Source: Myxococcota bacterium
GTDB taxonomy: Bacteria > Myxococcota_A > UBA796 > UBA9615 > JAKLKC01
Length of the DNA: 64,000 nucleotides
Assembly: GCA_023150875.1 (NCBI GenBank)
Contig: JAKLKC010000026.1
Span: forward strand, 1 to 64,000
Direction: 5' to 3'
The stretch's first letter is position 1, and each line of letters starts with the position of its first letter. Made by a program: the position numbers and the translations under genes. Below the pieces are notes generated by a model. That model searched no databases and was not told the DNA's origin. It saw only the letters and a list, made by a program, of their open reading frames with translations. Shown piece after piece: positions 1 through 64,000 of the stretch.

Positions 1-203
1 CGGCGCTCCCTTCATCCACCGACTCCCCTCCCCCACGGTCCGGTTCCACCTCGCGTCGACCGAGAAGAGCCGCACCCAAATGTAAATGTGTTGGTGCCTG
101 ACACCCCACCTGACACCCCACCCTCCCCCTCGCGCATCGGCCCCCCAACCGGCACAATACGCCCGCCCGCGGTCATCCCCGCCGCTCCCGGAAGGACCCG
201 AAC
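1..203. other. Non-coding leader with one copy of a dispersed repeat
   Basis: No convincing gene is seen here. The stretch holds one copy of the 28-bp dispersed repeat (78-105), followed at once by a second TGACACC word at 111-117. The segment GGAAGGA at about 190-196 is the likely ribosome binding site of the amidase that starts at 204. Confidence 0.6.
78..105 (+). repeat. 28-bp dispersed repeat, copy A
   Basis: The copy begins AAATGTAAATGTG and ends GGTGCCTGACACC. It is identical over 28 bp to copies at 33367-33394 and 33440-33467. It is AT-rich at its left end, ends in a small GGTG/CACC inverted repeat, and is followed by short iterations of TGACACC. It resembles REP/MITE-type intergenic repeats, but I cannot assign it to a named family. 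Confidence 0.85.
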
Positions 204-2660
204 GTGACCCGCGCCCCGCTCCCCTCCGCCCTGCTCCTCGCGGCCCTGGCCGCCGCCTCCTCGCCCGGCTGCGAGCCCGAGCCCTCCGAGACGCCTCCCC
301 CCGTCCCCGAGCGGTACGAGGCCACCATCCGGTACACCGGGTACGGCGTGCCCCACGTGCTGGCCGAGGACCTGGGCGGGGTCGCGTTCGGGCAGGGCTA
401 CGCCTTCGCCCGGGACCACGCCTGCATCCTCGCGGACCAGGTGGTGAAGCTCCGCAGCGAGCGGGCCCGGTTCTTCGGTCCCGGGGACGGCGACGCCCAC
501 GTGGACAGCGACCTCGCCTACCTGAACCTGGGCGTGATGGCTTACGCCGAGCAGGGTTTCTCGCAGCTCGGCGCCGATGCCCAGGAGATGGTCCGGGGGT
601 ACGCCGCCGGGTACAACCACTGGCTCTCCGAGGCCGGCGCGGGCGGGCTCGGCCCCGAGTGCGCGGGCGCCGAGTGGGTCCGGCCCATCACCGAGGCCGA
701 GCTGCTGGCGTGGTACCTGGACCTCGGGCTGTACGGGAGCGCCGCGGAGCTGCTGCCCTACGTCGCCACCGCCATCCCGCCGGGGGGCAGCCTCGGGCGG
801 CCCGCGCCGCCCCGCCCTCCCCTCCCCGACTTCCGGGACCTCGGGATCGGCAGCAACGGCTGGGGGATCGGCGCCGAACGGAGCGCCGGCGGACGGGGGA
901 TGCTGGTCGCCAACCCCCACTTCCCGTGGGAGGGGGAGCTCAAGCTCTACGAGAGCCACCTGACCATCCCCGGCCGCCTGGACGTCTACGGCGCGTCGCT
1001 CATGGGCGTCGTCGGGGTGCTCATCGGGTTCAACGAGGCGATGGCCTGGACCCACACCGTCTCCTACGCCCCCCGCTTCACCGTGTACATGCTCACCCTG
1101 GACCCCTCCTCGCCCACCCGCTACGCCTACGGGGACGAGGTCCGGGACATGACCTCCCGGGCGCTCACGGTCCAGGTCCTCCAGGATGACGGAACGCTCC
1201 AACCCGTCACCCGGACGATGTGGCGCAGCCACTACGGGCCGATGCTGGACAGCACCACGTTCGGCCTGCCCTGGAGCTCCGGGGTCGCCTTCACCTTCCG
1301 CGACGCCAACGAGAACAACCTGGCCCTCATCGACCAGTGGATCGCCATGGCGACCTCCACCGGGCTGGAGGAGTTCCAGGCGGCCCACCGGGACGTCCAC
1401 GGCGTCCCGTGGGTCCACACCACGTCCGCCAGCCGCGAGGGGGAGGCCTGGTACGCCGACGGCTCGGCGGTGCCCCGGATCTCCGAGACGGCCATGGCGG
1501 ACTGGCTCGACCGGCGCGAGACCGACTTCCTGACGTCCTCCTTCTGGGGGTACGGGGTGGTGCTGCTGGACGGCAGCGATCCCGCCCACGAGTGGGTGGT
1601 GGGGAGCGACGCCGCGGGCGCCCGGGGCCTCGTCCCCTTCGACGAGGCGCCCCAGCTCCTGAGGAGCGACTTCGTCCACAACGCCAACGACAACCACTGG
1701 CTCGCCCACCCGGAGGAGCCCCTGGAGGGCTACGACCCCTTCTATGGGGACGAGCGGTCCGCCCGGAGCCCCCGGGACCGGATGAACCTGCGGATGCTCG
1801 CCGAGGTCTCGCCGGAGGGGGCGTCGGGGGCGGACGGGACCTTCACCCTGGAGGAGCTGGCGGCGGCGGTGGTGAACAACCGCTCGATGATCGAGGAGCT
1901 GGTGCGGAGCGAAGTCGTCGCCCGATGCGGCGGGGCGGGGCCGGTGACGGTGTCGGGGCAGGAAGTGGACGTGGGCCCCATCTGCACCGCCCTGGGAGCC
2001 TGGAGCGGCCGCATGGACCTGGACGCCCCCGGCGGACCCGCCTGGCGGGAGTTCCTGGGGAGGTACGAGTACGACGCGCTGGTGGACGCCGGGGACCTCT
2101 TCGCCGAGCCCTTCGATCCCCAGGACCCGGTGGAGACCCCCCGGGGCCTGGTGCCCGCGCCCCTGGAGGGCGACGACCCCGTGCTCCAGGCCCTGGGCGC
2201 CGCCGCCCTCGCCCTGGCCGAGGCGGGCCTCCCCCCGGACGCGACGATGGGCGAGGCCCAGTACGCCCTCAAGGACGGCGTCCGGATCCCCATCCACGGC
2301 ACCCAGCACCGGGAGGGGGGCTTCAACATCATCCGCTACGAGGGGGGCAACGGTACCCTCTACCCGTACATGGAGCGATCCCAGGTGGTGACGAGCCGCA
2401 CGAGCCTGACGGTGGACGGCTACCCCGTGAACGGGGGGTCCAGCTTCGTCATGGCGATGGAGTTCACCGACGACGGGCCCCGCGCCCTCACCGTGCTGAC
2501 GTACTCCCAGTCGGGGGATCCCTCCTCCCCCCACTTCGACGACCAGACCCTGGCGTTCTCGGACAAGCGCTGGAAGGATGTCCGCTTCGCCGAAGAGGAT
2601 ATCGCCGCCGACCCGGAGCTCGAGGTCCTGGAGGTGTCCGCGGTCCGGGAAGATCCCTGA
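204..2660 (+). CDS. Penicillin amidase (acylase) family Ntn-hydrolase, secreted
   Basis: An 818-residue protein of the penicillin G / aculeacin A / AHL acylase family, which hydrolyses amide bonds of acylated substrates after autocatalytic cleavage into alpha and beta chains. The GTG start has GGAAGGA upstream. Residues 1-25 look like a lipoprotein signal (SSPGCEPEP), so export to the envelope is likely. The hallmark SNGW follows GIG, placing the catalytic serine at Ser217, the expected N-terminus of the beta chain; HTVSYAPRF and late NANDN motifs also fit the family. Length matches typical precursors (about 750-850). The substrate (beta-lactam, AHL or lipopeptide) cannot be told from sequence. 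Confidence 0.93.
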   Translation: MTRAPLPSALLLAALAAASSPGCEPEPSETPPPVPERYEATIRYTGYGVPHVLAEDLGGVAFGQGYAFARDHACILADQVVKLRSERARFFGPGDGDAHVDSDLAYLNLGVMAYAEQGFSQLGADAQEMVRGYAAGYNHWLSEAGAGGLGPECAGAEWVRPITEAELLAWYLDLGLYGSAAELLPYVATAIPPGGSLGRPAPPRPPLPDFRDLGIGSNGWGIGAERSAGGRGMLVANPHFPWEGELKLYESHLTIPGRLDVYGASLMGVVGVLIGFNEAMAWTHTVSYAPRFTVYMLTLDPSSPTRYAYGDEVRDMTSRALTVQVLQDDGTLQPVTRTMWRSHYGPMLDSTTFGLPWSSGVAFTFRDANENNLALIDQWIAMATSTGLEEFQAAHRDVHGVPWVHTTSASREGEAWYADGSAVPRISETAMADWLDRRETDFLTSSFWGYGVVLLDGSDPAHEWVVGSDAAGARGLVPFDEAPQLLRSDFVHNANDNHWLAHPEEPLEGYDPFYGDERSARSPRDRMNLRMLAEVSPEGASGADGTFTLEELAAAVVNNRSMIEELVRSEVVARCGGAGPVTVSGQEVDVGPICTALGAWSGRMDLDAPGGPAWREFLGRYEYDALVDAGDLFAEPFDPQDPVETPRGLVPAPLEGDDPVLQALGAAALALAEAGLPPDATMGEAQYALKDGVRIPIHGTQHREGGFNIIRYEGGNGTLYPYMERSQVVTSRTSLTVDGYPVNGGSSFVMAMEFTDDGPRALTVLTYSQSGDPSSPHFDDQTLAFSDKRWKDVRFAEEDIAADPELEVLEVSAVREDP

Positions 2661-2746
2661 CGGCCCCGTCAGGCACGGAATCGCCCCACCGATGGGCCCG
2701 GAGGTTGCCCACCGCGCCTCCCACCCCCCGGGACCCAGGAGCCCCC

Positions 2747-3247
2747 ATGCGCCCCACCCTCCTCCCCCTCGCCGCCCTCCTCCCCGCCGTCCTCGCCGGC
2801 TGCATGGACACCGACTGCGGCGCCCTCGCCCAGGAGGACGCCTCCGTCGAGATCGGCTGGGGCGAGGACGAGTTCCATCCCCTTGCGGACGGCGACGTGG
2901 TGGACCTGTACGCGGGTTCCCAGGGGGGGCACCACGTGTGGGGCGCCGCCCGCACGGCGGGGATCGCCCGGGGCCACCCCTTCTACCCCTACGACGAGCA
3001 CAACCCCCTCGTCTCCTTCAGCCTCGTGGCCGCGGACGGCACGGTGGTCGCCGAGACCTACCCCGACCGCTTCCTCTTCCGGGAGGACGAGGACGGACGG
3101 GGCTGGATGTCCGGCGCCAGGGTGATCGTCTACGGCCCCTCGGGGACCGAGGAGGGCGCGCCCCCCCTCCCCTACACCTTCTCCGTGAGGGTGGAGGACA
3201 CCTGCGGCCGGGTCGTGGAGGACGAGCGCGTCGTAGACCTGCCCTGA
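2747..3247 (+). CDS. Small predicted lipoprotein, unknown function
   Basis: A 166-residue protein beginning with a clean lipoprotein signal: MRPT, a hydrophobic stretch, then the lipobox LAGC with Cys at about residue 18. The mature part is acidic and has two further Cys (DTDCG near the N-terminus, EDTCGR near the C-terminus) that could pair in the periplasm. Weak beta-sandwich character (alternating hydrophobic strands) is visible. I recognise no family. It lies 86 bp downstream of the amidase and 93 bp upstream of the preferred sucA start on the same strand. Confidence 0.75.
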   Translation: MRPTLLPLAALLPAVLAGCMDTDCGALAQEDASVEIGWGEDEFHPLADGDVVDLYAGSQGGHHVWGAARTAGIARGHPFYPYDEHNPLVSFSLVAADGTVVAETYPDRFLFREDEDGRGWMSGARVIVYGPSGTEEGAPPLPYTFSVRVEDTCGRVVEDERVVDLP

Positions 3248-3340
3248 CGGTCCCGGGAGGTGGGGAATCGAGGGGACGGGCATCGCCCGCGGGGGCGGAA
3301 CGCATTATCCTCCGCGTGCCCGGCGGAGCCAGACCTCGAA

Positions 3341-6244
3341 GTGACCCGACTCCAGATCCACCGACCCGACAACGGATCCCCCACGGACCCTCCCCCCCCC
3401 GGGAACGGGCGGTCGCGGGGACTTCCCGATCTCCCCAGCGGGATCGGCGCCGCCAACGGTGCCTGGATCGAGGACCTCTACCTCGCGTGGCTGGAGGATC
3501 CCGGCGCGGTCCACGCCTCCTGGCGGTCCCTGTTCGAGTCCCTGGGGGACGACCGCTTCCTCCCCCGGGAGTCGGTGGCGGGGATCCCGCCGGACCGCCG
3601 CTCGATCTTCGACGCCCGACCCCGGCGGGACGCCGGCCCCGCGCCCGTCGCCCCGGGGGAGGAGGCCGCCCGGGCCGCCGAGCGGATGGCCAAGGACGCC
3701 GCGGTCTCCAAGCTGATCAGCGCCTACCGCCGCAACGGGCACCTCATGGCGCGCCTCGACCCCCTGGGACTCCGCCGCGCGCCCCTGCGCCCCGAGCTGA
3801 CCCCTGCCTACCACGGGCTGGCCGACGAGGACCTGGGCACGGTCTTCCACTGCGGGCGCCTCGGCCCAACCCCCCAGGCGCCCCTCGCGGCGATCGTCGA
3901 GAGGGCCCGCAAGGTCTGGTGCGGCCCCATCGGCGTGGAGTACATGTACCTGCGGGACGAGAGGCGCAGGAGGTGGGTCGAAGGGCGCATCGAGGAGGCG
4001 GGGGGCGAGTACCCCCTGGACCGCCCGACGGCCCTGCGGGTCCTGGACAAGCTCACCGCCGCCGAGCAGTTCGAGGGCTTCATCCACACCCGCTATCCCG
4101 GCGCCAAGCGCTTCTCCGTCGAGGGCAGCGACGCGCTGATCCCGCTGCTGGACCTGCTGATCTCCTCCCTCGCCTCCGCCGGGGCCACCGAGGTCGACAT
4201 CGGCATGGCCCACCGGGGCCGGCTGAACGTCCTCGCCAACATCCTCGGCAAGGCCCACAGCGACATCTTCGAGGAGTTCGAGGACCGCTTCGAGCCCCCT
4301 CCGGGGTTCCTCGCCGGCGGCGACGTCAAGTACCACCTCGGTTACTCCAGCGACGTCCAGACCCCCGAGGGCCGGTCGGTCCACGTCAGCCTGGCGTTCA
4401 ACCCCAGCCACCTGGAGTCCGTCTACCCCGTGGTCGAGGGGATCGTGCGGGCCAAGCAGGACCACCTGGGGGACGCGGACCGCCTGCGGGTCGTGCCCAT
4501 CGCCATCCACGGCGACGCCGCCATGGCCGGCCAGGGCGTGGTCGCCGAGATGCTGAACGCCTCGGGCCTGCCCGGCTACACCACCGGCGGCACCGTCCAC
4601 GTCGTCGTCAACAACCAGATCGGCTTCACCACGCCGCCCGAACTCACCCGCTCCAGCGAGCACGCCACCGACGTGGTGAAGGTGGTGCTCCCCCCGGTGT
4701 TCCACGTCAATGCCGACGACCTGGGCGCCGTCGCCTTCGTGGCGCGCCTCGCCGCCGAGTACCGCCAGGAGTTCCAGCTCGACGTGGTCATCGACCTGTG
4801 GAGCTACCGCAAGTACGGGCACAACGAGGGGGACGAGCCGGCCTTCACCAACCCGGTGACGTACCAGGCCGTCCGGGGCCGGCCGAGCCCCCTGGCGCGG
4901 TTCGTGGAGCAGGCGGTGGCGGCGGGGGCGATCACCCCCGGGGACGTCGAGGAGGCCGCCGCGCGGATCCGCGCGCACCTGGAAGTCGAGCTGCACCGCG
5001 CCCGCGCCACCGACCGCCCCCCGGGGGAGCTGGGGGGGCTGTGGAAGGGCCTCCACGCCGGCGACCACCCCGCCGCCACCTCCTCCCCCACCCGCTTCCC
5101 GCGCGAGCGCCTTGAGGGGTTCCTGGAGGCCCTCTCCCGCGTGCCCGACGGGTTCCACATCCACCCCAAGCTCCGCCGGGTCCTGGAACGGCGCAAGGAG
5201 GTCGCCGAGGGCCGGGCCACCGTGGACTGGGCGGTGGGGGAGACGCTGGCCTTCGCGACCCTGCTGAGCGAGGGTTTCCCGGTCCGCCTCGCCGGCCAGG
5301 ACGCCGGCCGGGGCACCTTCGCCCACCGGCACTCGATCCTCCACGACCAGCAGGACGGCTCGGTGTGGCTCCCCCTGAACCATCTCGGTGTCCCCCAGGC
5401 GAGCTGCGAGGTCATCGACAGCCCCCTCTCCGAGGCCGCCGCCCTGGGCTTCGAGTACGGCTACACCATGGCGAGGCCCGACGCCCTGGTGATCTGGGAG
5501 GCCCAGTTCGGCGACTTCGCCAACGCCGCCCAGGTGGTGATCGACCAGTTCATCTCGTCCAGCGAGGACAAGTGGAACCGCTACTCCGGGCTCGTGCTGT
5601 TCCTGCCCCACGGCTACGAGGGCCAGGGCCCGGAGCACTCGTCGGCGCGCCTGGAGCGCTTCCTCCAGCTCTCGGGCGAGGACAACTGGCGGGTGGTGAA
5701 CCTCACCACCCCCGCCCAGCTCTTCCACGCCCTCCGCAGCCAGCTCCGGCGCAACTACCGCAAGCCCCTGGTGGTGATGACCCCCAAGAGCCTGCTCCGG
5801 CACCCCCGGGTGGTCTCGACCCTGGACGACCTGGCCACCGGCTGGTTCCATCCCGTCCTGGACGACGTCACCGTGGAGCCCGACCGGGTGGAGCGGGTGG
5901 TGCTGTGCTGCGGCAAGGTCTACTACGACCTGCTGGCCGCCCGCGAAGCGGGGGGGGACGACCGGGTGGCCCTGGTCCGTGTGGAACAGCTCTACCCGTT
6001 CCCGGACTTCCTCCTGGAGGGCGTGCTGGCCCGCTACGCCGGGGCCCGGGACCTGGTGTGGTGCCAGGAGGAGCCCGCGAACATGGGCGCCTGGTCCCAC
6101 GTGGCCCCCGAGATCGCCTCCGTCTCCCGCCTCCCCCTCCGCTACGCCGGCCGCCCCCGCTCCGCCGCCCCCGCCACGGGCTCGAAGTACCTGCACGACC
6201 GCGAGCAGGCGGCCCTGGTGAAGGGCGCCCTCGAGGCCCGCTGA
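3341..6244 (+). CDS. sucA: 2-oxoglutarate dehydrogenase E1 component
   Basis: E1 of the 2-oxoglutarate dehydrogenase complex: thiamine diphosphate-dependent decarboxylation of 2-oxoglutarate in the TCA cycle, passing the succinyl group to SucB. I chose the GTG at 3341 (967 aa) because the frame upstream, open to 3260, lacks family-like sequence. The N-terminal E1 helix (IEDLYLAWLEDPGAVHASWR), IGMAHRGRLNVLANI, the ThDP fold GDAAMAGQGVVAEMLNASGL with NNQIGFTT, and the transketolase C-terminal part (QDAGRGTFAHRH, EEPANMGAW) are all present. sucB follows after 36 bp, so the two are probably co-transcribed. Length is near the usual 930-960. Confidence 0.97.
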   Translation: MTRLQIHRPDNGSPTDPPPPGNGRSRGLPDLPSGIGAANGAWIEDLYLAWLEDPGAVHASWRSLFESLGDDRFLPRESVAGIPPDRRSIFDARPRRDAGPAPVAPGEEAARAAERMAKDAAVSKLISAYRRNGHLMARLDPLGLRRAPLRPELTPAYHGLADEDLGTVFHCGRLGPTPQAPLAAIVERARKVWCGPIGVEYMYLRDERRRRWVEGRIEEAGGEYPLDRPTALRVLDKLTAAEQFEGFIHTRYPGAKRFSVEGSDALIPLLDLLISSLASAGATEVDIGMAHRGRLNVLANILGKAHSDIFEEFEDRFEPPPGFLAGGDVKYHLGYSSDVQTPEGRSVHVSLAFNPSHLESVYPVVEGIVRAKQDHLGDADRLRVVPIAIHGDAAMAGQGVVAEMLNASGLPGYTTGGTVHVVVNNQIGFTTPPELTRSSEHATDVVKVVLPPVFHVNADDLGAVAFVARLAAEYRQEFQLDVVIDLWSYRKYGHNEGDEPAFTNPVTYQAVRGRPSPLARFVEQAVAAGAITPGDVEEAAARIRAHLEVELHRARATDRPPGELGGLWKGLHAGDHPAATSSPTRFPRERLEGFLEALSRVPDGFHIHPKLRRVLERRKEVAEGRATVDWAVGETLAFATLLSEGFPVRLAGQDAGRGTFAHRHSILHDQQDGSVWLPLNHLGVPQASCEVIDSPLSEAAALGFEYGYTMARPDALVIWEAQFGDFANAAQVVIDQFISSSEDKWNRYSGLVLFLPHGYEGQGPEHSSARLERFLQLSGEDNWRVVNLTTPAQLFHALRSQLRRNYRKPLVVMTPKSLLRHPRVVSTLDDLATGWFHPVLDDVTVEPDRVERVVLCCGKVYYDLLAAREAGGDDRVALVRVEQLYPFPDFLLEGVLARYAGARDLVWCQEEPANMGAWSHVAPEIASVSRLPLRYAGRPRSAAPATGSKYLHDREQAALVKGALEAR

Positions 6245-6280
6245 CCCCCTCCCCGCCGCCCCGCCCAGGAGAGCCTCGCC

Positions 6281-7528
6281 ATGCTCGTCGACATCGCCAT
6301 CCCCGCCCTCGGGGAGTCCATCACCGAGGGGACCGTCACCCGCTGGTACGTCGCCCCGGGGGACGCCGTGGAGGAGGGCCAGGCCCTGTTCGAGCTGGAG
6401 ACCGACAAGGTGTCCGCCGACGTGCCCGCCCCCGCCCGGGGCGTGGTGCGGGAGATCCTGGCCGGAGAGGGGACCGACGTCGCCGTCGGGGCCGTCGCCG
6501 GGCGCATCGACACCGAGGGAGTGGCCGCGGCCGCCCCGCCACCCCCCACCGCCCCGGTGGCCGCCGCCACCCCGGTGGCCGCCACCACCGCGCCGCTGCC
6601 GGCCCCTCCGCCACCCGCCCCCGAGGCCGAGGCCAGGGTCACGCCCGCGGCCCGCAGGGCCGCCCGGGAGCGCGGGCTGGACGTGGGTGCCGTCCCCGCC
6701 GGCCGCGGCGGCCGGGTGACCCGGGCCGAGGTCCTGGGCTTCCAGGAGGGTCGGCCCGAGGCCCCTTCCCCGCCGCCTCCGGCCTCCCCGCCGCCCGTCT
6801 CCGCTGCACCGCTGCCCCCGGTGGGCCGCGGCGTGCGCCGGGTGCCCATGACCCGCCTGCGCCGCCGCATCGCCGAGCGCCTGAAGGAGGTCCAGAACAC
6901 CGCCGCGATCCTGACGACCTTCAACGAGATCGACATGTCGGCGGTGATGGGCCTGCGCCAGCGCCACGGGGACGCCTTCCAGAAGGAGCACGGGGTGAAG
7001 CTCGGCTTCATGAGCTTCTTCGTGAAGGCGGCGGTAGAGGCGCTGAAGGAGTTCCCGGCCCTGAACGGCGGGGTGGACGGGAACGACGTCGTCTACCACG
7101 ACTTCTACGACATCGGCGTCGCCGTGAGCACCGACCGGGGCCTCGTGGTACCGGTCTTGCGAGACGCCGACCGCATGAGCTTCGCCGAGGTCGAGAAGGA
7201 GATCGGCGGCCTCTCCGTCGCGGCCCGGGACGGCGGGTTGACCCTGGAACAGCTCGAGGGGGGGACCTTCTCCATCACCAACGGGGGCGTCTTCGGCTCG
7301 CTGCTCTCGACGCCGATCCTCAACCCGCCCCAGAGCGGGATCCTGGGGATGCACTCCATCACCCGGCGGCCGGTGGCCCTCGACGACGACCGGATCGAGG
7401 TTCGCCCGGTGATGATGGTGGCGCTGAGCTACGACCACCGGATCGTGGATGGAGCCCAGGCCGTCCGGTTCCTGGTGCGGATCAAGCGCCTGGTCGAGGA
7501 CCCGGTCCGCCTCCTGCTGGAGGTCTGA
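6281..7528 (+). CDS. sucB: Dihydrolipoyllysine succinyltransferase (E2 of the 2-oxoglutarate dehydrogenase complex)
   Basis: A 415-residue E2 subunit transferring succinyl from E1 to CoA. It has one N-terminal lipoyl domain with lysine in ETDKVSADVP (about residue 42), an Ala/Pro-rich flexible linker (about 80-115), a peripheral subunit-binding domain (TPAARRAARERGLD to GRVTRAEVL, about 120-155), a second Ala/Pro linker, and a CoA-dependent acyltransferase core from about residue 190 ending in the catalytic SYDHRIVDG motif. An AGGAGAG site lies upstream of the ATG. Co-linear with sucA; no lpd gene is seen in the window. Confidence 0.97.
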   Translation: MLVDIAIPALGESITEGTVTRWYVAPGDAVEEGQALFELETDKVSADVPAPARGVVREILAGEGTDVAVGAVAGRIDTEGVAAAAPPPPTAPVAAATPVAATTAPLPAPPPPAPEAEARVTPAARRAARERGLDVGAVPAGRGGRVTRAEVLGFQEGRPEAPSPPPPASPPPVSAAPLPPVGRGVRRVPMTRLRRRIAERLKEVQNTAAILTTFNEIDMSAVMGLRQRHGDAFQKEHGVKLGFMSFFVKAAVEALKEFPALNGGVDGNDVVYHDFYDIGVAVSTDRGLVVPVLRDADRMSFAEVEKEIGGLSVAARDGGLTLEQLEGGTFSITNGGVFGSLLSTPILNPPQSGILGMHSITRRPVALDDDRIEVRPVMMVALSYDHRIVDGAQAVRFLVRIKRLVEDPVRLLLEV

Positions 7529-7646
7529 CGGTGACCGGCGAGCCCACCTCGGCGGATCGCGGGCGGATCCGGCCGATCCCCCCTTGCGGTCCGCCCCGCT
7601 TCGATGTACCTCACCCGGGTCGCCGGGGGACGACCGAGGAGCCGCT

Positions 7647-8627
7647 GTGACGCTGTCGATCCGCCTGGAGAGCCAGACCCTCCTCGCCGAGCTCTACGCG
7701 ATCCTCCAGCAGCTCGACCCCGCCCGGTGGCGCGAGGACCTGGTGCCGGTGGTGCGCGAGAAGCTCGCCCAGCTCTCCGCCCGGGCCCGCGCGCTGCTCG
7801 ACTCCTTCGACGGTCCCCTCTCGGACCCCCGCATGGAGGCGGTCCTCCTGCGGATCCGGAGCCTGGCCGCCGAGATCGAGGACGCGGTGGACCGGCTGGA
7901 GGGCTCCGCGGGCCGCCTGCGGGCGGAGTGGGCCGACGTGCGGCGCCGGCTCAGCGCCGGGTACGAGGAGGTCGCCTCCAGCCTCCGGCCGGTGGCGGTC
8001 CGGGTGCCGGGCCTGCGCCCGACGAACCGGAGGCGGACGCTGATGCACTTCGGCTCGGCGATCCTGGCCGCCGTACTCGTGCACTACGCGTTGAACCGGG
8101 CAGGGATGATCGCCATCTCAGGGGCGCTGGCGGCCTGGGCCTGGACGATGGAGTGGCGGCGGCGGCGGGATCCCGGCCTGAACGCGCGCCTGATGCGGGT
8201 CTTCGGCCCCGTTGCCCACCCCCACGAGTGGCACCGGGTCAACTCCGCCACCTGGTACACGTCGGCGCTCCTGACCCTCGCCCTGTTCGCACCGAACGAG
8301 GCGGTGGTGGTCGGGCTGGTGATCCTCGGCGTCGCCGACCCCGCGGCGGCGGTGATCGGACGCCGGTGGGGGCGGGTCCGCCTCCGGGCGAACCGGTCCC
8401 TGGAGGGGTCCCTGGCGTTCGTCGCCTCGGGCACCCTGGCGGCGTGGGCGACGCTCACGGTGTGGCATCCTGGCCGGGGCCCGGCCCTCGACCTGGTCGT
8501 CGCCGCCGCCGCCGCCATCCCCGCCGCCGTGGCCGAGCTCCTGACCACCCGCCTCGACGACAACCTCACCGTCCCCGTCACCGCCGCCGCCGGAGCCGCC
8601 CTCGCCGCCCTCCTCGTGGCGGTCTGA
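7647..8627 (+). CDS. Dolichol/phytol kinase-like (SEC59/DGK1/VTE5) membrane protein with N-terminal helical extension
   Basis: A 326-residue protein from a GTG start. Residues 1-120 are a charged helical region (LLAELYAILQQL, repeated Arg/Glu heptads) without membrane segments. Residues 130-326 are polytopic and carry PAAAVIGRRWGR, SLEGSLAFVASG and a late LTTRLDDNLTVPVTAA, which match the CTP-dependent lipid kinase / CDP-diglyceride-synthase-like superfamily (dolichol kinase, phytol kinase, yeast DGK1). It probably phosphorylates a polyprenol or diacylglycerol at the membrane; the substrate is unknown. It lies 118 bp after sucB. The N-terminal extension is unusual for the family. Confidence 0.8.
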   Translation: MTLSIRLESQTLLAELYAILQQLDPARWREDLVPVVREKLAQLSARARALLDSFDGPLSDPRMEAVLLRIRSLAAEIEDAVDRLEGSAGRLRAEWADVRRRLSAGYEEVASSLRPVAVRVPGLRPTNRRRTLMHFGSAILAAVLVHYALNRAGMIAISGALAAWAWTMEWRRRRDPGLNARLMRVFGPVAHPHEWHRVNSATWYTSALLTLALFAPNEAVVVGLVILGVADPAAAVIGRRWGRVRLRANRSLEGSLAFVASGTLAAWATLTVWHPGRGPALDLVVAAAAAIPAAVAELLTTRLDDNLTVPVTAAAGAALAALLVAV

Positions 8628-8632
8628 GGCGC

Positions 8633-9904
8633 TCAGGCGCGGCCGGGCCGGACCCGAGCCCCGATCCAGTCCTCGACCTGGCGGAACCGGACCCGATCGG
8701 TGTTCCGGGACGCGAACTCCCGGGCGTGGGCCTCGGCTCCACCCGCCCCCCGCAAGGCGTTCCGGATCTCGTCGGCGAGGGCGTGGGGCAGGGCCGCAAG
8801 GACGGGAGCCCCGTCGCCGGCCATCCCCCGGGTCTCGGCCGTCGAGGCTACGACGGTGGCCAGGCCCGCGGCGGCGGCGGGGTACACGCACTCCGGGTGA
8901 TCGAGCTCACCCGCCACTCCCCCCCGGGGCAGGGCGAGCGCGAGCGCGCAGTGCCGGAGGACCGCGGGGAGCCGCTCCGTCGGCACCGGACCGACGCGGG
9001 CCACGTTCCGTGGCGAGCGGTCGGGGCCTTCGGATCGGTCCCCGCCGCCCTCCAACCGGACGAAGGTCACACCGGGAAGGGCCCGGGCGACCTCCGCCAA
9101 CGCCAACGCTCCCGCCCCGGGGCCATCGGCCCCGAAGCAGGCGACCCGAGGCCCAGGGACGCCCCGGAGCTCCAGCGGGAGGGGTGGCGCCTCCCCCGCG
9201 TAGGGCGTGGGGTCCACCGAGGGGGGCAGGTGCCGGGCCGGCAGCCCACGGGCCGCCAGGGCGGTGACAACCCCGCGGCTGGGGGAGACGACCAGGTCGG
9301 CGATGTCCAGGGCCGGGTGCGCAGGTTGGGGGGGCGCGCTCCCCAGGGCCGGGGAGACCGCGAGCAGGACCCGCCGGGGACGGAGCACCCCCACCAGGGG
9401 AAGGAGGTCCGGCCGGGAGCAGATCAGCGCGTCGGCGCCGATCCAGCCGCCCGCGGCGAGGGCCCGCTCCAGCCCCGGGAGTCCCCGCCCGGGGCGGGAC
9501 CACCACCAACCGGCGACCCCTCCCCCGGACCACGCCAGGGGGGCGAACGGGCGGACCTCGGCCACCCCCGGGAGGGGTGCTCCGCCCCCTCCCTCACCGC
9601 CGCCCTCCCAGGGGGAGCGGAACCCCGTCACCCACAGCACGCGATGACCCGCGGCGGCGGCAAGGGTCGCCAGGCGATGCTCCTGGACCCGGACGGCGGC
9701 CCGCGCGGGGTGGGGACAGGCGAAGACCAGCAGCGGAGATCCTCCCGGCCCCCGGGGGCGCCCCGATGGTGCCCGACCGCGGGCCCGAGGGCAAACCGCA
9801 TCCGCGGCGTCCCCGTCGCCCGTCCCGTCGGAACATGGTAGGAAATCGACGGGGCCAGTGGGGTCGGGATCGCCGCCCGCGCCAGGCGTCGGCCCCGCGG
9901 CCAC
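8633..9904 (-). CDS. Glycosyltransferase-like protein (GT-B fold, group 1 type)
   Basis: A 423-residue frame. From about residue 57 (LLVFACPHP) it reads like a GT-B glycosyltransferase: N-terminal Rossmann part (HRLATLAAAAGHRVLWVTG), a central SPSRGVVTALAARGLPARHLPPSVD segment typical of GT4 relatives, and a C-terminal nucleotide-sugar domain (VARVGPVPTERLPAVLRHCALALALP, then HPECVYPAAAAGLATVVAS). It may act in cell-surface polysaccharide synthesis. The first ~55 residues are low-complexity, yet the GTG at 9904 is the only conventional start before the domain. It lies 20 bp from the divergent FG-GAP lipoprotein gene. Confidence 0.72.
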   Translation of the reverse strand: MAAGPTPGAGGDPDPTGPVDFLPCSDGTGDGDAADAVCPRARGRAPSGRPRGPGGSPLLVFACPHPARAAVRVQEHRLATLAAAAGHRVLWVTGFRSPWEGGGEGGGGAPLPGVAEVRPFAPLAWSGGGVAGWWWSRPGRGLPGLERALAAGGWIGADALICSRPDLLPLVGVLRPRRVLLAVSPALGSAPPQPAHPALDIADLVVSPSRGVVTALAARGLPARHLPPSVDPTPYAGEAPPLPLELRGVPGPRVACFGADGPGAGALALAEVARALPGVTFVRLEGGGDRSEGPDRSPRNVARVGPVPTERLPAVLRHCALALALPRGGVAGELDHPECVYPAAAAGLATVVASTAETRGMAGDGAPVLAALPHALADEIRNALRGAGGAEAHAREFASRNTDRVRFRQVEDWIGARVRPGRA

Positions 9905-9924
9905 CCCGCAGGAGACCGTCTCCC

Positions 9925-11625
9925 ATGCGCCCCACCCGTCCCGCCTCGCTCTTGCTCCTGTCGGCCTTCACGGCGGGCGGCATCGGCTGCTCTCTGGAGA
10001 CGTTCACGGGGGACGTGCTCGCCGACGACGACATCGCCGGCGACGACGACACCCTCCCGGACGACGACACCCTCCCGGACGACGACACGGCCCAGGACGA
10101 CGACACCGCAACCGACGACGACAGCGCCGCGACCATCGACGCCGACGGGGACGGGCACTCCCCCCCCGAGGACTGCGACGACACCGATCCCCTGGTGAAC
10201 CCGGACGCCACCGAGGTGTGTGGCGACGGCTTCGACAACGACTGCGACGGGTCCCCCTACCCCTGCGGCGTCCCCAGCACCCTGGCGGCCGCGACCGCCC
10301 GCTTCCACGGCGATACCACGAACGCCTATGCGGGGACGAGCGTGTCCGCGGCGGGGGACCTGGATGGCGACGGCCTGGCCGACTTCCTGGTCGGGGCACC
10401 CGGGGATGCCACCGCGGGCACCCTGGCGGGGGCGGTGGGCGTGTTCCACGGGCGACCCACGTTCGAGGGCACCCTCAAGGTCTCCGAGGCCGAGGCATTC
10501 CTCACCGGGGAGGCGGCGGGCGACCTCGCCGGCTCCTCGGTGTCGGAGGCGGGCGACGTGGACGGCGACGGCCTCGGCGACGTGGTGATCGGCGCCCAGG
10601 GGGCGTCGGTCAACGGCGCCAAGGCGGGGGCGGCCTACGTGTTCCTGGGGCCGTTCGCGGGTCTCCACTCCCTGGGAGAGTCCGAGGCGGCGATCCACGG
10701 CCTCGACCCCTCCGACAACGCTGGCGGCTCCGTCGCGGGCGGGGGAGACTTCAACGGGGACGGCCACGGCGACGTCATCGTCGGGGCGCGGGGAGCGGAC
10801 GACGGCGGCGACGGCAGCGGGGTGGCGTGCGTGTTCCTCGGACCCGTCTCGGGAGCGCTGGACCTGTCCGACGCGGACCTGACCCTGGTGGGACAGGCGG
10901 TGGGGGATGGCGCCGGGACCTCCGTCGCCTTCGCCGGCGACGTCGACGGGGACGGTTACGACGACCTGCTGGTGGGGGCCCCGGGCTACGCCGGCCACCG
11001 GCCGGGGGCGGGGGCCGTCTACCTGGTGCTGGGCCCGCTGGTGGGCACCGTCTCCCTGGCCGACGCCCACGCCCGCCTCCAGGGCACCTCCGAGGGAGAC
11101 GGCATCGGCTACACCGTCGCCGGGGCGGGGGACCTGGACGGCGACGGCCTCGCCGACCTCGTCGTCGGCGGGGGCAGCGTCGAGCCGGGCGTGGTGGGTG
11201 CAGGCACCGCCTACGTCGTGTACGGCGCGCCGTCGGGCACCCTGCCCATGACCGGCGCCGACGCCGTCATCGAGGGGGCCGTACCCGGAGACGACGCCGG
11301 CTCCTCCGTCGGCGGTGCGGGGGACTTCGACGGGGACGGCTGGGCAGATCTGGTCGTGGGCGCGCGGTTCTACGACGTCACGCCCGTCGCCACCGGCGCC
11401 GTGTGGCTGCTCCCGGGTCCCATCGCCGGCCCCGCGGACCTCACCACCGAGGGGACCCGCGCCGTGGGCGAGGGAGCCGGGGACGAGGCGGGCTACTCGG
11501 TGGCGGGGTTGGGCGACGTCGACGGCGACGGCTTCCCGGACCTGCTCGTGGGCGCCCGTTACCACTCGCAGCTCCAGTCGAGGGACGGTGCCGCGTACCT
11601 GCTGCTGGGAAGCCCGGGGATCTGA
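9925..11625 (+). CDS. FG-GAP repeat lipoprotein with Asp-rich linker and MopE-type calcium motif
   Basis: A 566-residue surface lipoprotein. The signal ends in GGIGCS (lipobox), followed by an Asp-rich linker of DDDTLP/DDDTAQ-like units (about 35-70), a MopE-like segment (DADGDGH, EDCDDTDP, DNDCDG), then seven or so beta-propeller repeats each carrying a DxDGDGxxD loop and a VGAPG/VGARG core (for example GDLDGDGLADFLVGAPG). FG-GAP repeats of this kind fold as calcium-binding propellers like the integrin alpha head, and usually mediate surface binding. A GGAGACC segment precedes the ATG. Ligand unknown. Confidence 0.9.
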   Translation: MRPTRPASLLLLSAFTAGGIGCSLETFTGDVLADDDIAGDDDTLPDDDTLPDDDTAQDDDTATDDDSAATIDADGDGHSPPEDCDDTDPLVNPDATEVCGDGFDNDCDGSPYPCGVPSTLAAATARFHGDTTNAYAGTSVSAAGDLDGDGLADFLVGAPGDATAGTLAGAVGVFHGRPTFEGTLKVSEAEAFLTGEAAGDLAGSSVSEAGDVDGDGLGDVVIGAQGASVNGAKAGAAYVFLGPFAGLHSLGESEAAIHGLDPSDNAGGSVAGGGDFNGDGHGDVIVGARGADDGGDGSGVACVFLGPVSGALDLSDADLTLVGQAVGDGAGTSVAFAGDVDGDGYDDLLVGAPGYAGHRPGAGAVYLVLGPLVGTVSLADAHARLQGTSEGDGIGYTVAGAGDLDGDGLADLVVGGGSVEPGVVGAGTAYVVYGAPSGTLPMTGADAVIEGAVPGDDAGSSVGGAGDFDGDGWADLVVGARFYDVTPVATGAVWLLPGPIAGPADLTTEGTRAVGEGAGDEAGYSVAGLGDVDGDGFPDLLVGARYHSQLQSRDGAAYLLLGSPGI

Positions 11626-11832
11626 CCGGGCGACCACGGCGCCGCGGAGCCCTCCTTGCGCCGCGGCGCGTCCGTGCTGTAGATCCCTGGTCACGCGCCC
11701 CCCACCCGGGAAGGGCCGGGGGAGACCCGGTCTCGGGGAGGGAGCGCGCGGCGGCGGGGAGGCCAGGAAGGTCCTCCCCGCCCCCATCGGGTGAGGGCCT
11801 GTCCGCCGAGGCGGCCCAGGGGGTGTCTCTCG
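11626..11832. other. Intergenic gap
   Basis: No gene is supported here. A self-complementary GC-rich stretch around 11636-11668 (GGCGCCGCGG and CCGCGGCGCG) could form a stem as a terminator for the FG-GAP gene, without a T-tract. AGGGGG at 11818-11823 is the probable ribosome binding site of the kinase starting at 11833. Confidence 0.45.
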
Positions 11833-13827
11833 ATGCACGCGCGGGAGCTGGGGGGGTTGCTGGACCGATTCTCGATCCTGGTGGTGGCCCTCGGGCGGGA
11901 TGGACGGGTCACCCGGATCAACCGGCGGACCACCGAGGTGCTCGGCTACGCGGAGGCCGAGATCGTCGGCCGGGACTGGTTCGGCCTGGTCGTCCCCGGC
12001 GAGGAGGCGGAGGCCGCCCGGCGCGCCTTCGACGGCCTGATCTCCGGTGGCGTCGAGCCGGTGGCGCACTGCGTGACCCGCGTCCGCGCCCGTTCCGGCG
12101 ACGCGCGCCGGATCGAGTGGCACTGCGCCGTCATCCCCGGGGCCGACGGCCGGATCGATGGCGTCCTCAGCCTCGGCGACGAGGGGACCGGCCCCCAGGA
12201 GTCCGCCGTCGAGTCGGGGGCGCGGGACCCGGGCGCGCGGCTCGGGCGGCGCACCGCCGAGCTGGCCCAGGCGGGCGCCCTGCTCCAGTCCGAGGTCGAT
12301 CACCGGCGGAGCGCCCAGGCCCGGGCACGGCTCTTCACCGACGTCGCCCACCACATGCGCGTCGGGGTCGTGGTCTGGTGCCTGCGGGACCCCTCCGATC
12401 CCGCGTCCTTCGAGCTGGTCCACACCAACCCCGCCGCGTCGCAGCACCTGAGCGTCCCCATCGACCGCGCCCTCGGCAGGCGGATCTCCGAGGTCCTCCC
12501 CAGCCCGCTGGCCTCGGACCACGCGGCGATCTACGCGGAGGTCGTCCGGACGGGGGCGTCCCGCGACCTCGGGGAGGTCCGGATCCCCGGGGACGGTCCC
12601 GGGGAGGGGTGGTACCTCGTCGAGGCCTTCCCCCTGCCCGGCCGCTGCGTGGGGATCAGCTTCACCAACGTGACCCGGAGGCGGGAGGCCGAGGAGGAGG
12701 CGTGGCGGAACGCCACCTTCCTCGACACCATCGTCGAGCACATCCCGGACATGATCTTCCTGAAGGACGCCCGGGACCTCCGCTTCGTGCGCCTCAACCG
12801 CGCCGCGGAGCAGCTCCTGGGCTACGACCGGCGGGAGCTGATCGGGCGAAGCGACTTCGACTTCTTCCCCGAGGAGGAGGCGCGGTTCTTCGTCGACAAG
12901 GACCGCGAGGTGCTCCGCGGCCGGGCGGTGGTCGACATCCCCGAAGAGCCCATCCACACCGCCCTCAAGGGGGTCCGATGGCTCCACACCAAGAAGATCC
13001 CCATCCCGAACGCCGACGGGTCCCCACTGTACCTGCTGGGGATCTCCGAGGACGTCACGGAACGCAAGCGCGCGGAGGAGGCGATGGAGCGCCAGCGCCA
13101 GGAGCTCGCCCGTTCCAACGCCGAGCTCGACCAGTTCGCCTCCTTCGTCTCCCACGACCTCCGCTCCCCCCTCCAGCTCGTCAGCGTGTCGCTGGAGGCG
13201 CTGGAGGAGGCCGCCCGGGTCCGGGGCGACGAGGCGGGCCGCCGCCTCGTAACCGGGGCGCGGGAGGGCGTGGAGCGGATGGCGGCGATGATCGAGGACC
13301 TCCTGGCCTACGCGCGGGTCGGCGCCACCCGCCCCTCCCGGCCCGAGGTGGACGCCGAGGCCGTCCTGCGCTCCGTCCTCGCCGAGCTGGCTCCCCAGGT
13401 GTCCGCCGCGTCCGCCCGGATCACCTGGGGCCCGCTGCCCACGCTGCGCGCCCAGCCGGTGCACCTCGCCCAGCTCTTCCGGAACCTGGTGGGCAACGCC
13501 ATCAAGTTCAGGTCCGACGCGCCGCCGGAGGTCCACGTCTCCGCGGAGAGGCTCCCCGGGGCATGGGCGTTCCGGGTCCGGGACAACGGGGTGGGGGTGC
13601 CCCCCGGGCACGAGGACCGGATCTTCGAGATGTTCCAGCGGGCCCCCGACAGCGTCGGCCGGCCAGGGAGCGGCGTCGGCCTGGCCATCTGCAAGAAGGT
13701 GGTGCGGCTCCACGGCGGCGAGATCGGGGTGGAGCCCAACCCGAGCGGCGGCGCGGTCTTCCGCTTCACCATCGCCGATCCCGAGGGTACCGAGGAGGCC
13801 AACGGCGCGGGAGCCGCCTCGGCCTGA
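11833..13827 (+). CDS. Multi-PAS sensor histidine kinase (soluble)
   Basis: A 664-residue histidine kinase without membrane segments. Domains in order: PAS (about 8-120), a helical linker, a second PAS-like domain (about 170-285, FELVHTNPAASQHL), a third PAS with PAC (about 290-410, DMIFLKDARDLRFVRLNRAA), then HisKA with phospho-acceptor in FVSHDLRSPLQLV and an HATPase domain (NLVGNAIKF, DNGVGVP, GSGVGLAICKKVV). I prefer the ATG at 11833 because AGGGGG lies 9 bp upstream; the frame is open to a GTG at 11791. No response regulator is adjacent, so it is an orphan kinase. The signal is probably cytoplasmic. Confidence 0.92.
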   Translation: MHARELGGLLDRFSILVVALGRDGRVTRINRRTTEVLGYAEAEIVGRDWFGLVVPGEEAEAARRAFDGLISGGVEPVAHCVTRVRARSGDARRIEWHCAVIPGADGRIDGVLSLGDEGTGPQESAVESGARDPGARLGRRTAELAQAGALLQSEVDHRRSAQARARLFTDVAHHMRVGVVVWCLRDPSDPASFELVHTNPAASQHLSVPIDRALGRRISEVLPSPLASDHAAIYAEVVRTGASRDLGEVRIPGDGPGEGWYLVEAFPLPGRCVGISFTNVTRRREAEEEAWRNATFLDTIVEHIPDMIFLKDARDLRFVRLNRAAEQLLGYDRRELIGRSDFDFFPEEEARFFVDKDREVLRGRAVVDIPEEPIHTALKGVRWLHTKKIPIPNADGSPLYLLGISEDVTERKRAEEAMERQRQELARSNAELDQFASFVSHDLRSPLQLVSVSLEALEEAARVRGDEAGRRLVTGAREGVERMAAMIEDLLAYARVGATRPSRPEVDAEAVLRSVLAELAPQVSAASARITWGPLPTLRAQPVHLAQLFRNLVGNAIKFRSDAPPEVHVSAERLPGAWAFRVRDNGVGVPPGHEDRIFEMFQRAPDSVGRPGSGVGLAICKKVVRLHGGEIGVEPNPSGGAVFRFTIADPEGTEEANGAGAASA

Positions 13828-13883
13828 CTTCCATCGCCGATCCCCAGGCGCGGAGCACGAGAAGGGACTATGTTCTTGGGCCG

Positions 13884-14615
13884 ATGTCGAGAGTCCTGCG
13901 CAACGTAGCGATCTACGCCGTCCTGTGCGTCGGTCCCATCGCCCTGCTCCGCCTCCCCGAGGCGCGGGAAGGCCTGGCGGCGCTCGTCGATCTCGTGCGC
14001 TCATCGGGTCCCGCGGGGGTGCTGCTCTACGCCGGGGTCTACGCGGCGGGGGCGGTGGTCGCGACGCCCTTCTCGATCCTCTCCGCCATCGGCGGCTTCA
14101 CCTTCGGTTTCGGGGGCGGGCTCATGGTGGCGGCCCTGGCCGGGACCGCGGCGGCCACCGTCGCCTTCGAGGTGGGACGCCTGATGGGGCGCCGCTTCGG
14201 CGGCGACGGGGCGGGACGGGCTCCCCGCACCGCCGCCGTGCTGCGGGCCGTGGACCGCCACGGGCTGCGGATCGCCCTGCTCCTGCGCCTCTCCCCCTTG
14301 ATCCCCCAGAGCATGCTCAGCTACCTGCTCTCCATCAGCCGCCTGCGCCGCCGGGACTTCGCCCTGGCGACCCTCCTCGGCCTCCTCCCGGTCCACGTCT
14401 TCTACGTCTACGTCGGCTCCCTGGTGAAGGACGCCTCGGCCCTCCTGGAGGCTCCCCAAGGGGGCCTCGGTCCGTGGCGCTGGGCCTTCGCGGCGGCGGG
14501 CCTGCTGCTCACCGCCGTCACCATCACCCTCACCGCCCGGCTGGCCCGCCGCGAGCTGGCGAAGGCCCTGGAGCCCGAGCCGGCACAGCCCCTGCCGGCC
14601 GCCGCGGGGGAGTGA
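13884..14615 (+). CDS. TVP38/TMEM64 (SNARE-associated, DedA-like) membrane protein
   Basis: A 243-residue polytopic protein. It has an N-terminal membrane helix (about 6-22), a longer hydrophobic block with ATPFSILSAIGGFTFGFGGG (about 50-85) that matches the family core, GTAAATVAFEVGRLMGRR, and a second half LRLSPLIPQSMLSYLLSIS typical of VTT-domain proteins. These membrane proteins are linked to lipid scrambling or polyprenyl-phosphate recycling; the exact role here is unknown. The sequence ACTATGTT at about 13868-13875 may be part of a promoter. It is the last gene before a convergent minus-strand group. Confidence 0.88.
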   Translation: MSRVLRNVAIYAVLCVGPIALLRLPEAREGLAALVDLVRSSGPAGVLLYAGVYAAGAVVATPFSILSAIGGFTFGFGGGLMVAALAGTAAATVAFEVGRLMGRRFGGDGAGRAPRTAAVLRAVDRHGLRIALLLRLSPLIPQSMLSYLLSISRLRRRDFALATLLGLLPVHVFYVYVGSLVKDASALLEAPQGGLGPWRWAFAAAGLLLTAVTITLTARLARRELAKALEPEPAQPLPAAAGE

Positions 14616-14637
14616 GCAGGCGGGGAGGTCCTCGCCT

Positions 14638-15936
14638 TCAGCTCCCTCGGCTCGCCTCCAGGAACCCCCTCTCCACCTCCGCGAAGTCCACCTCCACGTC
14701 CAGGCGGGCCATCACGGAGTAGAAGCCGAACTGGAGCCGGTTGAGGAAGAACACCCCCCGGGGCAGGGGGACGGCGCCGTCCAGGCGGAAGGTGGTGGTG
14801 TCCACCAGCAACGCCTTGAACGCGTCCATCACCTCGTTCGCGTAGGGCCGGGTGATCCGGTAGGGGGAGCGGAACTGGGGCTCGAAGGCGAGGCGCATGT
14901 AGGCGAGGGCCCGGGCCTCGTAGGCTCCCCCCCGGGTGCGGAGCACCAGGCGGCTGGCGTCCCGGAATGCGGCCTCGTCCCGGTGGCAGGCGGCCAGGTG
15001 GAGGCGGATCCCCCTCCCCCTCCGGTCCTCGTCCGCGGCCTGCACGCAGCCGAAGTCCACGAAGGACACCGCCCCGCCCGGGTGGAAGAAGTAGTTCCCG
15101 GGGTGGGGATCGGCGTTGAACATTCCCCCGACGAGGGTGCCCTTGTAGACGAAGCGCCACAGGGCCTCCCCCCAGCGCCGCCGGTCGCCCTCGGGCGAGG
15201 CGCACGCCTCGTCGAACGAGAGCCCTCGCACCCGCTCGGTGGTCAGCACCCGGCGGGTGGAGCGGTCGAGGAAGACCCGCGGGATCCGGATCGCGTCGTC
15301 CTCCGCGTGCACCGCGGCGAAGGCGACCTGCCGCTCCGCCTCCAGCCCGTAGTCCAGCTCCTCGCGGAACCGCGCCCGGACCTCCTCCAGGACCTCCTTG
15401 GACTCCAGCTTCCGGGTGCCCATCATCGCCAGCGCGGACTCGATCAGCCCGGCGTTGCGGAGGTCGCTCTCCATCGCCCGCGCCACCCCCGGGTGCTGCA
15501 CCTTCACCGCCACCTCGGTCCCGTCCGGCAACACCGCCCCGTGGACCTGCCCGATGGACGCTGAGGCGAAGGGCCTCTCGTCCCAGGACGCGAAGAGGCG
15601 GTCGATGGGCCCCCCCAGCTCCTCCTCCACCAGGAGCCGCACCTCCCGGGGGGAGGAGTGGGGCGCCGCGGCCTGCAGGCCCTTCAGCGCCCCCTCGTAG
15701 ACGGCCCGGTGCTCCTCGGGGACCAGCCCGTCGACGTAGCTCGCCATCTGGCCGACCTTCGCCGCCAACCCCCGCAGGGATCCCAGCACCTCCGCCGCGT
15801 GGCGGGCGGGCTCCGGGGAGCGGCCGTCCAGCAGGATCGCCGCCCCCGCCCTCGCACCCACGCCGGCGAGGCGCGCCAGGCGACCCAACCGCCCGACGGG
15901 GACCCGCCGCTCCCGGGGATCGTCGCCCGAAGACAT
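14638..15936 (-). CDS. UbiB/ABC1/ADCK family atypical kinase
   Basis: A 432-residue protein of the ABC1 atypical kinase family, linked to quinone biosynthesis and lipid homeostasis. Seen are the KxGQ motif (AAKVGQMASYVDG), the ala-rich nucleotide loop (PFASASIGQVHGAV), AVKVQHPGV with the catalytic lysine, NADPHPGNYF and SFVDFGCVQ. It lacks the C-terminal membrane helices of E. coli UbiB. The ATG at 15934-15936 overlaps the uvrB stop by one base (TGATG), so translation is probably coupled. A GTG one codon upstream is also possible. Confidence 0.92.
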   Translation of the reverse strand: MSSGDDPRERRVPVGRLGRLARLAGVGARAGAAILLDGRSPEPARHAAEVLGSLRGLAAKVGQMASYVDGLVPEEHRAVYEGALKGLQAAAPHSSPREVRLLVEEELGGPIDRLFASWDERPFASASIGQVHGAVLPDGTEVAVKVQHPGVARAMESDLRNAGLIESALAMMGTRKLESKEVLEEVRARFREELDYGLEAERQVAFAAVHAEDDAIRIPRVFLDRSTRRVLTTERVRGLSFDEACASPEGDRRRWGEALWRFVYKGTLVGGMFNADPHPGNYFFHPGGAVSFVDFGCVQAADEDRRGRGIRLHLAACHRDEAAFRDASRLVLRTRGGAYEARALAYMRLAFEPQFRSPYRITRPYANEVMDAFKALLVDTTTFRLDGAVPLPRGVFFLNRLQFGFYSVMARLDVEVDFAEVERGFLEASRGS

Positions 15937-17957
15937 CACCCGCCGAGCGCCTCGGCGCCCCGGACCTCCAGCTCCCAGGCCTGGAGCTTCTTGATACGGT
16001 CCCGGATCTGCGCCGCCTTCTCGAACTCCAGCTCCTTCGCGGCCCGCTGCATCTCCCGGCCCAGCCGGTCCAGGAGCCGGGGGAGCTCGGCGAGGGGGAG
16101 CTCCTCGACCTCCTCGGGGACCTCGGCCCGAACCGGCACGGTCACGTAGTCCGCCTCGTAGATGCTCGCCATCAGGTCGTCGATCCGCTTGCGGACCGTC
16201 TCGGGGGTGATGCCGTGCTCGGCGTTGTAGGCGAGCTGGCGCACCCTCCGGTCCCCGGTGACCGCCAGGGCCCGGGCCATGGAGTCCGTGACCCGGTCGG
16301 CGTAGAGGATGGCCCTGCCGTGGACGTTGCGCGCCGCCCGCCCGATGGTCTGGACGAGGGAGCTCTCGGAGCGGAGGTAGCCCTCCTTGTCGGCGTCCAG
16401 CACCGCCACCAGGCTGACCTCGGGGAGGTCCAGGCCCTCCCGCAGCAGGTTGATGCCCACCAGGACATCGTACGCACCCATGCGGAGGTCCCGCACCAGC
16501 TCGATGCGCTGGAGGGTCTCGACGTCGCTGTGCATGTAGCGGACGCGTACGCCCAGGTTCCCGTAGTACTCGGTCAGGTCCTCCGCCATGCGCTTGGTCA
16601 GGGTGGTGACCAGCACCCGCTCGCCCCGCTCCGCCCGGACCCGGACCTCCTCCAGGAGGTCGTCCACCTGGGTCGACACCGGGCGGACCTCCACCTCGGG
16701 ATCCACCAGCCCCGTGGGCCGGATCACCTGCTCCACCACCACGCCGCCGGTCTTCTCGAGCTCGTACCGGGCCGGCGTGGCCGAGACGTAGATCGCCTGG
16801 TTCACCATGCCCTCGAACTCGTCGAACCGCAGCGGCCGGTTGTCCAGGGCCGAGGGCAGGCGGAAGCCGAAGTCCACCAGGTTCTGCTTCCGGCTGCGGT
16901 CTCCCTTGTACATGGCCCCCACCTGGGGGATGGACTGGTGGCTCTCGTCCACGAACAGCAGGAAGTCCTTGGGGAAATACTCCAGCAGCGTGGGCGGCGC
17001 CTCCCCCTCCGCCCGGCCCGTCAGGTGGCGCGAGTAGTTCTCGATGCCGGGGCAGTGGCCCATCTCCTCCAGGGACTCCAGGTCGAACAGGGTCCGCTGC
17101 TCCAGCCGCTGGGCCTCCAGCAGGCGTCCCTGGGCGCGCAGGGCCACCAGCCGCTCGTCCAGCTCGTCGCGGATGGAGCGGAAGGCCCGCTTCATCTGGG
17201 CCTCGGGGGTGACGTAGTGGCTGGCGGGGTAGATCGCGACCTTCTCCAGGTCCCGCAGGACCTTCCCCCGCAGGGGGTCGATCTCGCGGATCGCCTCCAC
17301 GGTGTCGCCGAAGAACTCCACCCTCAGCGCCTTCTCGTCCTCGTGGGCGGGGAAGACCTCCAGGGTGTCGCCCCGCACCCGGAACGTGCCTCGGTGGAAG
17401 TCATGGTCGTTGCGCTGGTACTGGATGTCCACCAGCTTCCGGAGCGCCCTCCGGAGGTCGGCGTCCACCCCGACCTCGAACTGGACCAGCATCCCGTAGT
17501 AAGCCTCGGCGGATCCCAGGCCGTAGATGCACGAGACGGAGCTCACGATGATCACGTCCCGCCTCTCCAGAAGGGAGCGCGTCGCCGCGTGGCGCAGCTT
17601 GTCCAGGCGGTCGTTGATCTGGGAGTCCTTCTCGATGTAGGTGTCCGACGAGGGGACGTAGGCCTCGGGCTGGTAGTAGTCGTAGTAGCTGACGAAGTAC
17701 TCGACGGCGTTCTCGGGGAAGAGCTGCTTGAACTCCCCGTAGAGCTGGGCCGCGAGGATCTTGTTGTGGGCGAGCACCAGGGCCGACCGCCCCGTCCGGG
17801 CGATCACGTGGGCCATGGTGAAGGTCTTGCCCGATCCGGTGACACCCAGCAGCACCTGGTGCCTCTCGCCCGCCTCCACGCCCCGCACCAGGGCGTCGAT
17901 GGCCTGGGGCTGATCCCCCTGGGGCTGCCACTCGCTGACGAGCTTGAAGGAGGTCAC
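15936..17957 (-). CDS. uvrB: Excinuclease ABC subunit B
   Basis: The DNA-damage-verifying helicase-like subunit of nucleotide excision repair, loaded by UvrA and recruiting UvrC. All landmarks are present: Walker [11 protein letters not shown], the beta-hairpin [19 protein letters not shown] Walker B, helicase motifs ([19 protein letters not shown]), and the C-terminal UVR motif ([16 protein letters not shown]). I chose the GTG at 17957 ([10 protein letters not shown], 673 aa, the usual UvrB length) over the longer frame reaching 18038, which would overlap fabH. GGAGGGG lies about 20 bp upstream. The order fabH-uvrB-ABC1 is co-directional. Confidence 0.97.
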
Positions 17958-17988
17958 CTCGGTGTCCGCGACCCCTCCAGGGGGCCTC

Positions 17989-19014
17989 TCAGGTGTCGTA
18001 GCCCCAGCGCAGCAGCATCGCTCCCCAGGTGAACCCACCGCCGAACGTGGCGAGCATGACCCGGTCTCCCGCCCGGAGGCGGTGCTGCTCGACGGCGAGG
18101 TCCAGGCTGGTGGGGATGGTGGCCGCCGTCGTGTTCGCCCACTGCCCGATGGTCACCATCACCTTCTCGGGGGGCAGGCGGAGCTTGTCCCGCGCCGCCT
18201 CGATGATCCGGATGTTGGCCTGGTGCGGAACCGTCAGGTCGATGTCGCCCACGGTCAAGCCCTCCGCCGCCAGCAGCTCCTGGACGACCTCGGCGAGTCG
18301 GGTCACCGCCAGCTTGAACACCGTCCTGCCGTCCTGGTGGACGTACCAGCCCTTGGGCTCGGGGGGCTCCTCACGCACCCGCTCGAGGATCCCGCCGCCG
18401 TACCGGAACAGGTGCTCGGCCCCCGAGCCGTCCGAGCGCAGCCGCCACTGGCCCAGCGCGCCGGGATGGTCCTCGGGCACGGCCTCGACCAGGACCGCCC
18501 CGGCCCCGTCGCCGAAGAGCACGCATGTGTTGCGGTCTTCCTGATCGAGGATGGCGCTCATCACGTCCGCGCCGATCACCAGCACCCTCTGGTGGCGCCC
18601 GCTCTCGACGAGGGACGTCGCCTGGGCCAGCGCATAGACGAACCCCGAGCAGGCCGCCGAGACGTCGAACGCCCACGCCCGGTGGGCGGAGATCTGGTCC
18701 TGCACCAGGCAGGCCGTGGAGGGGAACCCCAGGTCCGGCGTGACCGTGGCGAGGATGATGCAGTCGACGTCGTCCGCACCGATCCCACGGGACTCCAGCG
18801 CCTTCCGGGCCGCCTCCGCCCCGAGGGTGGAGGTGATCTCCCCCTTCTTGTGGTCGGCGCGATGGCGGGTGCGGATCCCCGTCCGGGAGCGGATCCACTC
18901 CTCGGACGTGTCGAGGCCCAGGGTCTCGTAGAAGTAGCGGTTCTCGACGACCGCCTCGGGGAAGTGCCGAGCCGTGGCGGTGATGGCGGCGCGGGCTCGG
19001 GCGGAGGTACTCAT
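17989..19014 (-). CDS. fabH: Beta-ketoacyl-ACP synthase III (FabH-type)
   Basis: A 341-residue thiolase-fold enzyme condensing acyl-CoA with malonyl-ACP to start fatty acid synthesis. The Cys-His-Asn triad is visible: Cys122 in SAACSGF, His264 in VPHQANIRI, Asn294 in QWANTTAAT. The C-terminal [14 protein letters not shown] is family-typical. Length is standard (about 320-340). It is the only fatty-acid gene here, so a role in a special starter-unit or secondary pathway cannot be excluded. It is first in a three-gene minus-strand run with uvrB and the ABC1 kinase. Confidence 0.95.
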
Positions 19015-19068
19015 CGGCGCGTCCTCGTCGGGGAGTGCCCCGAACCCTAATCCGCGACGTTCATCGCG

Positions 19069-19419
19069 TCAGGGCACGGCGTTGCAGCTCGCCCGCGCGA
19101 TGGACTGCTCGTACTTGAGCGCCTCGTCCTCGAAGGCGATCTTGAGCCGCTTGCGCTCGGTCGCGTCGGGCATCGCCTCGAGGTGCCGGGCCGCCTGGTC
19201 CTGGCAGTCGGTCACGAACTCGTCGCGCCCGGAGTACCCGTAAAAGCCGTAGCCCTCGACCAGGGCCCACGCGCCATCGGTGGCGTTCTGGTCGCACTGC
19301 TCGAAGTAGTCGGCCTTCGCCGCACACATCCGGTCCAACGGATCGGCGCAGCCGGCAAACGTCAGGGCGCCAGCCACTCCGGCCAGTCGCACGAGGCTCC
19401 AGGCCACCTCGCCACGCAT
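19069..19419 (-). CDS. Small lipoprotein, unknown function
   Basis: A 116-residue protein starting at an ATG with GAGGAG about 11 bp upstream. The signal (VAWSLVRLAGVAGALTFAGC) ends in a lipobox with Cys at about residue 22. The mature region has three further Cys (MCAAK, QCDQ, DCQDQ, with a final ASCNAVP), spaced as if forming disulfides, and is largely helical and charged. No family is recognised. The frame is open upstream to 19551, but that part is not protein-like. Confidence 0.7.
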   Translation of the reverse strand: MRGEVAWSLVRLAGVAGALTFAGCADPLDRMCAAKADYFEQCDQNATDGAWALVEGYGFYGYSGRDEFVTDCQDQAARHLEAMPDATERKRLKIAFEDEALKYEQSIARASCNAVP

Positions 19420-19552
19420 AGGGAGACACTCCTCGGGACGGTCCGCCCGCCCTCCGGAGCCACCCCGTGGGGGGTCCGTCGGTCGGTTGCGGTGAAGTCT
19501 GGCAAGGCTATAGGATAACGCTCGCGAACGCCAGCCCCGATCCGGGGGCAAC

Positions 19553-22090
<2,538 letters not shown>

Positions 22091-22158
22091 CGCGGCCGAC
22101 CCGGGGGTCGTAGAGTGGGCGCCCCGGCGGACGCGCCTCCGCGCGGGGAGGAGGACCG

Positions 22159-22644
22159 ATGGCGGGGTCGAGGCTGACCCACTTCGACGAGCGGGGGCGG
22201 CCCCGGATGGTGGACGTCTCCGACAAGGGAGAGACGGCGCGGACCGCGGTGGCCCGGGCTCGGGTGCACCTGGCCCCGCCGACGGCGGCCCGGATCCGCG
22301 ACGGCGGGGTGGAGAAGGGCGACGTGCTGGCCGTGGCGCGCCTCGCCGGCATCACGGGGGCCAAGCGCACTTCGGACCTCATCCCCCTCTGCCACCCCCT
22401 GGCCCTGACGGCGGTGGAGGTCGACGTCCGCCTGGACGAGGCGTCGTGCTGCGTCGAGATCGAGGCTCGGGCGCGCTGCCACGGCCGTACCGGGGTCGAG
22501 ATGGAGGCCCTCACCGCGGTGACGGCGGCGGCCCTCACCGTCTACGACATGTGCAAGGCCGTGGACCGGGGGATGGTGATCACGGACGTCCGACTGGTGC
22601 AGAAGTCGGGAGGACGCAGCGGGACGTGGAGGCGCGGGGAATGA
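22159..22644 (+). CDS. moaC: Cyclic pyranopterin monophosphate synthase
   Basis: A 161-residue MoaC, which converts the MoaA product into cyclic pyranopterin monophosphate in molybdenum cofactor synthesis. Family motifs are intact: [16 protein letters not shown], the [13 protein letters not shown] signature, [24 protein letters not shown] and the final lysine-glycine segment. The ATG follows GGGGAGGAGGA. No other moa or mob gene is in the window, so it stands alone here. Confidence 0.97.
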
Positions 22645-22807
22645 GACGCCCCCCGGGGGGTCGGAGAGCACGCCCCTCCCGGGCGGCCAGAAGAAGTCGG
22701 GAACCCCGCCGCCGGCTCGCTGTCGGAAGGCGGGCCGGTCGGACGGGAGCCACTCCCCCCCGCCGGCCCGGCCCCCGCCGCGAGCCCCGCGGCCAGCCGG
22801 TACGGAG

Positions 22808-23431
22808 ATGAAGGCCGAAGCGAGCACCGGAGCGCACGGAGTCGAGGACGAGGAGCTGATCCGGCGGTTCCTCGACGGGGATCGCTCCGCCTACGAGGCG
22901 CTGGTGAGGCGGCACCAGGACCGGGTCTTCTCGACGTGCTTCCGCCTGCTGCGGGACCGCGCCGTGGCCGAGGAGGTCGCCCAGGACGTCTTCGTCAACG
23001 TCTATCGGAACCTGCACCGCTTCCGGGGCGACTCCCGCTTCACCACGTGGCTCTACCGCGTGGCCATCAACCACTGCAAGAACAAGATGAGCTACCTCCA
23101 CCGCCGCCAGCACTCCCGCCACGACAGCCTCGATCGCCCGATCGAGCTGCGGGGGGGCGAGCAGGTCCGGAGGGAGCTGCCGGACCCGGCCGAGGGCGCC
23201 GACGCCAGCCTGCTGGACCGCGAGCTGAAGGAGGCGCTGGAGCGGGGGATCCAGGCCCTGGGCGAGGACCAGCGCACCATCGTGATGCTGCGGGACGTGG
23301 AGGGGCTGAGCTACGAGGAGATCGGCGCGGCCCTGGACCTGGCGGAGGGGACGGTGAAGTCGCGCCTCCACCGGGCGCGGCTCGAACTGAAGAGCCGGCT
23401 GGCGGGCCTGCTGGAAGGGAGGGGACGATGA
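22808..23431 (+). CDS. ECF-type RNA polymerase sigma factor (sigma-E-like)
   Basis: A 207-residue group IV sigma factor. Region 2 runs about 15-95 (LIRRFLDGDRSAYEALVRRHQDRVFS, then RDRAVAEEVAQDVFVNVY, FTTWLYRVAINHCKNK) and region 4 about 150-200 (RTIVMLRDVEGLSYEEIGAALDLAEGTVKSRLHRAR). It probably directs an envelope or oxidative stress regulon. Its stop overlaps the next gene's start (ATGA at 23428-23431), giving translational coupling to the anti-sigma factor. The 163-bp gap upstream may hold its own promoter, but I see no clear ECF box. Confidence 0.95.
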   Translation: MKAEASTGAHGVEDEELIRRFLDGDRSAYEALVRRHQDRVFSTCFRLLRDRAVAEEVAQDVFVNVYRNLHRFRGDSRFTTWLYRVAINHCKNKMSYLHRRQHSRHDSLDRPIELRGGEQVRRELPDPAEGADASLLDRELKEALERGIQALGEDQRTIVMLRDVEGLSYEEIGAALDLAEGTVKSRLHRARLELKSRLAGLLEGRGR

Positions 23432-24795
23432 GCCACTTCCTCGTGCAGAACCTGCTGTCGGGCTACGTGGACGGCGACCTGTCGCCGGCGGACCTCCGTC
23501 GGGTGGAGACCCACCTGCGGGGGTGCGAGGAGTGCCGGAGGGAGTGCGAGCTGCTCCGGCAGACCGTGGAGCTGCTGCGGGCCCTGCCCTCCGAGCCGGC
23601 GCCGGGCGGGTTCGCCGACCGGGTGATGGAGCGGGTCGCGGGGGAGAAGCCGCCGTCCCGGGGGGATGGCTGGGGGCGGGTGATCCCCTTCCCGGTCCGC
23701 AGGGCGGCCCCGTGGGCGCTGGCGGCGTCGGCGCTGCTGGCGGTGGGGCTGGCGGTGGGCACCCGGGACGAAGCCCCCCGGGAGGCAGCGACGGCGTCCC
23801 GGGGGGAGACCTCCTTCCCCTCCTCCCCGCCCAGCGGCGAGGCGGCCGGCGGGGGCGGCGGGAAGGGGGCGGGCGGTGCCCTGGAGGACGAGACGATGGA
23901 CGGCCTGGTGGACGGCTTCGACGTCGCGACGGGCGCCGACGAGCGGCCGCTGGCGGCCCGCCCCCGGGCACCCAGAGCCGAGACGGCGGCCGGGGAGGCG
24001 CCCGGAGGCAAGCAGATCGACGTCCTGGACCGGAGCGCGCCCGCCGACGAGCCCGCCCCGGCGACCTCAGCGGCACCCGCGCCCGGTCCCGTCGCGGGGC
24101 TGGAGAAGAAGGCGGAGGGTCGCGGAACCTTCGCGGCCGGTCCCTCGGGTTTGGGGAGGGCGGCCTCTCCTCCGTTCCGGATCGGCACTCCGGAGGAGCC
24201 CTTCATGGCGGAGTGGGAGAAGGACGCCCCGGAGGCGGAGCCCGACGGGGGCTTCGCGCCCGAGCCGGACGCCCGTCCCTCCGCCCGGGACGCGGAGCGG
24301 CGCGCCTCGGACTCCGTGGACGACGAGGACGCCGTGGCGAGCCGAGAGACAGGCGGCGGAGACGACGCGGGCTTTGCGGTGCGTGGAGGTGCCGCCAAGG
24401 AGGATCCCGCCGCGCGCGCCCCCGCGGCCCAGGCCTCGGCTCCCCGGGAGCGGCAGCAGGCACGCGCCTCTTCCTCCGGCGGCGTCGCCTCCAAGAGCGC
24501 CGCGGTGCTGGTGCCTCGCCTGGACCTGACGGTGCAGACCTCGGACCGACACGCCCTCCTCCGTCTGGAGGAGGCCTGCGTCGCGCTGGCCCTCCCCTGC
24601 CGCTGGGTGGAGCCCCGGGACCGGGCGGGCGCCCTCGACGCCCAGGCGAACTACCAGCGGATCGAGGTGGAAGTAGACCGGGCGGCCCTCGACGGCCTCG
24701 TCCGGAGGCTCCAGCCCCTCGGCAGCGTGATCCGGCGGGGCGACACGCCCGCGGACCGGCACCTCGCGAGGATCACCGTCGAGTACCTCCCCTGA
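23428..24795 (+). CDS. Zinc-finger anti-sigma factor with large periplasmic Ala/Pro-rich region
   Basis: A 455-residue membrane anti-sigma factor. Residues 1-60 carry an anti-sigma zinc-binding domain (ETHLRGCEECRREC, the H-x3-C-x2-C pattern). One membrane helix lies at about 92-110 (APWALAASALLAVGLAVG). The periplasmic part to about residue 360 is disordered, rich in Ala, Pro, Glu and Gly; residues about 365-455 form a compact domain (LDLTVQTSDRHALLRLEEAC to LARITVEYLP) that may sense envelope state. It is coupled to the sigma factor by an ATGA overlap behind GGAAGGGAGGGG. The size is unusual; typical anti-sigma factors are under 300 residues. Confidence 0.88.
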   Translation: MSHFLVQNLLSGYVDGDLSPADLRRVETHLRGCEECRRECELLRQTVELLRALPSEPAPGGFADRVMERVAGEKPPSRGDGWGRVIPFPVRRAAPWALAASALLAVGLAVGTRDEAPREAATASRGETSFPSSPPSGEAAGGGGGKGAGGALEDETMDGLVDGFDVATGADERPLAARPRAPRAETAAGEAPGGKQIDVLDRSAPADEPAPATSAAPAPGPVAGLEKKAEGRGTFAAGPSGLGRAASPPFRIGTPEEPFMAEWEKDAPEAEPDGGFAPEPDARPSARDAERRASDSVDDEDAVASRETGGGDDAGFAVRGGAAKEDPAARAPAAQASAPRERQQARASSSGGVASKSAAVLVPRLDLTVQTSDRHALLRLEEACVALALPCRWVEPRDRAGALDAQANYQRIEVEVDRAALDGLVRRLQPLGSVIRRGDTPADRHLARITVEYLP

Positions 24796-24847
24796 GGAGC
24801 GCGGGCACGGCGATCCGAGGTCCTGCCCCCAATACGTGATCTTCTCG

Positions 24848-24853
24848 TTGACA
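24848..24853 (+). promoter_or_regulatory. Consensus -35-like hexamer TTGACA
   Basis: A perfect TTGACA sits in the only strongly AT-rich patch nearby. No perfect -10 lies at 16-18 bp; AATCAT at 24871-24876 (17 bp spacing) is the best candidate. The CATAC-TG-GTATG palindrome falls in the spacer, where a repressor could bind. Confidence 0.4.
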
Positions 24854-24902
24854 AACACATACTGGTATGCAATCATACTTGGGTGTGCTCCATGGTGGAG
24901 CG

Positions 24903-24946
24903 GGAACGGCCGGGGGGTCTGCGGGCGCTCATCCCCCGGCCGTTCC
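24903..24946 (+). terminator. Perfect 14-bp stem-loop, terminator-like
   Basis: The arms GGAACGGCCGGGGG (24903-24916) and CCCCCGGCCGTTCC (24933-24946) are perfectly complementary around a 16-nt loop, followed by TCTTTCCCC. The stem is far stronger than chance pairing. The poor T-tract makes it a weak intrinsic terminator. It could end the sigma/anti-sigma transcript or a small RNA started at the TTGACA box. Confidence 0.6.
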
Positions 24947-24958
24947 TCTTTCCCCGGG

Positions 24959-25020
24959 TGTCCGAGGACCGGACGGTCATCGGACGATCCGTCCGATCTC
25001 CGGACGGTCACCCGGGGGCC
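24959..25020 (+). repeat. Dispersed CGGACGAT/CGGACGGT element, copy 1
   Basis: About 60 bp with two direct CCGGACGGTCA words and an internal inverted repeat (ATCGGACGAT, ATCCGTCCGAT). It aligns with the minus strand of 33257-33320, sharing TGTCCGA at one end and a TCCGGACGGTC core at the other. Probably a degenerate intergenic repeat family; identity is moderate, estimated by eye. Confidence 0.45.
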
Positions 25021-25077
25021 TCGCCGAATGAAACGCCGTCCAGGACGCGCTGGGCGCGTGCGGTACGCCCCTTGCTC

Positions 25078-25584
25078 ATGGGGGCGCCCATGACGGCAAT
25101 CCCCAGACCTCCCCCCTCCCCGCCTCCACCGCCGCCCGCCTCCCCGCCCGCCTCGTCGCCCGCGCCGGCCGAGGGGGATCTCCGGGCTCGGCTGGCGGAC
25201 CTGCTCCTGCGGATGGACGAGGAGTGGTGCCTCGCCATCTTCCTGGATGCCGGCCGGCGGGCCATCGGCCATCGGCTGATCGCCCGGGGGGGACGCGGGA
25301 GCGTCACCTTCCCTATCCGGGCCCTGGTGGACCCTGCGCGGGCTTCCGGTGCCCGCGGCTTCGTGCTGGTGCACGACCACCCTTCGGGGGATCCCCTGCC
25401 ATCCCGGGCGGACCGGACGGCGACGGAGCGACTCCGGGAGGCCGCGGCCCTGTGGGACCTGGAGGTCCAGGACCACGTCATCGTCGCCGCGGGGGGAGCC
25501 TACAGCTTCCGGACCGCGGGCTGGCCGGGACCGCCCCGGTCCCCTCCGTCGCCAGGGGGACGAGGGGGCCGGGGGTCGGGCTCA
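25078..25584 (+). CDS. RadC/JAB-domain protein, stand-alone and with no clear stop
   Basis: From ATG 25078 (or 25090) the frame has a Pro/Ala/Ser-rich leader, then a RadC-type JAB/MPN domain: VTFPIRALVDPARASGARGFVLVHDHPSGDP, with the metal-binding HxH...D pattern HDHPSGDPLPSRAD, and DHVIVAAGGAYSF. The helix-hairpin-helix half of chromosomal RadC is missing. RadC is a poorly understood, often mobile-element-linked protein. The frame has no stop until 26970, antisense through the whole convergent dehydrogenase gene, so the end at about 25584 is my estimate from domain length. A lost stop or a small indel near 25530-25580 is likely. Confidence 0.6.
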
Positions 25585-26922
25585 GCCGAGGCGGGACGGC
25601 AGCACGATCTGGCGGACGGCGCGGATGGCGTCGGGCTCCCCCGACACCCGGGCCGCGTGGGCGATCAGGCTCCGGATCTCGTCGTCGGCGAGGGGTCGGT
25701 CGAGGACCGAGAGCTCGTAGGCGACGCCGTACCGTGGGAAGTCCCGGTGGATGGACTGGAGGTTCGAGCAGCCGGCGTCATAGATGGCGTCGTCCACCGC
25801 CTTCTTCGTGCCGCGGGCGTCCGAGTGGACGACGGCGAGCACGTAGGGCGACTCCGCCTCGCTGGCGACGTCGATGCGATGCCGAGGCGAGAATACGCAG
25901 TCCCGCACCGTCCCGCTCTGGCTGAAGAGGCGGGCGGTGGCGGCCACGTACTCGGCGATACGCGGCTGGGCCTCGGCGGTGGCGGCCCCGATGTGGGGGG
26001 TGCAGAGGACCCGGGGCTCCCCGGCGTAGGGATTGCTCCATCCCGGGCCCCCCTCCCGGGGCTCCTCGGGGTACACGTCGACGAACGCGGCGCGGATCGC
26101 GCCGGCCTCGACGGCGGCCAGGAGGTCCTCGGGGCGATGGAGGAACCCGCGGGCGGCATTCACGAAGATCCGAGGGCTCGAGTCCTCGCGCTCCTTCCCG
26201 AGGGAGGCGAGGTGCTCGGCGCCGATCAGCCCCGCGTTGGAGCGCCCCTGCTGGTCCTCGGCGGACAGGTGCAGGGACACGGCGTCGGACCTCTTGAAGA
26301 GGTCCAGGAGGGAACCCGCCGCCTCCCACTCCATGGCACGTCCCACCTCGCGGGCGACCTCGTGGGTGTCGAAGAAGAGCACGCTCATCCCGATGGACTC
26401 GGCGAGGCGGGCGACCTGCTTGCCGATGCTCCCGAGCCCCACGACGCCCAGGACCTTCCCCTTGAGCTCGAAGCGGCCCTGGGCGGACTTCGCCCACACC
26501 CCCCGCCGGGCTTCGTCGAAGGCCCGGGGCAGCCCCCGGGCACCGCAGAGGAGCTCGCCCACCACCATCTCGGCCACGGAGCGACCGTTGCTGCGGGGAT
26601 CGTTCATCACCAGCACACCCCGGGCCGCGCAGGCTTCCTTGTCCACCGAGTCGTCACCGATGCAACAGAGCATCACGCCGAGGAGCTCCGGCGCCGCGTC
26701 CAGCACGCGGGCGGTAACGGGGCTCTGGCTGCGCTTGAAGAGCAGGTGATACCCCCCGCCCTGGAGCAGCCTTACCAGCCCATCCTCATCGGGCACCCCG
26801 GCGAACCGAACGACCTCAAGCCCGCCGGCGCGAAGCCGGTCGTCCAGGGACGGGTCGGGATTCTCCACCACCAGGGCGCGGGTCAGCGGGCCTCGCTGGA
26901 TCCGAGGCGGGTGGGCGGGCAT
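25582..26922 (-). CDS. D-isomer-specific 2-hydroxyacid dehydrogenase (SerA-like)
   Basis: A 446-residue NAD-dependent dehydrogenase resembling D-3-phosphoglycerate dehydrogenase. It has the substrate domain split around a Rossmann domain (GVVGLGSIGKQVARLAESIG), the catalytic Arg in FVNAARG, Glu in DVYPEEP and His in CTPHIGAAT. The C-terminal ~90 residues (SPYVLAVVHSDARGTKKAVDDAIY onward) look like an ACT-type regulatory domain but without the usual start. The ATG at 26922 sits 6 bp after GGAGG. A TATCAT box lies upstream at 26967-26972 (minus). It may act in serine synthesis; a different 2-hydroxyacid is possible. Confidence 0.88.
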   Translation of the reverse strand: MPAHPPRIQRGPLTRALVVENPDPSLDDRLRAGGLEVVRFAGVPDEDGLVRLLQGGGYHLLFKRSQSPVTARVLDAAPELLGVMLCCIGDDSVDKEACAARGVLVMNDPRSNGRSVAEMVVGELLCGARGLPRAFDEARRGVWAKSAQGRFELKGKVLGVVGLGSIGKQVARLAESIGMSVLFFDTHEVAREVGRAMEWEAAGSLLDLFKRSDAVSLHLSAEDQQGRSNAGLIGAEHLASLGKEREDSSPRIFVNAARGFLHRPEDLLAAVEAGAIRAAFVDVYPEEPREGGPGWSNPYAGEPRVLCTPHIGAATAEAQPRIAEYVAATARLFSQSGTVRDCVFSPRHRIDVASEAESPYVLAVVHSDARGTKKAVDDAIYDAGCSNLQSIHRDFPRYGVAYELSVLDRPLADDEIRSLIAHAARVSGEPDAIRAVRQIVLPSRLG

Positions 26923-27012
26923 CGGCAACCTCCTGGTGGCGGGGGCGAGGGGGGCGGGAGGGGCGCATGATAGGCCCGACCCGGCGGGCGGGGTAGGGTG
27001 GATCCGGCGGGA

Positions 27013-28194
27013 TCAGGGCTCCGGCAGGCCCCGGAGCCAGCTCAGGATCTCCGGGTACACCTCGGCCTCGGCGTGGTCGCCGTTGCACAGGTCGACGTGG
27101 CCGTAGTCCAGCGAGTCCCCCTCCCCTCGACCGAACACCCGGAAGCGCTTCACCGTGGAGGAGATCCGCTCGACGACGGGCAGCACGCGCTCCGGCGGGG
27201 CGAGGTTGTCGCCCCGTCCCGCCACCGCCAGCACGGGGACGTCGATGTCCCGGAGCCGGTCCACGTAGTCCCACGCACCGTCGGCGCTGACGAAACGCCC
27301 CTCCCGGACGATGCGGGCGAACTGGATCAGCACCCCCCCCGAGATGGGGTCGACCCCTTTCGCCATCATCCGGGCCATGGCGCCCCGGGCGATGCTGCCG
27401 GGCGCGTAGACGACGTCGGCGAGTCCGAAGGGCACCCGGCGGGCGGGGCCGGCGAAGAAGCGCAGGAGCGAAGGGCTGTCCAGGCGTCCCTTCGGCGAGC
27501 GGACCACCCGAAGCCCGCTCGCGAAGGAGATCAGGCGGTCGGGGAAGCGGAACTCCACCGGGGAGCCCACGACCGCGGCCGCCCTCAGCCGGTGGTCGGC
27601 GACCCGCTCCAGGTATCCGAGGGCGATCATCCCCCCCATGGAGTGTCCGATCCAGATCGCCCCCTGGGCCCCCGTCCGCTCCAGGACGCTCCGCACCGCA
27701 GCGGGCGCGTCGCGCAGGACGTGGTCGTCCACGTTCCACCCGTACCCCGTCCCCTCGGATCGCCTCGGCCGCTGACTCGCGCCGCTGCCCCGGAGTTCCA
27801 GCACGAAGGTCTCCACGCCCCGCTCGGAGAGGTAGCGCCCCAGGTCCCGGCCGGGGCCGAGGGCCCATGTGAAGCGGTTGGAGCTGATGCCGTGGCAGAG
27901 GATGACGGGGGACGGGTAGACCTCCCCCCCGGGACCCGGGTGAGCTCGATAGCGATGGAGGGCGATGCGCCAGCCGTCGTCGGTGACGGCATAGACCAGC
28001 TCCGGTGTCTCCGGACCGCCGGGGGGAGTGGAGCCTCCGCCGGCCGCGAGGACGGATCGCGGGCCAGCGACCGCCGGGACCAGGGTCAACACGATGGCGA
28101 GGAACGCTGGCCACCAAGCCGCGGCCCGACTGCCCCGCCGGTCCCGCCCGGCGGACTTGGGGGGGAGAAGGCGGCGGGACGGCGGCGCGCTCAC
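27013..28194 (-). CDS. Secreted or membrane-anchored alpha/beta hydrolase
   Basis: A 393-residue hydrolase starting at a GTG that overlaps the upstream gene's stop (GTGA). Residues about 25-45 (WWPAFLAIVLTLVPAVAG) form a signal or anchor. The core has VILCHGISSNRFTW, an oxyanion HG, the nucleophile elbow IWIGHSMGGMIALG (Ser about 170), a late acid (AVAGRGDNLAPPERV) and a histidine in SLDYGHVDLCNG. It resembles lipases and PHA-synthase-like hydrolases that end in GHxDL. The substrate is unknown. It is translationally coupled to a second, frameshifted hydrolase, suggesting a functional pair. Confidence 0.88.
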   Translation of the reverse strand: MSAPPSRRLLPPKSAGRDRRGSRAAAWWPAFLAIVLTLVPAVAGPRSVLAAGGGSTPPGGPETPELVYAVTDDGWRIALHRYRAHPGPGGEVYPSPVILCHGISSNRFTWALGPGRDLGRYLSERGVETFVLELRGSGASQRPRRSEGTGYGWNVDDHVLRDAPAAVRSVLERTGAQGAIWIGHSMGGMIALGYLERVADHRLRAAAVVGSPVEFRFPDRLISFASGLRVVRSPKGRLDSPSLLRFFAGPARRVPFGLADVVYAPGSIARGAMARMMAKGVDPISGGVLIQFARIVREGRFVSADGAWDYVDRLRDIDVPVLAVAGRGDNLAPPERVLPVVERISSTVKRFRVFGRGEGDSLDYGHVDLCNGDHAEAEVYPEILSWLRGLPEP

Positions 28195-29278
28195 GGCTTC
28201 TTGCCCCGCGTGAAGCGGTGGATCAGGGTCGCCACCCGGCGGGATGCCCGGGGCGTGAGCAGCAGGTCGAGGTGCCCCGCGTCCCGTCCGTCCCGGTTCA
28301 TGAAACCGGCGCGATAGGCGATCCCCCGATCCCCGGCTGCCCGCGCCGCCGCCACCACCTCCTCGCTCGGCGCCAGGCGGTCCAAGGCTCCGCCGATGGC
28401 GAGCAGCGGGCGGCGATCCTCCTCCAGGCGTCGCCGGATCGGGACCCCGTCCGGCGGCTCCAGCCCCTCCCGCACCCAGTGCCCGAGGGCCCGGGACACG
28501 GCGGGGGGCAGGGGCACCGCGGCGGCCCTGGCCCTCTCCACCAGCTTGCGGGCTCGGCCCCGGGGGAGCGAGTGGAGGAGGAGGTCGAAGAAGCGCTCCC
28601 CTCCACCGAACGGAGAGGGCCGGGAGAGGAGGCCCACCCAACCCTCCCCCGGGGGCGACTCGGCCAGCGCCTGGCCGAGGGCCTGGAGCACGCGGCTCGG
28701 GCGTTCCCAGCCGAGGGGGCGCCGAGGGTGACGAGGGGAGCGGGAGCCTCTCCTCCCCCTGCGGGATCGGTCCGGTACAGGGCGGTGCCCGCGAGCCCCT
28801 GGCCCACCAGCACGGGCACCCGATCGCCCGACCTGGCGCGGGAGGTCGCATCCGAGACGCCGGCGAGCAGGGCCTCCCAGGGGTCGTCGGGTGGCGTCCC
28901 CTCCAGGGTCGCCGAGGGCGCGACCACCCAGGCCCGGCCCGAGAGGTCGGCCAGCTCGGGGGCGAGGCCACCGCCATCGGGGAAACGGAAGAGGCCGGTC
29001 CCCCACCCCGGCCCGGCGACGAGCACCACGGGCCTCGCTGCGCCCCAGCCGTGGCCGCGGCAGTCGAGCCCGGCGACCTGGGCTTCACCCGCGGCGAACC
29101 GGGTCTCGATGCAGCGGGCCGCGCGGGCATCCGCCGCGGCGTAGAGGGAGACGGCCGCGGCGGCGGCCGCCCCCAAGCACGCAGCACGCCCACGGGAGCG
29201 GCGACCGGGAGGGGCGCCCGCCCTCGGCGGGTCATCGGGGCGGGTGTGGCTTGGGGGAGAGGGGGGGACCACGGGCAC
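28191..29278 (-). pseudogene. Alpha/beta hydrolase-like gene interrupted by a frameshift
   Basis: Two partial frames make one protein. The N-terminal half, from GTG 29278, carries a signal-like hydrophobic stretch (CLGAAAAAAVSLYAAADARA), PVVLVAGPGWGTGLF and VPVLVGQGLAGTALY, ending at LVTLGAP. The C-terminal half in the next frame begins LGWERPSRVLQALGQAL and ends in GHLDLLLTPRASRRV. They join at a run of five G (28715-28719): a sixth G would restore one frame. GHLDL matches the downstream hydrolase (GHVDL), so both are paralogues. The usual GxSxG elbow appears as VGQGLAG, lacking Ser, so even the restored protein may be inactive. It may be a true pseudogene or a homopolymer sequencing error. 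Confidence 0.7.
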
Positions 29279-29541
29279 GAATCTGCCAGGGGTGGGGGCT
29301 CCAGGAAAGCCCGCGTGGACGAGAAGTACGCGGAAGGGCTTCGGCGCCGTGACGGGCCGGGGGGCTGGGCGGGCCCGGCGGCGTCGGGAGCGTCTGCGCG
29401 GTTGCGGCTGGCGGGACCGGCAGCGGGATCCACGGGGCGGATCGTGACCACGGTCGCGTTTGCTGCTATCTTGCCCCGCCCCGCGCCGGCCCTCCGCGCC
29501 GGCAAGGTTCGCCCCCTCCTCGACCCCCGAGGCATCCGACC
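29279..29541. other. Divergent intergenic region
   Basis: No gene is supported in this 263-bp gap between the frameshifted hydrolase (minus) and the Nudix gene (plus). It holds the extended -10-like box at 29464-29472. CGCGCCGGCC and GGCGCGG-like complementary words (about 29483-29503) may form a weak hairpin in the Nudix leader. Confidence 0.45.
29464..29472 (+). promoter_or_regulatory. Extended -10-like promoter box TGCTATCTT
   Basis: TGC followed by TATCTT, with GTGACC 17 bp upstream of the hexamer (29444-29449) as a -35. The same TG-N-TATCYT pattern occurs at 33524, 35097 and 41462. It lies 70 bp before the Nudix ATG. Confidence 0.45.
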
Positions 29542-29943
29542 ATGAAGTACCGCGGGCAGCGGATCCGCGTCGTCACGGCGCAGATCGAGCGCGACGGACG
29601 CTACCTCATCGCGCAGCGGTCCCCCGACGGCGTCCTCCCGCTGCTGTGGGAGTTCCCCGGGGGGCGGGTCGAGGCGGGCGAGACGGACCAGCAGGCGCTT
29701 GCACGGAAGCTCTTCGAGAGGTTCGGTGTCACTTCCGAGGTGGGCGCCCTCTCCCTCGAGGTCGTGCACGAGTACGAGGACTACGTCGTCGACCTGGTGG
29801 TCTACCGGGCGACGGTCCCCCCGGGAGATCTCCCCGCGCCGAGGGTGCACGACTACCGGTGGGTTGCACCCGAGGAACTGGATCGCTACCCCTTCCCAGG
29901 GGCCGACCAGCAGACGGTCAGCCTCCTCCTCGAGGACCTCTAG
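29542..29943 (+). CDS. Nudix hydrolase (MutT-like) with an atypical Nudix box
   Basis: A 133-residue Nudix-fold protein of the MutT size class, starting KYRGQRIRVVTAQIERDGRY and with WEFPGGRVEAGE. In the Nudix box G-x5-E-x7-REUxEExGU, Gly41 and Glu47 are present, but the REUxEE core reads RKLFER: Glu to Lys at 56 and Glu to Arg at 60, with only Glu59 kept. Those glutamates bind catalytic Mg in active MutT, so this protein may have altered or no hydrolase activity. Its neighbours (lspA downstream after 69 bp) suggest no substrate. Confidence 0.85.
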   Translation: MKYRGQRIRVVTAQIERDGRYLIAQRSPDGVLPLLWEFPGGRVEAGETDQQALARKLFERFGVTSEVGALSLEVVHEYEDYVVDLVVYRATVPPGDLPAPRVHDYRWVAPEELDRYPFPGADQQTVSLLLEDL

Positions 29944-30012
29944 GGGACCTCTGCCCACGCCATTCCCCCGCGCCCGCTCCCCCAGCCCCGGGACGGCGCT
30001 CGGAGCGCAGCC

Positions 30013-30585
30013 TTGCCCGTCCGGTACAGGATCTTCCTCGTCGTGGTCTCGGCCTCGCTCCTCCTCGACCAGGTGACCAAGGCGTGGTTCCGCGACCACT
30101 GGAGCATCCGGGAGCGCCGCACGGTGATCCCGGGGTTCTTCGACCTGGTGCGGGCCGAGAACCCGGGGGCCGCCTGGGGGATGTTCCGGGACTCGGCGTA
30201 TCGAATCCCCTTCTTCGTCGCGGTGGCCCTGGTCGCCTTCGTGGTGATCATCGGATACCTGCGCAAGCTCCCCGATGACCAGCGGGTGCTCGCGACGTCC
30301 TTCTCGCTGATCTTCGCCGGGGCGGCGGGCAACCTCGTCGACCGCGTCCGGTTCCAGAGGGTCACCGACTTCCTCGACTTCTACGTGGGGGCGGAGCCGG
30401 TGAGGAGCTGGCTCATCGACACCGTCGGCAGCAACCACTGGCCGGTGTTCAACGTCGCCGACATCGCCATCTCCGTCGGCGTGGGCCTCTTCGCACTGTT
30501 CGTGTTGATCATCGAGCCCCGCCAGGCCCGCGCGGCGGCCGAGGCATCCCCCCCCGATGGGCGGGGCGCGACGACCTCGGCCTGA
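30013..30585 (+). CDS. lspA: Lipoprotein signal peptidase (signal peptidase II)
   Basis: A 190-residue inner-membrane aspartic peptidase that removes signal peptides from prolipoproteins, fitting the many lipoproteins in this window. It starts at TTG and has four membrane helices, LLDQVTKAW, an NPGAAWGMF motif, the catalytic Asp119 in FQRVTDFLDFY and Asp150 in FNVADIAIS. The inserted loop at about 125-142 (GAEPVRSWLIDTVGSNHW) is longer than in E. coli. The C-terminal tail is Ala/Pro-rich. Confidence 0.96.
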   Translation: MPVRYRIFLVVVSASLLLDQVTKAWFRDHWSIRERRTVIPGFFDLVRAENPGAAWGMFRDSAYRIPFFVAVALVAFVVIIGYLRKLPDDQRVLATSFSLIFAGAAGNLVDRVRFQRVTDFLDFYVGAEPVRSWLIDTVGSNHWPVFNVADIAISVGVGLFALFVLIIEPRQARAAAEASPPDGRGATTSA

Positions 30586-30664
30586 CGGCGCGGCGGAGGA
30601 CGACGGGCCGGAAGGGCCCCGGCGGGAGGGGACCCGCTGGGGTTCCGAGGGGGATCTGGTCCCC

Positions 30665-33162
30665 TCAGGCGCCCTCTCCTCCCCCGTCCCGCGACTCCGG
30701 TCGGGGATCCGCCAGCCCCCGGAGTCTCCGGGGCGGCAGCGGCCCTCCAGGTCGTGCCAGCGCCCCTCGCGACCGTACCGGGACACCGACAGGGAGCGCC
30801 CGTCCAGGCACGCGAAGACCGATCCCCCCTCGCCCGTGGCGATGAATCGAGCCCCCGCCGCCTTCCAGCGGGCGCGCACCGACGGCCGGGGAAACCCGAA
30901 CGGGTTGCCGTTCCCGGTCTGCGCCACCGCCCATCGCGGGCCCACCGCCATGACGAGGGAGGCGCTGCTGCTGGTGTTGCTGCCGTGGTGGGGGACCTTC
31001 ACCACCGTCGCGACCAGGTCCCGCCCCTCGTCCAACAGCATGCGTTCCACCGGACCCTCGGCATCGCCGGTCAGCAGGAGGGATTGCTCCCCCAGGGAGA
31101 TCCGGGCCACGATGGAGAGGTCGTTCAGACCGATGTCCGCCCACCCGAGGCGGGCCCGCCAGCCAGGAAGGGGGTGGAGGAGCTCCACCGACACGCCTCC
31201 CCCCACCGACGGGAAGGGCACGCCCGACTCCACCGCGACCACATGCGCCCCGCGGGCCCTCGCGTGGGCGGCGAGGGAGTGCAGCGGCGAGCCCACCGGA
31301 GGGGTGGTGGGCAGCCAGAGGGTCCCCACCGCGACCCCGTCCAGCACCGCCGCCGCGCCGCCGTAGTGGTCCAGGTGGGGATGGGTGATCATCAGGTGCG
31401 CCAGCGAACGGATCCCGCGCCTGGCCAGGTGCCGGAGGATCAGGCGCGGCCCCGGATCTCCGTCCCTCGGGCCCCCGCCGGCGTCCACCAGCAACCGCTG
31501 CCCGTCGGGCAGCTCCACCAGGACGGAGTCCCCCTGGCCGACGGAGAGGAACGAGGCTCGGATGCCCGGCGGCGCCCCCGAGGGCAGGCCCACGAGCGCC
31601 ACCACCGCCGCCGTCCAGAGCAGCACCCGCACCGGGGCGGCGACCCGCCACCGGATGCCGAGGGCGGCGAGGATCGCGGCCAGCGCCAATGCGGCGGGAG
31701 AGGGGCCGAAGGCGAGGACCGGCACGCCGCCCGGGCCCCCCGCCCACCTCACCAGGGCGAGGCCGGCGGCCACCGGGAAGCGTGCCAGGGACATCGCCGC
31801 GGTGGCGGCCCCCTCGTGGACCGGCAGCAGGGCGCACCCGAGGAGCGCGGGCGGCACCGCCAGCGTCCCCAGGAGGAGGATCGCCGGAGGGTTGACCAGG
31901 ACCGCCGAGACCGAGACCGCCCCGAAGCGGGCCGCCACGATGGGGGCGGTGGCGAGGGTGGCGGCCACCGATGCCAGGGCGGGGGTCCCTAGCCACGTCC
32001 CGAGGGCGCCCCGCCCCAACCCGGCGTACCCGGGCAGGCGCGGGAGCAGCCCCACCAGGGCCGACACCGAGGCGAAGGAGAGCTGGAAGGCGGGATCCCA
32101 CAGGGCCGCAGGGTCCAGGACCAGGACGACACCCGCGGCGATGGCCAGGACCTGCCAGGCGTCTGCGGTGCGCCCCGCCGCGCGGGCGAGGCACACCAGG
32201 GTCACCGCGGCGGCGGCCCGGCGGGTGGGGATGGAGAACCCGGCCAGCGCCGCGTAGGCGAGGGCGGGCGGGATGGCGACCAGCCCCGCGACGGTCTCCC
32301 GGGGGACCACGTCCAGGAGATCGGGCCAGCGCCGGGCCAGCAGCCACAGGGCTCCCCGGGCGACGCCCGCCGCGGCGACCGCCAGCAGGGCGACGTGCAG
32401 GCCGCTGATGGAGACCAAGTGCGTGACCCCGGCCCGCAGGAAGGCGTCCGAGTCCGCGCGGGTGAAGCGGGAGCGGTCACCGACGGTCACCGCGAGCAGG
32501 TAGCCCGCCGCGTCTCCGAACCGCTCCTCGGTCACCCAGCGGGCGATGCGGCTCCGCAACGCCGTCAGGGGCCCCGGACGAGCGCAGGCTTCGCGGTGGA
32601 GGACGTCCGGGGCCTCCCCCACCACGGTGGCGTAGGCGACCATGCCCCGCCGCCGGGCGTCCGCCGCCGCGTCCACCTCCCCCGGCACGCCGCGGTTCGC
32701 CGGGATCCGGTACCGGACACGGCCGTGGACGCCGTCGCCCCGGTGCACGGGCTCCGCCCCCTCGGGGACCAGGAGCGACACCCGTGCCCCCACCGGACGC
32801 CACGTTCCGTCCTGGGACACGCCCTCGCATCGCGCCATGAGCCGCTGGCCGCCCTCCGGCCTCGGGACTCCGTCGGTCAGCGCCACGAGCCGCGAAGTCG
32901 CCACCTCACCCGTCGCCAGCGGGCGAAGGGCGGCGGCCCCCGGATGCCCCACCCCCGCCCGCGCCGCCCCCGCGGCCGCGAACGCCAGGAGCACCAGGCC
33001 GTTCCGCACCACGCCCGCCGGCGGCGCCAGGAGGATCAGGGCCGCAGCCGCCGCGGCCAGGAGCGCGCACGCGGCGGCGGGAAGGCGGGCGAGGTCCTGC
33101 GCCCAGATGCCCGTTGCGAGGGCGAGGACGGGGAGGACGAGGGGACGGGTGGAGGCGGACAT
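30665..33162 (-). CDS. comEC: ComEC/Rec2-type DNA uptake channel, 3' end uncertain
   Basis: The inner-membrane channel for transformation DNA. From ATG 33162: N-terminal hydrophobic DUF4131-like part (about 1-190), the competence domain (DAAGYLLAVTVGDRSRF, THLVSISGLHVALLA, GFSIPTRRAA, many helices, to about 530), then a metallo-beta-lactamase-like domain (SFLSVGQGDSVLVELPDG, MITHPHLDHYGG, VVKVPHHGSNTSSS, to about 800). The frame lacks a stop after this and runs open antisense through lspA and beyond to 27013, which cannot be one protein. A stop at 30665 exists in another frame, so I end it there; an indel near 30670-30740 is likely. No other com gene is nearby. Confidence 0.85.
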
Positions 33163-33256
33163 CGCCCGCCCGCTGTCCCAAGACTCGTGCCAGTCGACTG
33201 CCGAGGTCGTATGATATTGATTTTACACAGTTCTTACACTAGGCCGCCTCGGCATC

Positions 33257-33320
33257 GGCCCTTCGGGGACCGTCCGGATCTCGGACGATCGACCGAGGAT
33301 CGGACGATGTCGGTCGGACA
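33257..33320 (-). repeat. Dispersed CGGACGAT/CGGACGGT element, copy 2
   Basis: The reverse strand of this segment aligns with 24959-25020. Shared words include TGTCCGA, GTCCGA and TCCGGACGGTC in the same order. It contains inverted copies of ATCGGACGAT/ATCGTCCGA. Function unknown. Confidence 0.45.
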
Positions 33321-33366
33321 GCCCCGGAGTCGCTGACACGCCGTCGGGGCCAGCGGACCGGAGCGG

Positions 33367-33394
33367 AAATGTAAATGTGTTGGTGCCTGACACC
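33367..33394 (+). repeat. 28-bp dispersed repeat, copy B
   Basis: Identical to copies at 78-105 and 33440-33467 over 28 bp. The six bases before it (GAGCGG) are also shared with copy C. It is followed by three iterations related to CACCCGAGGCCT. Confidence 0.88.
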
Positions 33395-33439
33395 CGAGGC
33401 CTGGTCACCCGAGGCCTCACCCGAGGCCTGACGGAGCGG

Positions 33440-33467
33440 AAATGTAAATGTGTTGGTGCCTGACACC
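33440..33467 (+). repeat. 28-bp dispersed repeat, copy C
   Basis: The third identical copy, 73 bp after copy B. It is followed by two GTGGTGACACCC units and two CCCGAGGC units. The tail differs between copies while the 28-bp core does not. Confidence 0.88.
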
Positions 33468-33523
33468 CGTGGTGACACCCGTGGTGACACCCGAGGCCAC
33501 CCGAGGCTGGGTTGTACGGGACG

Positions 33524-33532
33524 TGGTATCTT
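33524..33532 (+). promoter_or_regulatory. Extended -10-like promoter box TGGTATCTT
   Basis: TGG followed by TATCTT, the same layout as at 29464, 35097 and 41462. It lies 32 bp before the GTG at 33565. No clear -35 is seen. Confidence 0.4.
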
Positions 33533-33564
33533 CCCGAGTCCCCACCGCGGGAGACGCGAGGTTC

Positions 33565-34104
33565 GTGACTCCTTTCTGCGCTGAATCCACAGGGAGGGTC
33601 GGCACGCCCGAGCCCCGGAGGACCACGTCCGGCTCGCGGTTGCTCGCGCCCGGCCGTGGGGCCTTGTGGGCCTTGGCCCTGCTCGTGGCTGTCGTCGCCG
33701 GTTGCGAGCGGCGGCGTGAAGTCCCCCCGGCCCGTCCCGAGGGGAGATTGAGCTCGGGCAAGTGGGCGTGCGACGAGTTCCTCCGGCACGTCCGGGGGAG
33801 GCGACCGGAGGCGGCCTACGGCCTGCTGAGCCCCATGGTTCGCGAGCAACTGCCCCTGGCCGGATTCGAAGAGCGCCTCGAGCTGTTCCCACCCCTCGCC
33901 GAGAGCACCGACCACTTCTTCTACGAGAGCGGCGAGCTGTACTCGCGCGGTGCCCTGATCCGCGTCACGCGCAAGGTCGAGTTCGCGTGCTTCCACGAGG
34001 CGGAGGACACGGCAAGGCCCGAGTACTCGGTGCTGAGCGTGGTCGTTGGTGGCGTGCCGGTCGTCGGACTGGGCGTCCACGACTCCGCCCAGGCCCCCCC
34101 ATGA
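33565..34104 (+). CDS. Lipoprotein with NTF2/DUF4878-like domain
   Basis: About 179 residues. A hydrophobic stretch ALWALALLVAVVAGC gives a lipobox; the start is uncertain: GTG 33565 has GAGG a few bases upstream, while TTG 33640 would give a more normal short signal. The mature part (WACDEFLRHVRGRRPEAAYGLL, then FEERLELFPPLAEST, then a beta-rich end) resembles the NTF2-like cone fold of small envelope lipoproteins of the DUF4878 type. Function unknown. Confidence 0.68.
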   Translation: MTPFCAESTGRVGTPEPRRTTSGSRLLAPGRGALWALALLVAVVAGCERRREVPPARPEGRLSSGKWACDEFLRHVRGRRPEAAYGLLSPMVREQLPLAGFEERLELFPPLAESTDHFFYESGELYSRGALIRVTRKVEFACFHEAEDTARPEYSVLSVVVGGVPVVGLGVHDSAQAPP

Positions 34105-34218
34105 CGACCGCCGTGCTGACGGATCTCGGTTCGCCCCCGGGGCGACTGGGAAACCCCCGTGCGCCGCGGGTTGCCCGCGTCGCCGTCCGCGGCAGGGATG
34201 GAGTCGCGGGGGGCCCTG

Positions 34219-34896
34219 TCAGGGCTCGCGCAAGACCCGCTGACCCAGGGAGGGCCGACCGCCCGGGTCCATGACGACCTCGGCCAGGGTCAGCGTACCG
34301 GGACCGATCCAGGTCACCCGGGCGCCGGTGTCGCCGATGACGGAGCCCATCCGGACCACGTGCTCGGCCCCGTCGGGGAGGCGCACCACGGCGAGGGGAG
34401 GGTTGGCGTCCGGGACGCTGGCGACCAGGACCACCTGGTGGAGCGGCCACGCGGCGAGGGCGGCCGCGGCGGGCACCGAGGAGGCCCAGCGGGGGCCGGG
34501 ATCGCCCCCGATGCCGGGAGCCGCCGCGAGGGGCTGCGGGGGGACGGCCGCCTCGGCCCCCCGGGCCTCCACCGGGTCATCCCGGGGCGCCGGGGCCGGA
34601 GCTCCCTCTTCGTCCACCGTCCCGACCGCCCCGGGCTCCGCGTCGCGGCCGGCTCCTTCCGTTACGAGGTCTGGGCTCGCCGGATCGACGGGGACCACCA
34701 CCGGTCCCTCTCCCCCGGGGGACGCCGTGGGGACCGGGCCGGGTCCCTCCATCCCCCCGGCAGGCGCTCCCTCGATCCCCGACGGGAAGGGAGTGAGCAC
34801 GTCCCGGTCGGCGGCGATCCGCTCGCATCCCGGGATCCAGGCCGCCAGGGCCAGCAACAGGACGGCGCCGGGAGTTCTGGGAGGGTGGCACGTCAT
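34219..34896 (-). CDS. PilP-like lipoprotein
   Basis: A 225-residue protein from ATG 34896. Signal with lipobox WIPGC, then a long acidic Pro/Gly/Ala-rich linker (about 40-140), then a compact C-terminal beta domain: NPPLAVVRLPDGAEHVVRMGSVIGDTGARVTWIGPGTLTLAEV followed by DPGGRP. That domain reads like PilP, the type IV pilus lipoprotein that links the PilMNO platform to the PilQ secretin. No other pil gene is in the window, so it could be an orphan or a related periplasmic adaptor. Confidence 0.68.
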   Translation of the reverse strand: MTCHPPRTPGAVLLLALAAWIPGCERIAADRDVLTPFPSGIEGAPAGGMEGPGPVPTASPGGEGPVVVPVDPASPDLVTEGAGRDAEPGAVGTVDEEGAPAPAPRDDPVEARGAEAAVPPQPLAAAPGIGGDPGPRWASSVPAAAALAAWPLHQVVLVASVPDANPPLAVVRLPDGAEHVVRMGSVIGDTGARVTWIGPGTLTLAEVVMDPGGRPSLGQRVLREP

Positions 34897-35096
34897 CGGC
34901 GGAACCGTCGAGAAGGGTGCTCCCGGCCGTCGCCGACGCTCGGCGCCCCGCCCGGGATCCTCGCCCATCCTGCGCTTCCGATGTGGGCGGGAGGGGGCGG
35001 ACCCGGCCGGTCCGGAACGCGCCGACGGTACTTCGGGCTCCGTCGGCGTGTCAACGCGCCCTACTTCGCCCCCGGGGGCGCCCCGGCACCCCGGCG

Positions 35097-35105
35097 TGCT
35101 ATCCT
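35097..35105 (+). promoter_or_regulatory. Extended -10-like promoter box TGCTATCCT
   Basis: TGC followed by TATCCT, 31 bp before the ATG of the first gene of the MoxR/DUF58 operon. Same pattern as the boxes at 29464, 33524 and 41462. Confidence 0.45.
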
Positions 35106-35135
35106 CGCCCCGCTCCGGAGGTCGGGCCCCTTCCG

Positions 35136-36005
35136 ATGCAACAGCGACTCCGCCTTCCCGATGTGGCCGGGTCGTCGCTCGGCGACGTCACCACGGTATC
35201 CCTTGGGCTGTTCCGGCTCGCCCCCGGCCGCCTCGTGGGGATCGCCGCGGTCACTCTTGCGCCCAGCTACGCGGTCGTCTTCGTGGCCCTGTCGGTCCTC
35301 AGCGGAGCCTCGCGGCGTTACGCTTCGGGGGAGGCGCCGTTTCCGGGGATCGCCGGTGCTTGGGTCGCGGGGACGCTGCTCGCCCTGGTCCTGTACTTCG
35401 CCGCCTCCGTCGTCGCGATGCTGGGGTCCGTCGCCGTCACCCGGGCGGGTTTCCACGGGCTGATGGGACGGCCTTGGACGCCGCGGGAGGTGTGGCGAGA
35501 GGCCACGTCCAGACTCTGGACGATCGTCGGCGCCCAGGTCGTCCTGGCCCTGGCGCTGCTCGCCGGGCTGGCGCTGTGCTGCCTGCCGGCTCTCTGGATC
35601 ATGGCGATCTCCGGCCTGTTCTCGGTGATCGTTGCCCTCGAGGAGCTCGGGCCATTCGACATGCTGCGGCGGGCCCACACGTTGTTCCTGGCGGCGCCGG
35701 CGAGGTTCGTCGGCCTGTGGATCGTGAACTGGATCCTGGCCACCGCCCTGGGCTCCCCGGCGGGGATCGTCGCCGAGGCCCTGGCTCCGGAACCGGTCGG
35801 GGACGCGGTCGCCCAGCTCCTCGCTTCGGTTCATCGGGCGCCGATGGACCTGCTGATGGGGGCCATCGCCGCCCCGGTGATCGGGGTGGTCTTCCAGCTC
35901 CTCTGGCTGGTCGCGTGGATCGACGCGAGGGGGAGGGCCGAGGGATACGACCTGGACCTCGCCGGCGCCCGGGCGGGACTGCTCACCGAGGACGAGGGCC
36001 GGTGA
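35136..36005 (+). CDS. Polytopic membrane protein, first gene of MoxR/DUF58 operon
   Basis: A 289-residue integral membrane protein with about five to six helices (for example LVGIAAVTLAPSYAVVFVALSVL, GTLLALVLYFAASVVAMLGSV, VVLALALLAGLALCCLPALWIMA). A loop SVIVALEELGPFDMLRRAHTLF is typical of DUF975/GlpQ-type membrane-domain relatives. A cytoplasmic C-tail ends LLTEDEGR. Function unknown; it probably anchors or serves the products of the following genes. The next gene begins in its stop (GTGA). Confidence 0.8.
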   Translation: MQQRLRLPDVAGSSLGDVTTVSLGLFRLAPGRLVGIAAVTLAPSYAVVFVALSVLSGASRRYASGEAPFPGIAGAWVAGTLLALVLYFAASVVAMLGSVAVTRAGFHGLMGRPWTPREVWREATSRLWTIVGAQVVLALALLAGLALCCLPALWIMAISGLFSVIVALEELGPFDMLRRAHTLFLAAPARFVGLWIVNWILATALGSPAGIVAEALAPEPVGDAVAQLLASVHRAPMDLLMGAIAAPVIGVVFQLLWLVAWIDARGRAEGYDLDLAGARAGLLTEDEGR

Positions 36006-36679
36006 CCCCACCGCCGCAGGGTCCGGCCGGCGCGACGGTCGGCTCTCCCGTCCCCCTGGGTCCGTCCGACCCTCCCCCCAGCGCCCACGAGGCCATCGCC
36101 GCGGCCCGGGAAGTCCTGTCGGGGACGGTCTACCGCAGGGGGATGGCCATCGAGGACCCCGGGGCATTGGAAGACCTGGCCTCCGGGGTCCGGAGGTGGA
36201 TCCTGGGCCTCGTGGACGCGCTGGTCGACCTCCGGGAAGCGGAACCCCTGGCCTACTGGGCGCTGGTGCTGGGGCTGGTCGGGGTCCTGGGCCTCCTGCT
36301 CTGGCACATCCAGTACTCCGTACGGCGGGCTTCGGCGGCAGGGCGGCCGAGGACGGACGCCGACGAGGAGGCCACCGCCCCCGCGCCCCGGGACCTCGCC
36401 CGGGACCAGGCGGAGGCCGAGGCGGAGGGCCGCTGGGCGGAGGCGGCTCGCCTGATGCTGCTGCGGGCCGTCGCCGACGCCCTGGGGCGGGACGCCGTGG
36501 CCGGCCGGCGCCACCTGACGGTGCGCGAGCTGGTGGACCTCGCCGGGCACGACGGCGCCCCCCGCGCGCTGGCGGACCTCGGCCTGGCGGTGGAGAGGGC
36601 CCTCTACCGGGGCGACGGCGTGGACGCCGAGACATACTCCGACTTGCGCCGCCGCGTCGTCCGGGGGGCCGAGGCGTGA
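36002..36679 (+). CDS. DUF4129-domain membrane protein
   Basis: A 225-residue protein from a GTG overlapping the previous stop. A Pro-rich N-terminus, one membrane helix at about 88-105 (YWALVLGLVGVLGLLLWHI), a charged linker, and a C-terminal DUF4129-type domain (EAEGRWAEAARLMLLRAVADALGRD, LTVRELVDL, VERALYRGDGVDAETYSDLRR). DUF4129 proteins often lie with MoxR and DUF58 genes. It shares a GTGA overlap with the next gene. Confidence 0.85.
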   Translation: MTPPPQGPAGATVGSPVPLGPSDPPPSAHEAIAAAREVLSGTVYRRGMAIEDPGALEDLASGVRRWILGLVDALVDLREAEPLAYWALVLGLVGVLGLLLWHIQYSVRRASAAGRPRTDADEEATAPAPRDLARDQAEAEAEGRWAEAARLMLLRAVADALGRDAVAGRRHLTVRELVDLAGHDGAPRALADLGLAVERALYRGDGVDAETYSDLRRRVVRGAEA

Positions 36680-37980
36680 CGAGAGGCCGCGCCGCCCTCC
36701 TCGCCGGCCTGGCCCTCCTGGCCTTCGCCGTGGCCTCCGCACGCCCGGGCGGCGATGCGTGGGACGCTCCGAGCCTGTTCGCAACCTCCCGCGGGGTGGG
36801 GAACGACGGGTTCGGCGCCCTCTTCGACATGGGGCCGAGGCTCGGATGGCCCACCGCCCGCTTCGCCCTGGGCGTGGAGCACCTGCCGGGCGGCGAGGGG
36901 CGCGCGCTCATGGCCCTCTCCCCCGGCCCCTCCCTCTTCGCCCCAGGGGAGGCCGCCGCGGGGCGCCTCGCCCGCTGGGTCGAGTCGGGCAACGTCCTGG
37001 TGGTCGCCTTCGGAGACCCCCGCCTGGCAGGCGTGCTCCCGGAGTCCGAAGACCGGCCGCCGGACGACGGCGCGGCCGCCCTCTCGGGGATGGGCGCGCC
37101 CGCGGACCTCTTCGTCGCCCTCGGCCTCGAGGTCTACCTGGCCCCTCTCCCCGCGGCCGGCGACCCGGACCGCCCTCTTCCGGCGTCCCGCGGGCTGGCA
37201 CCCCCCGGCGCGCCTCCCACGCCCACCGCCGCCACCGAGCCCGTCCGCCGCGCCGACCCGACCTCTCCCCTGGGGATCCGCCGGATCGCCCGGGCGATGT
37301 ACGGGTTCGGCGGCGCCGACGCCACCGCCGGCGCGGCGTGGCTGACCGTGAACGGCCTGCCGGTGGTGCTCCGCCACCCCCTGGGCCGAGGTACGGTGGT
37401 GCTGGTCGCCGACGCCGGGATGCTCACCAACCGCGCCCTCCTCGAGGACGGCAACGCCATCCTGGCGGGGCGCCTCCTCCACCTCGCCCGGGGCGACGCC
37501 CCGATCCTCTTCGAGGAGTGGAGCCACGGCGAGGGGTCCCACCCCTCCCTGGCGCGGCTGCTGACGCGCCCCCCCGCCGTCCTCGTGGCCGTCCAGGTCG
37601 CCCTGGCGGCCGCGGCGCTGGCCATCCGCAGGGGGACGCGCTTCGGGCGGCCCCGGGACGACCTGCCCCCCTCCCGCCGCGACCGCGCCGAGCACGTCGA
37701 GGCCATCGCCCTGCTGGCGCGCCGGGCCGGGCACGCCGACGCGGTGGCCCGCCGCCTGCGGGACGCCTTCTCCGCCCGCACCCGCGCCGCCCTCCGGCGC
37801 CCCCACGCCCCCGAGCGCGACCTGGCCGAGGCCGTGGCGAGCCGATTGGGCCGGGAGCCCGAAGGCCTGAGACGCCACGTCTTTCCCGAGTCCATGCCCA
37901 CCACCGAGGTCGGGCTGTTGCGTTACGCGCGGGCTCTGCACGCGCTGGAGGAGGACCTGCGACGATGCCTGACGGAGTGA
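36676..37980 (+). CDS. DUF4350-domain protein with C-terminal membrane anchor
   Basis: A 434-residue protein. A signal-like N-terminus (LLAGLALLAFAVASARPGG) is followed by a DUF4350-type globular part (SLFATSRGVGNDGFGALFDMGPRLG, LARWVESGNVLVVAFGD, LPVVLRHPLGRGTVVLVADAGMLTN), then a membrane helix at about 294-312 (AVLVAVQVALAAAALAI) and a cytoplasmic helical tail. The fold resembles the GATase-like domain seen beside MoxR ATPases. Start GTG is in the GTGA overlap; its end overlaps the moxR-type start by 16 bp, consistent with coupled translation. Confidence 0.83.
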   Translation: MTRGRAALLAGLALLAFAVASARPGGDAWDAPSLFATSRGVGNDGFGALFDMGPRLGWPTARFALGVEHLPGGEGRALMALSPGPSLFAPGEAAAGRLARWVESGNVLVVAFGDPRLAGVLPESEDRPPDDGAAALSGMGAPADLFVALGLEVYLAPLPAAGDPDRPLPASRGLAPPGAPPTPTAATEPVRRADPTSPLGIRRIARAMYGFGGADATAGAAWLTVNGLPVVLRHPLGRGTVVLVADAGMLTNRALLEDGNAILAGRLLHLARGDAPILFEEWSHGEGSHPSLARLLTRPPAVLVAVQVALAAAALAIRRGTRFGRPRDDLPPSRRDRAEHVEAIALLARRAGHADAVARRLRDAFSARTRAALRRPHAPERDLAEAVASRLGREPEGLRRHVFPESMPTTEVGLLRYARALHALEEDLRRCLTE

Positions 37981-38918
37981 GGACGCTGTATCTCCAAGCC
38001 CGGGCGGAGCTTGCGAAGGTGATGGTCGGCCAGGAGGACCTGGTGGAGCTCCTGGTGATCGCCCTCCTCTGCGAGGGCCACGTCCTGGTGGAGGGGGTGC
38101 CGGGCACCGCCAAGACCTGGGTGGCCCGGTCCCTGTCCCGGGTCCTGGGCTGCCGCTTCAACCGGGTGCAGTTCACCCCCGACCTGATGCCCAGCGACGT
38201 GGTGGGTACGTCGGTGTTCCACTTGAGGGACGGGGAGTTCCGGTTCCGCGAGGGGCCGGTGTTCACGAACTTCCTGTTGGGCGACGAGATCAACCGCGCC
38301 CCCGCCAAGACCCAGTCCTCGCTGCTCCAGGCGATGGAGGAGCGGCAGGTCACGGTGGACGGGACCTCCTACGACCTGCCGGGGATCTTCCTGGTGATCG
38401 CCACCCAGAACCCCATCGAGCAGGAGGGGACCTACCCCCTGCCCGAGGCCCAGCTCGACCGGTTCATGTTCAAGCTGCTCTCCGGCTACCCGGGCGAGGA
38501 CGAGGAGGTCCGGATCCTCGCCACCCACCACGCCGGCTCGGGTACCCGGGAGCTGGACCGCTTCGGGCTCCGGACGGTGGCCGACGTGGCGGGGATCGCC
38601 GCCGCCCGCGAGGCGATCAAGGCGATCCACGTCGAGGAGCCGGTGCTCCGCTACGTCGCCCGCCTGGTGCGCGCCACCCGGGGGGACCCGCGGATGGTCC
38701 GGGGGGCGAGCCCCCGGGCCGGTCTCCAGCTCCTGCTGGCCTCCAAGGGCCACGCCGCCATCCACGGGCGGGACTTCGTGATCCCCGACGACGTCAAGCG
38801 GGTGCTGCTGCCCACCCTCCGGCACCGCGTCGAGCTCCAGCCCGGCGCCGAGCTGGAGGGGATCACCGCCGACGAGGCCCTCGTCACCGCCGCGTCGGGG
38901 GTCGAGGTCCCGCGGTGA
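37965..38918 (+). CDS. MoxR-family AAA+ ATPase
   Basis: A 317-residue AAA+ ATPase of the MoxR group, thought to act as a chaperone that activates or inserts metals into partner proteins with von Willebrand A domains. Walker A GVPGTAKTWVA, Walker B LLGDEINRAPAKTQSSLLQAM, sensor VIATQNPIEQEGTYPLPEAQLDRF and the C-terminal lid are complete. The next gene (DUF58) starts in its stop. Its presence with DUF4129, DUF4350 and DUF58 genes matches the widespread MoxR gene cluster. Confidence 0.95.
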   Translation: MPDGVRTLYLQARAELAKVMVGQEDLVELLVIALLCEGHVLVEGVPGTAKTWVARSLSRVLGCRFNRVQFTPDLMPSDVVGTSVFHLRDGEFRFREGPVFTNFLLGDEINRAPAKTQSSLLQAMEERQVTVDGTSYDLPGIFLVIATQNPIEQEGTYPLPEAQLDRFMFKLLSGYPGEDEEVRILATHHAGSGTRELDRFGLRTVADVAGIAAAREAIKAIHVEEPVLRYVARLVRATRGDPRMVRGASPRAGLQLLLASKGHAAIHGRDFVIPDDVKRVLLPTLRHRVELQPGAELEGITADEALVTAASGVEVPR

Positions 38919-40348
38919 GCGTCGCCCCGGCCTGGGCTCCCCCGGTCGCCAAGCCTCCCCACGCCGGCCCAGACGAGCCGGAGCCGGAGCCGGACCGGGA
39001 CGACGGGACCACCCCCGCGGCCGGACCGGCACGCCTGCTCCCCGGGCGCCGCATGCCCGCCGCCCTCGCCGCGGCCGTCGCCCCCGCCCTGCTGGCGGCG
39101 TTCCACCCGGGGCTCCTGTGGCTCTGGCTCTGCGCGGTCTTCGCCATCGTCGCCCTCGCCGCCACCGACGTCGGGCGCCTCCTCGCCCCGGGTGCCCTGC
39201 GGGCCCGCAGGCTCGTCCCCCCGCGCCTGGACCTGGGGGTGCCGACGACGGTGCGGGTCGAGCTCTCCCGCGCGCCGGGACCCGGCGGCGAGGTGACAGT
39301 GGACATCCGGGACGACCCACCCGATGCCCTCCTCCCTGGCGCCACGGCGGACGGCCGGTGTCGGCTGCCCGCCGGGGGCGCGGCGTACCTGGACTACACG
39401 GTGCGGGCGACGGAACGCGGTCTCTACCGGTTCGGAGACGTCTGGCTCCGCTGGGAGGGACCCCTGGGACTGGTCGCCTCCATGGCCCGGATCCCGTCCG
39501 GCGGCGACGTGAAGGTCTACCCGGACCTGAGGGCGCTGCGGACCGCGGACGCGCTGCGGCTGCCCCTGCTCCTGCGGGAGATGGGTTTGAAGGAGCTCCG
39601 CAAGCGCGGGGGGAGCACGGAGTTCGACTCGCTGCGGGAGCACGGGCCCGACGACGGCCTCCAGGCCATCGACTGGAAGGCGACGGCCCGCCGCCAGAAG
39701 CCCATCGTCCGCACCTTCCGCGAGGAGCAGAACCACGACGTGGTGCTCGCCCTCGACTGCGGGCGCCTGATGGGGACCCGCCCGGACGGCGTGAGCAAGC
39801 TGGACCACGCCCTGAACGGCGCGCTGCTCCTGGCCCGGACCAGCCTCCTGAAGGGGGACCGCCCCGGCCTGATCGCCTTCCACCAGCGGGTCCTCGCCTT
39901 CGTCCGGCCCGACGGGGCTCCCTCCCAGCTCTCCCGCCTGGTGGAGGCGAGCTACGCCCTCCGCACCGACTACTCCGAGACCAGCTTCCGCCGGGCGCTC
40001 CTCCACCTGGAGGCGCGCCACCGCAAGCGCAGCTTCGTCGTGTTCCTGACGGACTTCGTCCACGGGCAGGCGGACGAGGAGATGATCGAGGCGGTGGGCC
40101 GGGCCGCGAAGCGCCACCTGGCCCTGTTCGTGGCCGTGCGGGACCCCCACCTGCGCCGGATCGCCTTCGCCCGCCCCCAGGACGGGGCCGATCCCTTCCG
40201 GCAGGCGGTGGCCCTGGAGCTGCTGGAGGACCGCCGCCGCGTGCTGGGGCTCATGGCCCGCCGGGGGATCCACACCCTGGACGTCGACCCCGGCGCCATC
40301 GCCGCGCCGGTCTTGAACGCCTACCTGTCGCTGAGGGGGATGGTGTGA
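38915..40348 (+). CDS. DUF58 (von Willebrand A-like) protein
   Basis: A 477-residue DUF58 protein from a GTG overlapping the MoxR stop. N-terminal membrane helices (about 47-80), a beta-rich middle (RLVPPRLDLGVPTTVRVEL), the DUF58 motif KRGGSTEFDSLREHGPDDGLQAIDWKATARRQKPIVRTF, and a vWA-like part (HDVVLALDCGRLMGT). Note that the first metal-site motif DxSxS of vWA domains is replaced by DCGRL here. It is the probable partner of the upstream ATPase. Last gene of the five-gene operon. Confidence 0.92.
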   Translation: MSVAPAWAPPVAKPPHAGPDEPEPEPDRDDGTTPAAGPARLLPGRRMPAALAAAVAPALLAAFHPGLLWLWLCAVFAIVALAATDVGRLLAPGALRARRLVPPRLDLGVPTTVRVELSRAPGPGGEVTVDIRDDPPDALLPGATADGRCRLPAGGAAYLDYTVRATERGLYRFGDVWLRWEGPLGLVASMARIPSGGDVKVYPDLRALRTADALRLPLLLREMGLKELRKRGGSTEFDSLREHGPDDGLQAIDWKATARRQKPIVRTFREEQNHDVVLALDCGRLMGTRPDGVSKLDHALNGALLLARTSLLKGDRPGLIAFHQRVLAFVRPDGAPSQLSRLVEASYALRTDYSETSFRRALLHLEARHRKRSFVVFLTDFVHGQADEEMIEAVGRAAKRHLALFVAVRDPHLRRIAFARPQDGADPFRQAVALELLEDRRRVLGLMARRGIHTLDVDPGAIAAPVLNAYLSLRGMV

Positions 40349-40378
40349 CGGGGAGCCGCCCGCGGCCCGCCGCCGGCG

Positions 40379-41410
40379 CTACAGGGAGCCCAGGATCTTC
40401 GCCTTGATGCCCTCGAACTCCTCGGCGGTGATCAGGCCCATGTCCAGCATCTCCTTGGCCTGCTTCAGGCGGACGGCGGGGGAGGCCGCGGCGGCGTCGC
40501 TCCCCTGGGCCGCCGCGGGAGCGGCCGGGGCGGCGGGGGGGGCCTCGGAGCGGCCGGCACCCAGGGACCGGGCCATCTGGTCCGCCATGGCGAAGCCGGC
40601 GCCCATGCCCATGCCCGCCCCCATGGCCCCGCCGGGGGCCTGGGCCGCGGCCTCGATGGCCTGGGCGGTCTGGAACCGAGTGAACCGGTCCAGGTCGCCG
40701 ACGACCCCCATGGAGGTCCGCTTGTCGAGCATCTGCTCCACCTCGGGGGGCAGGGAGATGTTCTCGACGACGAAGTCCAGGGCCTGGAGGCCGTGCTCGC
40801 CGAAGTGCTGGGCGATGCCCGCCTTCACCGCGTCCGAGAGCTCCCGGTAGTTGGCGGCGAGGTCCAGGGCGGCGATCTTCGACTCGGCCAGGGCGTCGGT
40901 GAAGGCGCTGACCGCGAAGCGGCGCAGCATGCCCTCGATCTCGGGCACCTCGAAGAGGCCCTCGGTGCCGCTGACCTCCGCCAGGAACTTCGAGGGGTCC
41001 TGCACCCGGAACGAGAAGGCACCGAAGGCCCGGAGCCTCACCACCCCGAACTCCGGGTCCCGCATCATGATGGGGTTCTGGGTGCCCCACTTGCGGTCGG
41101 TGAAGCGCCGCGTGCTGACGAAGTAGACCTCGGCCTTGAAGGGGCTGGTGAAGCCGTAGGGCCAGCTCCTGAGCTTGGTCAGGACCGGGAGGTTGCGGGT
41201 CTCCAGGGTGTAGGTGCCGGGGCCGAACTGGTCGGCGAGGCGCCCCTCGTTGACGAAGACCGCCGCCTGCCCCTCCCGGACGACGAGCTGCGCCCCCATC
41301 TTGATCTCCTGCCCCCGCACGGGGAAGCGGTAGACCAGGGTGCCGGAGCCGTCGTCCAGCCACTCGATGACTTCTATGAACTGGGAGCGGATCGCGTCGA
41401 AAAGGCCCAT
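40379..41410 (-). CDS. SPFH-domain protein with C-terminal SHOCT motif (YdjI-like)
   Basis: A 343-residue protein from ATG 41410 behind GGAGGAAC. It resembles the virion-core/SPFH group: LVYRFPVRGQEIKMGAQLVVREGQAAVFVNEGR, a beta-rich SPFH part to about residue 230, a Gly/Met/Ala-rich linker, and a short C-terminal SHOCT motif (LKQAKEMLDMGLITAEEFEGIKAKIL). SHOCT motifs occur on oligomeric membrane-associated proteins. The role is unknown; relatives are linked to membrane stress. A TATCTT box lies upstream (41462-41470, minus). Confidence 0.88.
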   Translation of the reverse strand: MGLFDAIRSQFIEVIEWLDDGSGTLVYRFPVRGQEIKMGAQLVVREGQAAVFVNEGRLADQFGPGTYTLETRNLPVLTKLRSWPYGFTSPFKAEVYFVSTRRFTDRKWGTQNPIMMRDPEFGVVRLRAFGAFSFRVQDPSKFLAEVSGTEGLFEVPEIEGMLRRFAVSAFTDALAESKIAALDLAANYRELSDAVKAGIAQHFGEHGLQALDFVVENISLPPEVEQMLDKRTSMGVVGDLDRFTRFQTAQAIEAAAQAPGGAMGAGMGMGAGFAMADQMARSLGAGRSEAPPAAPAAPAAAQGSDAAAASPAVRLKQAKEMLDMGLITAEEFEGIKAKILGSL

Positions 41411-41461
41411 CTCGTGGCGTTCCTCCGGCCGGCGGCCCGGGGCGGGGGCCGGCCCCCGGCA

Positions 41462-41470
41462 AAGATAGCA
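41462..41470 (-). promoter_or_regulatory. Extended -10-like promoter box TGCTATCTT
   Basis: On the minus strand the segment reads TGCTATCTT, about 52 bp before the SPFH start. It is the fourth example of this box in the window. Confidence 0.45.
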
Positions 41471-41556
41471 TCGGCTCGCCCCCGCGCCCACGGTCTGGGG
41501 GGCGACGCCGCGGTGAACGACGTAGAATCCCGCCGCCCCCGGAGCGACGCCCCGAG

Positions 41557-42855
41557 ATGACCCAGGACCTCCCGCCACCCCGTCCCGGACAGCCCCGGGC
41601 GGTGCTCATCGGCGCCGGGATCACCTCCGCCCTCACCGGCTGCCTCCTCGCTGGGGACGGCTTCCAGGTGGTGGTGGTGGAGGCCCGCGAGAAGGGCGCC
41701 GGCTCCTCGTCCCGGTCGGCGGCGGCGATCCGCCAGCAGTTCGGCACCCCCGGCACGGTTCGAGGCATGATCCACTCGGTACGGTTCTACGAGCGTTTCC
41801 GGGAGCACATGCGCTGCGCCCCGGGATCCCCCGCGGTGCTGGTCCAGAACGGCTACCTGTTCCTCTATGACCGGCCCGAGCTGCACGAGGACCCGGCCGC
41901 CCACGCCGCGCGGTGGGACCGGGCGCGGGAGAGGGTCCAGATGCAGCGGGCTTCGGGCCTCGATGCCGTGGCGGCGCTGGCTCCGGCCGAGGTCGGCGCC
42001 CGCTTCCCGTGGATCGACGCCCCGCGCCTCGCCGGGGCGACCTGGTGCCCCACCGACGGCTTCCTGCGCCCGGACCTGGTCTACGGGGAGGGCTTCCGCC
42101 GCCTGGAGGAGCTGGGGGGGCGGATCGTCCAGTGGGCGCCGGTCACCGGGGCGGTCCACCGGGGCGGCCGCCTGGCCGCGGTGGAGACGGCGCGGGGGAC
42201 CATCGCGGGGGACCTGTTCGTGAACGCCACCAATGCCTGGGCCCCCAGGGTGTCGCGCCTCCTGGGGGGAGCGGACCTCCCGGTCTCCCCGGTCAAGCGC
42301 TACCTCTACTTCCTCCAGCGGGCCGGCTCCCTCACCGGGGAGCAGCTCGCGTCCTTCCCCATGACCATCACCGCCCGGGGTGCCTACTGCCGCCCCGAAA
42401 ACGCCGATCAGCTCATGGCGGGCTGGGCCCACCGGGCCGCGGCCGAGCCGGGGTTCCGCCACGAGGACCAGGACGAGGTGGAGGCGGAGTACTCCCACCG
42501 CGCCGGCCTCGACAACCACGCCGTCCGCACCTGGATGGAGCTGGCGGAGTCCATGCCGGCGCTGGGGGAGTTCGCGGGAGTCTCGGCCACCGCGGCGGGC
42601 TACTACGCCGACACGCCGGACCACAACCCTCTGCTCGGCTACGACCCGAGGGTGCCCAACCTCATCCACGCCTGCGGCTTCTCCGGCCACGGCGCCATGC
42701 AGGGCCCCTTCACCGCCGAGGTGGTGCGCCAGCTCGCCGCAGCGGGCCCGGCCCTCCCTGCGGTGCGCCTCGGCCCCGAAGGGGACGTGGCCGTCGACCT
42801 GGCGCCCTTCCGCCTGGACCGCTCCTTCGGCGCTCCCGAGGAGATGGTGATCTGA
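41557..42855 (+). CDS. FAD-dependent oxidoreductase (DAO family)
   Basis: A 432-residue amine-oxidase-like flavoprotein (D-amino acid oxidase / sarcosine oxidase / glycine oxidase group). The N-terminal Rossmann motif is GAGITSALTGCLLAGDGF, followed by a FAD-binding acidic VVVVEARE. A DAO signature follows (SSRSAAAIRQQFGTP), LVYGEGFRRLEELGG, and a C-terminal HNPLLGYDPRVPNLIHACGFSGHG. It probably oxidises a secondary or primary amine; the substrate is unknown. It starts 146 bp from the divergent SPFH gene. Its stop lies in the left arm of a palindromic element. Confidence 0.9.
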   Translation: MTQDLPPPRPGQPRAVLIGAGITSALTGCLLAGDGFQVVVVEAREKGAGSSSRSAAAIRQQFGTPGTVRGMIHSVRFYERFREHMRCAPGSPAVLVQNGYLFLYDRPELHEDPAAHAARWDRARERVQMQRASGLDAVAALAPAEVGARFPWIDAPRLAGATWCPTDGFLRPDLVYGEGFRRLEELGGRIVQWAPVTGAVHRGGRLAAVETARGTIAGDLFVNATNAWAPRVSRLLGGADLPVSPVKRYLYFLQRAGSLTGEQLASFPMTITARGAYCRPENADQLMAGWAHRAAAEPGFRHEDQDEVEAEYSHRAGLDNHAVRTWMELAESMPALGEFAGVSATAAGYYADTPDHNPLLGYDPRVPNLIHACGFSGHGAMQGPFTAEVVRQLAAAGPALPAVRLGPEGDVAVDLAPFRLDRSFGAPEEMVI

Positions 42856-42931
42856 CTCGTGTTTCGCCTTCCTGGCCTGCTGCGGTCCGTCCTGGCCGGC
42901 CGCGGCGGCCCGAAAGTGCGAAACACGAGTC
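42854..42931. repeat. Approximately 78-bp palindromic element
   Basis: Perfect 14-bp arms GACTCGTGTTTCGC (42854-42867) and GCGAAACACGAGTC (42918-42931) enclose about 50 bp whose edges also pair imperfectly (CTTCCTGGCC with GGCCCGAAAG). It lies between two convergent genes, overlapping the stop of the oxidoreductase. It could be a bidirectional terminator or a MITE-like element. Confidence 0.75.
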
Positions 42932-42962
42932 TGACGCGGCGGCGGCCCGGCCCCTCGGTCCT

Positions 42963-43973
42963 TCACGGACACGGTTCGAGCAGGGTCAGGAAGGGGGGCG
43001 CGGGGTTGGTGCACGTGGAGCACCGGAGGGCGAGGACCCAGGTGGAGTCGCCGTCCACCCCGGGGAAGGGGCCGGAGTCCCCCTCCAGCGCCCCCAGCGA
43101 GGCCCGGCTCGCCCCCGACACCCCCATCGTCCAGGACGCATCGGCGATCAGGTCCAGGTCCAGGAAGACGGCCTCCAGCCCCCCGGGCGCCAGCCCCTCG
43201 TAGCGGCCCACCGTGAGCTGGTCCACGTCGGAGGCGACGAGGGGATCGCCCCGCGCGTCGGTGGCGACCCCCGACCAGTCCACGGTCACCTGGGCGGAGC
43301 CCGCCGGGAGCACCACCGGCGCCAGGGACTCCAGGTCCACCTCGTAGTCCAGCACCGTGCTCTCGTCCGTCACCACCAGCCGCGTGTCCGGCGCCCCGGG
43401 GACCGGCCGGAAGAAGGCGGCCATCCGCGTCCCCACACCGGGGACCATGCCGGTGGTCAGGACCAGCAACCACACGCCGTAGCCCTCGTGGAAGTACTGC
43501 TCGACGTCGATGTCGGTCCCCAGCATCGTCATGTCGCCGAGGGCGGCCTCGGTCGCTCCGGCGGGCTCCCAGGACACGTAGAGGGCCACCGCGGACTGCT
43601 CCAGGCTGTCGGTGGACAGGCCGTGCTCCACCTCCTCCTCGGTGACGTCCCGGAGCACCACCACCGCCGCGTTGTCCACCTCCGACGCGGGATCGAGGGG
43701 GTGCCCCTGGAGGTCCCGGGTGAGCCCCGACCAGTCGAAGACGGGCTCGACCCCGTCGGCCAGGTCGGTGGAGGCGATGTCCAGGGCACCGTCGAAGGCG
43801 TACCCGTTCCCGTCCGCGAAGACCACCTCCGCTCCCTCGTCGGGGCAGGCGCCGTCGTCCGCGGCGGGATCCGCTTCGCCGCACCCCTCGTCCCCCTCCC
43901 CTCCCTCGCAGGGCTGGGCGCACGCGGCCCCCAGCGCCAGGAGGAGGGGGAGGACCAGGTCACTCCGTGCCAT
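42963..43973 (-). CDS. Predicted secreted lipoprotein, unknown function
   Basis: A 336-residue protein with a signal (LVLPLLLALGAACAQPC) and a Cys-rich start (CAQPCEGGEGDEGCGE) and acidic linker (DPAADDGACPDEG), then two similar beta-rich halves (FDWSGLTRDLQGHPLDP and VDWSGVATDARGDPLV), suggesting an internal duplication. It ends RCSTCTNPAPPFLTLLEPCP. It overlaps the arylsulfotransferase-like gene by 14 bp, so both are probably made together. No catalytic motif is seen. Confidence 0.8.
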   Translation of the reverse strand: MARSDLVLPLLLALGAACAQPCEGGEGDEGCGEADPAADDGACPDEGAEVVFADGNGYAFDGALDIASTDLADGVEPVFDWSGLTRDLQGHPLDPASEVDNAAVVVLRDVTEEEVEHGLSTDSLEQSAVALYVSWEPAGATEAALGDMTMLGTDIDVEQYFHEGYGVWLLVLTTGMVPGVGTRMAAFFRPVPGAPDTRLVVTDESTVLDYEVDLESLAPVVLPAGSAQVTVDWSGVATDARGDPLVASDVDQLTVGRYEGLAPGGLEAVFLDLDLIADASWTMGVSGASRASLGALEGDSGPFPGVDGDSTWVLALRCSTCTNPAPPFLTLLEPCP

Positions 43974-45396
43974 GGAGCCTCTCCATCCAGGTCACGTACC
44001 CGAAGGCGCCCCCCAGCTCCATGTTCAGGCGCCAGATCAGCTCCCGCTCGGGGCTCAGCTCGTCGATCTGCCCCTGGACCGAGAAGACCGCCAGCGTGTT
44101 GCCGTTCGGCAGCCGGTGGACGTCCCCCAGACTGAAGCAGTAGAGGGGCGGCGAGGGCTCGTAGGTCCACACCAGGTCCACCCTCCCCTCCCCCTCGTCG
44201 ACCTCGAACTCCAGCACCTTCGAGGAGTTCACCTCCGGCGTCCCGTTGTTGAACACCAGGATCCCGCCGTCGATCGGCTCCTGCTGGTGGGGGCGGGACA
44301 GGAAGGCCCGCTCGCCGTCCGGGTCCAGGAAGTCCCCGTGCTCTCCCCCCATGATCCACCCGGCCTCCCCCGAGGCGCGGTCCACCTGGAAGATCGCCTC
44401 GAAGCCCAGGGAGGTGATGGTGTAGGTCCCGTCCTCCTCATGGTGACGGAGCGAGTTGGCGTGGGACCATCCCTCGTGGGGCGGCAGGATGCTCTCCCAC
44501 GAAGCGTCGGCGACGTCCCACAGGCTGAAGACCTCGGTGGTGGTCCCGTCGGGGGCGCGCTCCACCAGCCGGTCCGCCACCAGCGTCTGCCCGCCGTCGG
44601 ACCGGGGATCGTACTCCAGGTAGGCGATGGTCCCGTCCGGAAGCTCCAGGAAGTCGTGATGGCCGTCGGGGATGGGGATCGCCTCCACCTGGGTGCCGTC
44701 CATGCTCACCCGCACCAGCTCTTGGGTCGGATCCTCGCCGGGATGGGCGTTCGCCCCCCAATAGAGAACCGAGGATCCGTCGTGGGCGAGGTGGGCGCGG
44801 CTGACGTGGAACTCCGGGGCCTCGGACTGATGCCACCAGACGTAGTCACCGTCGGCGTCCACGATGACCGCGGCGGAGGGGGAGCTCAGGATGGAGGTCA
44901 CCAGGAAGCCGGCGTGGGTCCCGGTCTCGTCCTCCACGGTGACCGCCGCCTCGGGGAACCCCGCGGGGAGGCCCCCGGTCTCCACCTCGTGGTCTTCGCT
45001 GGCGTGGGTCGCCGCGCCGTCGTCCACCACAACCCGGAAGCGATAGGCCGCCGACGGCTTCATACCCACCAGCACCGCGCGGTACGGAGATCCCGCGGCG
45101 ACGTCCACGGGCACCCGCGTCCCGTACTCGGTGGTGGGCCCGAACTCCACCCACGCCGCCGCCACCGGCGCGTGCTCGGTGGAGAAGGTGACGGTGGCCA
45201 CCGTGGGGACCACCTCGCTCACCGCCACGTCGATCTCGAAGTCGTCCCCCGGGGCGGCGTCGTCGTCGGCCGAGGCGTCGTCGTCGAGGTCCAGGGTCCC
45301 GCTGGCGCCGGTGCATCCCGTCGAGGCGACGGCGAGGAACGCGGCCACGCCCGCCGCCAGGACGCTGGGGTGGGTGGTGAGCAAGCTTCGGTCCAT
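43960..45396 (-). CDS. Arylsulfotransferase (ASST)-like beta-propeller protein
   Basis: A 478-residue protein with a lipoprotein signal (AFLAVASTGCTG) and an Asp-rich segment (DDDASADDDAAPGDD), a fibronectin-like domain (about 45-150), and an ASST-type propeller: HHDFLELPDGTIAYLEYD, SHANSLRHHEEDGTYTITSLG, FQVDRASGEAGWIMGG, DGGILVFNNG, and a final SLGDVHRLPNGNTLAVFS. ASST enzymes transfer sulfate between phenols in the periplasm using a covalent His; candidate histidines lie in SHANSL and the HHD motif. Activity is inferred only. It is co-transcribed with the following lipoprotein. Confidence 0.82.
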   Translation of the reverse strand: MDRSLLTTHPSVLAAGVAAFLAVASTGCTGASGTLDLDDDASADDDAAPGDDFEIDVAVSEVVPTVATVTFSTEHAPVAAAWVEFGPTTEYGTRVPVDVAAGSPYRAVLVGMKPSAAYRFRVVVDDGAATHASEDHEVETGGLPAGFPEAAVTVEDETGTHAGFLVTSILSSPSAAVIVDADGDYVWWHQSEAPEFHVSRAHLAHDGSSVLYWGANAHPGEDPTQELVRVSMDGTQVEAIPIPDGHHDFLELPDGTIAYLEYDPRSDGGQTLVADRLVERAPDGTTTEVFSLWDVADASWESILPPHEGWSHANSLRHHEEDGTYTITSLGFEAIFQVDRASGEAGWIMGGEHGDFLDPDGERAFLSRPHQQEPIDGGILVFNNGTPEVNSSKVLEFEVDEGEGRVDLVWTYEPSPPLYCFSLGDVHRLPNGNTLAVFSVQGQIDELSPERELIWRLNMELGGAFGYVTWMERLHGTE

Positions 45397-45684
45397 CCCG
45401 TGCCTCCCGAGGGGGCCGCCGGCCCCACCCCGTGCAGACGGAGCAGGCCGCAGGACGTGGACTGGAATCGGCGCGGTGGAAGGAAGCGACGATGGGCGAG
45501 GGACCGCGGCAGGGCGCGGGGAAGGGCGGCGACGGGGAGGGCGGACATGCGAGGGCCCACCCCAGGGCCAGCCGGTGCGGCGAGCCGCGCGGGGTGCTCG
45601 ACGCCGCCCCGGTGCTCTTCTACCCGGATCCCCGCCCCCCGGGCCCGGCGCGGCGGACCCGGAGGGCGGGGAGATCGGCCCGGC
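45397..45684. other. Intergenic gap
   Basis: 288 bp between the arylsulfotransferase-like gene start and the end of the calpain-like gene, both on the minus strand. I see no gene, no clear hairpin with T-tract and no recognisable repeat. It should hold the promoter of the two-gene secreted-protein operon, but no consensus box stands out. Confidence 0.4.
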
Positions 45685-46884
45685 TCAGCTCACCCAGCCG
45701 AACTGCCAGAAGTAGGTCTTGAACGTCGAGGCGGGGATGGCGAACACGCCGCCCTCGTTGAGGGGGACGGAGCGCCAGAAGGACTGGTCGTAGGCGTTCC
45801 AGCTCCCCGCGAGGCCGTTCACCACGGCGCCGTTGTGGCCCCACGGGTTGCGGAGCACGATCTGCTTCTCGCCGCCCACGTAGGCCCAGCCGAGGACCGT
45901 GTAGGCGTGGTAGCCCACCAGCCCCGAGCCCGCGTAGGTCACGGGGGGGTCCTTCCGGCAGTACGTCCACGCCACCATGGGGTTGAAGGTGCGGTAGCTC
46001 AGGGAGTTCGACCGCACCATGCTCCAGATGTCGTCGGCGCTGTGGTCGGACGTGGTGCGGGTGGTGCCCGCGAGACCCGTCAGCTCCTCGCAGGAACGGA
46101 CCGGCCAGCCGCCGGCGATGGGCGCGAAGTCCGGCCGGTCGCTGGAGCCGTTCGTCTTCCACTTCGCGAACGCCTTCTCGTAGACCGCCGGCCAGATCTC
46201 GCCGGCCTCCGAGGAGCGCGCGTAGTACCAGCCCCGGGTGCCGGCCACCAGCGGCACGTTCTCGGTGACCTCGACCGAGACCACGGCTCCTCCGGAGTGG
46301 AAGTCGACGCGGTCGAAGAAGTCGGCGTTGGCGTGGGCGGTGGCGCGGGTCCGCTGGGCGATCACGTAGGGCCGGGCCCACGCGACCGCGCTCAGCGCGG
46401 CGATGAAGTAGCAGTCGCCGAGGGCGCCCTGGACCGGGTCGTGGAGCTCGGCGGCCTCGTCGAAGAAGTCGCCGGGATCCCCCCACTCCGCCCCCGGGGG
46501 CGTGTACTCCCCTCCGTCCTTGCCGTGGGCGCCCAGCAGGGCCCCCTGCACCCGGGTGAGGGCCGACACCGACAGGTGACCGAACATCGAGGCGGCGGGA
46601 CCGGCGATGTCGGCCGCCGTCGCCTTCGGCGGCAGCTCCTGCGCCCTGACCTGGAACCGGTCGAACTCGGCCCGGAGTTCGGGGAGGGCCTCCGCCATCC
46701 CCGCCTCCCCGCTGAACAGCAGGTTCCCGGTGCCCGGGGTGAGCAGGCGCTCCATGGACACGCCGAGCACCTTCTGGACGAACGCGTCCCGGTCCTTGAC
46801 GGCGCTCCACCTCACCTGGCGTCCCAGGGCCAGCTCCACCACCGCGTACGGATTCACGACGCCCACACGATCTTCCTGGCTCAC
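45685..46884 (-). CDS. Calpain-type cysteine protease (family C2)
   Basis: A 399-residue protein carrying the complete calpain triad: Cys158 in VQGALGDCYFIAALSA, His326 in GLVGYHAYTVLGW, Asn346 in IVLRNPWGHNG. The GTG start follows GGAGGG. Residues 1-150 are a helical, possibly autoinhibitory region; there is no signal peptide, so it is probably cytoplasmic unless exported by another route. Calcium-binding C2-like or EF-hand parts typical of eukaryotic calpains are missing. The target is unknown. Bacterial members are scattered and poorly studied. Confidence 0.93.
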   Translation of the reverse strand: MSQEDRVGVVNPYAVVELALGRQVRWSAVKDRDAFVQKVLGVSMERLLTPGTGNLLFSGEAGMAEALPELRAEFDRFQVRAQELPPKATAADIAGPAASMFGHLSVSALTRVQGALLGAHGKDGGEYTPPGAEWGDPGDFFDEAAELHDPVQGALGDCYFIAALSAVAWARPYVIAQRTRATAHANADFFDRVDFHSGGAVVSVEVTENVPLVAGTRGWYYARSSEAGEIWPAVYEKAFAKWKTNGSSDRPDFAPIAGGWPVRSCEELTGLAGTTRTTSDHSADDIWSMVRSNSLSYRTFNPMVAWTYCRKDPPVTYAGSGLVGYHAYTVLGWAYVGGEKQIVLRNPWGHNGAVVNGLAGSWNAYDQSFWRSVPLNEGGVFAIPASTFKTYFWQFGWVS

Positions 46885-47185
46885 GTTCCCTCCCTATCGA
46901 GGCGCGGGGGGCGCCCCGGGCATGGCACGAACGTGTCCGGGCGGGTCGAGACGTCAAGGAGGAGATCCGAAAATTCCCGAGAACGTCCCGGAGGAGATCC
47001 CCCTCCACCCCGGGAGGGAGGCTCCGGGGAGGAGCGGACGCACCGGCGACCTGCAAGGAAATCGCGCGCCGATGTAGCGCTTTCCCGCGGGATGCGGGTC
47101 AATGGGGGAGACGGCCGGGCGAGGAACCGGGAAGGTCCCCGCGCGGAGGGGCGGCGGCGTCCACCGCCCGAGAAGGAGGTGTCCG
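46885..47185. other. Divergent intergenic region
   Basis: A 301-bp gap between calpain (minus) and a lipoprotein gene (plus). It has A/G-rich and GGAGGAGATC-type words repeated at about 46963 and 46991, a short GCGGGATGCGGG stretch near 47088, and the strong AAGGAGG site at 47173-47179. No gene or RNA is supported. Confidence 0.4.
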
Positions 47186-48208
47186 GTGAGGTCGATCCGA
47201 TTCGATGTGCTGGGGCTGGCGATGGTCGTTGGGGCGGGCTGCGGGAGCGGGGACGCCCCCGACGGAGGATCGGACCCCTCCCTCGACGGGGCTTACGCCC
47301 TGGCGGACCTCCTGCCCCATCCCGCCGACGTCGAGGTCCTGACGCCCGAGTCCTCGGCCCTGTCGGCGGTGGAGTGGGACCCCTACTACACCCTCACCCG
47401 CCAGGTCAGCGGCGACGTGAACTCGCTGGTCACGAACTGGCTGGAGGTGATCCACGACATCGTCCGGCTGACCCCCGTGGCCGAGTCGGAGGACTCCTGG
47501 GCGTGGGGGCCCTTCCACCAGGGGGAGGGCGGCCTCGGGCCCACCACCGAGTACTTCTTCGCCGAGCGCCACCCCGACGGCACCTACTCCTATGCCCTGA
47601 TGGAGGCGGCCCGGGCGGACGAGGACGACGGCGACGCCTACGTGGGCATCGTCGCAGGGAAGGTGCTCGGCGGCTCCGGCGTGGAGGACTCCTTCGGGTG
47701 GTTCGCCGTGGACTTCACCGCGGCGGCGTCCATGGACCCGACCCGGGAGACCGTCGGACAGGCGGTCTTCGCCTACGACTTCACCGGCACCTACACCGCC
47801 GAGTGGGGCGGGGGTCCGCTGGTGATGTCGGTGCTGGACGACGTGTCGGAGGTGGAGGGAGAGGGGGCCAGCGGCACCTACGCCTACTACCGCCGCCCCG
47901 ACGGCGCCGGGGTCCTGGACCTGCGCGTCCAGGAGGACATCGGCGCCAGCGCCTCCGAGGAGCTGTGGGAGATCCGCAGCCGGTGGACCGCGGACGGCGC
48001 CGGGCGCTCCGACGGCCGGATCGCCGGGGGCGACCTGGGGGCGACGGTGGTCACCCTGCACGACTGCTGGGCCGAGACCTTCACCACCGTGTGGTACGAG
48101 GACGACTCGGGCTGGAACGAGCCCGCCGGCAGCGAGTCCGCGTGCGCCTTCGCCGACGAGAGCTTCCCCTCCCCCCTCCCCGCGTGGATGGCGGCCCTCT
48201 CCGGATGA
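47186..48208 (+). CDS. Predicted lipoprotein, unknown function
   Basis: A 340-residue protein. GTG 47186 lies 6 bp after AAGGAGG, which decides the start. Signal FDVLGLAMVVGAGC gives a lipobox with Cys at about residue 19. The mature part is acidic and rich in aromatic residues with several antiparallel-strand-like blocks (YYTLTRQVSG, TEYFFAERHPDGTYSYALM, GEGASGTYAYYRRPDG), and two Cys near the end (HDCWAE, SACAF). It looks like a beta-barrel or lipocalin-like surface lipoprotein; no family is recognised. Confidence 0.78.
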   Translation: MRSIRFDVLGLAMVVGAGCGSGDAPDGGSDPSLDGAYALADLLPHPADVEVLTPESSALSAVEWDPYYTLTRQVSGDVNSLVTNWLEVIHDIVRLTPVAESEDSWAWGPFHQGEGGLGPTTEYFFAERHPDGTYSYALMEAARADEDDGDAYVGIVAGKVLGGSGVEDSFGWFAVDFTAAASMDPTRETVGQAVFAYDFTGTYTAEWGGGPLVMSVLDDVSEVEGEGASGTYAYYRRPDGAGVLDLRVQEDIGASASEELWEIRSRWTADGAGRSDGRIAGGDLGATVVTLHDCWAETFTTVWYEDDSGWNEPAGSESACAFADESFPSPLPAWMAALSG

Positions 48209-48298
48209 TCCCGTCCCCGCGGCCCTCCCCCACCCCCCGCGTGCCCGGACGGTGACAGGCTCCGGTGACGGGGAGGGCCCGGGCGGACCTCGTCCGAG

Positions 48299-48796
48299 CT
48301 ACACCCGCCCCTGCCGAGCCCCCGGGATCCGGATCTTCTGCCCCGGGAAGATCCGGTCGGGGTCCTTGATCACCTCGCGGTTGGCCTCGAAGAGGCGTGG
48401 GTACTCGCCGGCGTCCCCGTAGAAGCGCTGGGCGATGGCCGAGAGGGTGTCGCCCTTGCGGATCTCGTAGTAGGTCACGACCTCCTCGGCCGACGGCGCC
48501 GCCGGGCCGGAGGCCGTGTCCGGAGCGCCACCCCCCCCGGGCTGATCCACCCTGAAGGTGTCGATGTCGACCCGCTCCACGCCCTGGACGTTGCCGGCGA
48601 TGAGCACCGCCTTCTGGAGGGCCGCCGCGCTGGGCGCCCGGCCCGAGAGGGTGACCTTCCCGTCGTCGTAGCGCACGTCCAGGTCCCGCAGGCCGAGCCC
48701 GGACTGGACCAGCTCCTCCCGGATCCGGCGGGCGGCGTCGTCCTTCCCCCCGAAGAGCTTGCGACCGACGTCCTTCGCGAAGTCGAGCATCCCCAT
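48299..48796 (-). CDS. BON-LysM domain protein (YgaU/Kbp-like)
   Basis: A 165-residue protein from ATG 48796 behind GGAGGGATC. N-terminal BON domain (about 18-90: AARRIREELVQSGLGLRDLDVRYDD, VTLSGRAPSAAALQKAVLIAGNVQGV) joined by a Pro/Ala linker to a LysM domain (about 110-160: YYEIRKGDTLSAIAQRFYGDAGEYPRLFEANREVI). The architecture equals E. coli Kbp, a cytoplasmic potassium-binding protein. No signal peptide. A short CTTGCAAG palindrome lies upstream at 48848-48855. Confidence 0.93.
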   Translation of the reverse strand: MGMLDFAKDVGRKLFGGKDDAARRIREELVQSGLGLRDLDVRYDDGKVTLSGRAPSAAALQKAVLIAGNVQGVERVDIDTFRVDQPGGGGAPDTASGPAAPSAEEVVTYYEIRKGDTLSAIAQRFYGDAGEYPRLFEANREVIKDPDRIFPGQKIRIPGARQGRV

Positions 48797-48992
48797 GCCG
48801 ATCCCTCCAACGCCCGCCCGGCGGCGCGACCGCGCCCGGGGAGTGGACTTGCAAGGCGCGTGTCGTCGGGCACCGGGCACATCGAGGGCCCGGAGCGGCC
48901 CGCGTCCGGCCCTGTCCGGAGCGCCCCGATCCTCTCCCCGTGGCCCTCCCCTGCCCGTGCCCCCTCCGGGCCTCGCCTTCTTTCGAAAAAAA

Positions 48993-49010
48993 CTTGCGTT
49001 CGTCTGCAAG
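48993..49010 (+). promoter_or_regulatory. ArsR-type operator candidate 1 (CTTGC-N8-GCAAG)
   Basis: A perfect 5-8-5 inverted repeat in the AT-richest stretch before arsR, next to AAAAAAA (48986-48992). The same architecture is repeated 28 bp downstream. ArsR proteins bind such palindromes over the promoter and release on arsenite. Confidence 0.6.
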
Positions 49011-49020
49011 CGAGCCAATA

Positions 49021-49038
49021 CTTGCACCATGACGCAAG
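49021..49038 (+). promoter_or_regulatory. ArsR-type operator candidate 2 (CTTGC-N8-GCAAG)
   Basis: A second perfect CTTGC-N8-GCAAG inverted repeat, overlapping the arsR start codon (49029). With the site at 48993 it would let the dimer cover both promoter and ribosome binding site. Confidence 0.55.
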
Positions 49039-49442
49039 CACGCAAGAGTTCGAAGCCCGGCCGCGGTCCCGCCTGCTGCCCGGACCTGGGGTCCGAGTCG
49101 ATCCTGAGGCTGTTCCGGGCCCTGGCGGACCCCAACCGGGCGGCGATCCTCACCCGGATGGTGGGCTGCTGCGAGCCCCGGACGGTGAGCGACCTGGCGA
49201 GCTGCTGCCCGGTGGACTTCTCGGTGGTCTCGCGGCACCTGGCGGTGCTGAGGGATGCCGGGATCCTGGGCGCCGAGCGGAGGGGACGCCAGGTGGTCTA
49301 CACCCTGCGGGCCGCCGAGGTCGCCGCCCAGCTCCGGCGCCTCGCCGACGCCCTCGACGCGTGCGCGTCTCCGACCCCCAGTCCACCCGCGCCCGGCACG
49401 GCCGAGGCGCTTCACCCGGAGAACGGCGATGAACACCCATGA
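49029..49442 (+). CDS. arsR: ArsR-family transcriptional repressor
   Basis: A 137-residue winged-helix repressor in front of the arsenite methyltransferase gene, so probably an arsenite-responsive regulator of the operon. Seen are LRLFRALADPNRAAILTRM, a recognition helix SVVSRHLAVLRDAGIL, and ERRGRQVVYTL in the wing. Cysteine pairs near the N-terminus (ACCPD), in the helix (GCCEPRT) and in LASCCPVD could bind As(III). Two CTTGC-N8-GCAAG sites overlap its promoter and start codon. Its end overlaps arsM by 14 bp. Confidence 0.93.
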   Translation: MTQARKSSKPGRGPACCPDLGSESILRLFRALADPNRAAILTRMVGCCEPRTVSDLASCCPVDFSVVSRHLAVLRDAGILGAERRGRQVVYTLRAAEVAAQLRRLADALDACASPTPSPPAPGTAEALHPENGDEHP

Positions 49443-50274
49443 AGACGTGAGGAAGGACGTGTCCGAACACTACGCCCGCGCGGTCAGCGGCGGGGGCGGC
49501 TGCTGCTCCCCCCGGGAGCCCCGCGGCTCGGCGGCGAAGCTGGCGGGCTACCGCCCGGAGGACGTCGCCGCGCTGCCCGACGACGCCGTGGCCAACTCCT
49601 TCGGCTGCGGGAACCCCCTGGCGTTCGCGGACGTGAAGGAGGGGGACGTGGTCCTGGACCTGGGCTCGGGGGCCGGGATCGACCTGCTGATCGCCGCCCG
49701 TCGGGTGGGCCCGTCGGGTCGGGTGATCGGGGTCGACATGACCGACGAGATGATCGCCCACGCCCGCCGGAACATCGCGGCGGCGGGGGCCGGGAACGTG
49801 GAGGTACGGAAGGGCATCATCGAGGAGCTCCCCGTGGAGTCGGCCACAGTGGACCACGTGATCTCCAACTGCGTGATCAACCTGTCCCCCGACAAGCCGC
49901 GGGTCTTCGCGGAGATCGCCCGGGTGCTGCGCCCCGGCGGGAGGATGCGGGTGTCGGACATCGTGGCCCGGGACCTCCCCGACGTGATCAAGGCCATCCC
50001 GGCGGCCTACGCCTCGTGCGTCTCCGGCGCCATCTCCGAGGAGGACTACGTGCGGGGCCTCCAGGAGGCCGGGCTGGTGGACGTGACCGTCGAGGAGCGG
50101 CTGGTCTACTCCGCCGACCAGCTCGTCGCCCTCGTCGCCAGCGACGTCGAGCAGGCCCAGGGGGGCGGCACCTGCGGCTGCGGCGGCATCCCCAGTGACA
50201 TCGTCGCCGCGGGCGCCCACCTCGTGGAGGGCAAGGTCTGGAGCGCGAAGGTCTCGGCCCGCAAGCCCGAGTGA
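49429..50274 (+). CDS. arsM: Arsenite S-adenosylmethionine methyltransferase
   Basis: A 281-residue methyltransferase that adds methyl groups from SAM to As(III), giving volatile or less retained methylarsenicals. The SAM motif DLGSGAG (77-83) and GVDMTDEMI are clear. The conserved As-binding cysteines are Cys60 (NSFGCGNP), Cys148 (VISNCVINL) and Cys197 (AYASCVSGAI); CC at 25-26 may add. The C-terminus has GGGTCGCGG. It overlaps arsR by 14 bp. Its last ~160 bp are duplicated, with divergence, at 52161-52323. Confidence 0.95.
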   Translation: MNTHEDVRKDVSEHYARAVSGGGGCCSPREPRGSAAKLAGYRPEDVAALPDDAVANSFGCGNPLAFADVKEGDVVLDLGSGAGIDLLIAARRVGPSGRVIGVDMTDEMIAHARRNIAAAGAGNVEVRKGIIEELPVESATVDHVISNCVINLSPDKPRVFAEIARVLRPGGRMRVSDIVARDLPDVIKAIPAAYASCVSGAISEEDYVRGLQEAGLVDVTVEERLVYSADQLVALVASDVEQAQGGGTCGCGGIPSDIVAAGAHLVEGKVWSAKVSARKPE

Positions 50275-50446
50275 ACCCCCACGGCCGCCGCCGCTCCCCG
50301 CTCCCACACCGGGGGGCGGCGGCGGTCCGCGCGGGCGCCTCGTGACGCCGCCTCCCCGAAGCTGAAGCGGTACTCCCGGTGGCACGAACCCTCGCGGTGC
50401 ATCATGCAGCCCTCCCGCTGGGGCTGCACGGTGTAGCGGAGCCCCC
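50112..50446 (+). repeat. Left direct repeat flanking the AbiE cassette
   Basis: About 335 bp: the last ~160 bp of arsM, the GC-rich spacer, and the 3' end of a DUF6125-type gene (minus strand). It aligns end to end with 52161-52497 in the same orientation, with many scattered substitutions and a small length difference. Confidence 0.85.
50341..50446 (-). pseudogene. Truncated 3' remnant of the DUF6125-type gene
   Basis: On the minus strand this encodes GLRYTVQPQREGCMMHREGSCHREYRF, nearly the same as the C-terminus of the intact gene at 52389-53291 (GLRYTVQPRGEGCMM, SCHREYRF). The stop is lost by substitution and the rest of the gene is missing; the frame runs into abiEii sequence upstream. 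It is a decayed copy. Confidence 0.75.
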
Positions 50447-50496
50447 TGAACACACACTCGCCATCGAAGCAGGAGGCTACGACGAACCCGGCGACG

Positions 50497-51453
50497 TCAC
50501 CCGTGCAGCGTGCCGACCCACTCGCGGATCGTCGCGCAGGCATCATCGAGCGGGATCCGTGTTCCCCAGAACATCGGTGCGATCTCGGCGTACGCCCGCT
50601 CGACGCTCGCGCGCTTCTTCGAGTCGTGGAGCACCAGCGACGGGTCGTCGGCACTCGGCAGCGCGGCGATGCCCTTCTCGGCGAGCATGTCCTCGGCCAG
50701 CGCGAGGGCCGAGGTCTCCATCCGCGGGAGTCGGTCGAGCGCCTCGACGATGCGGGCGGCGTCCTCGTAGTGGCGCACGAAGGCTTCCGCCTCGACCACG
50801 TCGCGGTTGTAGCGACGCGAGAGCGCGTCGAGCTTCTCGATGAGCGAGACGACGGGGTGGACGCAGCGCACCGCTCGCGGCCGGTTGTCAACGTAGTCGT
50901 CGCTCATCCCGAGGCGCTCGAGGTGGTCATGCACGAAGGAGGTCAGCGGCATCAGGGCGAACGGGACGACGCGCGCGCGCCCGACCTCGAAGCGGACGAA
51001 GGGGCTCACCGCGCTCGGCAAGCCCGTGACGCGGACGCCGGGGTAGTGGCCGATGTAGTCGGCGGCGCGCGCGTACTTGTCCCGCCGCTGCGCGTCGAGC
51101 TCCACCGACACGCAGGGGATCGCGAACGCCGCGGGGAGCGCGTCGTAGAACGCGCGGCGCTGGGCGGTCGGGCCCTTGTTGGCGCTCGCCCAGTTCGTGA
51201 CCTCGGGGAGCGTGGTGACGCCACCGCGCTCGATCATGATGTCGAGGTCTTCCGAGAAGCGCTCGATGATCCCGAAGCCCTTCGAGAGGCTGGTGCCGCC
51301 TTTGAACCAGATGGCGAGCTTCGTCTCGTGAAGCGCCCACAGGCTGTGGGTGATCCAGTAGTCCTTCTCGACGAGTGCGACGGCGATGCCGGTCGCGACC
51401 GAGACCTGGGTGAGCAACGCGACGAACTCGGGGTCTTCGTGGACGAAGGTCAA
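50497..51453 (-). CDS. abiEii: AbiEii-type nucleotidyltransferase toxin
   Basis: A 318-residue nucleotidyltransferase toxin of the AbiE type IV abortive-infection / toxin-antitoxin system. Motifs: EKDYWITHSLW (about 29-39), WFKGGTSLSKGFGIIERFSEDLDIMI (about 49-74) with Asp69 and Asp71 as metal ligands, and a C-terminal helical half. The toxin modifies tRNA or other nucleotidyl targets when not neutralised. Its TTG start overlaps the abiEi stop (TTGA), giving antitoxin-first, coupled expression. It lies between the two ars-derived direct repeats. Confidence 0.9.
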   Translation of the reverse strand: MTFVHEDPEFVALLTQVSVATGIAVALVEKDYWITHSLWALHETKLAIWFKGGTSLSKGFGIIERFSEDLDIMIERGGVTTLPEVTNWASANKGPTAQRRAFYDALPAAFAIPCVSVELDAQRRDKYARAADYIGHYPGVRVTGLPSAVSPFVRFEVGRARVVPFALMPLTSFVHDHLERLGMSDDYVDNRPRAVRCVHPVVSLIEKLDALSRRYNRDVVEAEAFVRHYEDAARIVEALDRLPRMETSALALAEDMLAEKGIAALPSADDPSLVLHDSKKRASVERAYAEIAPMFWGTRIPLDDACATIREWVGTLHG

Positions 51454-52040
51454 TCGGCGCTCGCCTCGGTCTCGTGGAGGGCGTCCTCCACGAGCGCGAG
51501 CGTCGCCCTCGTGCCGTAGGTCTCGGCCATCTTGCGCAGGCGCTCGCGATCCCAGCGGCCGAGCTGCAGCGTAGCCACGAGCCCCTCCCACAGCTCGCTC
51601 AGCGCGACACCGGCCATGCCGCGGTGCTGGAGCAGGTCGACCACGAACCACTCCGGCGTGGGATCCTCGGGAAAGTACACGCGACGCATCAGGAAGCGCC
51701 GCCCGCCGAGGACGACCTCGCCCGTGCGGCGGGTGTTGTAGACCAGCGTCACCGCGAACAACGCCGTCGAGCCGAGGCCCAGCGCGTTCCACTGCGGCGG
51801 GCCGGTGACGAGGAAGGGTTCGCCGCCCAGGTACGCTCGGAGCAGCTCCTCTTGGGCGGCGGGCGCCGGGCCGAACTTGGTGGGGACCGGCGCGTAGTAG
51901 AGGCCGTGCGCGGCTTCCCGCAGCCTGCCCTCATCCACGAGGCGCCGCGCGAGCCGCGTGGGGTTCGCACTCCATCGGCGCAGGTCCCGGGTGCGGTACG
52001 CGCGGCCGGGCTCGATCTGGGGTCGCGCAGCGGTGCTCAC
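51450..52040 (-). CDS. abiEi: AbiEi-type antitoxin / autorepressor
   Basis: A 196-residue protein from GTG 52040, 5 bp after GGAGG. The N-terminus is a winged helix (AYRTRDLRRWSANPTRLARRLVDEGRL) followed by YYAPVPTKFG, typical of AbiEi, and a C-terminal antitoxin domain (LLQHRGMAGVALSELWEGLVATL). AbiEi neutralises AbiEii and represses the promoter. The AT-rich leader (52045-52080, TAATAAATCC and CAAAACATACG) should hold that promoter and operator. Confidence 0.87.
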   Translation of the reverse strand: MSTAARPQIEPGRAYRTRDLRRWSANPTRLARRLVDEGRLREAAHGLYYAPVPTKFGPAPAAQEELLRAYLGGEPFLVTGPPQWNALGLGSTALFAVTLVYNTRRTGEVVLGGRRFLMRRVYFPEDPTPEWFVVDLLQHRGMAGVALSELWEGLVATLQLGRWDRERLRKMAETYGTRATLALVEDALHETEASAD

Positions 52041-52128
52041 GGTCGCCTCCGTAATAAATCCACCGTACAAAACATACGACACGCGCCGTCGCGCGGCAAG
52101 CGAGCGAGTGGCTTCCCGCGTAGATGGC

Positions 52129-52162
52129 GGCCCTGTCCGAAGCGTCCCGATCCCCTCTCCCG
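52129..52162 (+). other. Scrap of a second ars upstream region
   Basis: About 34 bp match 48908-48940, in the region upstream of arsR (shared words GGCCCTGTCCG, CCCGATC, CTCTC). It joins directly to the copied arsM 3' end, so arsR and most of arsM appear deleted from this second copy. Short and diverged, so moderately certain. Confidence 0.5.
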
Positions 52163-52323
52163 CCGACCCGCTCGCCGCCCTCTTCGCCAGCGACGCCGAG
52201 CAGGCCCAGGGGGGCGGCACCCGCGGCTGCGGCGGGATCCCCCGTGAGATCGTCGCCGCGGGCGCCCACCTCGTGGAGGGCAAGGTCTGGAGCGCGAAGG
52301 TCTCGGCCCGCAAGCCCGAATGA
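52161..52323 (+). pseudogene. Truncated 3' end of a second arsM
   Basis: Encodes in frame ASDAEQAQGGG, RGCGGIP and HLVEGKVWSAKVSARKPE, matching the last ~54 residues of the intact ArsM with a few changes (TCGCGG became TRGCGG). Start, SAM domain and As-binding cysteines are gone. It sits at the right edge of the AbiE cassette. Confidence 0.82.
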
Positions 52324-52497
52324 ACCTCCACGGCCGCCGCCGCTCCCCGGTCCTGCACCGGGGGGCGGCGGCGGTCCGCACGGGCGCCTCAGGACGCCGC
52401 CGCGTCCCCGAACGTGAAGCGGTACTCGCGGTGGCAGGAGCCCGTGCGGTACATCATGCAGCCCTCCCCCCGGGGCTGGACGGTGTAGCGGAGCCCC
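52161..52497 (+). repeat. Right direct repeat flanking the AbiE cassette
   Basis: Aligns with 50112-50446: arsM tail, spacer with a GGGGGGCGGCGGCGG block, and the 3' end of the DUF6125-type gene. Differences are spread along the whole length, so the two copies have diverged or come from different strains. Confidence 0.85.
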
Positions 52498-53291
52498 AGG
52501 GCGTCGAACCACGCCTCCATGCGGGGCATGATCCCGCAGTCGTAGGCGTCCACGACCCCGAGGCGGGTCACCCCCTCGAACGCGAAGCAGCGGCGCACGT
52601 CCCAGCGCATGGTGTCCGGCGCCGGCCAGGTGCACTCGAAGTCCATGAAGTCGGCCCCGATCAGCTCCCAGGCGCGCTCCACCAGGGCGCGGAGGTCGTC
52701 CATGGAGCGCACCTGGGGGATCCCGAACGCTTGGAGGAGCCTGCGGACCTCCACGGCGGCCATCGACCGCACCGCCGCCTGGTTGACCTGGTTCGCGGCC
52801 TCCATGCCGAACCGCTCGACGCAGTGGCGCAGCCACATGGCGTCGTGGGTCATCCACCCCTTCAGAAGGAGCTGCCGGGCCGGAGCGGCCTGGGGTGGGG
52901 CCGCTCCCTGGAGGGGCGCGAGTGCGGCGCGGTCGAACCACACCTCGTTCCTCTCGATGAGGTCGCCCCGCAGCCGCACGAGGTCCATCCCGTCCACCTG
53001 CACCTCGCCGTCGCCGCCGGCGGGGCGGAAGGTGGCGCGCCACAGGATCGCCGCCCCCTCGCCCCCCGAGAGGGGATGGACCTCCCGCAGGGACCAGCGC
53101 ATGTTCCAGCCGCGGAAGAGCTTCTCGAGGTACCGCCGCATCGCGTCGCGCCCCCGCACCTCGCCGCGGGTGTTGGGGTCGCGGTAGACCAGGTCCAGGG
53201 TGTAGTGGGCCAGGACCCCGTCCACGTCCTGGGCGCTCCACGCCTCCAGGATCTCCCGTGCCAGCGGCTCCAGCGTCGCCTCGTCCCTCAT
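52389..53291 (-). CDS. SnoaL-like / DUF6125 (L-2-amino-thiazoline-4-carboxylate hydrolase-like) protein
   Basis: A 300-residue two-domain protein. Residues 1-135 are a SnoaL/NTF2-like domain (EILEAWSAQDVDGVLAHYTLDLVYRDP, RYLEKLFRGWN). Residues 140-300 match the DUF6125 / L-2-amino-thiazoline-4-carboxylic-acid-hydrolase-like family (WMTHDAMWLRHCVERFGMEAANQVNQ, CGIMPRMEAWFDALGL, CMMYRTGSCHREYRF), with Cys and His that could bind a metal or heme-like ligand. It lies beside arsM in both copies, hinting at a linked role. A divergent palindromic operator lies upstream at 53369-53388. Confidence 0.85.
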   Translation of the reverse strand: MRDEATLEPLAREILEAWSAQDVDGVLAHYTLDLVYRDPNTRGEVRGRDAMRRYLEKLFRGWNMRWSLREVHPLSGGEGAAILWRATFRPAGGDGEVQVDGMDLVRLRGDLIERNEVWFDRAALAPLQGAAPPQAAPARQLLLKGWMTHDAMWLRHCVERFGMEAANQVNQAAVRSMAAVEVRRLLQAFGIPQVRSMDDLRALVERAWELIGADFMDFECTWPAPDTMRWDVRRCFAFEGVTRLGVVDAYDCGIMPRMEAWFDALGLRYTVQPRGEGCMMYRTGSCHREYRFTFGDAAAS

Positions 53292-53368
53292 GCAAGCTCC
53301 TCTCTCGGTCTCGGGGTCCGGCGCCGGAGGGGCGAGGGGACGACCGAGTTCCGTGTTCGCAGACTTCT

Positions 53369-53388
53369 ATTCTAGAATTGCATTCTAG
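53369..53388. promoter_or_regulatory. Palindromic operator in a divergent promoter (ATTCTAG half-sites)
   Basis: The segment holds the palindrome ATTCTAGAAT (53369-53378) overlapping CTAGAAT-TGC-ATTCTAG (53372-53388), so three half-sites. It is an AT-rich TetR- or MarR-like operator between the DUF6125-type gene (minus, 78 bp away) and the methyltransferase gene (plus, 114 bp away). No matching regulator gene is adjacent. Confidence 0.6.
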
Positions 53389-53501
53389 TCAAGAGATGTC
53401 GGACGTCCCGCGTGAGGATCTGCCCCACCGGGCTTGCCCCGGCGGGCCGGACTCCCGATCTTGATGCGGGCAGGTGGTGGGTGGGGGCTGAAGGAGGATC
53501 G

Positions 53502-54338
53502 ATGGCCGGGGAGACAGCCTTCGGGAGCGGCAGCGACCGGGAGTACGTGCTCGGCACCCACGACGAGGAGGTGGAGCGGCTGGGCCTCCAGCACCAGATC
53601 TGGAGGTCCCAGTCCTACGCCCTGTGGGAGAGGGCGGGATTCCGTCCCGGCCATCGGCTGCTGGACCTGGGGTGCGGGCCGGGGTTCACCACCCGCGACC
53701 TGGCCCGGCTGGTGGGGAGGGGCGGGAGCGTCATCGCCGTGGACGTCTCCGAGCGGTTCCTCGCGCGGCTGCGCGCCTGGCCACCCGAGCCGGGCGCGGG
53801 CCCCATCGAGGCGAGGGTGGGGGACGTACGGGACCTGGACCTCGGGGAGGCCAGCGTCGACGGCGCCCACGCCCGCTGGGTGATGTCGTACTTCCCGGAT
53901 CCCGAACGCGCCGTCGCCGCCGTCGCCCGCGCCCTGCGCCCGGGCGGCGCCCTGGCCCTCCAGGAGTACGTCGCCTATGGCAGCATGGGCGTGTCGCCAC
54001 CCATCCGCCTGATGCCGCGGGTGGTCGCCGCCATCGAGGAGAGCTGGCGTGCCCGGGGCGGCGATCCCGACGTCGCCCTCGCCCTGGTCCCCGCCCTCTC
54101 CTCCCACGGCCTCCGCGTCGAACGCACCGACCCGGTGGCCCGCATCGCCCGCCCCGGCACCCTGCTGTGGCAGTGGCCGGACACCTTCTTCCGCAACTAC
54201 CTCCCGGTCCTGGTGGACCGCGGCCTCCTCCACGAGGACGAGCGCCGGGAGTTCGAGCGGGACTGGCGAGCCCGCAGCGCCGATCCCGACTCCCTCTTCG
54301 TCGCGCCCATGGTGCTGGACGTGGTGGCGAGGAAGTAG
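53502..54338 (+). CDS. SAM-dependent methyltransferase (class I)
   Basis: A 278-residue methyltransferase from ATG 53502 behind a perfect AAGGAGGATCG. Motif I is LLDLGCGPGFTTRDLA, then VIAVDVSERFL, GDVRDLDL, and motif post-I WVMSYFPDPERAVAAVARALRPGGALALQEY. The C-terminal half is more variable and may set the acceptor. Small-molecule or UbiE-like acceptors are possible; it cannot be decided. It faces the ATTCTAG operator. Confidence 0.9.
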   Translation: MAGETAFGSGSDREYVLGTHDEEVERLGLQHQIWRSQSYALWERAGFRPGHRLLDLGCGPGFTTRDLARLVGRGGSVIAVDVSERFLARLRAWPPEPGAGPIEARVGDVRDLDLGEASVDGAHARWVMSYFPDPERAVAAVARALRPGGALALQEYVAYGSMGVSPPIRLMPRVVAAIEESWRARGGDPDVALALVPALSSHGLRVERTDPVARIARPGTLLWQWPDTFFRNYLPVLVDRGLLHEDERREFERDWRARSADPDSLFVAPMVLDVVARK

Positions 54339-54519
54339 CTCCCCCCGCCGCGGGGACGCCGCTGGACGTCGTCCGCGGCCGCCTCCCGCTCGCGGCAACC
54401 CGGCCGAGCCCCCGAGATCGCGGACGGGGGCACCGATCCGTGAAGCCGCCGCGGAAGGAACGCCACCGCCAGCCACGAAGCAGGCGACCGCGCTCCGCAT
54501 TGACACCCGGTCCTGACAG

Positions 54520-55404
54520 GTGTACGCGATGGCCATGGAAGCACTTGTGGCGCTGGTGTGCCGAGATCTGTGGTCCCCCCATGTATCGATGAGGCGGGTA
54601 GGCAGGACCGGTCCAGGAGCGGGCCTGGCTCGGACCGGGTCGTGGAGAGGGTCCCTGCCACAGGCGATCGATCCCCACCCCGGCGGGGCCCTGACGGCAC
54701 GGCGCGGCGTCGCGCTCCTGGCACTCGCCCTCACGCTCGCTTTCCCGCGCTCGGGTTCAGCCGGAGCCGCGGACCCACCGCCGCAAGCGCCACCCGATGT
54801 CAGCGCGCGGCGAGACGCATCCGGCTCCGTCCCTTCCGCCCCCGAACGTGCGCCAGACTCCCCGTCCGGGGCCGCACCGGTGGCCCAGGCCGTGAGGGAC
54901 TGGCCGTGGCTGGGGATCCTCGGCTGCCCGCGCTCCGATCTCGGACTCCTCCTCGGCGGCCTCGGGGCCGAGACGTCGCGGAAGGAGGGGGCATGGCTGT
55001 GGGCCGAGAGGGGCTTGACGCTGTTCTTCAGCGGCGAGGGCTCGTTCGGCGCTACGGCGGACCTCCTCCGGGGGATGGGCTTCGGTGGCCCCCCGGCCGG
55101 AGCGACGCTCCAGCGCGTGGTGATCCGATTCCCCGCACCCACCGAGGACGAGCCCCGGTGGCAGGGCAAGCGACCTCTGGGCTTGCCGGAGCGGCCCGCG
55201 CTCGCGGACCTCCGCGCGGCCCTCGGCGAGCCCACCGACATCGAGGACTGGAGCCTCGGCTCACGCCTGGCCCGCTGGTCGGTCCCAAGCCAGGGCGCCC
55301 GCGTGGAGGCATCCATCGTCAAGAGCGGCGGAGGCGATCGCGTCACCCGGCTCGAAATGACCCGCGAAGGCGACGCAAGACCTCGCTGCCCTGGCGACGG
55401 CTGA
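54520..55404 (+). CDS. Predicted secreted protein, unknown function
   Basis: About 294 residues from the first in-frame ATG; 54589 is another start. A hydrophobic stretch RRGVALLALALTLAFPRSGSAGA about 60 residues from the first ATG looks like a Sec signal, so the real start is probably the later one or a non-ATG codon. After a Pro/Ala/Ser-rich linker comes a globular region (WPWLGILGCPRSDLGLLLGGLG, GLTLFFSGEGSFGATADLLRGMGF, LADLRAALGEPTDIEDWSLG) with no recognised family. TTGACA at 54500-54505 may be a -35. Confidence 0.6.
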   Translation: MYAMAMEALVALVCRDLWSPHVSMRRVGRTGPGAGLARTGSWRGSLPQAIDPHPGGALTARRGVALLALALTLAFPRSGSAGAADPPPQAPPDVSARRDASGSVPSAPERAPDSPSGAAPVAQAVRDWPWLGILGCPRSDLGLLLGGLGAETSRKEGAWLWAERGLTLFFSGEGSFGATADLLRGMGFGGPPAGATLQRVVIRFPAPTEDEPRWQGKRPLGLPERPALADLRAALGEPTDIEDWSLGSRLARWSVPSQGARVEASIVKSGGGDRVTRLEMTREGDARPRCPGDG

Positions 55405-55445
55405 TCCCGCGACGACGCCCGTCCTTACGCCTCGCCTCCGGGTGC

Positions 55446-56111
55446 TCAGAAGGTCGCGTCGAACACCCCGGAGAGGGTTGCCCGGACGCCGTCACCGTTC
55501 GTCTGGTCGATGGCCACGCTGCCAACGAGCCTCGACGCGACTTCGTCCCAGGAGTCGACGACGACCGAGAAGCCCGCGGGCGAGGCGATCTGCCATGACC
55601 GCACGTACACCACGCCCCCCTCGTTGGGGTAGCGCTCGAAGGCGACCGTCGGGTTGTACGGATCCGTGTGGTCGTAGGTCCCAGGGGCCGTCGGCGTGGT
55701 CAGGATCGCGATGAGGAGACCGGCGGCCGCGTCTTGGACGGAGCACCGGATCTCGGCGATCCCATTGAGCTGCAGCGTCACGTTGTCGCTCGGTCCGATC
55801 CCCTGACCGCAGGTCGTGAATGCGAAGGAGAACCCGTCGACCTCGCCCGACCACGTTACGGTGGCGACGCCAAGAGGGTCTGCCGAGTCGTCGTCGGCCA
55901 TGTCGTCGTCGGCGGCGTCGTCGTCGGCGGCGTCGTCGTCGGCAGCGTCGTCGTCGGCAGCGTCGTCGTCGGCAGCGTCGTCGTCGGCAGCGTCGTCGTC
56001 GGCCGTGTCGTCGTCGGCCGTGTCGTCGTCCTGAGAGGTCGTCGACTGGCACCCCGGGACGGCGACACCGAGCAAGATGGCGAGCGCGAGGCGCATGTGG
56101 GACGTCGACAT
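55446..56111 (-). CDS. Lipoprotein with ten DDDxA repeats
   Basis: A 221-residue lipoprotein from ATG 56111 behind GGAGGAAC. Signal LALAILLGVAVPGC; then ten consecutive pentapeptides DDDTA/DDDAA/DDDMA/DDDSA coded by a 15-bp tandem repeat (55881-56030); then a beta-rich globular part (VTWSGEVDGFSFAFTTCGQG, then EIRCSVQDAAAGLLIAIL, FERYPNEGGVVYV). The Asp linker may bind cations or hold the domain off the membrane. Function unknown. An inverted repeat lies upstream at 56137-56152. Confidence 0.83.
   Translation of the reverse strand: MSTSHMRLALAILLGVAVPGCQSTTSQDDDTADDDTADDDAADDDAADDDAADDDAADDDAADDDAADDDMADDDSADPLGVATVTWSGEVDGFSFAFTTCGQGIGPSDNVTLQLNGIAEIRCSVQDAAAGLLIAILTTPTAPGTYDHTDPYNPTVAFERYPNEGGVVYVRSWQIASPAGFSVVVDSWDEVASRLVGSVAIDQTNGDGVRATLSGVFDATF
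55881..56030 (-). repeat. 15-bp tandem repeat, ten units, inside a lipoprotein gene
   Basis: Ten in-frame units of the type GACGACGACGCTGCC, coding DDDxA. Units differ mainly at the fourth residue (Ala, Thr, Met, Ser). Such repeats slip easily, so unit number is likely to vary between strains. Confidence 0.9.
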
Positions 56112-56136
56112 GAGAGTTCCTCCGTTCCCTTGGGCT

Positions 56137-56152
56137 GCGTATAGCCATACGC
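56137..56152. promoter_or_regulatory. Inverted repeat GCGTAT-N4-ATACGC
   Basis: A perfect 6-4-6 palindrome 26 bp before the start of the Asp-repeat lipoprotein gene. On the minus strand GGCTATACGC could be a -10 region lying inside it, so binding there would block transcription. Confidence 0.45.
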
Positions 56153-56295
56153 CCTCACCCATGTCAAGATCCGAGTAACGCTCGGGCGCACGACGCGAAC
56201 GACGGTGGCGTCCGCCACATCCGATCTAGGGGGAATGCCAGCCGGTCTGACCGGGACGGCCTGCGGCCCCCCCTGGCCGACCGCGTGACTGAACC

Positions 56296-57717
56296 CTACT
56301 CCTTCCCCACCTTCTCCGGCGGTGGGGGGTCCGCCAGCGCCCGCGCCACCGGCGCCACACCCGCGTCGCCGTGGAGGCCCGGGGGGCGCTCGTCCTCGAT
56401 GCGGAGGACCCGGACCAGCATCGTCACCGGGGGGACCTCCAGGCCCTTGACGTCGGTGGTGACGTCCACGCCGCCCAGGTAGCGCTCCCCGAACTGGAAG
56501 TGGCGGGGGTCCAGGACCAGGGTGAGGGTGACCTCGGCCTCCTTGCCCGGCTCCAGCGTGAGCTTCGCGGTGTCCAGGGCCAGGGCCTCCGGGGGCGGCA
56601 GGTCCAAGGGCTTGCGGCCCGGAAGGACCACCGGCTCGCCCACCCGCTCGAAGGGGCGGGGCGCCAGGGTGAGGCGCGCGCGGCGCTTGCGCTCGTTGCG
56701 AAGGGTCACCTTCGCCGTCACCGTCTCCCCCTGCCAGCCCGCCAGGGGGATCTCCGCCACCACCGTGTCCACCACCGGGCGGGGCAGGAAGGCCAGCAGG
56801 GCCTCCGCCACCGCCTTGGGGCTCTCCAACACCGGGAAGTGTCCCACCCCGGGCAGGGTCTTCACCTGGGAGCGGGGCAGGTGGGCCGCCAGCGACGGCG
56901 CGCCCGCCGGGGGGAAGTAGGGGTCCAGCTCCCCCCACAGCACCAGGGCCGGCGTGCCGGACAGGGCGGGGGCGGGCTGGCGCAGGCGGAAGACCTCCGG
57001 GGTGACGGAGCGGACCCAGCGCAGCAGGGACTTCTTGGCGCCCTTGCCCGTCAGGGGCTCCAGCATCGCCGTCACGGCCTCGTCGGAGACGGCGGCGCCG
57101 GGGCCGAGTCCCCCCTTCACGTAGGGGGCCAGGGTCGCCTTGAGGCGGCCGGCCTCCGCCTCCCCCGACATCGACGACTCCAGCCGCCCCAGCAGCTCCG
57201 GCAGCGGAGCCCCCGGCGCCGCCGGGCCCGCACCCACCACCAGGTGGTCGACCCGCTTGGGGTTGGAAGCGGCGAAGCGAAGGACCACCTGCATCCCCAG
57301 GTCCAGGCCCACCAGGTGCGCCCTGCCGATCTCCACGGTGTCGAAGAAGGTGAGCAGGTAGTCCGCCAGGCCCGCCACCTCGTAGTCCACGAAGTCCGGC
57401 CTCCCGGAGTGGCCGCAGCCCGCCAGGTCCACGGCGTACACCCGGTACGTCTCGTCCAGGGCGTCCACCACCGGCAGCCACTGCTGGGCGTGGTCCGGGA
57501 AGCCGTGGACCAGCACCACCGCGGGGCCGTCCTCGGGACCCGAGGCGACGTAGTGGATCCGCCCCTTGGGGGTGATCTGCTGTTTGGAGTTGGAGAACGG
57601 AGGGGAGATGGACTCGCTGTGTCCCGGCTCCTTGGCCTTGGCGGCCAGGGCGGGCGGGGCGGCGAGGGAGAGGGCCAGGGCGGCGAGCCCGAGGGCTCGG
57701 AGGGGGCGGGGGATCAC
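56296..57717 (-). CDS. Secreted alpha/beta hydrolase with Asp nucleophile (epoxide hydrolase / dehalogenase-like) and C-terminal beta domain
   Basis: A 473-residue protein from a GTG overlapping the upstream stop (GTGA). Signal [17 protein letters not shown]. The hydrolase has [17 protein letters not shown], the elbow GLDLGMQ where Asp replaces Ser, as in epoxide hydrolases and haloalkane dehalogenases, [14 protein letters not shown] and a final [11 protein letters not shown] with His. About 330-460 is a beta-sandwich ([27 protein letters not shown]). It is third in the operon of two PQQ-propeller genes. Substrate unknown. Confidence 0.88.
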
Positions 57718-58793
57718 GGAGCCTCCTTGGACGGGCCGGGGGCGGGGTCCGCGCTGCCGGTCCGGGCGGGATCGTGCTGGTACTGGGGCCACGGGGCCCG
57801 GGCCGGGCCGCCGAAGGACCACGGCAGGACGTAGAGGTGGAAGTCCCACGAGCCGGCGGCGACGCGGCCTCCCGGGAGGAGCAGGACCGAGGAGCGCACG
57901 TCGCGGCCGGTGGCGTGGCGCGCCACTTCCCGGCCCGTCGCGGCCTCCAGGGCGTAGACGACGCCGTCGTCGCTGGCGAACACCACCTTGCCCCCCTCCG
58001 TCAGGGCGGGGGTCCCCCGGACGGCGTCCCCGGCGCGGAAGGTCCAAACGACCCTCCCCCCGGGGGCGATGGCGTGGACGCGGCCACCGCGGGTGCCCAC
58101 GTAAGCGGTCCCGTCCGCGGCGATGGCCGCCCCGCCGTAGACCTGGAGGTCCACCGGCGACTTCCAGCGGACCGTCCCGGTCCCGGCGTCCAGGCCGTAG
58201 ACGTGGCGGTCCCACGAGCCCACCACCATCAGCCCGTCCGGGCCCGGGGCCGGTGCCGCCACGCAGGGCTCCGCCGCTTGGAAGCGCCAGCGCTGCCGCC
58301 CGTCCGCGTCCACGCAGACGACGTCCCCCGCGGACACGAAGGCGTCCCCCGAGGCCGACACCGCCGCCCCCCACGGCATCCCCGGCAGGGGGAGGCGCCA
58401 GCGCTCGACGCCGTTCAGGGGGTCCAAGGCCCGGAGCAGGGCCGCGTCGTCGGCGAACAGGACCGAGCCCGCGGGCGCGAGGACCGGCGTCACCACCGAC
58501 GGGGCGCCCAGGTCCACGGCCCACAGGACCACCCCCTCCGGCGACACCGCCCGTGCCGTACCGTCGTGACCCGCCAGGAACACCGTGCCATCGGGAGACA
58601 CGCAGGGGGTGGCGTCGCAGGTGGACCCCGCCAGCACCACCCAGCGGGGCTCCCCGCCCGGGCCGACGCAGTACCACTTCCGGTCCCGGGCGCCGAACAC
58701 CAGGGCGCCATCCGGAGCCAGGGCCGGCGAGGAGCCGATCATCCCCCCCGCCCGGAACACCGAGTGGGGCGGCGGCGCGGACGCGGCGCTCAC
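57714..58793 (-). CDS. PQQ-type beta-propeller repeat protein 2
   Basis: A 359-residue propeller from a GTG overlapping the stop of the preceding gene. It has repeats of the form ALxxxTGxxxWxF ([48 protein letters not shown]) as in PQQ-enzyme and BamB-like proteins. No signal peptide is visible, unlike its operon partner. It ends with [21 protein letters not shown], resembling the [12 protein letters not shown] at the start of its partner, suggesting a shared structural piece. Likely structural or binding. Confidence 0.85.
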
Positions 58794-60040
58794 GTCGCCT
58801 CCTCCAGGCAGTAGAACACGCCGTCCCGGGCGCCGACGTAGATCCGCCCGGCGGCCACCAGGGCGCTGCTGACGATGTAGGCGTCCGCCTGCCAGGTCCA
58901 GAGGGGCAGGCCCGTGGACGCCTCGACGCCGTGGAGCACCCCCGCCCAGTCCCCCACCACGACCACCCCGTCCACGCACACGGCGCTGGTCCACATGCCC
59001 GCCGCGGCGCCGTAGCGCCACAGGACCCGGCCGGTCCCCCGGTCCAGGGCGTACACGAACCCGTCGTCCGAGGTCGTGAACACCCGCGAGCCGTCCAGGG
59101 CGACCGTGCCCCAGATCCCCGCCCCCGCCCGGAAGCTCCAGCGGGCCTCGCCGGTGGCGGGGTCCAGGTGATACAGGACGCCGTTCTCGTTCCCCACGAA
59201 GAGCTGGCCCGAGTCCACCACCGCCGAGGCGTCGGTGTCGTCGCCGGTGGGGAACCGCCACAGCGGGGTGCCGTCCCGGGCGTCCAGGGCGTGCAGGTAG
59301 CCGTCGTAGGCTCCGGCGAAGAGGCGCCCGCCGTCGATGGCGGGGGAGGACTCGACGCTCCCCCCGGCGCGGTACGACCAGATCACCCGGGCGTCGACGG
59401 GGTCCACGCAGTAGATCCCGCCGTCCTCGGCCCCGAAGTAGAGGCGTCCGTCCACCAGGCAGGGGGAGGAGTCGGTGTCCTTGCCCCCGCACGGGAATCG
59501 CCAGACCTCGGCGCCGGTGGACCGGTCGAGGCAGAACATGTGGTCGGCGCGGCTCCCGAACCACACCCGATCCCCGGTGACCAGGACCGAGCCCTTGATC
59601 GAGTCTCCGGCGTCGAAGCTCCAGCGCACGGTGCCGGTGTCGGCGTCCAGGCGGTAGCACCGGCCGTCGACGGAGCCGACGTACACGGAGTCCCCCCAGA
59701 TCGCCGCCTGGCCCGTCCAGCCGGTGCCCGTCCACTCCCGGTGCCGGCCGCCCCGCAGGGGCTCCCGGTGAACGCCGGTGCGGTGGCGCCAGCGGACCGC
59801 CACCCCCCGGCGGGGAACGGGGCCCACCCCCTGGCCGGAACGGGCGGGGTTGCCCCGGAACATCGGGAAGATCGGGCCCTCGGCCTCGCCCGCCCGGGCG
59901 TCCGGCGAACGGGGCCAGAGGGGGGCGGCGGCCAGGGCGAGACCCGCCGCGAGCACCGCTCGCCGCGGGACGCGGACCTCGGGATCGGGGGATCCGGGCG
60001 TTCCGGGAAGCGGGGGGGGCGTCTTGGGCGGGGGGCTCAC
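58790..60040 (-). CDS. PQQ-type beta-propeller repeat protein 1, Tat-type signal
   Basis: A 416-residue propeller from GTG 60040. The N-terminus [20 protein letters not shown] looks like a twin-arginine-type signal (RR before a hydrophobic run), giving an exported protein. At least seven blades, each like [18 protein letters not shown] or [15 protein letters not shown]. Propellers of this kind bind PQQ or act as scaffolds; no dehydrogenase active-site motif is seen. Its stop overlaps the next gene's start (GTGA). It lies divergent to trxB. Confidence 0.87.
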
Positions 60041-60129
60041 GGCGGCCGATCCTACCAGCGATGGCGGCGGCGGTGGGCCCCGTCGCCCCCACCGGCCCGC
60101 CGCGCCTGTCGCGCCCCGCGCGTGGCGCT

Positions 60130-60135
60130 TATAAT
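60130..60135 (+). promoter_or_regulatory. Perfect -10 hexamer TATAAT upstream of trxB
   Basis: TATAAT in CGCTTATAATCCC, 58 bp before the trxB GTG. No good -35 lies at 17-18 bp (CTGTCG is the best). A perfect TATAAT is rare at this GC content. Confidence 0.5.
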
Positions 60136-60193
60136 CCCCTTCCCGACGCGCCGGGGAGCGCCGGAGCCTCCCCTCCCACCGCCAGGAGCCCGC

Positions 60194-61153
60194 GTGGAAC
60201 CCAACGCCGCCCAGAAGCACCACCGCGTCCTGATCGCCGGGACGGGGCCCGCGGGCCTGACGGCGGCGATCTACGCCGCCCGGGCCAACCTCTCCCCCCT
60301 GGTGGTGGAGGGGATCCAGCCCGGGGGCCAGCTCACCATCACCACCGAGGTCGAGAACTTCCCCGGCTTCCCCGACGGGATCCGGGGGCCGGACCTCATG
60401 GACCTGCTGCGCCGGCAGGCCGAGCGGTTCGGGGCCCGCTTCGTCTCCGGCCTCGTCACCGCCAGCACCCTCTCCCGGCGCCCATTCCGGGTGGTGGTGG
60501 ACGAGGCCGACGAGCACACCTGCGACGCGCTGATCATCTCCACCGGCGCCTCGGCGCGGTGGCTCGGCCTGCCCGGGGAGGAGAGGCTGGTGGGCTACGG
60601 CGTCAGCTCCTGCGCCACATGCGACGGGTTCTTCTTCCGAGACCGCGAGGTGATGGTGGTGGGGGGAGGCGACTCGGCGATGGAGGAGGCGGTGTTCCTC
60701 ACGCGGTTCGCCAGCCACGTGTACGTCGTGCACCGCCGTCACGCCCTGCGGGCCTCGAAGATCATGCAGGAACGCGCGCGGGCGAACCCGAAGATCTCCT
60801 TCGTCTGGAACTCGGAGCTGGTGGACGTGCTCGGGGACCGGGACGACGGGGGCGTGCGGGGCGTGCGGGTGAGGGACACGGTCACCGGCGCCGTGCGCGA
60901 GATGCCCATCGACGCGGTCTTCGTCGCCATCGGCCACCAGCCCAACTCCGGTCCCTTCCAGGGGGACGTGGAGGTCGACGCCACGGGCTACATCCTCACG
61001 AAGCCCGGCACCTCCCACACCAACGTGCCGGGGGTCTTCGCCTGCGGCGACGTCCAGGACAAGGTGTACCGCCAGGCAATCACCGCCGCGGGATCGGGGT
61101 GCGCCGCCGCCATCGAGGCGGAGCGCTGGCTCGAGTCCGTCGGGCACGGGTGA
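60194..61153 (+). CDS. trxB: Thioredoxin reductase
   Basis: A 319-residue NADPH-dependent flavoprotein that reduces thioredoxin. FAD motif GTGPAG (16-21), redox pair Cys140-Cys143 in [16 protein letters not shown] motif [29 protein letters not shown], and the final [25 protein letters not shown]. Length and layout are standard. The start is a GTG after AGGAGCC. Its stop overlaps the next gene's GTG (GTGA). A TATAAT box lies upstream. Confidence 0.96.
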
Positions 61154-63501
61154 GCCCGGAGCCCATGGGAACCGGCGCCGCGCCTCCGCTGGCCACTCCC
61201 CGGCCGGGGCCCACCCCGGATCCCGCCACGGCGGCGCCCCTGGAGGGGGTGCCCGTCGCCGACGCGGCGGCCCGCCTGGGCAACCCCGTGAAGGTGGTGG
61301 TCCCCACGCCGGCGGTGGAGGGCGCGGGCGCCGACCTCTTGAGGACTGCCGAGGGCTTCGCCGCCGACCTGGTGGACCTCGTCCGCCGCCTGGGGGGAGC
61401 CTGGGCAGCGCCCCTCTACCTGGCCCCGCCCGAGCCGGACCCGTCCCCCTCGGACGCCGTCCCCGAGCTGGACCGGGAGGAGGTGGACGCCCGGACCGCC
61501 GACCGCCTGCTGGCGGACTTCGGCGCCCACGCCCTGGTGGCGGCCGTGCTCAGGACCGGAGGCGACGACGAGCTGGAGGTGGGGATCCAGCTCCGGCGGC
61601 GCGGCGGGCGGGTGGCCTGGCGGGCCTCCACCCGCTTCGTCGACGGGACCGTCCGCGAGGCGCGCCTCTCGCTGGCCAGCGACGTGCTCGCGGCGGTGAC
61701 CGGGCGTCCGACCGACGCGGGCGCCCTGGCCGACATGGGGACGTCCTCCCTGCCCGCGTGGCTGGCGGTCTGCGCCGCCCGCCACCACCGGGACGACCTG
61801 GAGACCCGCGCCGAGGCGGCCCTGAGGGCGACCGTCCTGGACCCGGGCTACGCCGAGGCGTGGTTGCTGCGGAGCGATCTGGCCCTCGCCGCGGGCGACG
61901 CCGAGGGAGCGTCGGCGCTGGCCGCGGAGCTCCCCCGGGCGTTCCCACGCCTCGGTCGAGCCTGGCTCGCCCGGGCCCGGGTGCGGGCGAGCGGGGGAGA
62001 CCGCTCCGGGGCCGCCTCGGACCTCGCCGACGCCATCGCCCGCCCCCTGGACGGGCCCTCCCTCCTGGAGGCCGCCCAGCTCGCCGCCACCCTGGCGGAT
62101 CCCGCCCTGAGCCAGCGCCTGCTGGAGCGGGCTCGGGACGCGCGCCTGATGGACCCCCTCCTCTTCGACCGCCTGGGCAGCCTCCGCCAGCGGCAGCGCC
62201 GGGAGGTCGAGGCCGTCGCCCTGTGGGAGCGGGCCTACGTGCTGTCCCGGTCCATCCGGGGGCTGAGGTCGCGGCTGGCGGTCGGGCACGCCCGGCTGGG
62301 CAACCAGAAGAGGGCGGCCGAGATGTACGAGGAGGCCCTGGCCCGGGACTCCCGCAGCGCCGAGACCCGCTACTGGTGCGGCGTGTACGCCCGGGAGCTG
62401 GGGGGGACCGGCGAGGCCCTGGAGCACCTGGACGCCGCCCTGCGCCTCGATCCCGACCACGTGCCCGCGCGGGTGCTGCGGGGAGGGCTGCGGGTGGAGG
62501 CGGGGCTCGCCGAGGAGGCCCGCGCCGACCTGGAGCACGCGATCCGGATCGACTCCGAGGGGGCCGAGACCGCCGAGGCGCGGATGCACCTGAGGCGCCT
62601 GCTCCTGGGGCCCGAAGTGGTGGATCGGGCGACCCGCCTCCTGGCGGAGGGGGCCGCCGCGATCCGGCGGGGCGACCACGCCGGCGCCGTCCCTCCGGTG
62701 GGGGAGGCGCTCAGGCTGCTCCCCGATTACTGGCAGGCGTGGTTCTTCCTGGGCACCGCCCACCGCCTGGCGGGGCGCTGGGTGCCCGCCGAGGGGGCCT
62801 TCCGCCAGGTGCTCCGCCAGCGTCCCGATCAGGCCGACGCATGGAACGAGCTGTCCATCGCGCTGCTGGAGCAGGGCCGCGGCCCCGAGGCCCTCGCCGC
62901 CGCGCGCCGCGCCCACGACCTGCGGCCCGGGGATGCCTCCATCCTCTCGAACCTCGGCGTCGCCCTCCTGGACGCCGGCGACCTCGCGGCCGCCCGGGAC
63001 GCCTTCGAGAGGGCAGAGCTGGCCCGGCCGGGGGACGGACTCCTGCGCCAGTGCTTCGCGGAGCTGGAGAGGCGGGAGGAGGCGGCGGGTCTGGCCCCGC
63101 GCCCCCGCGCACCGAGGGCGGGCGGCGCGCCGGGCCACACCCCGGCGCGGGCCCAGCCGCCGCCGAGGGTGGACCTTGGCCTCCCCGCGCCCCGGGTCGA
63201 TCCGGAGGGACCGGACCTCCCGGTCACGGAGGACGACGGGGACCTCGTCCCGGTCGAGGACGACGGGGACCTCATCGACGGGGCGGACCTGAAGATCGTC
63301 CCCCTCACCGAGCAGGACCCGCCCGAGCGGGCGGCGGAGGACGCCGACGGCGGGGAAGCCGAGCCCGTGGTCTCGGATCCGGCCCCCCCCGGCTCCCCCT
63401 CCGCCGAGGCGGTGGGCATCCCCGCGGGCGACGCCCTCCCCGGACCGGGCGGGCGGGATCCCCGCCCCACTCCCCGCCGGCGGCGCCGGTCTCGGAAGTA
63501 G
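61150..63501 (+). CDS. Large TPR-repeat protein
   Basis: A 783-residue protein coupled to trxB by a GTGA overlap. Residues about 20-180 form a separate domain ([33 protein letters not shown]) that may bind nucleotide or peptide; from about 205 to 640 come TPR-like repeats ([90 protein letters not shown]). The last 140 residues are acidic, Pro-rich and disordered. No signal peptide. Probably a scaffold for protein complexes. Confidence 0.88.
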
Positions 63502-63509
63502 GCCCCGGC

Positions 63510-64000
63510 GTGGCCGGGCGGCCCCTCCCCCGAGGCGCGATCCCCGCCCTGGCCGCACTGGCGGCGGGGATCCTCCTGCTCAAGCTCCTCCTGCTGTCCC
63601 GTCGTGCCTTCAACTGGGACGAGCTGCACCTCCTCGCCGTCGCCTGGCGGACGGGGGAGTCGGGGTTCGAGCCCACCGGCCGGCCGGGGCTCATGCAGGT
63701 GCTCCTGGCCCCCCTGGCGGCCCTCCCGCCATCCCACGAGGAGGCCATCGGGCTGGCCCGGGGGCTCGCCTGGGGGATCTCGGGGGCGGTCTACGCGCTG
63801 ACCGGCCTGCTGGGGCGAGCCCTGTTCGGACCGACGGCGGGGGCGCTGGCGATGGCGCTCCTGCTCACCGAGACCACCTTCCTGGAGCGGTCCGTCGAGG
63901 TCCGCACCGACACCCCCGCCTCCGCGCTGGCCCTGGCGGGCGCGTGGATCGCGACCCGGCGGCGGAGCCCCCCGGGGGAGGCCGCCGGCTTCGGGGTCAT
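63510..64000 (+). CDS. Membrane glycosyltransferase (GT-C, PMT/ArnT-like), truncated by the window end
   Basis: The first ~163 residues are seen, from GTG 63510. Membrane helix about 12-30 (ALAALAAGILLLKLLLLS), then the luminal acidic motif NWDELHLL, which matches the DE motif of GT39/GT83-type enzymes that take sugars from polyprenyl phosphate. More helices follow (EAIGLARGLAWGISGAVYALTGLLG, AGALAMALLLTETTFLERSVEVRTDTPASALALAGAW). The RTDTP motif is typical of this family. The 3' end lies outside the window. Confidence 0.85.
   Translation, partial: MAGRPLPRGAIPALAALAAGILLLKLLLLSRRAFNWDELHLLAVAWRTGESGFEPTGRPGLMQVLLAPLAALPPSHEEAIGLARGLAWGISGAVYALTGLLGRALFGPTAGALAMALLLTETTFLERSVEVRTDTPASALALAGAWIATRRRSPPGEAAGFGV

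Follow-up and report, generated by a model that had tools for sequence, protein, structure and literature searches.

The window, a 64,000-nt stretch of contig JAKLKC010000026.1 from a Myxococcota bacterium, harbors a predicted AbiE toxin-antitoxin pair between two copies of the 3' ends of arsM and its convergent neighbor. The features of the locus are as follows.

48176-48218, + strand: 3' end of ORF 47102-48208, source-side anchor 1 (genome match to 52095-52165)
48907-48939, + strand: upstream region of arsR, source-side anchor 2 (best genome-wide match to the scar)
49029-49442, + strand: arsR-type regulator (Pfam HTH_20, HTH_5; NCBIfam HTH_metalloreg 66.8 bits, cut-off 55)
49429-50274, + strand: arsM, intact (NCBIfam NF008823 arsenite methyltransferase 286.4 bits, cut-off 263)
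50111-50445, + strand: left repeat copy (arsM 3' end, hairpin, DUF6125 3' fragment)
50345-50445, - strand: DUF6125 3' fragment (3-nt deletion; stop codon position 50340-50342 lost)
50447-50496, - strand: downstream end of the abiE module (homology to locus L091 of genome G205 stops at 50458)
50497-51453, - strand: abiEii, predicted toxin, nucleotidyltransferase (PF08843 3.3e-18, 66.9 bits, cut-off 22.5; PADLOC AbiEii 1.7e-47)
51450-52040, - strand: abiEi, predicted antitoxin/repressor, GTG start (PADLOC AbiEi 5.1e-51; Pfam AbiEi_4 20.9 bits, under the cut-off of 25)
52041-52107, - strand: promoter/operator-like conserved DNA of abiE (upstream sequences of abiE loci set side by side)
52112-52127, + strand: scar piece 1 (like 48176-48191, 14/16)
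52128-52160, + strand: scar piece 2, flush with the right repeat (like 48907-48939, 29/33)
52160-52497, + strand: right repeat copy (arsM 3' fragment, hairpin, DUF6125 3' end)
52389-53291, - strand: SnoaL_2 + DUF6125 gene, intact (Pfam SnoaL_2 1.6e-17, DUF6125 1.4e-7)

The two abiE genes form an overlapping bicistronic operon with abiEi upstream, the TTG start of abiEii overlapping the abiEi stop by 4 nt (51450-51453), as in the AbiE type IV toxin-antitoxin system (Dy et al., 2014; PMC3985639). Neither gene was matched by NCBIfam. In the translation, AbiEii motifs I-II (hG[G/S]x15DhD, as defined by Dy et al., 2014) are present as FKGGTSLSKGFGIIERFSEDLDIM, that is GG-x15-DLD, and the stretch closest to motif IV (+DxxD) is RHYED. 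The GG-x15-DhD toxin signature and the presence of conserved DNA upstream of abiEi are likewise shared with the described system, whereas the DNA upstream of abiEi is here of other sequence than the TGTTGCTTTTA repeats described there. AbiEi should repress the operon and neutralize the AbiEii nucleotidyltransferase.

The AbiE module is probably of horizontal origin, since AbiEi is 87% identical to a protein of G205, a genome from another class, and at most 70% identical to those within its own class. The abiE DNA is 84% identical to locus L090 over 682 columns. Homology of the module extends to 52107 in L090 and to 50458 in L091, which is 4 and 11 nt short of the duplicated sequence; each end is defined by one related locus, and most other loci stop earlier, the upstream matches starting at 52077-52078 in most of those compared. 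With module homology so close to duplicated sequence on both sides, AbiE would have arrived together with the duplication or inserted at its joint.

An alignment of the two direct repeats flanking the abiE pair (50111-50445 and 52160-52497) gave 308 identical columns out of 338 (91.1%), with one 3-nt gap and an E-value of 4e-135. The earlier note had recognized this doublet, although it placed the left end (50112) and the right end (50446) one base off each. At fixed offsets over 50112-50446, 16 of 233 and 14 of 102 positions differ, and the longest exact run is 71 nt (50200-50270). This divergence of 9% along the repeat rules out a fresh duplication, as the note had argued. The two copies are the only ones found in the whole genome (6.92 Mb, 180 contigs), which rules out a dispersed element, and the search of 376 other genomes of the phylum, with two candidates scored in each, returned nothing longer than 87 nt among the matches listed. 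The gene layout bears out the described reciprocity: arsM is intact on the left, whereas a 3' fragment of 163 nt is all that the right side has of it; conversely, the neighbor is intact on the right and survives on the left as roughly its last 100 nt, the stop codon being lost there (TCA at 52389-52391, TCG at 50340-50342).

The right copy extends further leftward, to 52112, as a composite scar that the earlier note had missed. When 52095-52165 was compared with the genome, the only matches besides itself with E < 0.05 were 48907-48939 and, as second best, 48176-48218 (82%, E 2e-4), which lie in collinear order further upstream on this contig. The two matches scored 46 and 44, compared to at most 25 for 86 other window stretches; in a further control, the ars segment gave at most 35 with 461 other queries of 83 nt. 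On the other side, random 60-nt queries reached 43 in 40 draws, the scar covers few bases, and its anchors are partly alike, so that it could instead be a small local repeat. The collinear matches nevertheless suggest that a stretch of at least 2.3 kb (48176-50445) probably underwent duplication, after which the right copy lost two blocks. The duplicated stretch thus seems to be longer than the ars segment, reaching the 3' end of the gene at 48.2 kb.

We propose, with a probability of about 0.5, that this locus underwent a direct duplication of 2.3 kb or more, that a horizontally acquired AbiE module came in with it or settled exactly at its joint, and that the redundant parts have since decayed. 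The first product would have been S1-abiE-S2, where S is the duplicated stretch 48176-50445. Subsequently, arsM would have been kept functional in S1 and DUF6125 in S2 while the redundant parts drifted, and S2 would have lost the counterparts of roughly 48192-48906 and 48940-50111, so that the 338-column repeat and the 49-nt scar remain. The simplest single event would be a Campbell-like single-crossover integration of a circle carrying abiE and a copy of S; alternatively, an insertion may have been coupled to repair that copied S. We infer that the scar is one eroded copy and that duplication and insertion were one event, and likewise the order of events and the circle. Recombination across the repeats would drop the module and restore arsM-DUF6125. 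The prediction of the earlier note that excision would leave an intact locus holds when the flanks are joined by script: removal of 2049 bp leaves both arsM and the DUF6125 gene intact. Selection should disfavor such loss, since the antitoxin would go with the module.

Bracketing direct repeats were found at 5 of 23 AbiE loci (the window locus included) vs. 0 of 506 cross-locus pairs, and at 13 of 36 further AbiE loci vs. 57 of 828 pseudo-positions. One of these bracketed loci is a second one of this genome (C154), similar in design, with the order hypF, hypC 5' fragment, abiE, frameshifted hypF 3' fragment, AAA ATPase and hypC. Its hypF copies share 89% identity, against full identity over 104 nt for the hypC starts, so that more than one event is needed. 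Some AbiE brackets may be dispersed repeats, e.g., at L074, where the bracket repeats have five occurrences in 8.5 kb, and at L149, where part of the bracket recurs next to that genome's other AbiE locus.

It is also possible, though somewhat unlikely, that a sister lineage about 90% identical in DNA supplied abiE together with a collinear ars region, the incoming DNA entering by homologous recombination and the repeats having differed initially. The collinear scar agrees with this origin, as does the similar divergence of the ars and hypF copies (91% and 89%), while the identical hypC starts do not. The differences between the copies point more to decay of redundant halves than to two functional ars loci, but not uniformly. 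In the arsM tail, they are spread 3/3/3 over codon positions, with seven nonsynonymous and two synonymous codons; in the DUF tail, they are spread 3/3/6, with six nonsynonymous to four synonymous, and the stop was lost. The right arsM fragment also looks decayed in that its residues P231, F236 and R249 are absent from all 26 ArsM homologs compared, in which Q is found at 231 in 21 and Cys at 249 in 14 of 17. On the other hand, homologs slightly favor the right copy at sites 233 (A 3 : V 1) and 257 (E 5 : D 1), and eight of the nine differing arsM codons lie in the first 29, outside the conserved last 25, which is what a once functional donor copy would show. A parallel repeat at the msrA locus of genome G004 differs mainly at third positions (3/4/12), which fits a diverged functional donor or paralog and thereby lends some weight to a sister-lineage source. 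The sister-lineage origin corresponds to the model of the earlier note, with a second, related ars segment as donor; that donor is weakly supported, and the duplicated stretch seemingly exceeds an ars segment.

Site-specific integration at a gene 3' end and terminator, with a recombinase acting in trans and the repeats as attachment sites, would resemble what is seen at tRNA genes. In this class, the repeats flanking AbiE at L076, L152, L179 and L180 contain the 3'-terminal 7-47 nt of a tRNA gene, some modules sit in arrays of tRNA-3'-end sites, and the window repeat likewise represents the 3' end of a gene and carries a strong hairpin. We nevertheless regard this origin as quite improbable for the window, where the repeat covers two convergent gene ends followed by a collinear scar, and where no tRNA was found in 47,200-55,100 and no integrase among the seven local proteins scanned. 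An assembly artefact or strain mixture is very improbable: the genome, probably a metagenome assembly, is fragmented into 180 contigs and the copies share a 71-nt exact run, but the locus lies at least 30 kb from both ends of an 82.8-kb contig, the copies differ throughout, module homology stops near the joints, and a like design recurs on another contig and in other genomes.

The fused SnoaL_2 + DUF6125 protein had a full-length match in this genome only, out of 377 genomes, and no DUF match was listed at E 0.01 beside the arsM genes of 26 ArsM loci (flanks of about 1.5 kb). Neither the empty arsM-DUF6125 junction, nor a single-copy site, nor S1-S2 lacking abiE was seen in the other genomes searched, among which the nearest relatives belong to another family of the order.

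In a Campbell-type single-crossover insertion, the left copy completes one gene and the right copy the other, and the insertion is reversible; the window has the same gene-completion layout and a predicted reversibility, the circle and the event being hypothetical. Integrative elements are known at protein-gene 3' ends, such as e14 in icd. SGI1 integrates at the 3' end of trmE (PMC8409611). As with such tRNA- or protein-gene elements, an intact gene lies on one side of the window module and a displaced 3' end on the other, whereas no integrase was found among the seven local proteins scanned, and the repeat spans two genes and seemingly stems from a longer duplication. In Mycoplasma mycoides, toxin-antitoxin genes flanked by direct repeats were read as recombination scars (PMC8562856); the flanking repeats are shared, although they are stated there for an AAA-ATPase/protease pair, and the junctions with host genes, resolved in the window, are not so in the passages of that account concerned with them. 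A literature search over titles and the openings of abstracts, mostly outside subscription journals, gave none that mentions AbiE bracketed by duplicated host-gene ends.

To our knowledge, the movement of small defense modules between genomes without a transposase or integrase is poorly understood. At this locus, a single acquisition has left a scar legible at nearly single-base resolution, and the layout predicts a reversible state in which loss of the toxin-antitoxin pair repairs the host locus. Flanking repeats around related pairs hint at how such modules are gained and possibly lost, and like scars next to AbiE elsewhere in this genome and in others of the class make the acquisition route testable. 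One candidate route, which we consider unlikely, is that AbiE and other recombinase-less small cargo in this class spread by copying the 3' end and terminator of a neighboring host gene beyond the cargo. If so, it would yield reversible single cassettes like the present one and, at tRNA genes in other places, arrays resembling integrons; the window would then be an instance at a protein-coding gene, with a copied stretch of unusual length.

For the bracketing repeats of 13 other AbiE loci, an identity as integron attC sites was rejected, as their upstream copies showed no GTTRRRY/RYYYAAC cores. A TTCGA...CCCACCA pattern common to some repeats was considered as a new recombination site and set aside, being partly explained as tRNA 3' ends plus terminator; sites of this type also occur at L175/L190 and L176/L187, where no tRNA was found. 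The window itself has one chance-like match to the pattern, at 33865, outside the locus.

The AbiE pair in the window is located on the joint of an apparently eroded duplication that is longer than the ars repeat. The window comprises positions 1-64000 of contig C99, which is 82,797 bases long and belongs to a genome (G000) of 6.92 Mb in 180 contigs. The elements of the locus, in which the pair separates arsR-arsM on the forward strand from a convergent gene, are as follows.

50111-50445, left copy of the direct repeat: the end of intact arsM and a DUF6125 3' fragment without its stop
50497-51453, reverse strand, abiEii (toxin)
51450-52040, reverse strand, abiEi (antitoxin)
52160-52497, right copy of the direct repeat: a 163-nt arsM fragment and the end of the intact DUF6125 gene
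52389-53291, convergent gene, SnoaL_2-DUF6125 fusion

The bracketing direct repeat described in the earlier note is real, and so is the partition of the intact and truncated genes between its two sides. The 338-column alignment of the copies shows 91.1% identity and a single 3-nt gap, and their longest shared exact run is 71 nt. Among 377 genomes of the phylum, the fusion protein had a full-length match in G000 alone; the stronger other matches covered one half each. Further along, a 15-nt tandem repeat of about 10 units (55878-56042) encodes an Asp/Ala-rich stretch in an ORF that is lipoprotein-like by eye.

AbiEii and AbiEi were identified by Pfam and PADLOC, with the Pfam AbiEi_4 score below its cut-off; NCBIfam profiles matched neither product. 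The window toxin contains the motif GG-x15-DLD, as described for AbiEii in PMC3985639. The DNA upstream of abiEi is kept across many of the compared loci, centred on TATGTT and TACGG elements. DNA homology starts at 52077-52078 in the majority of the compared loci and extends to 52107 in L090; downstream it extends to 50458 in L091. Apart from gaps of 4 and 11 nt, the module thus occupies the whole interval between the copies, each of its ends being defined by a single locus.

AbiEi matches at E up to 1e-12 were found in 33 of the 377 genomes, a set taken from a larger group. The closest (87% identical) is from a different class (G205), and the best from the same class is 70% identical (G008). 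The toxin gene is split, partial or missing in L090, L091, L092, L094 and L099. Two of these, both in G205, are close relatives of the window module that retain abiEi (85-87% identical at the protein level): abiEii is split in L090 (contig C402) and almost wholly deleted in L091 (contig C223).

The right repeat copy extends leftward past 52160. The 33 nt at 52128-52160 are identical at 29 positions to 48907-48939, upstream of arsR, and the preceding 16 nt resemble 48176-48191, in the 3'-terminal part of the ORF 47102-48208. Both anchors lie less than 4 kb from this scar, in collinear order, and with 52095-52165 as query they rank first and second in the whole genome (E 6e-5 and 2e-4, followed by 0.066). 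An 83-nt query ending at 52160 scored 46 and 44 at the anchors versus at most 25 on 86 other window stretches, and none of 461 other 83-nt queries exceeded a score of 35 on the ars segment. In 40 draws of random 60-nt queries, however, scores on the whole window rose as high as 43, so that the 33-nt match is, by itself, of no more than moderate strength. We read the right side as a duplicate of 48176-50445 or more, having later lost about 48192-48906 and 48940-50111. The anchors are partly similar to each other, a likeness that may have helped the first deletion and that also leaves room for reading the scar as a small local repeat.

The earlier note had proposed that a second, related ars segment arrived with the cassette or served as homology for its insertion. 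Between the copies, the arsM tail has changes of 3/3/3 over codon positions (7 nonsynonymous and 2 synonymous in 54 codons) and the DUF tail 3/3/6 (6 and 4 in 33 codons). We compared the right copy with 26 ArsM homologues. It carries P at site 231 (Q in 21, P in none), F at site 236 (F in none) and R at site 249 (Cys in 14 of the 17 that are ungapped there, R in none). Sites 233 (A 3 vs V 1) and 257 (E 5 vs D 1) lean toward the right copy, and sites 240 and 256 carry little information. On balance, this codon and homologue evidence is more consistent with a right fragment that has lost constraint. Against this reading, 8 of the 9 differing arsM codons fall within the first 29, and the conserved arsM end is spared by all seven nonsynonymous codons.

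G000 has a second AbiE locus, L158 (contig C154, 16900-25600), which lies amid partial copies of the hypF-hypC junction: intact hypF, a 5' fragment of hypC, an AbiE pair from a different subfamily, a frameshifted hypF 3' fragment, an AAA ATPase and intact hypC. As in the window, the first gene is intact on one side and the second on the other. The hypF fragment is 89% identical (codon positions 5/4/9; 7 synonymous, 8 nonsynonymous). Over 104 nt the hypC starts show no difference, yet the hypF ends differ by 11%, and more than one event is therefore needed. The ATPase, which is defence-like, resembles the AriA, Old and GajA models.

Bracketing repeats recur at other AbiE loci. We examined 42 of 44 listed AbiEi matches (the window, 11 from one set of 14 regions, and a further set of 30 in full), and 23 loci had both abiE genes and at least 320 nt of flank on each side. 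A direct repeat between a locus's own flanks, scoring 36 or more, was present in five (window, L075, L078, L079, L105) versus 0/506 cross-locus pairs; the inverted orientation gave 1/23, the window's hairpin. Under another filter, on summed distance, the counts were 5/22 loci versus 0/810 pseudo-positions up to 250 nt, 5/22 versus 5/810 up to 500, and 6/22 versus 11/810 up to 1000. In the class, 42 of 67 genomes contained PF08843 matches, 103 in all, from which 40 were hand-picked by score and contig room before repeats were examined. Thirteen of the 36 with enough flank were bracketed, versus 57 of the 828 pseudo-positions placed in these loci, which are non-independent and unmatched to gene boundaries. 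Some bracketing repeats may be dispersed repeats; that of L149 recurs in part upstream of L070, the other AbiE locus of its genome.

Target duplication around an acquired module is already known in kind. What is new is its form here, at host-gene junctions, with no recombinase found at the window AbiE locus. The finding is more informative than had been reported. Module excision and AbiE function are predictions.

The repeats of L152 (tRNA-Asn), L179 (tRNA-Val), L180 (tRNA-Asp) and L076 (tRNA-Pro; too wide to be among the five bracketed loci) take in the final 7-47 nt of a tRNA, and those of L079 (msrA), L158 (hypF) and L075 the 3' end of a protein gene. In L075 (G038, contig C277, 4993-5030 and 6595-6632), abiEii finishes in codons similar to those that close the gene upstream of it, as if the toxin had acquired a new tail through the insertion. 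Integron-like arrays, with a tRNA-3'-end-like site and hairpin in a single orientation at a spacing of about 0.85-3.8 kb, were seen in three regions. L187 (G042, contig C75, 1-20000) has seven sites, no tRNA found at the array, and cargo including AbiE, HipA and an M28 peptidase. L192 (G026, contig C251, 24015-44014) has four sites, one at tRNA-Pro, and L189 (G026, contig C27, 1-20000) has seven, one at tRNA-Leu, with cargo including FG-GAP proteins.
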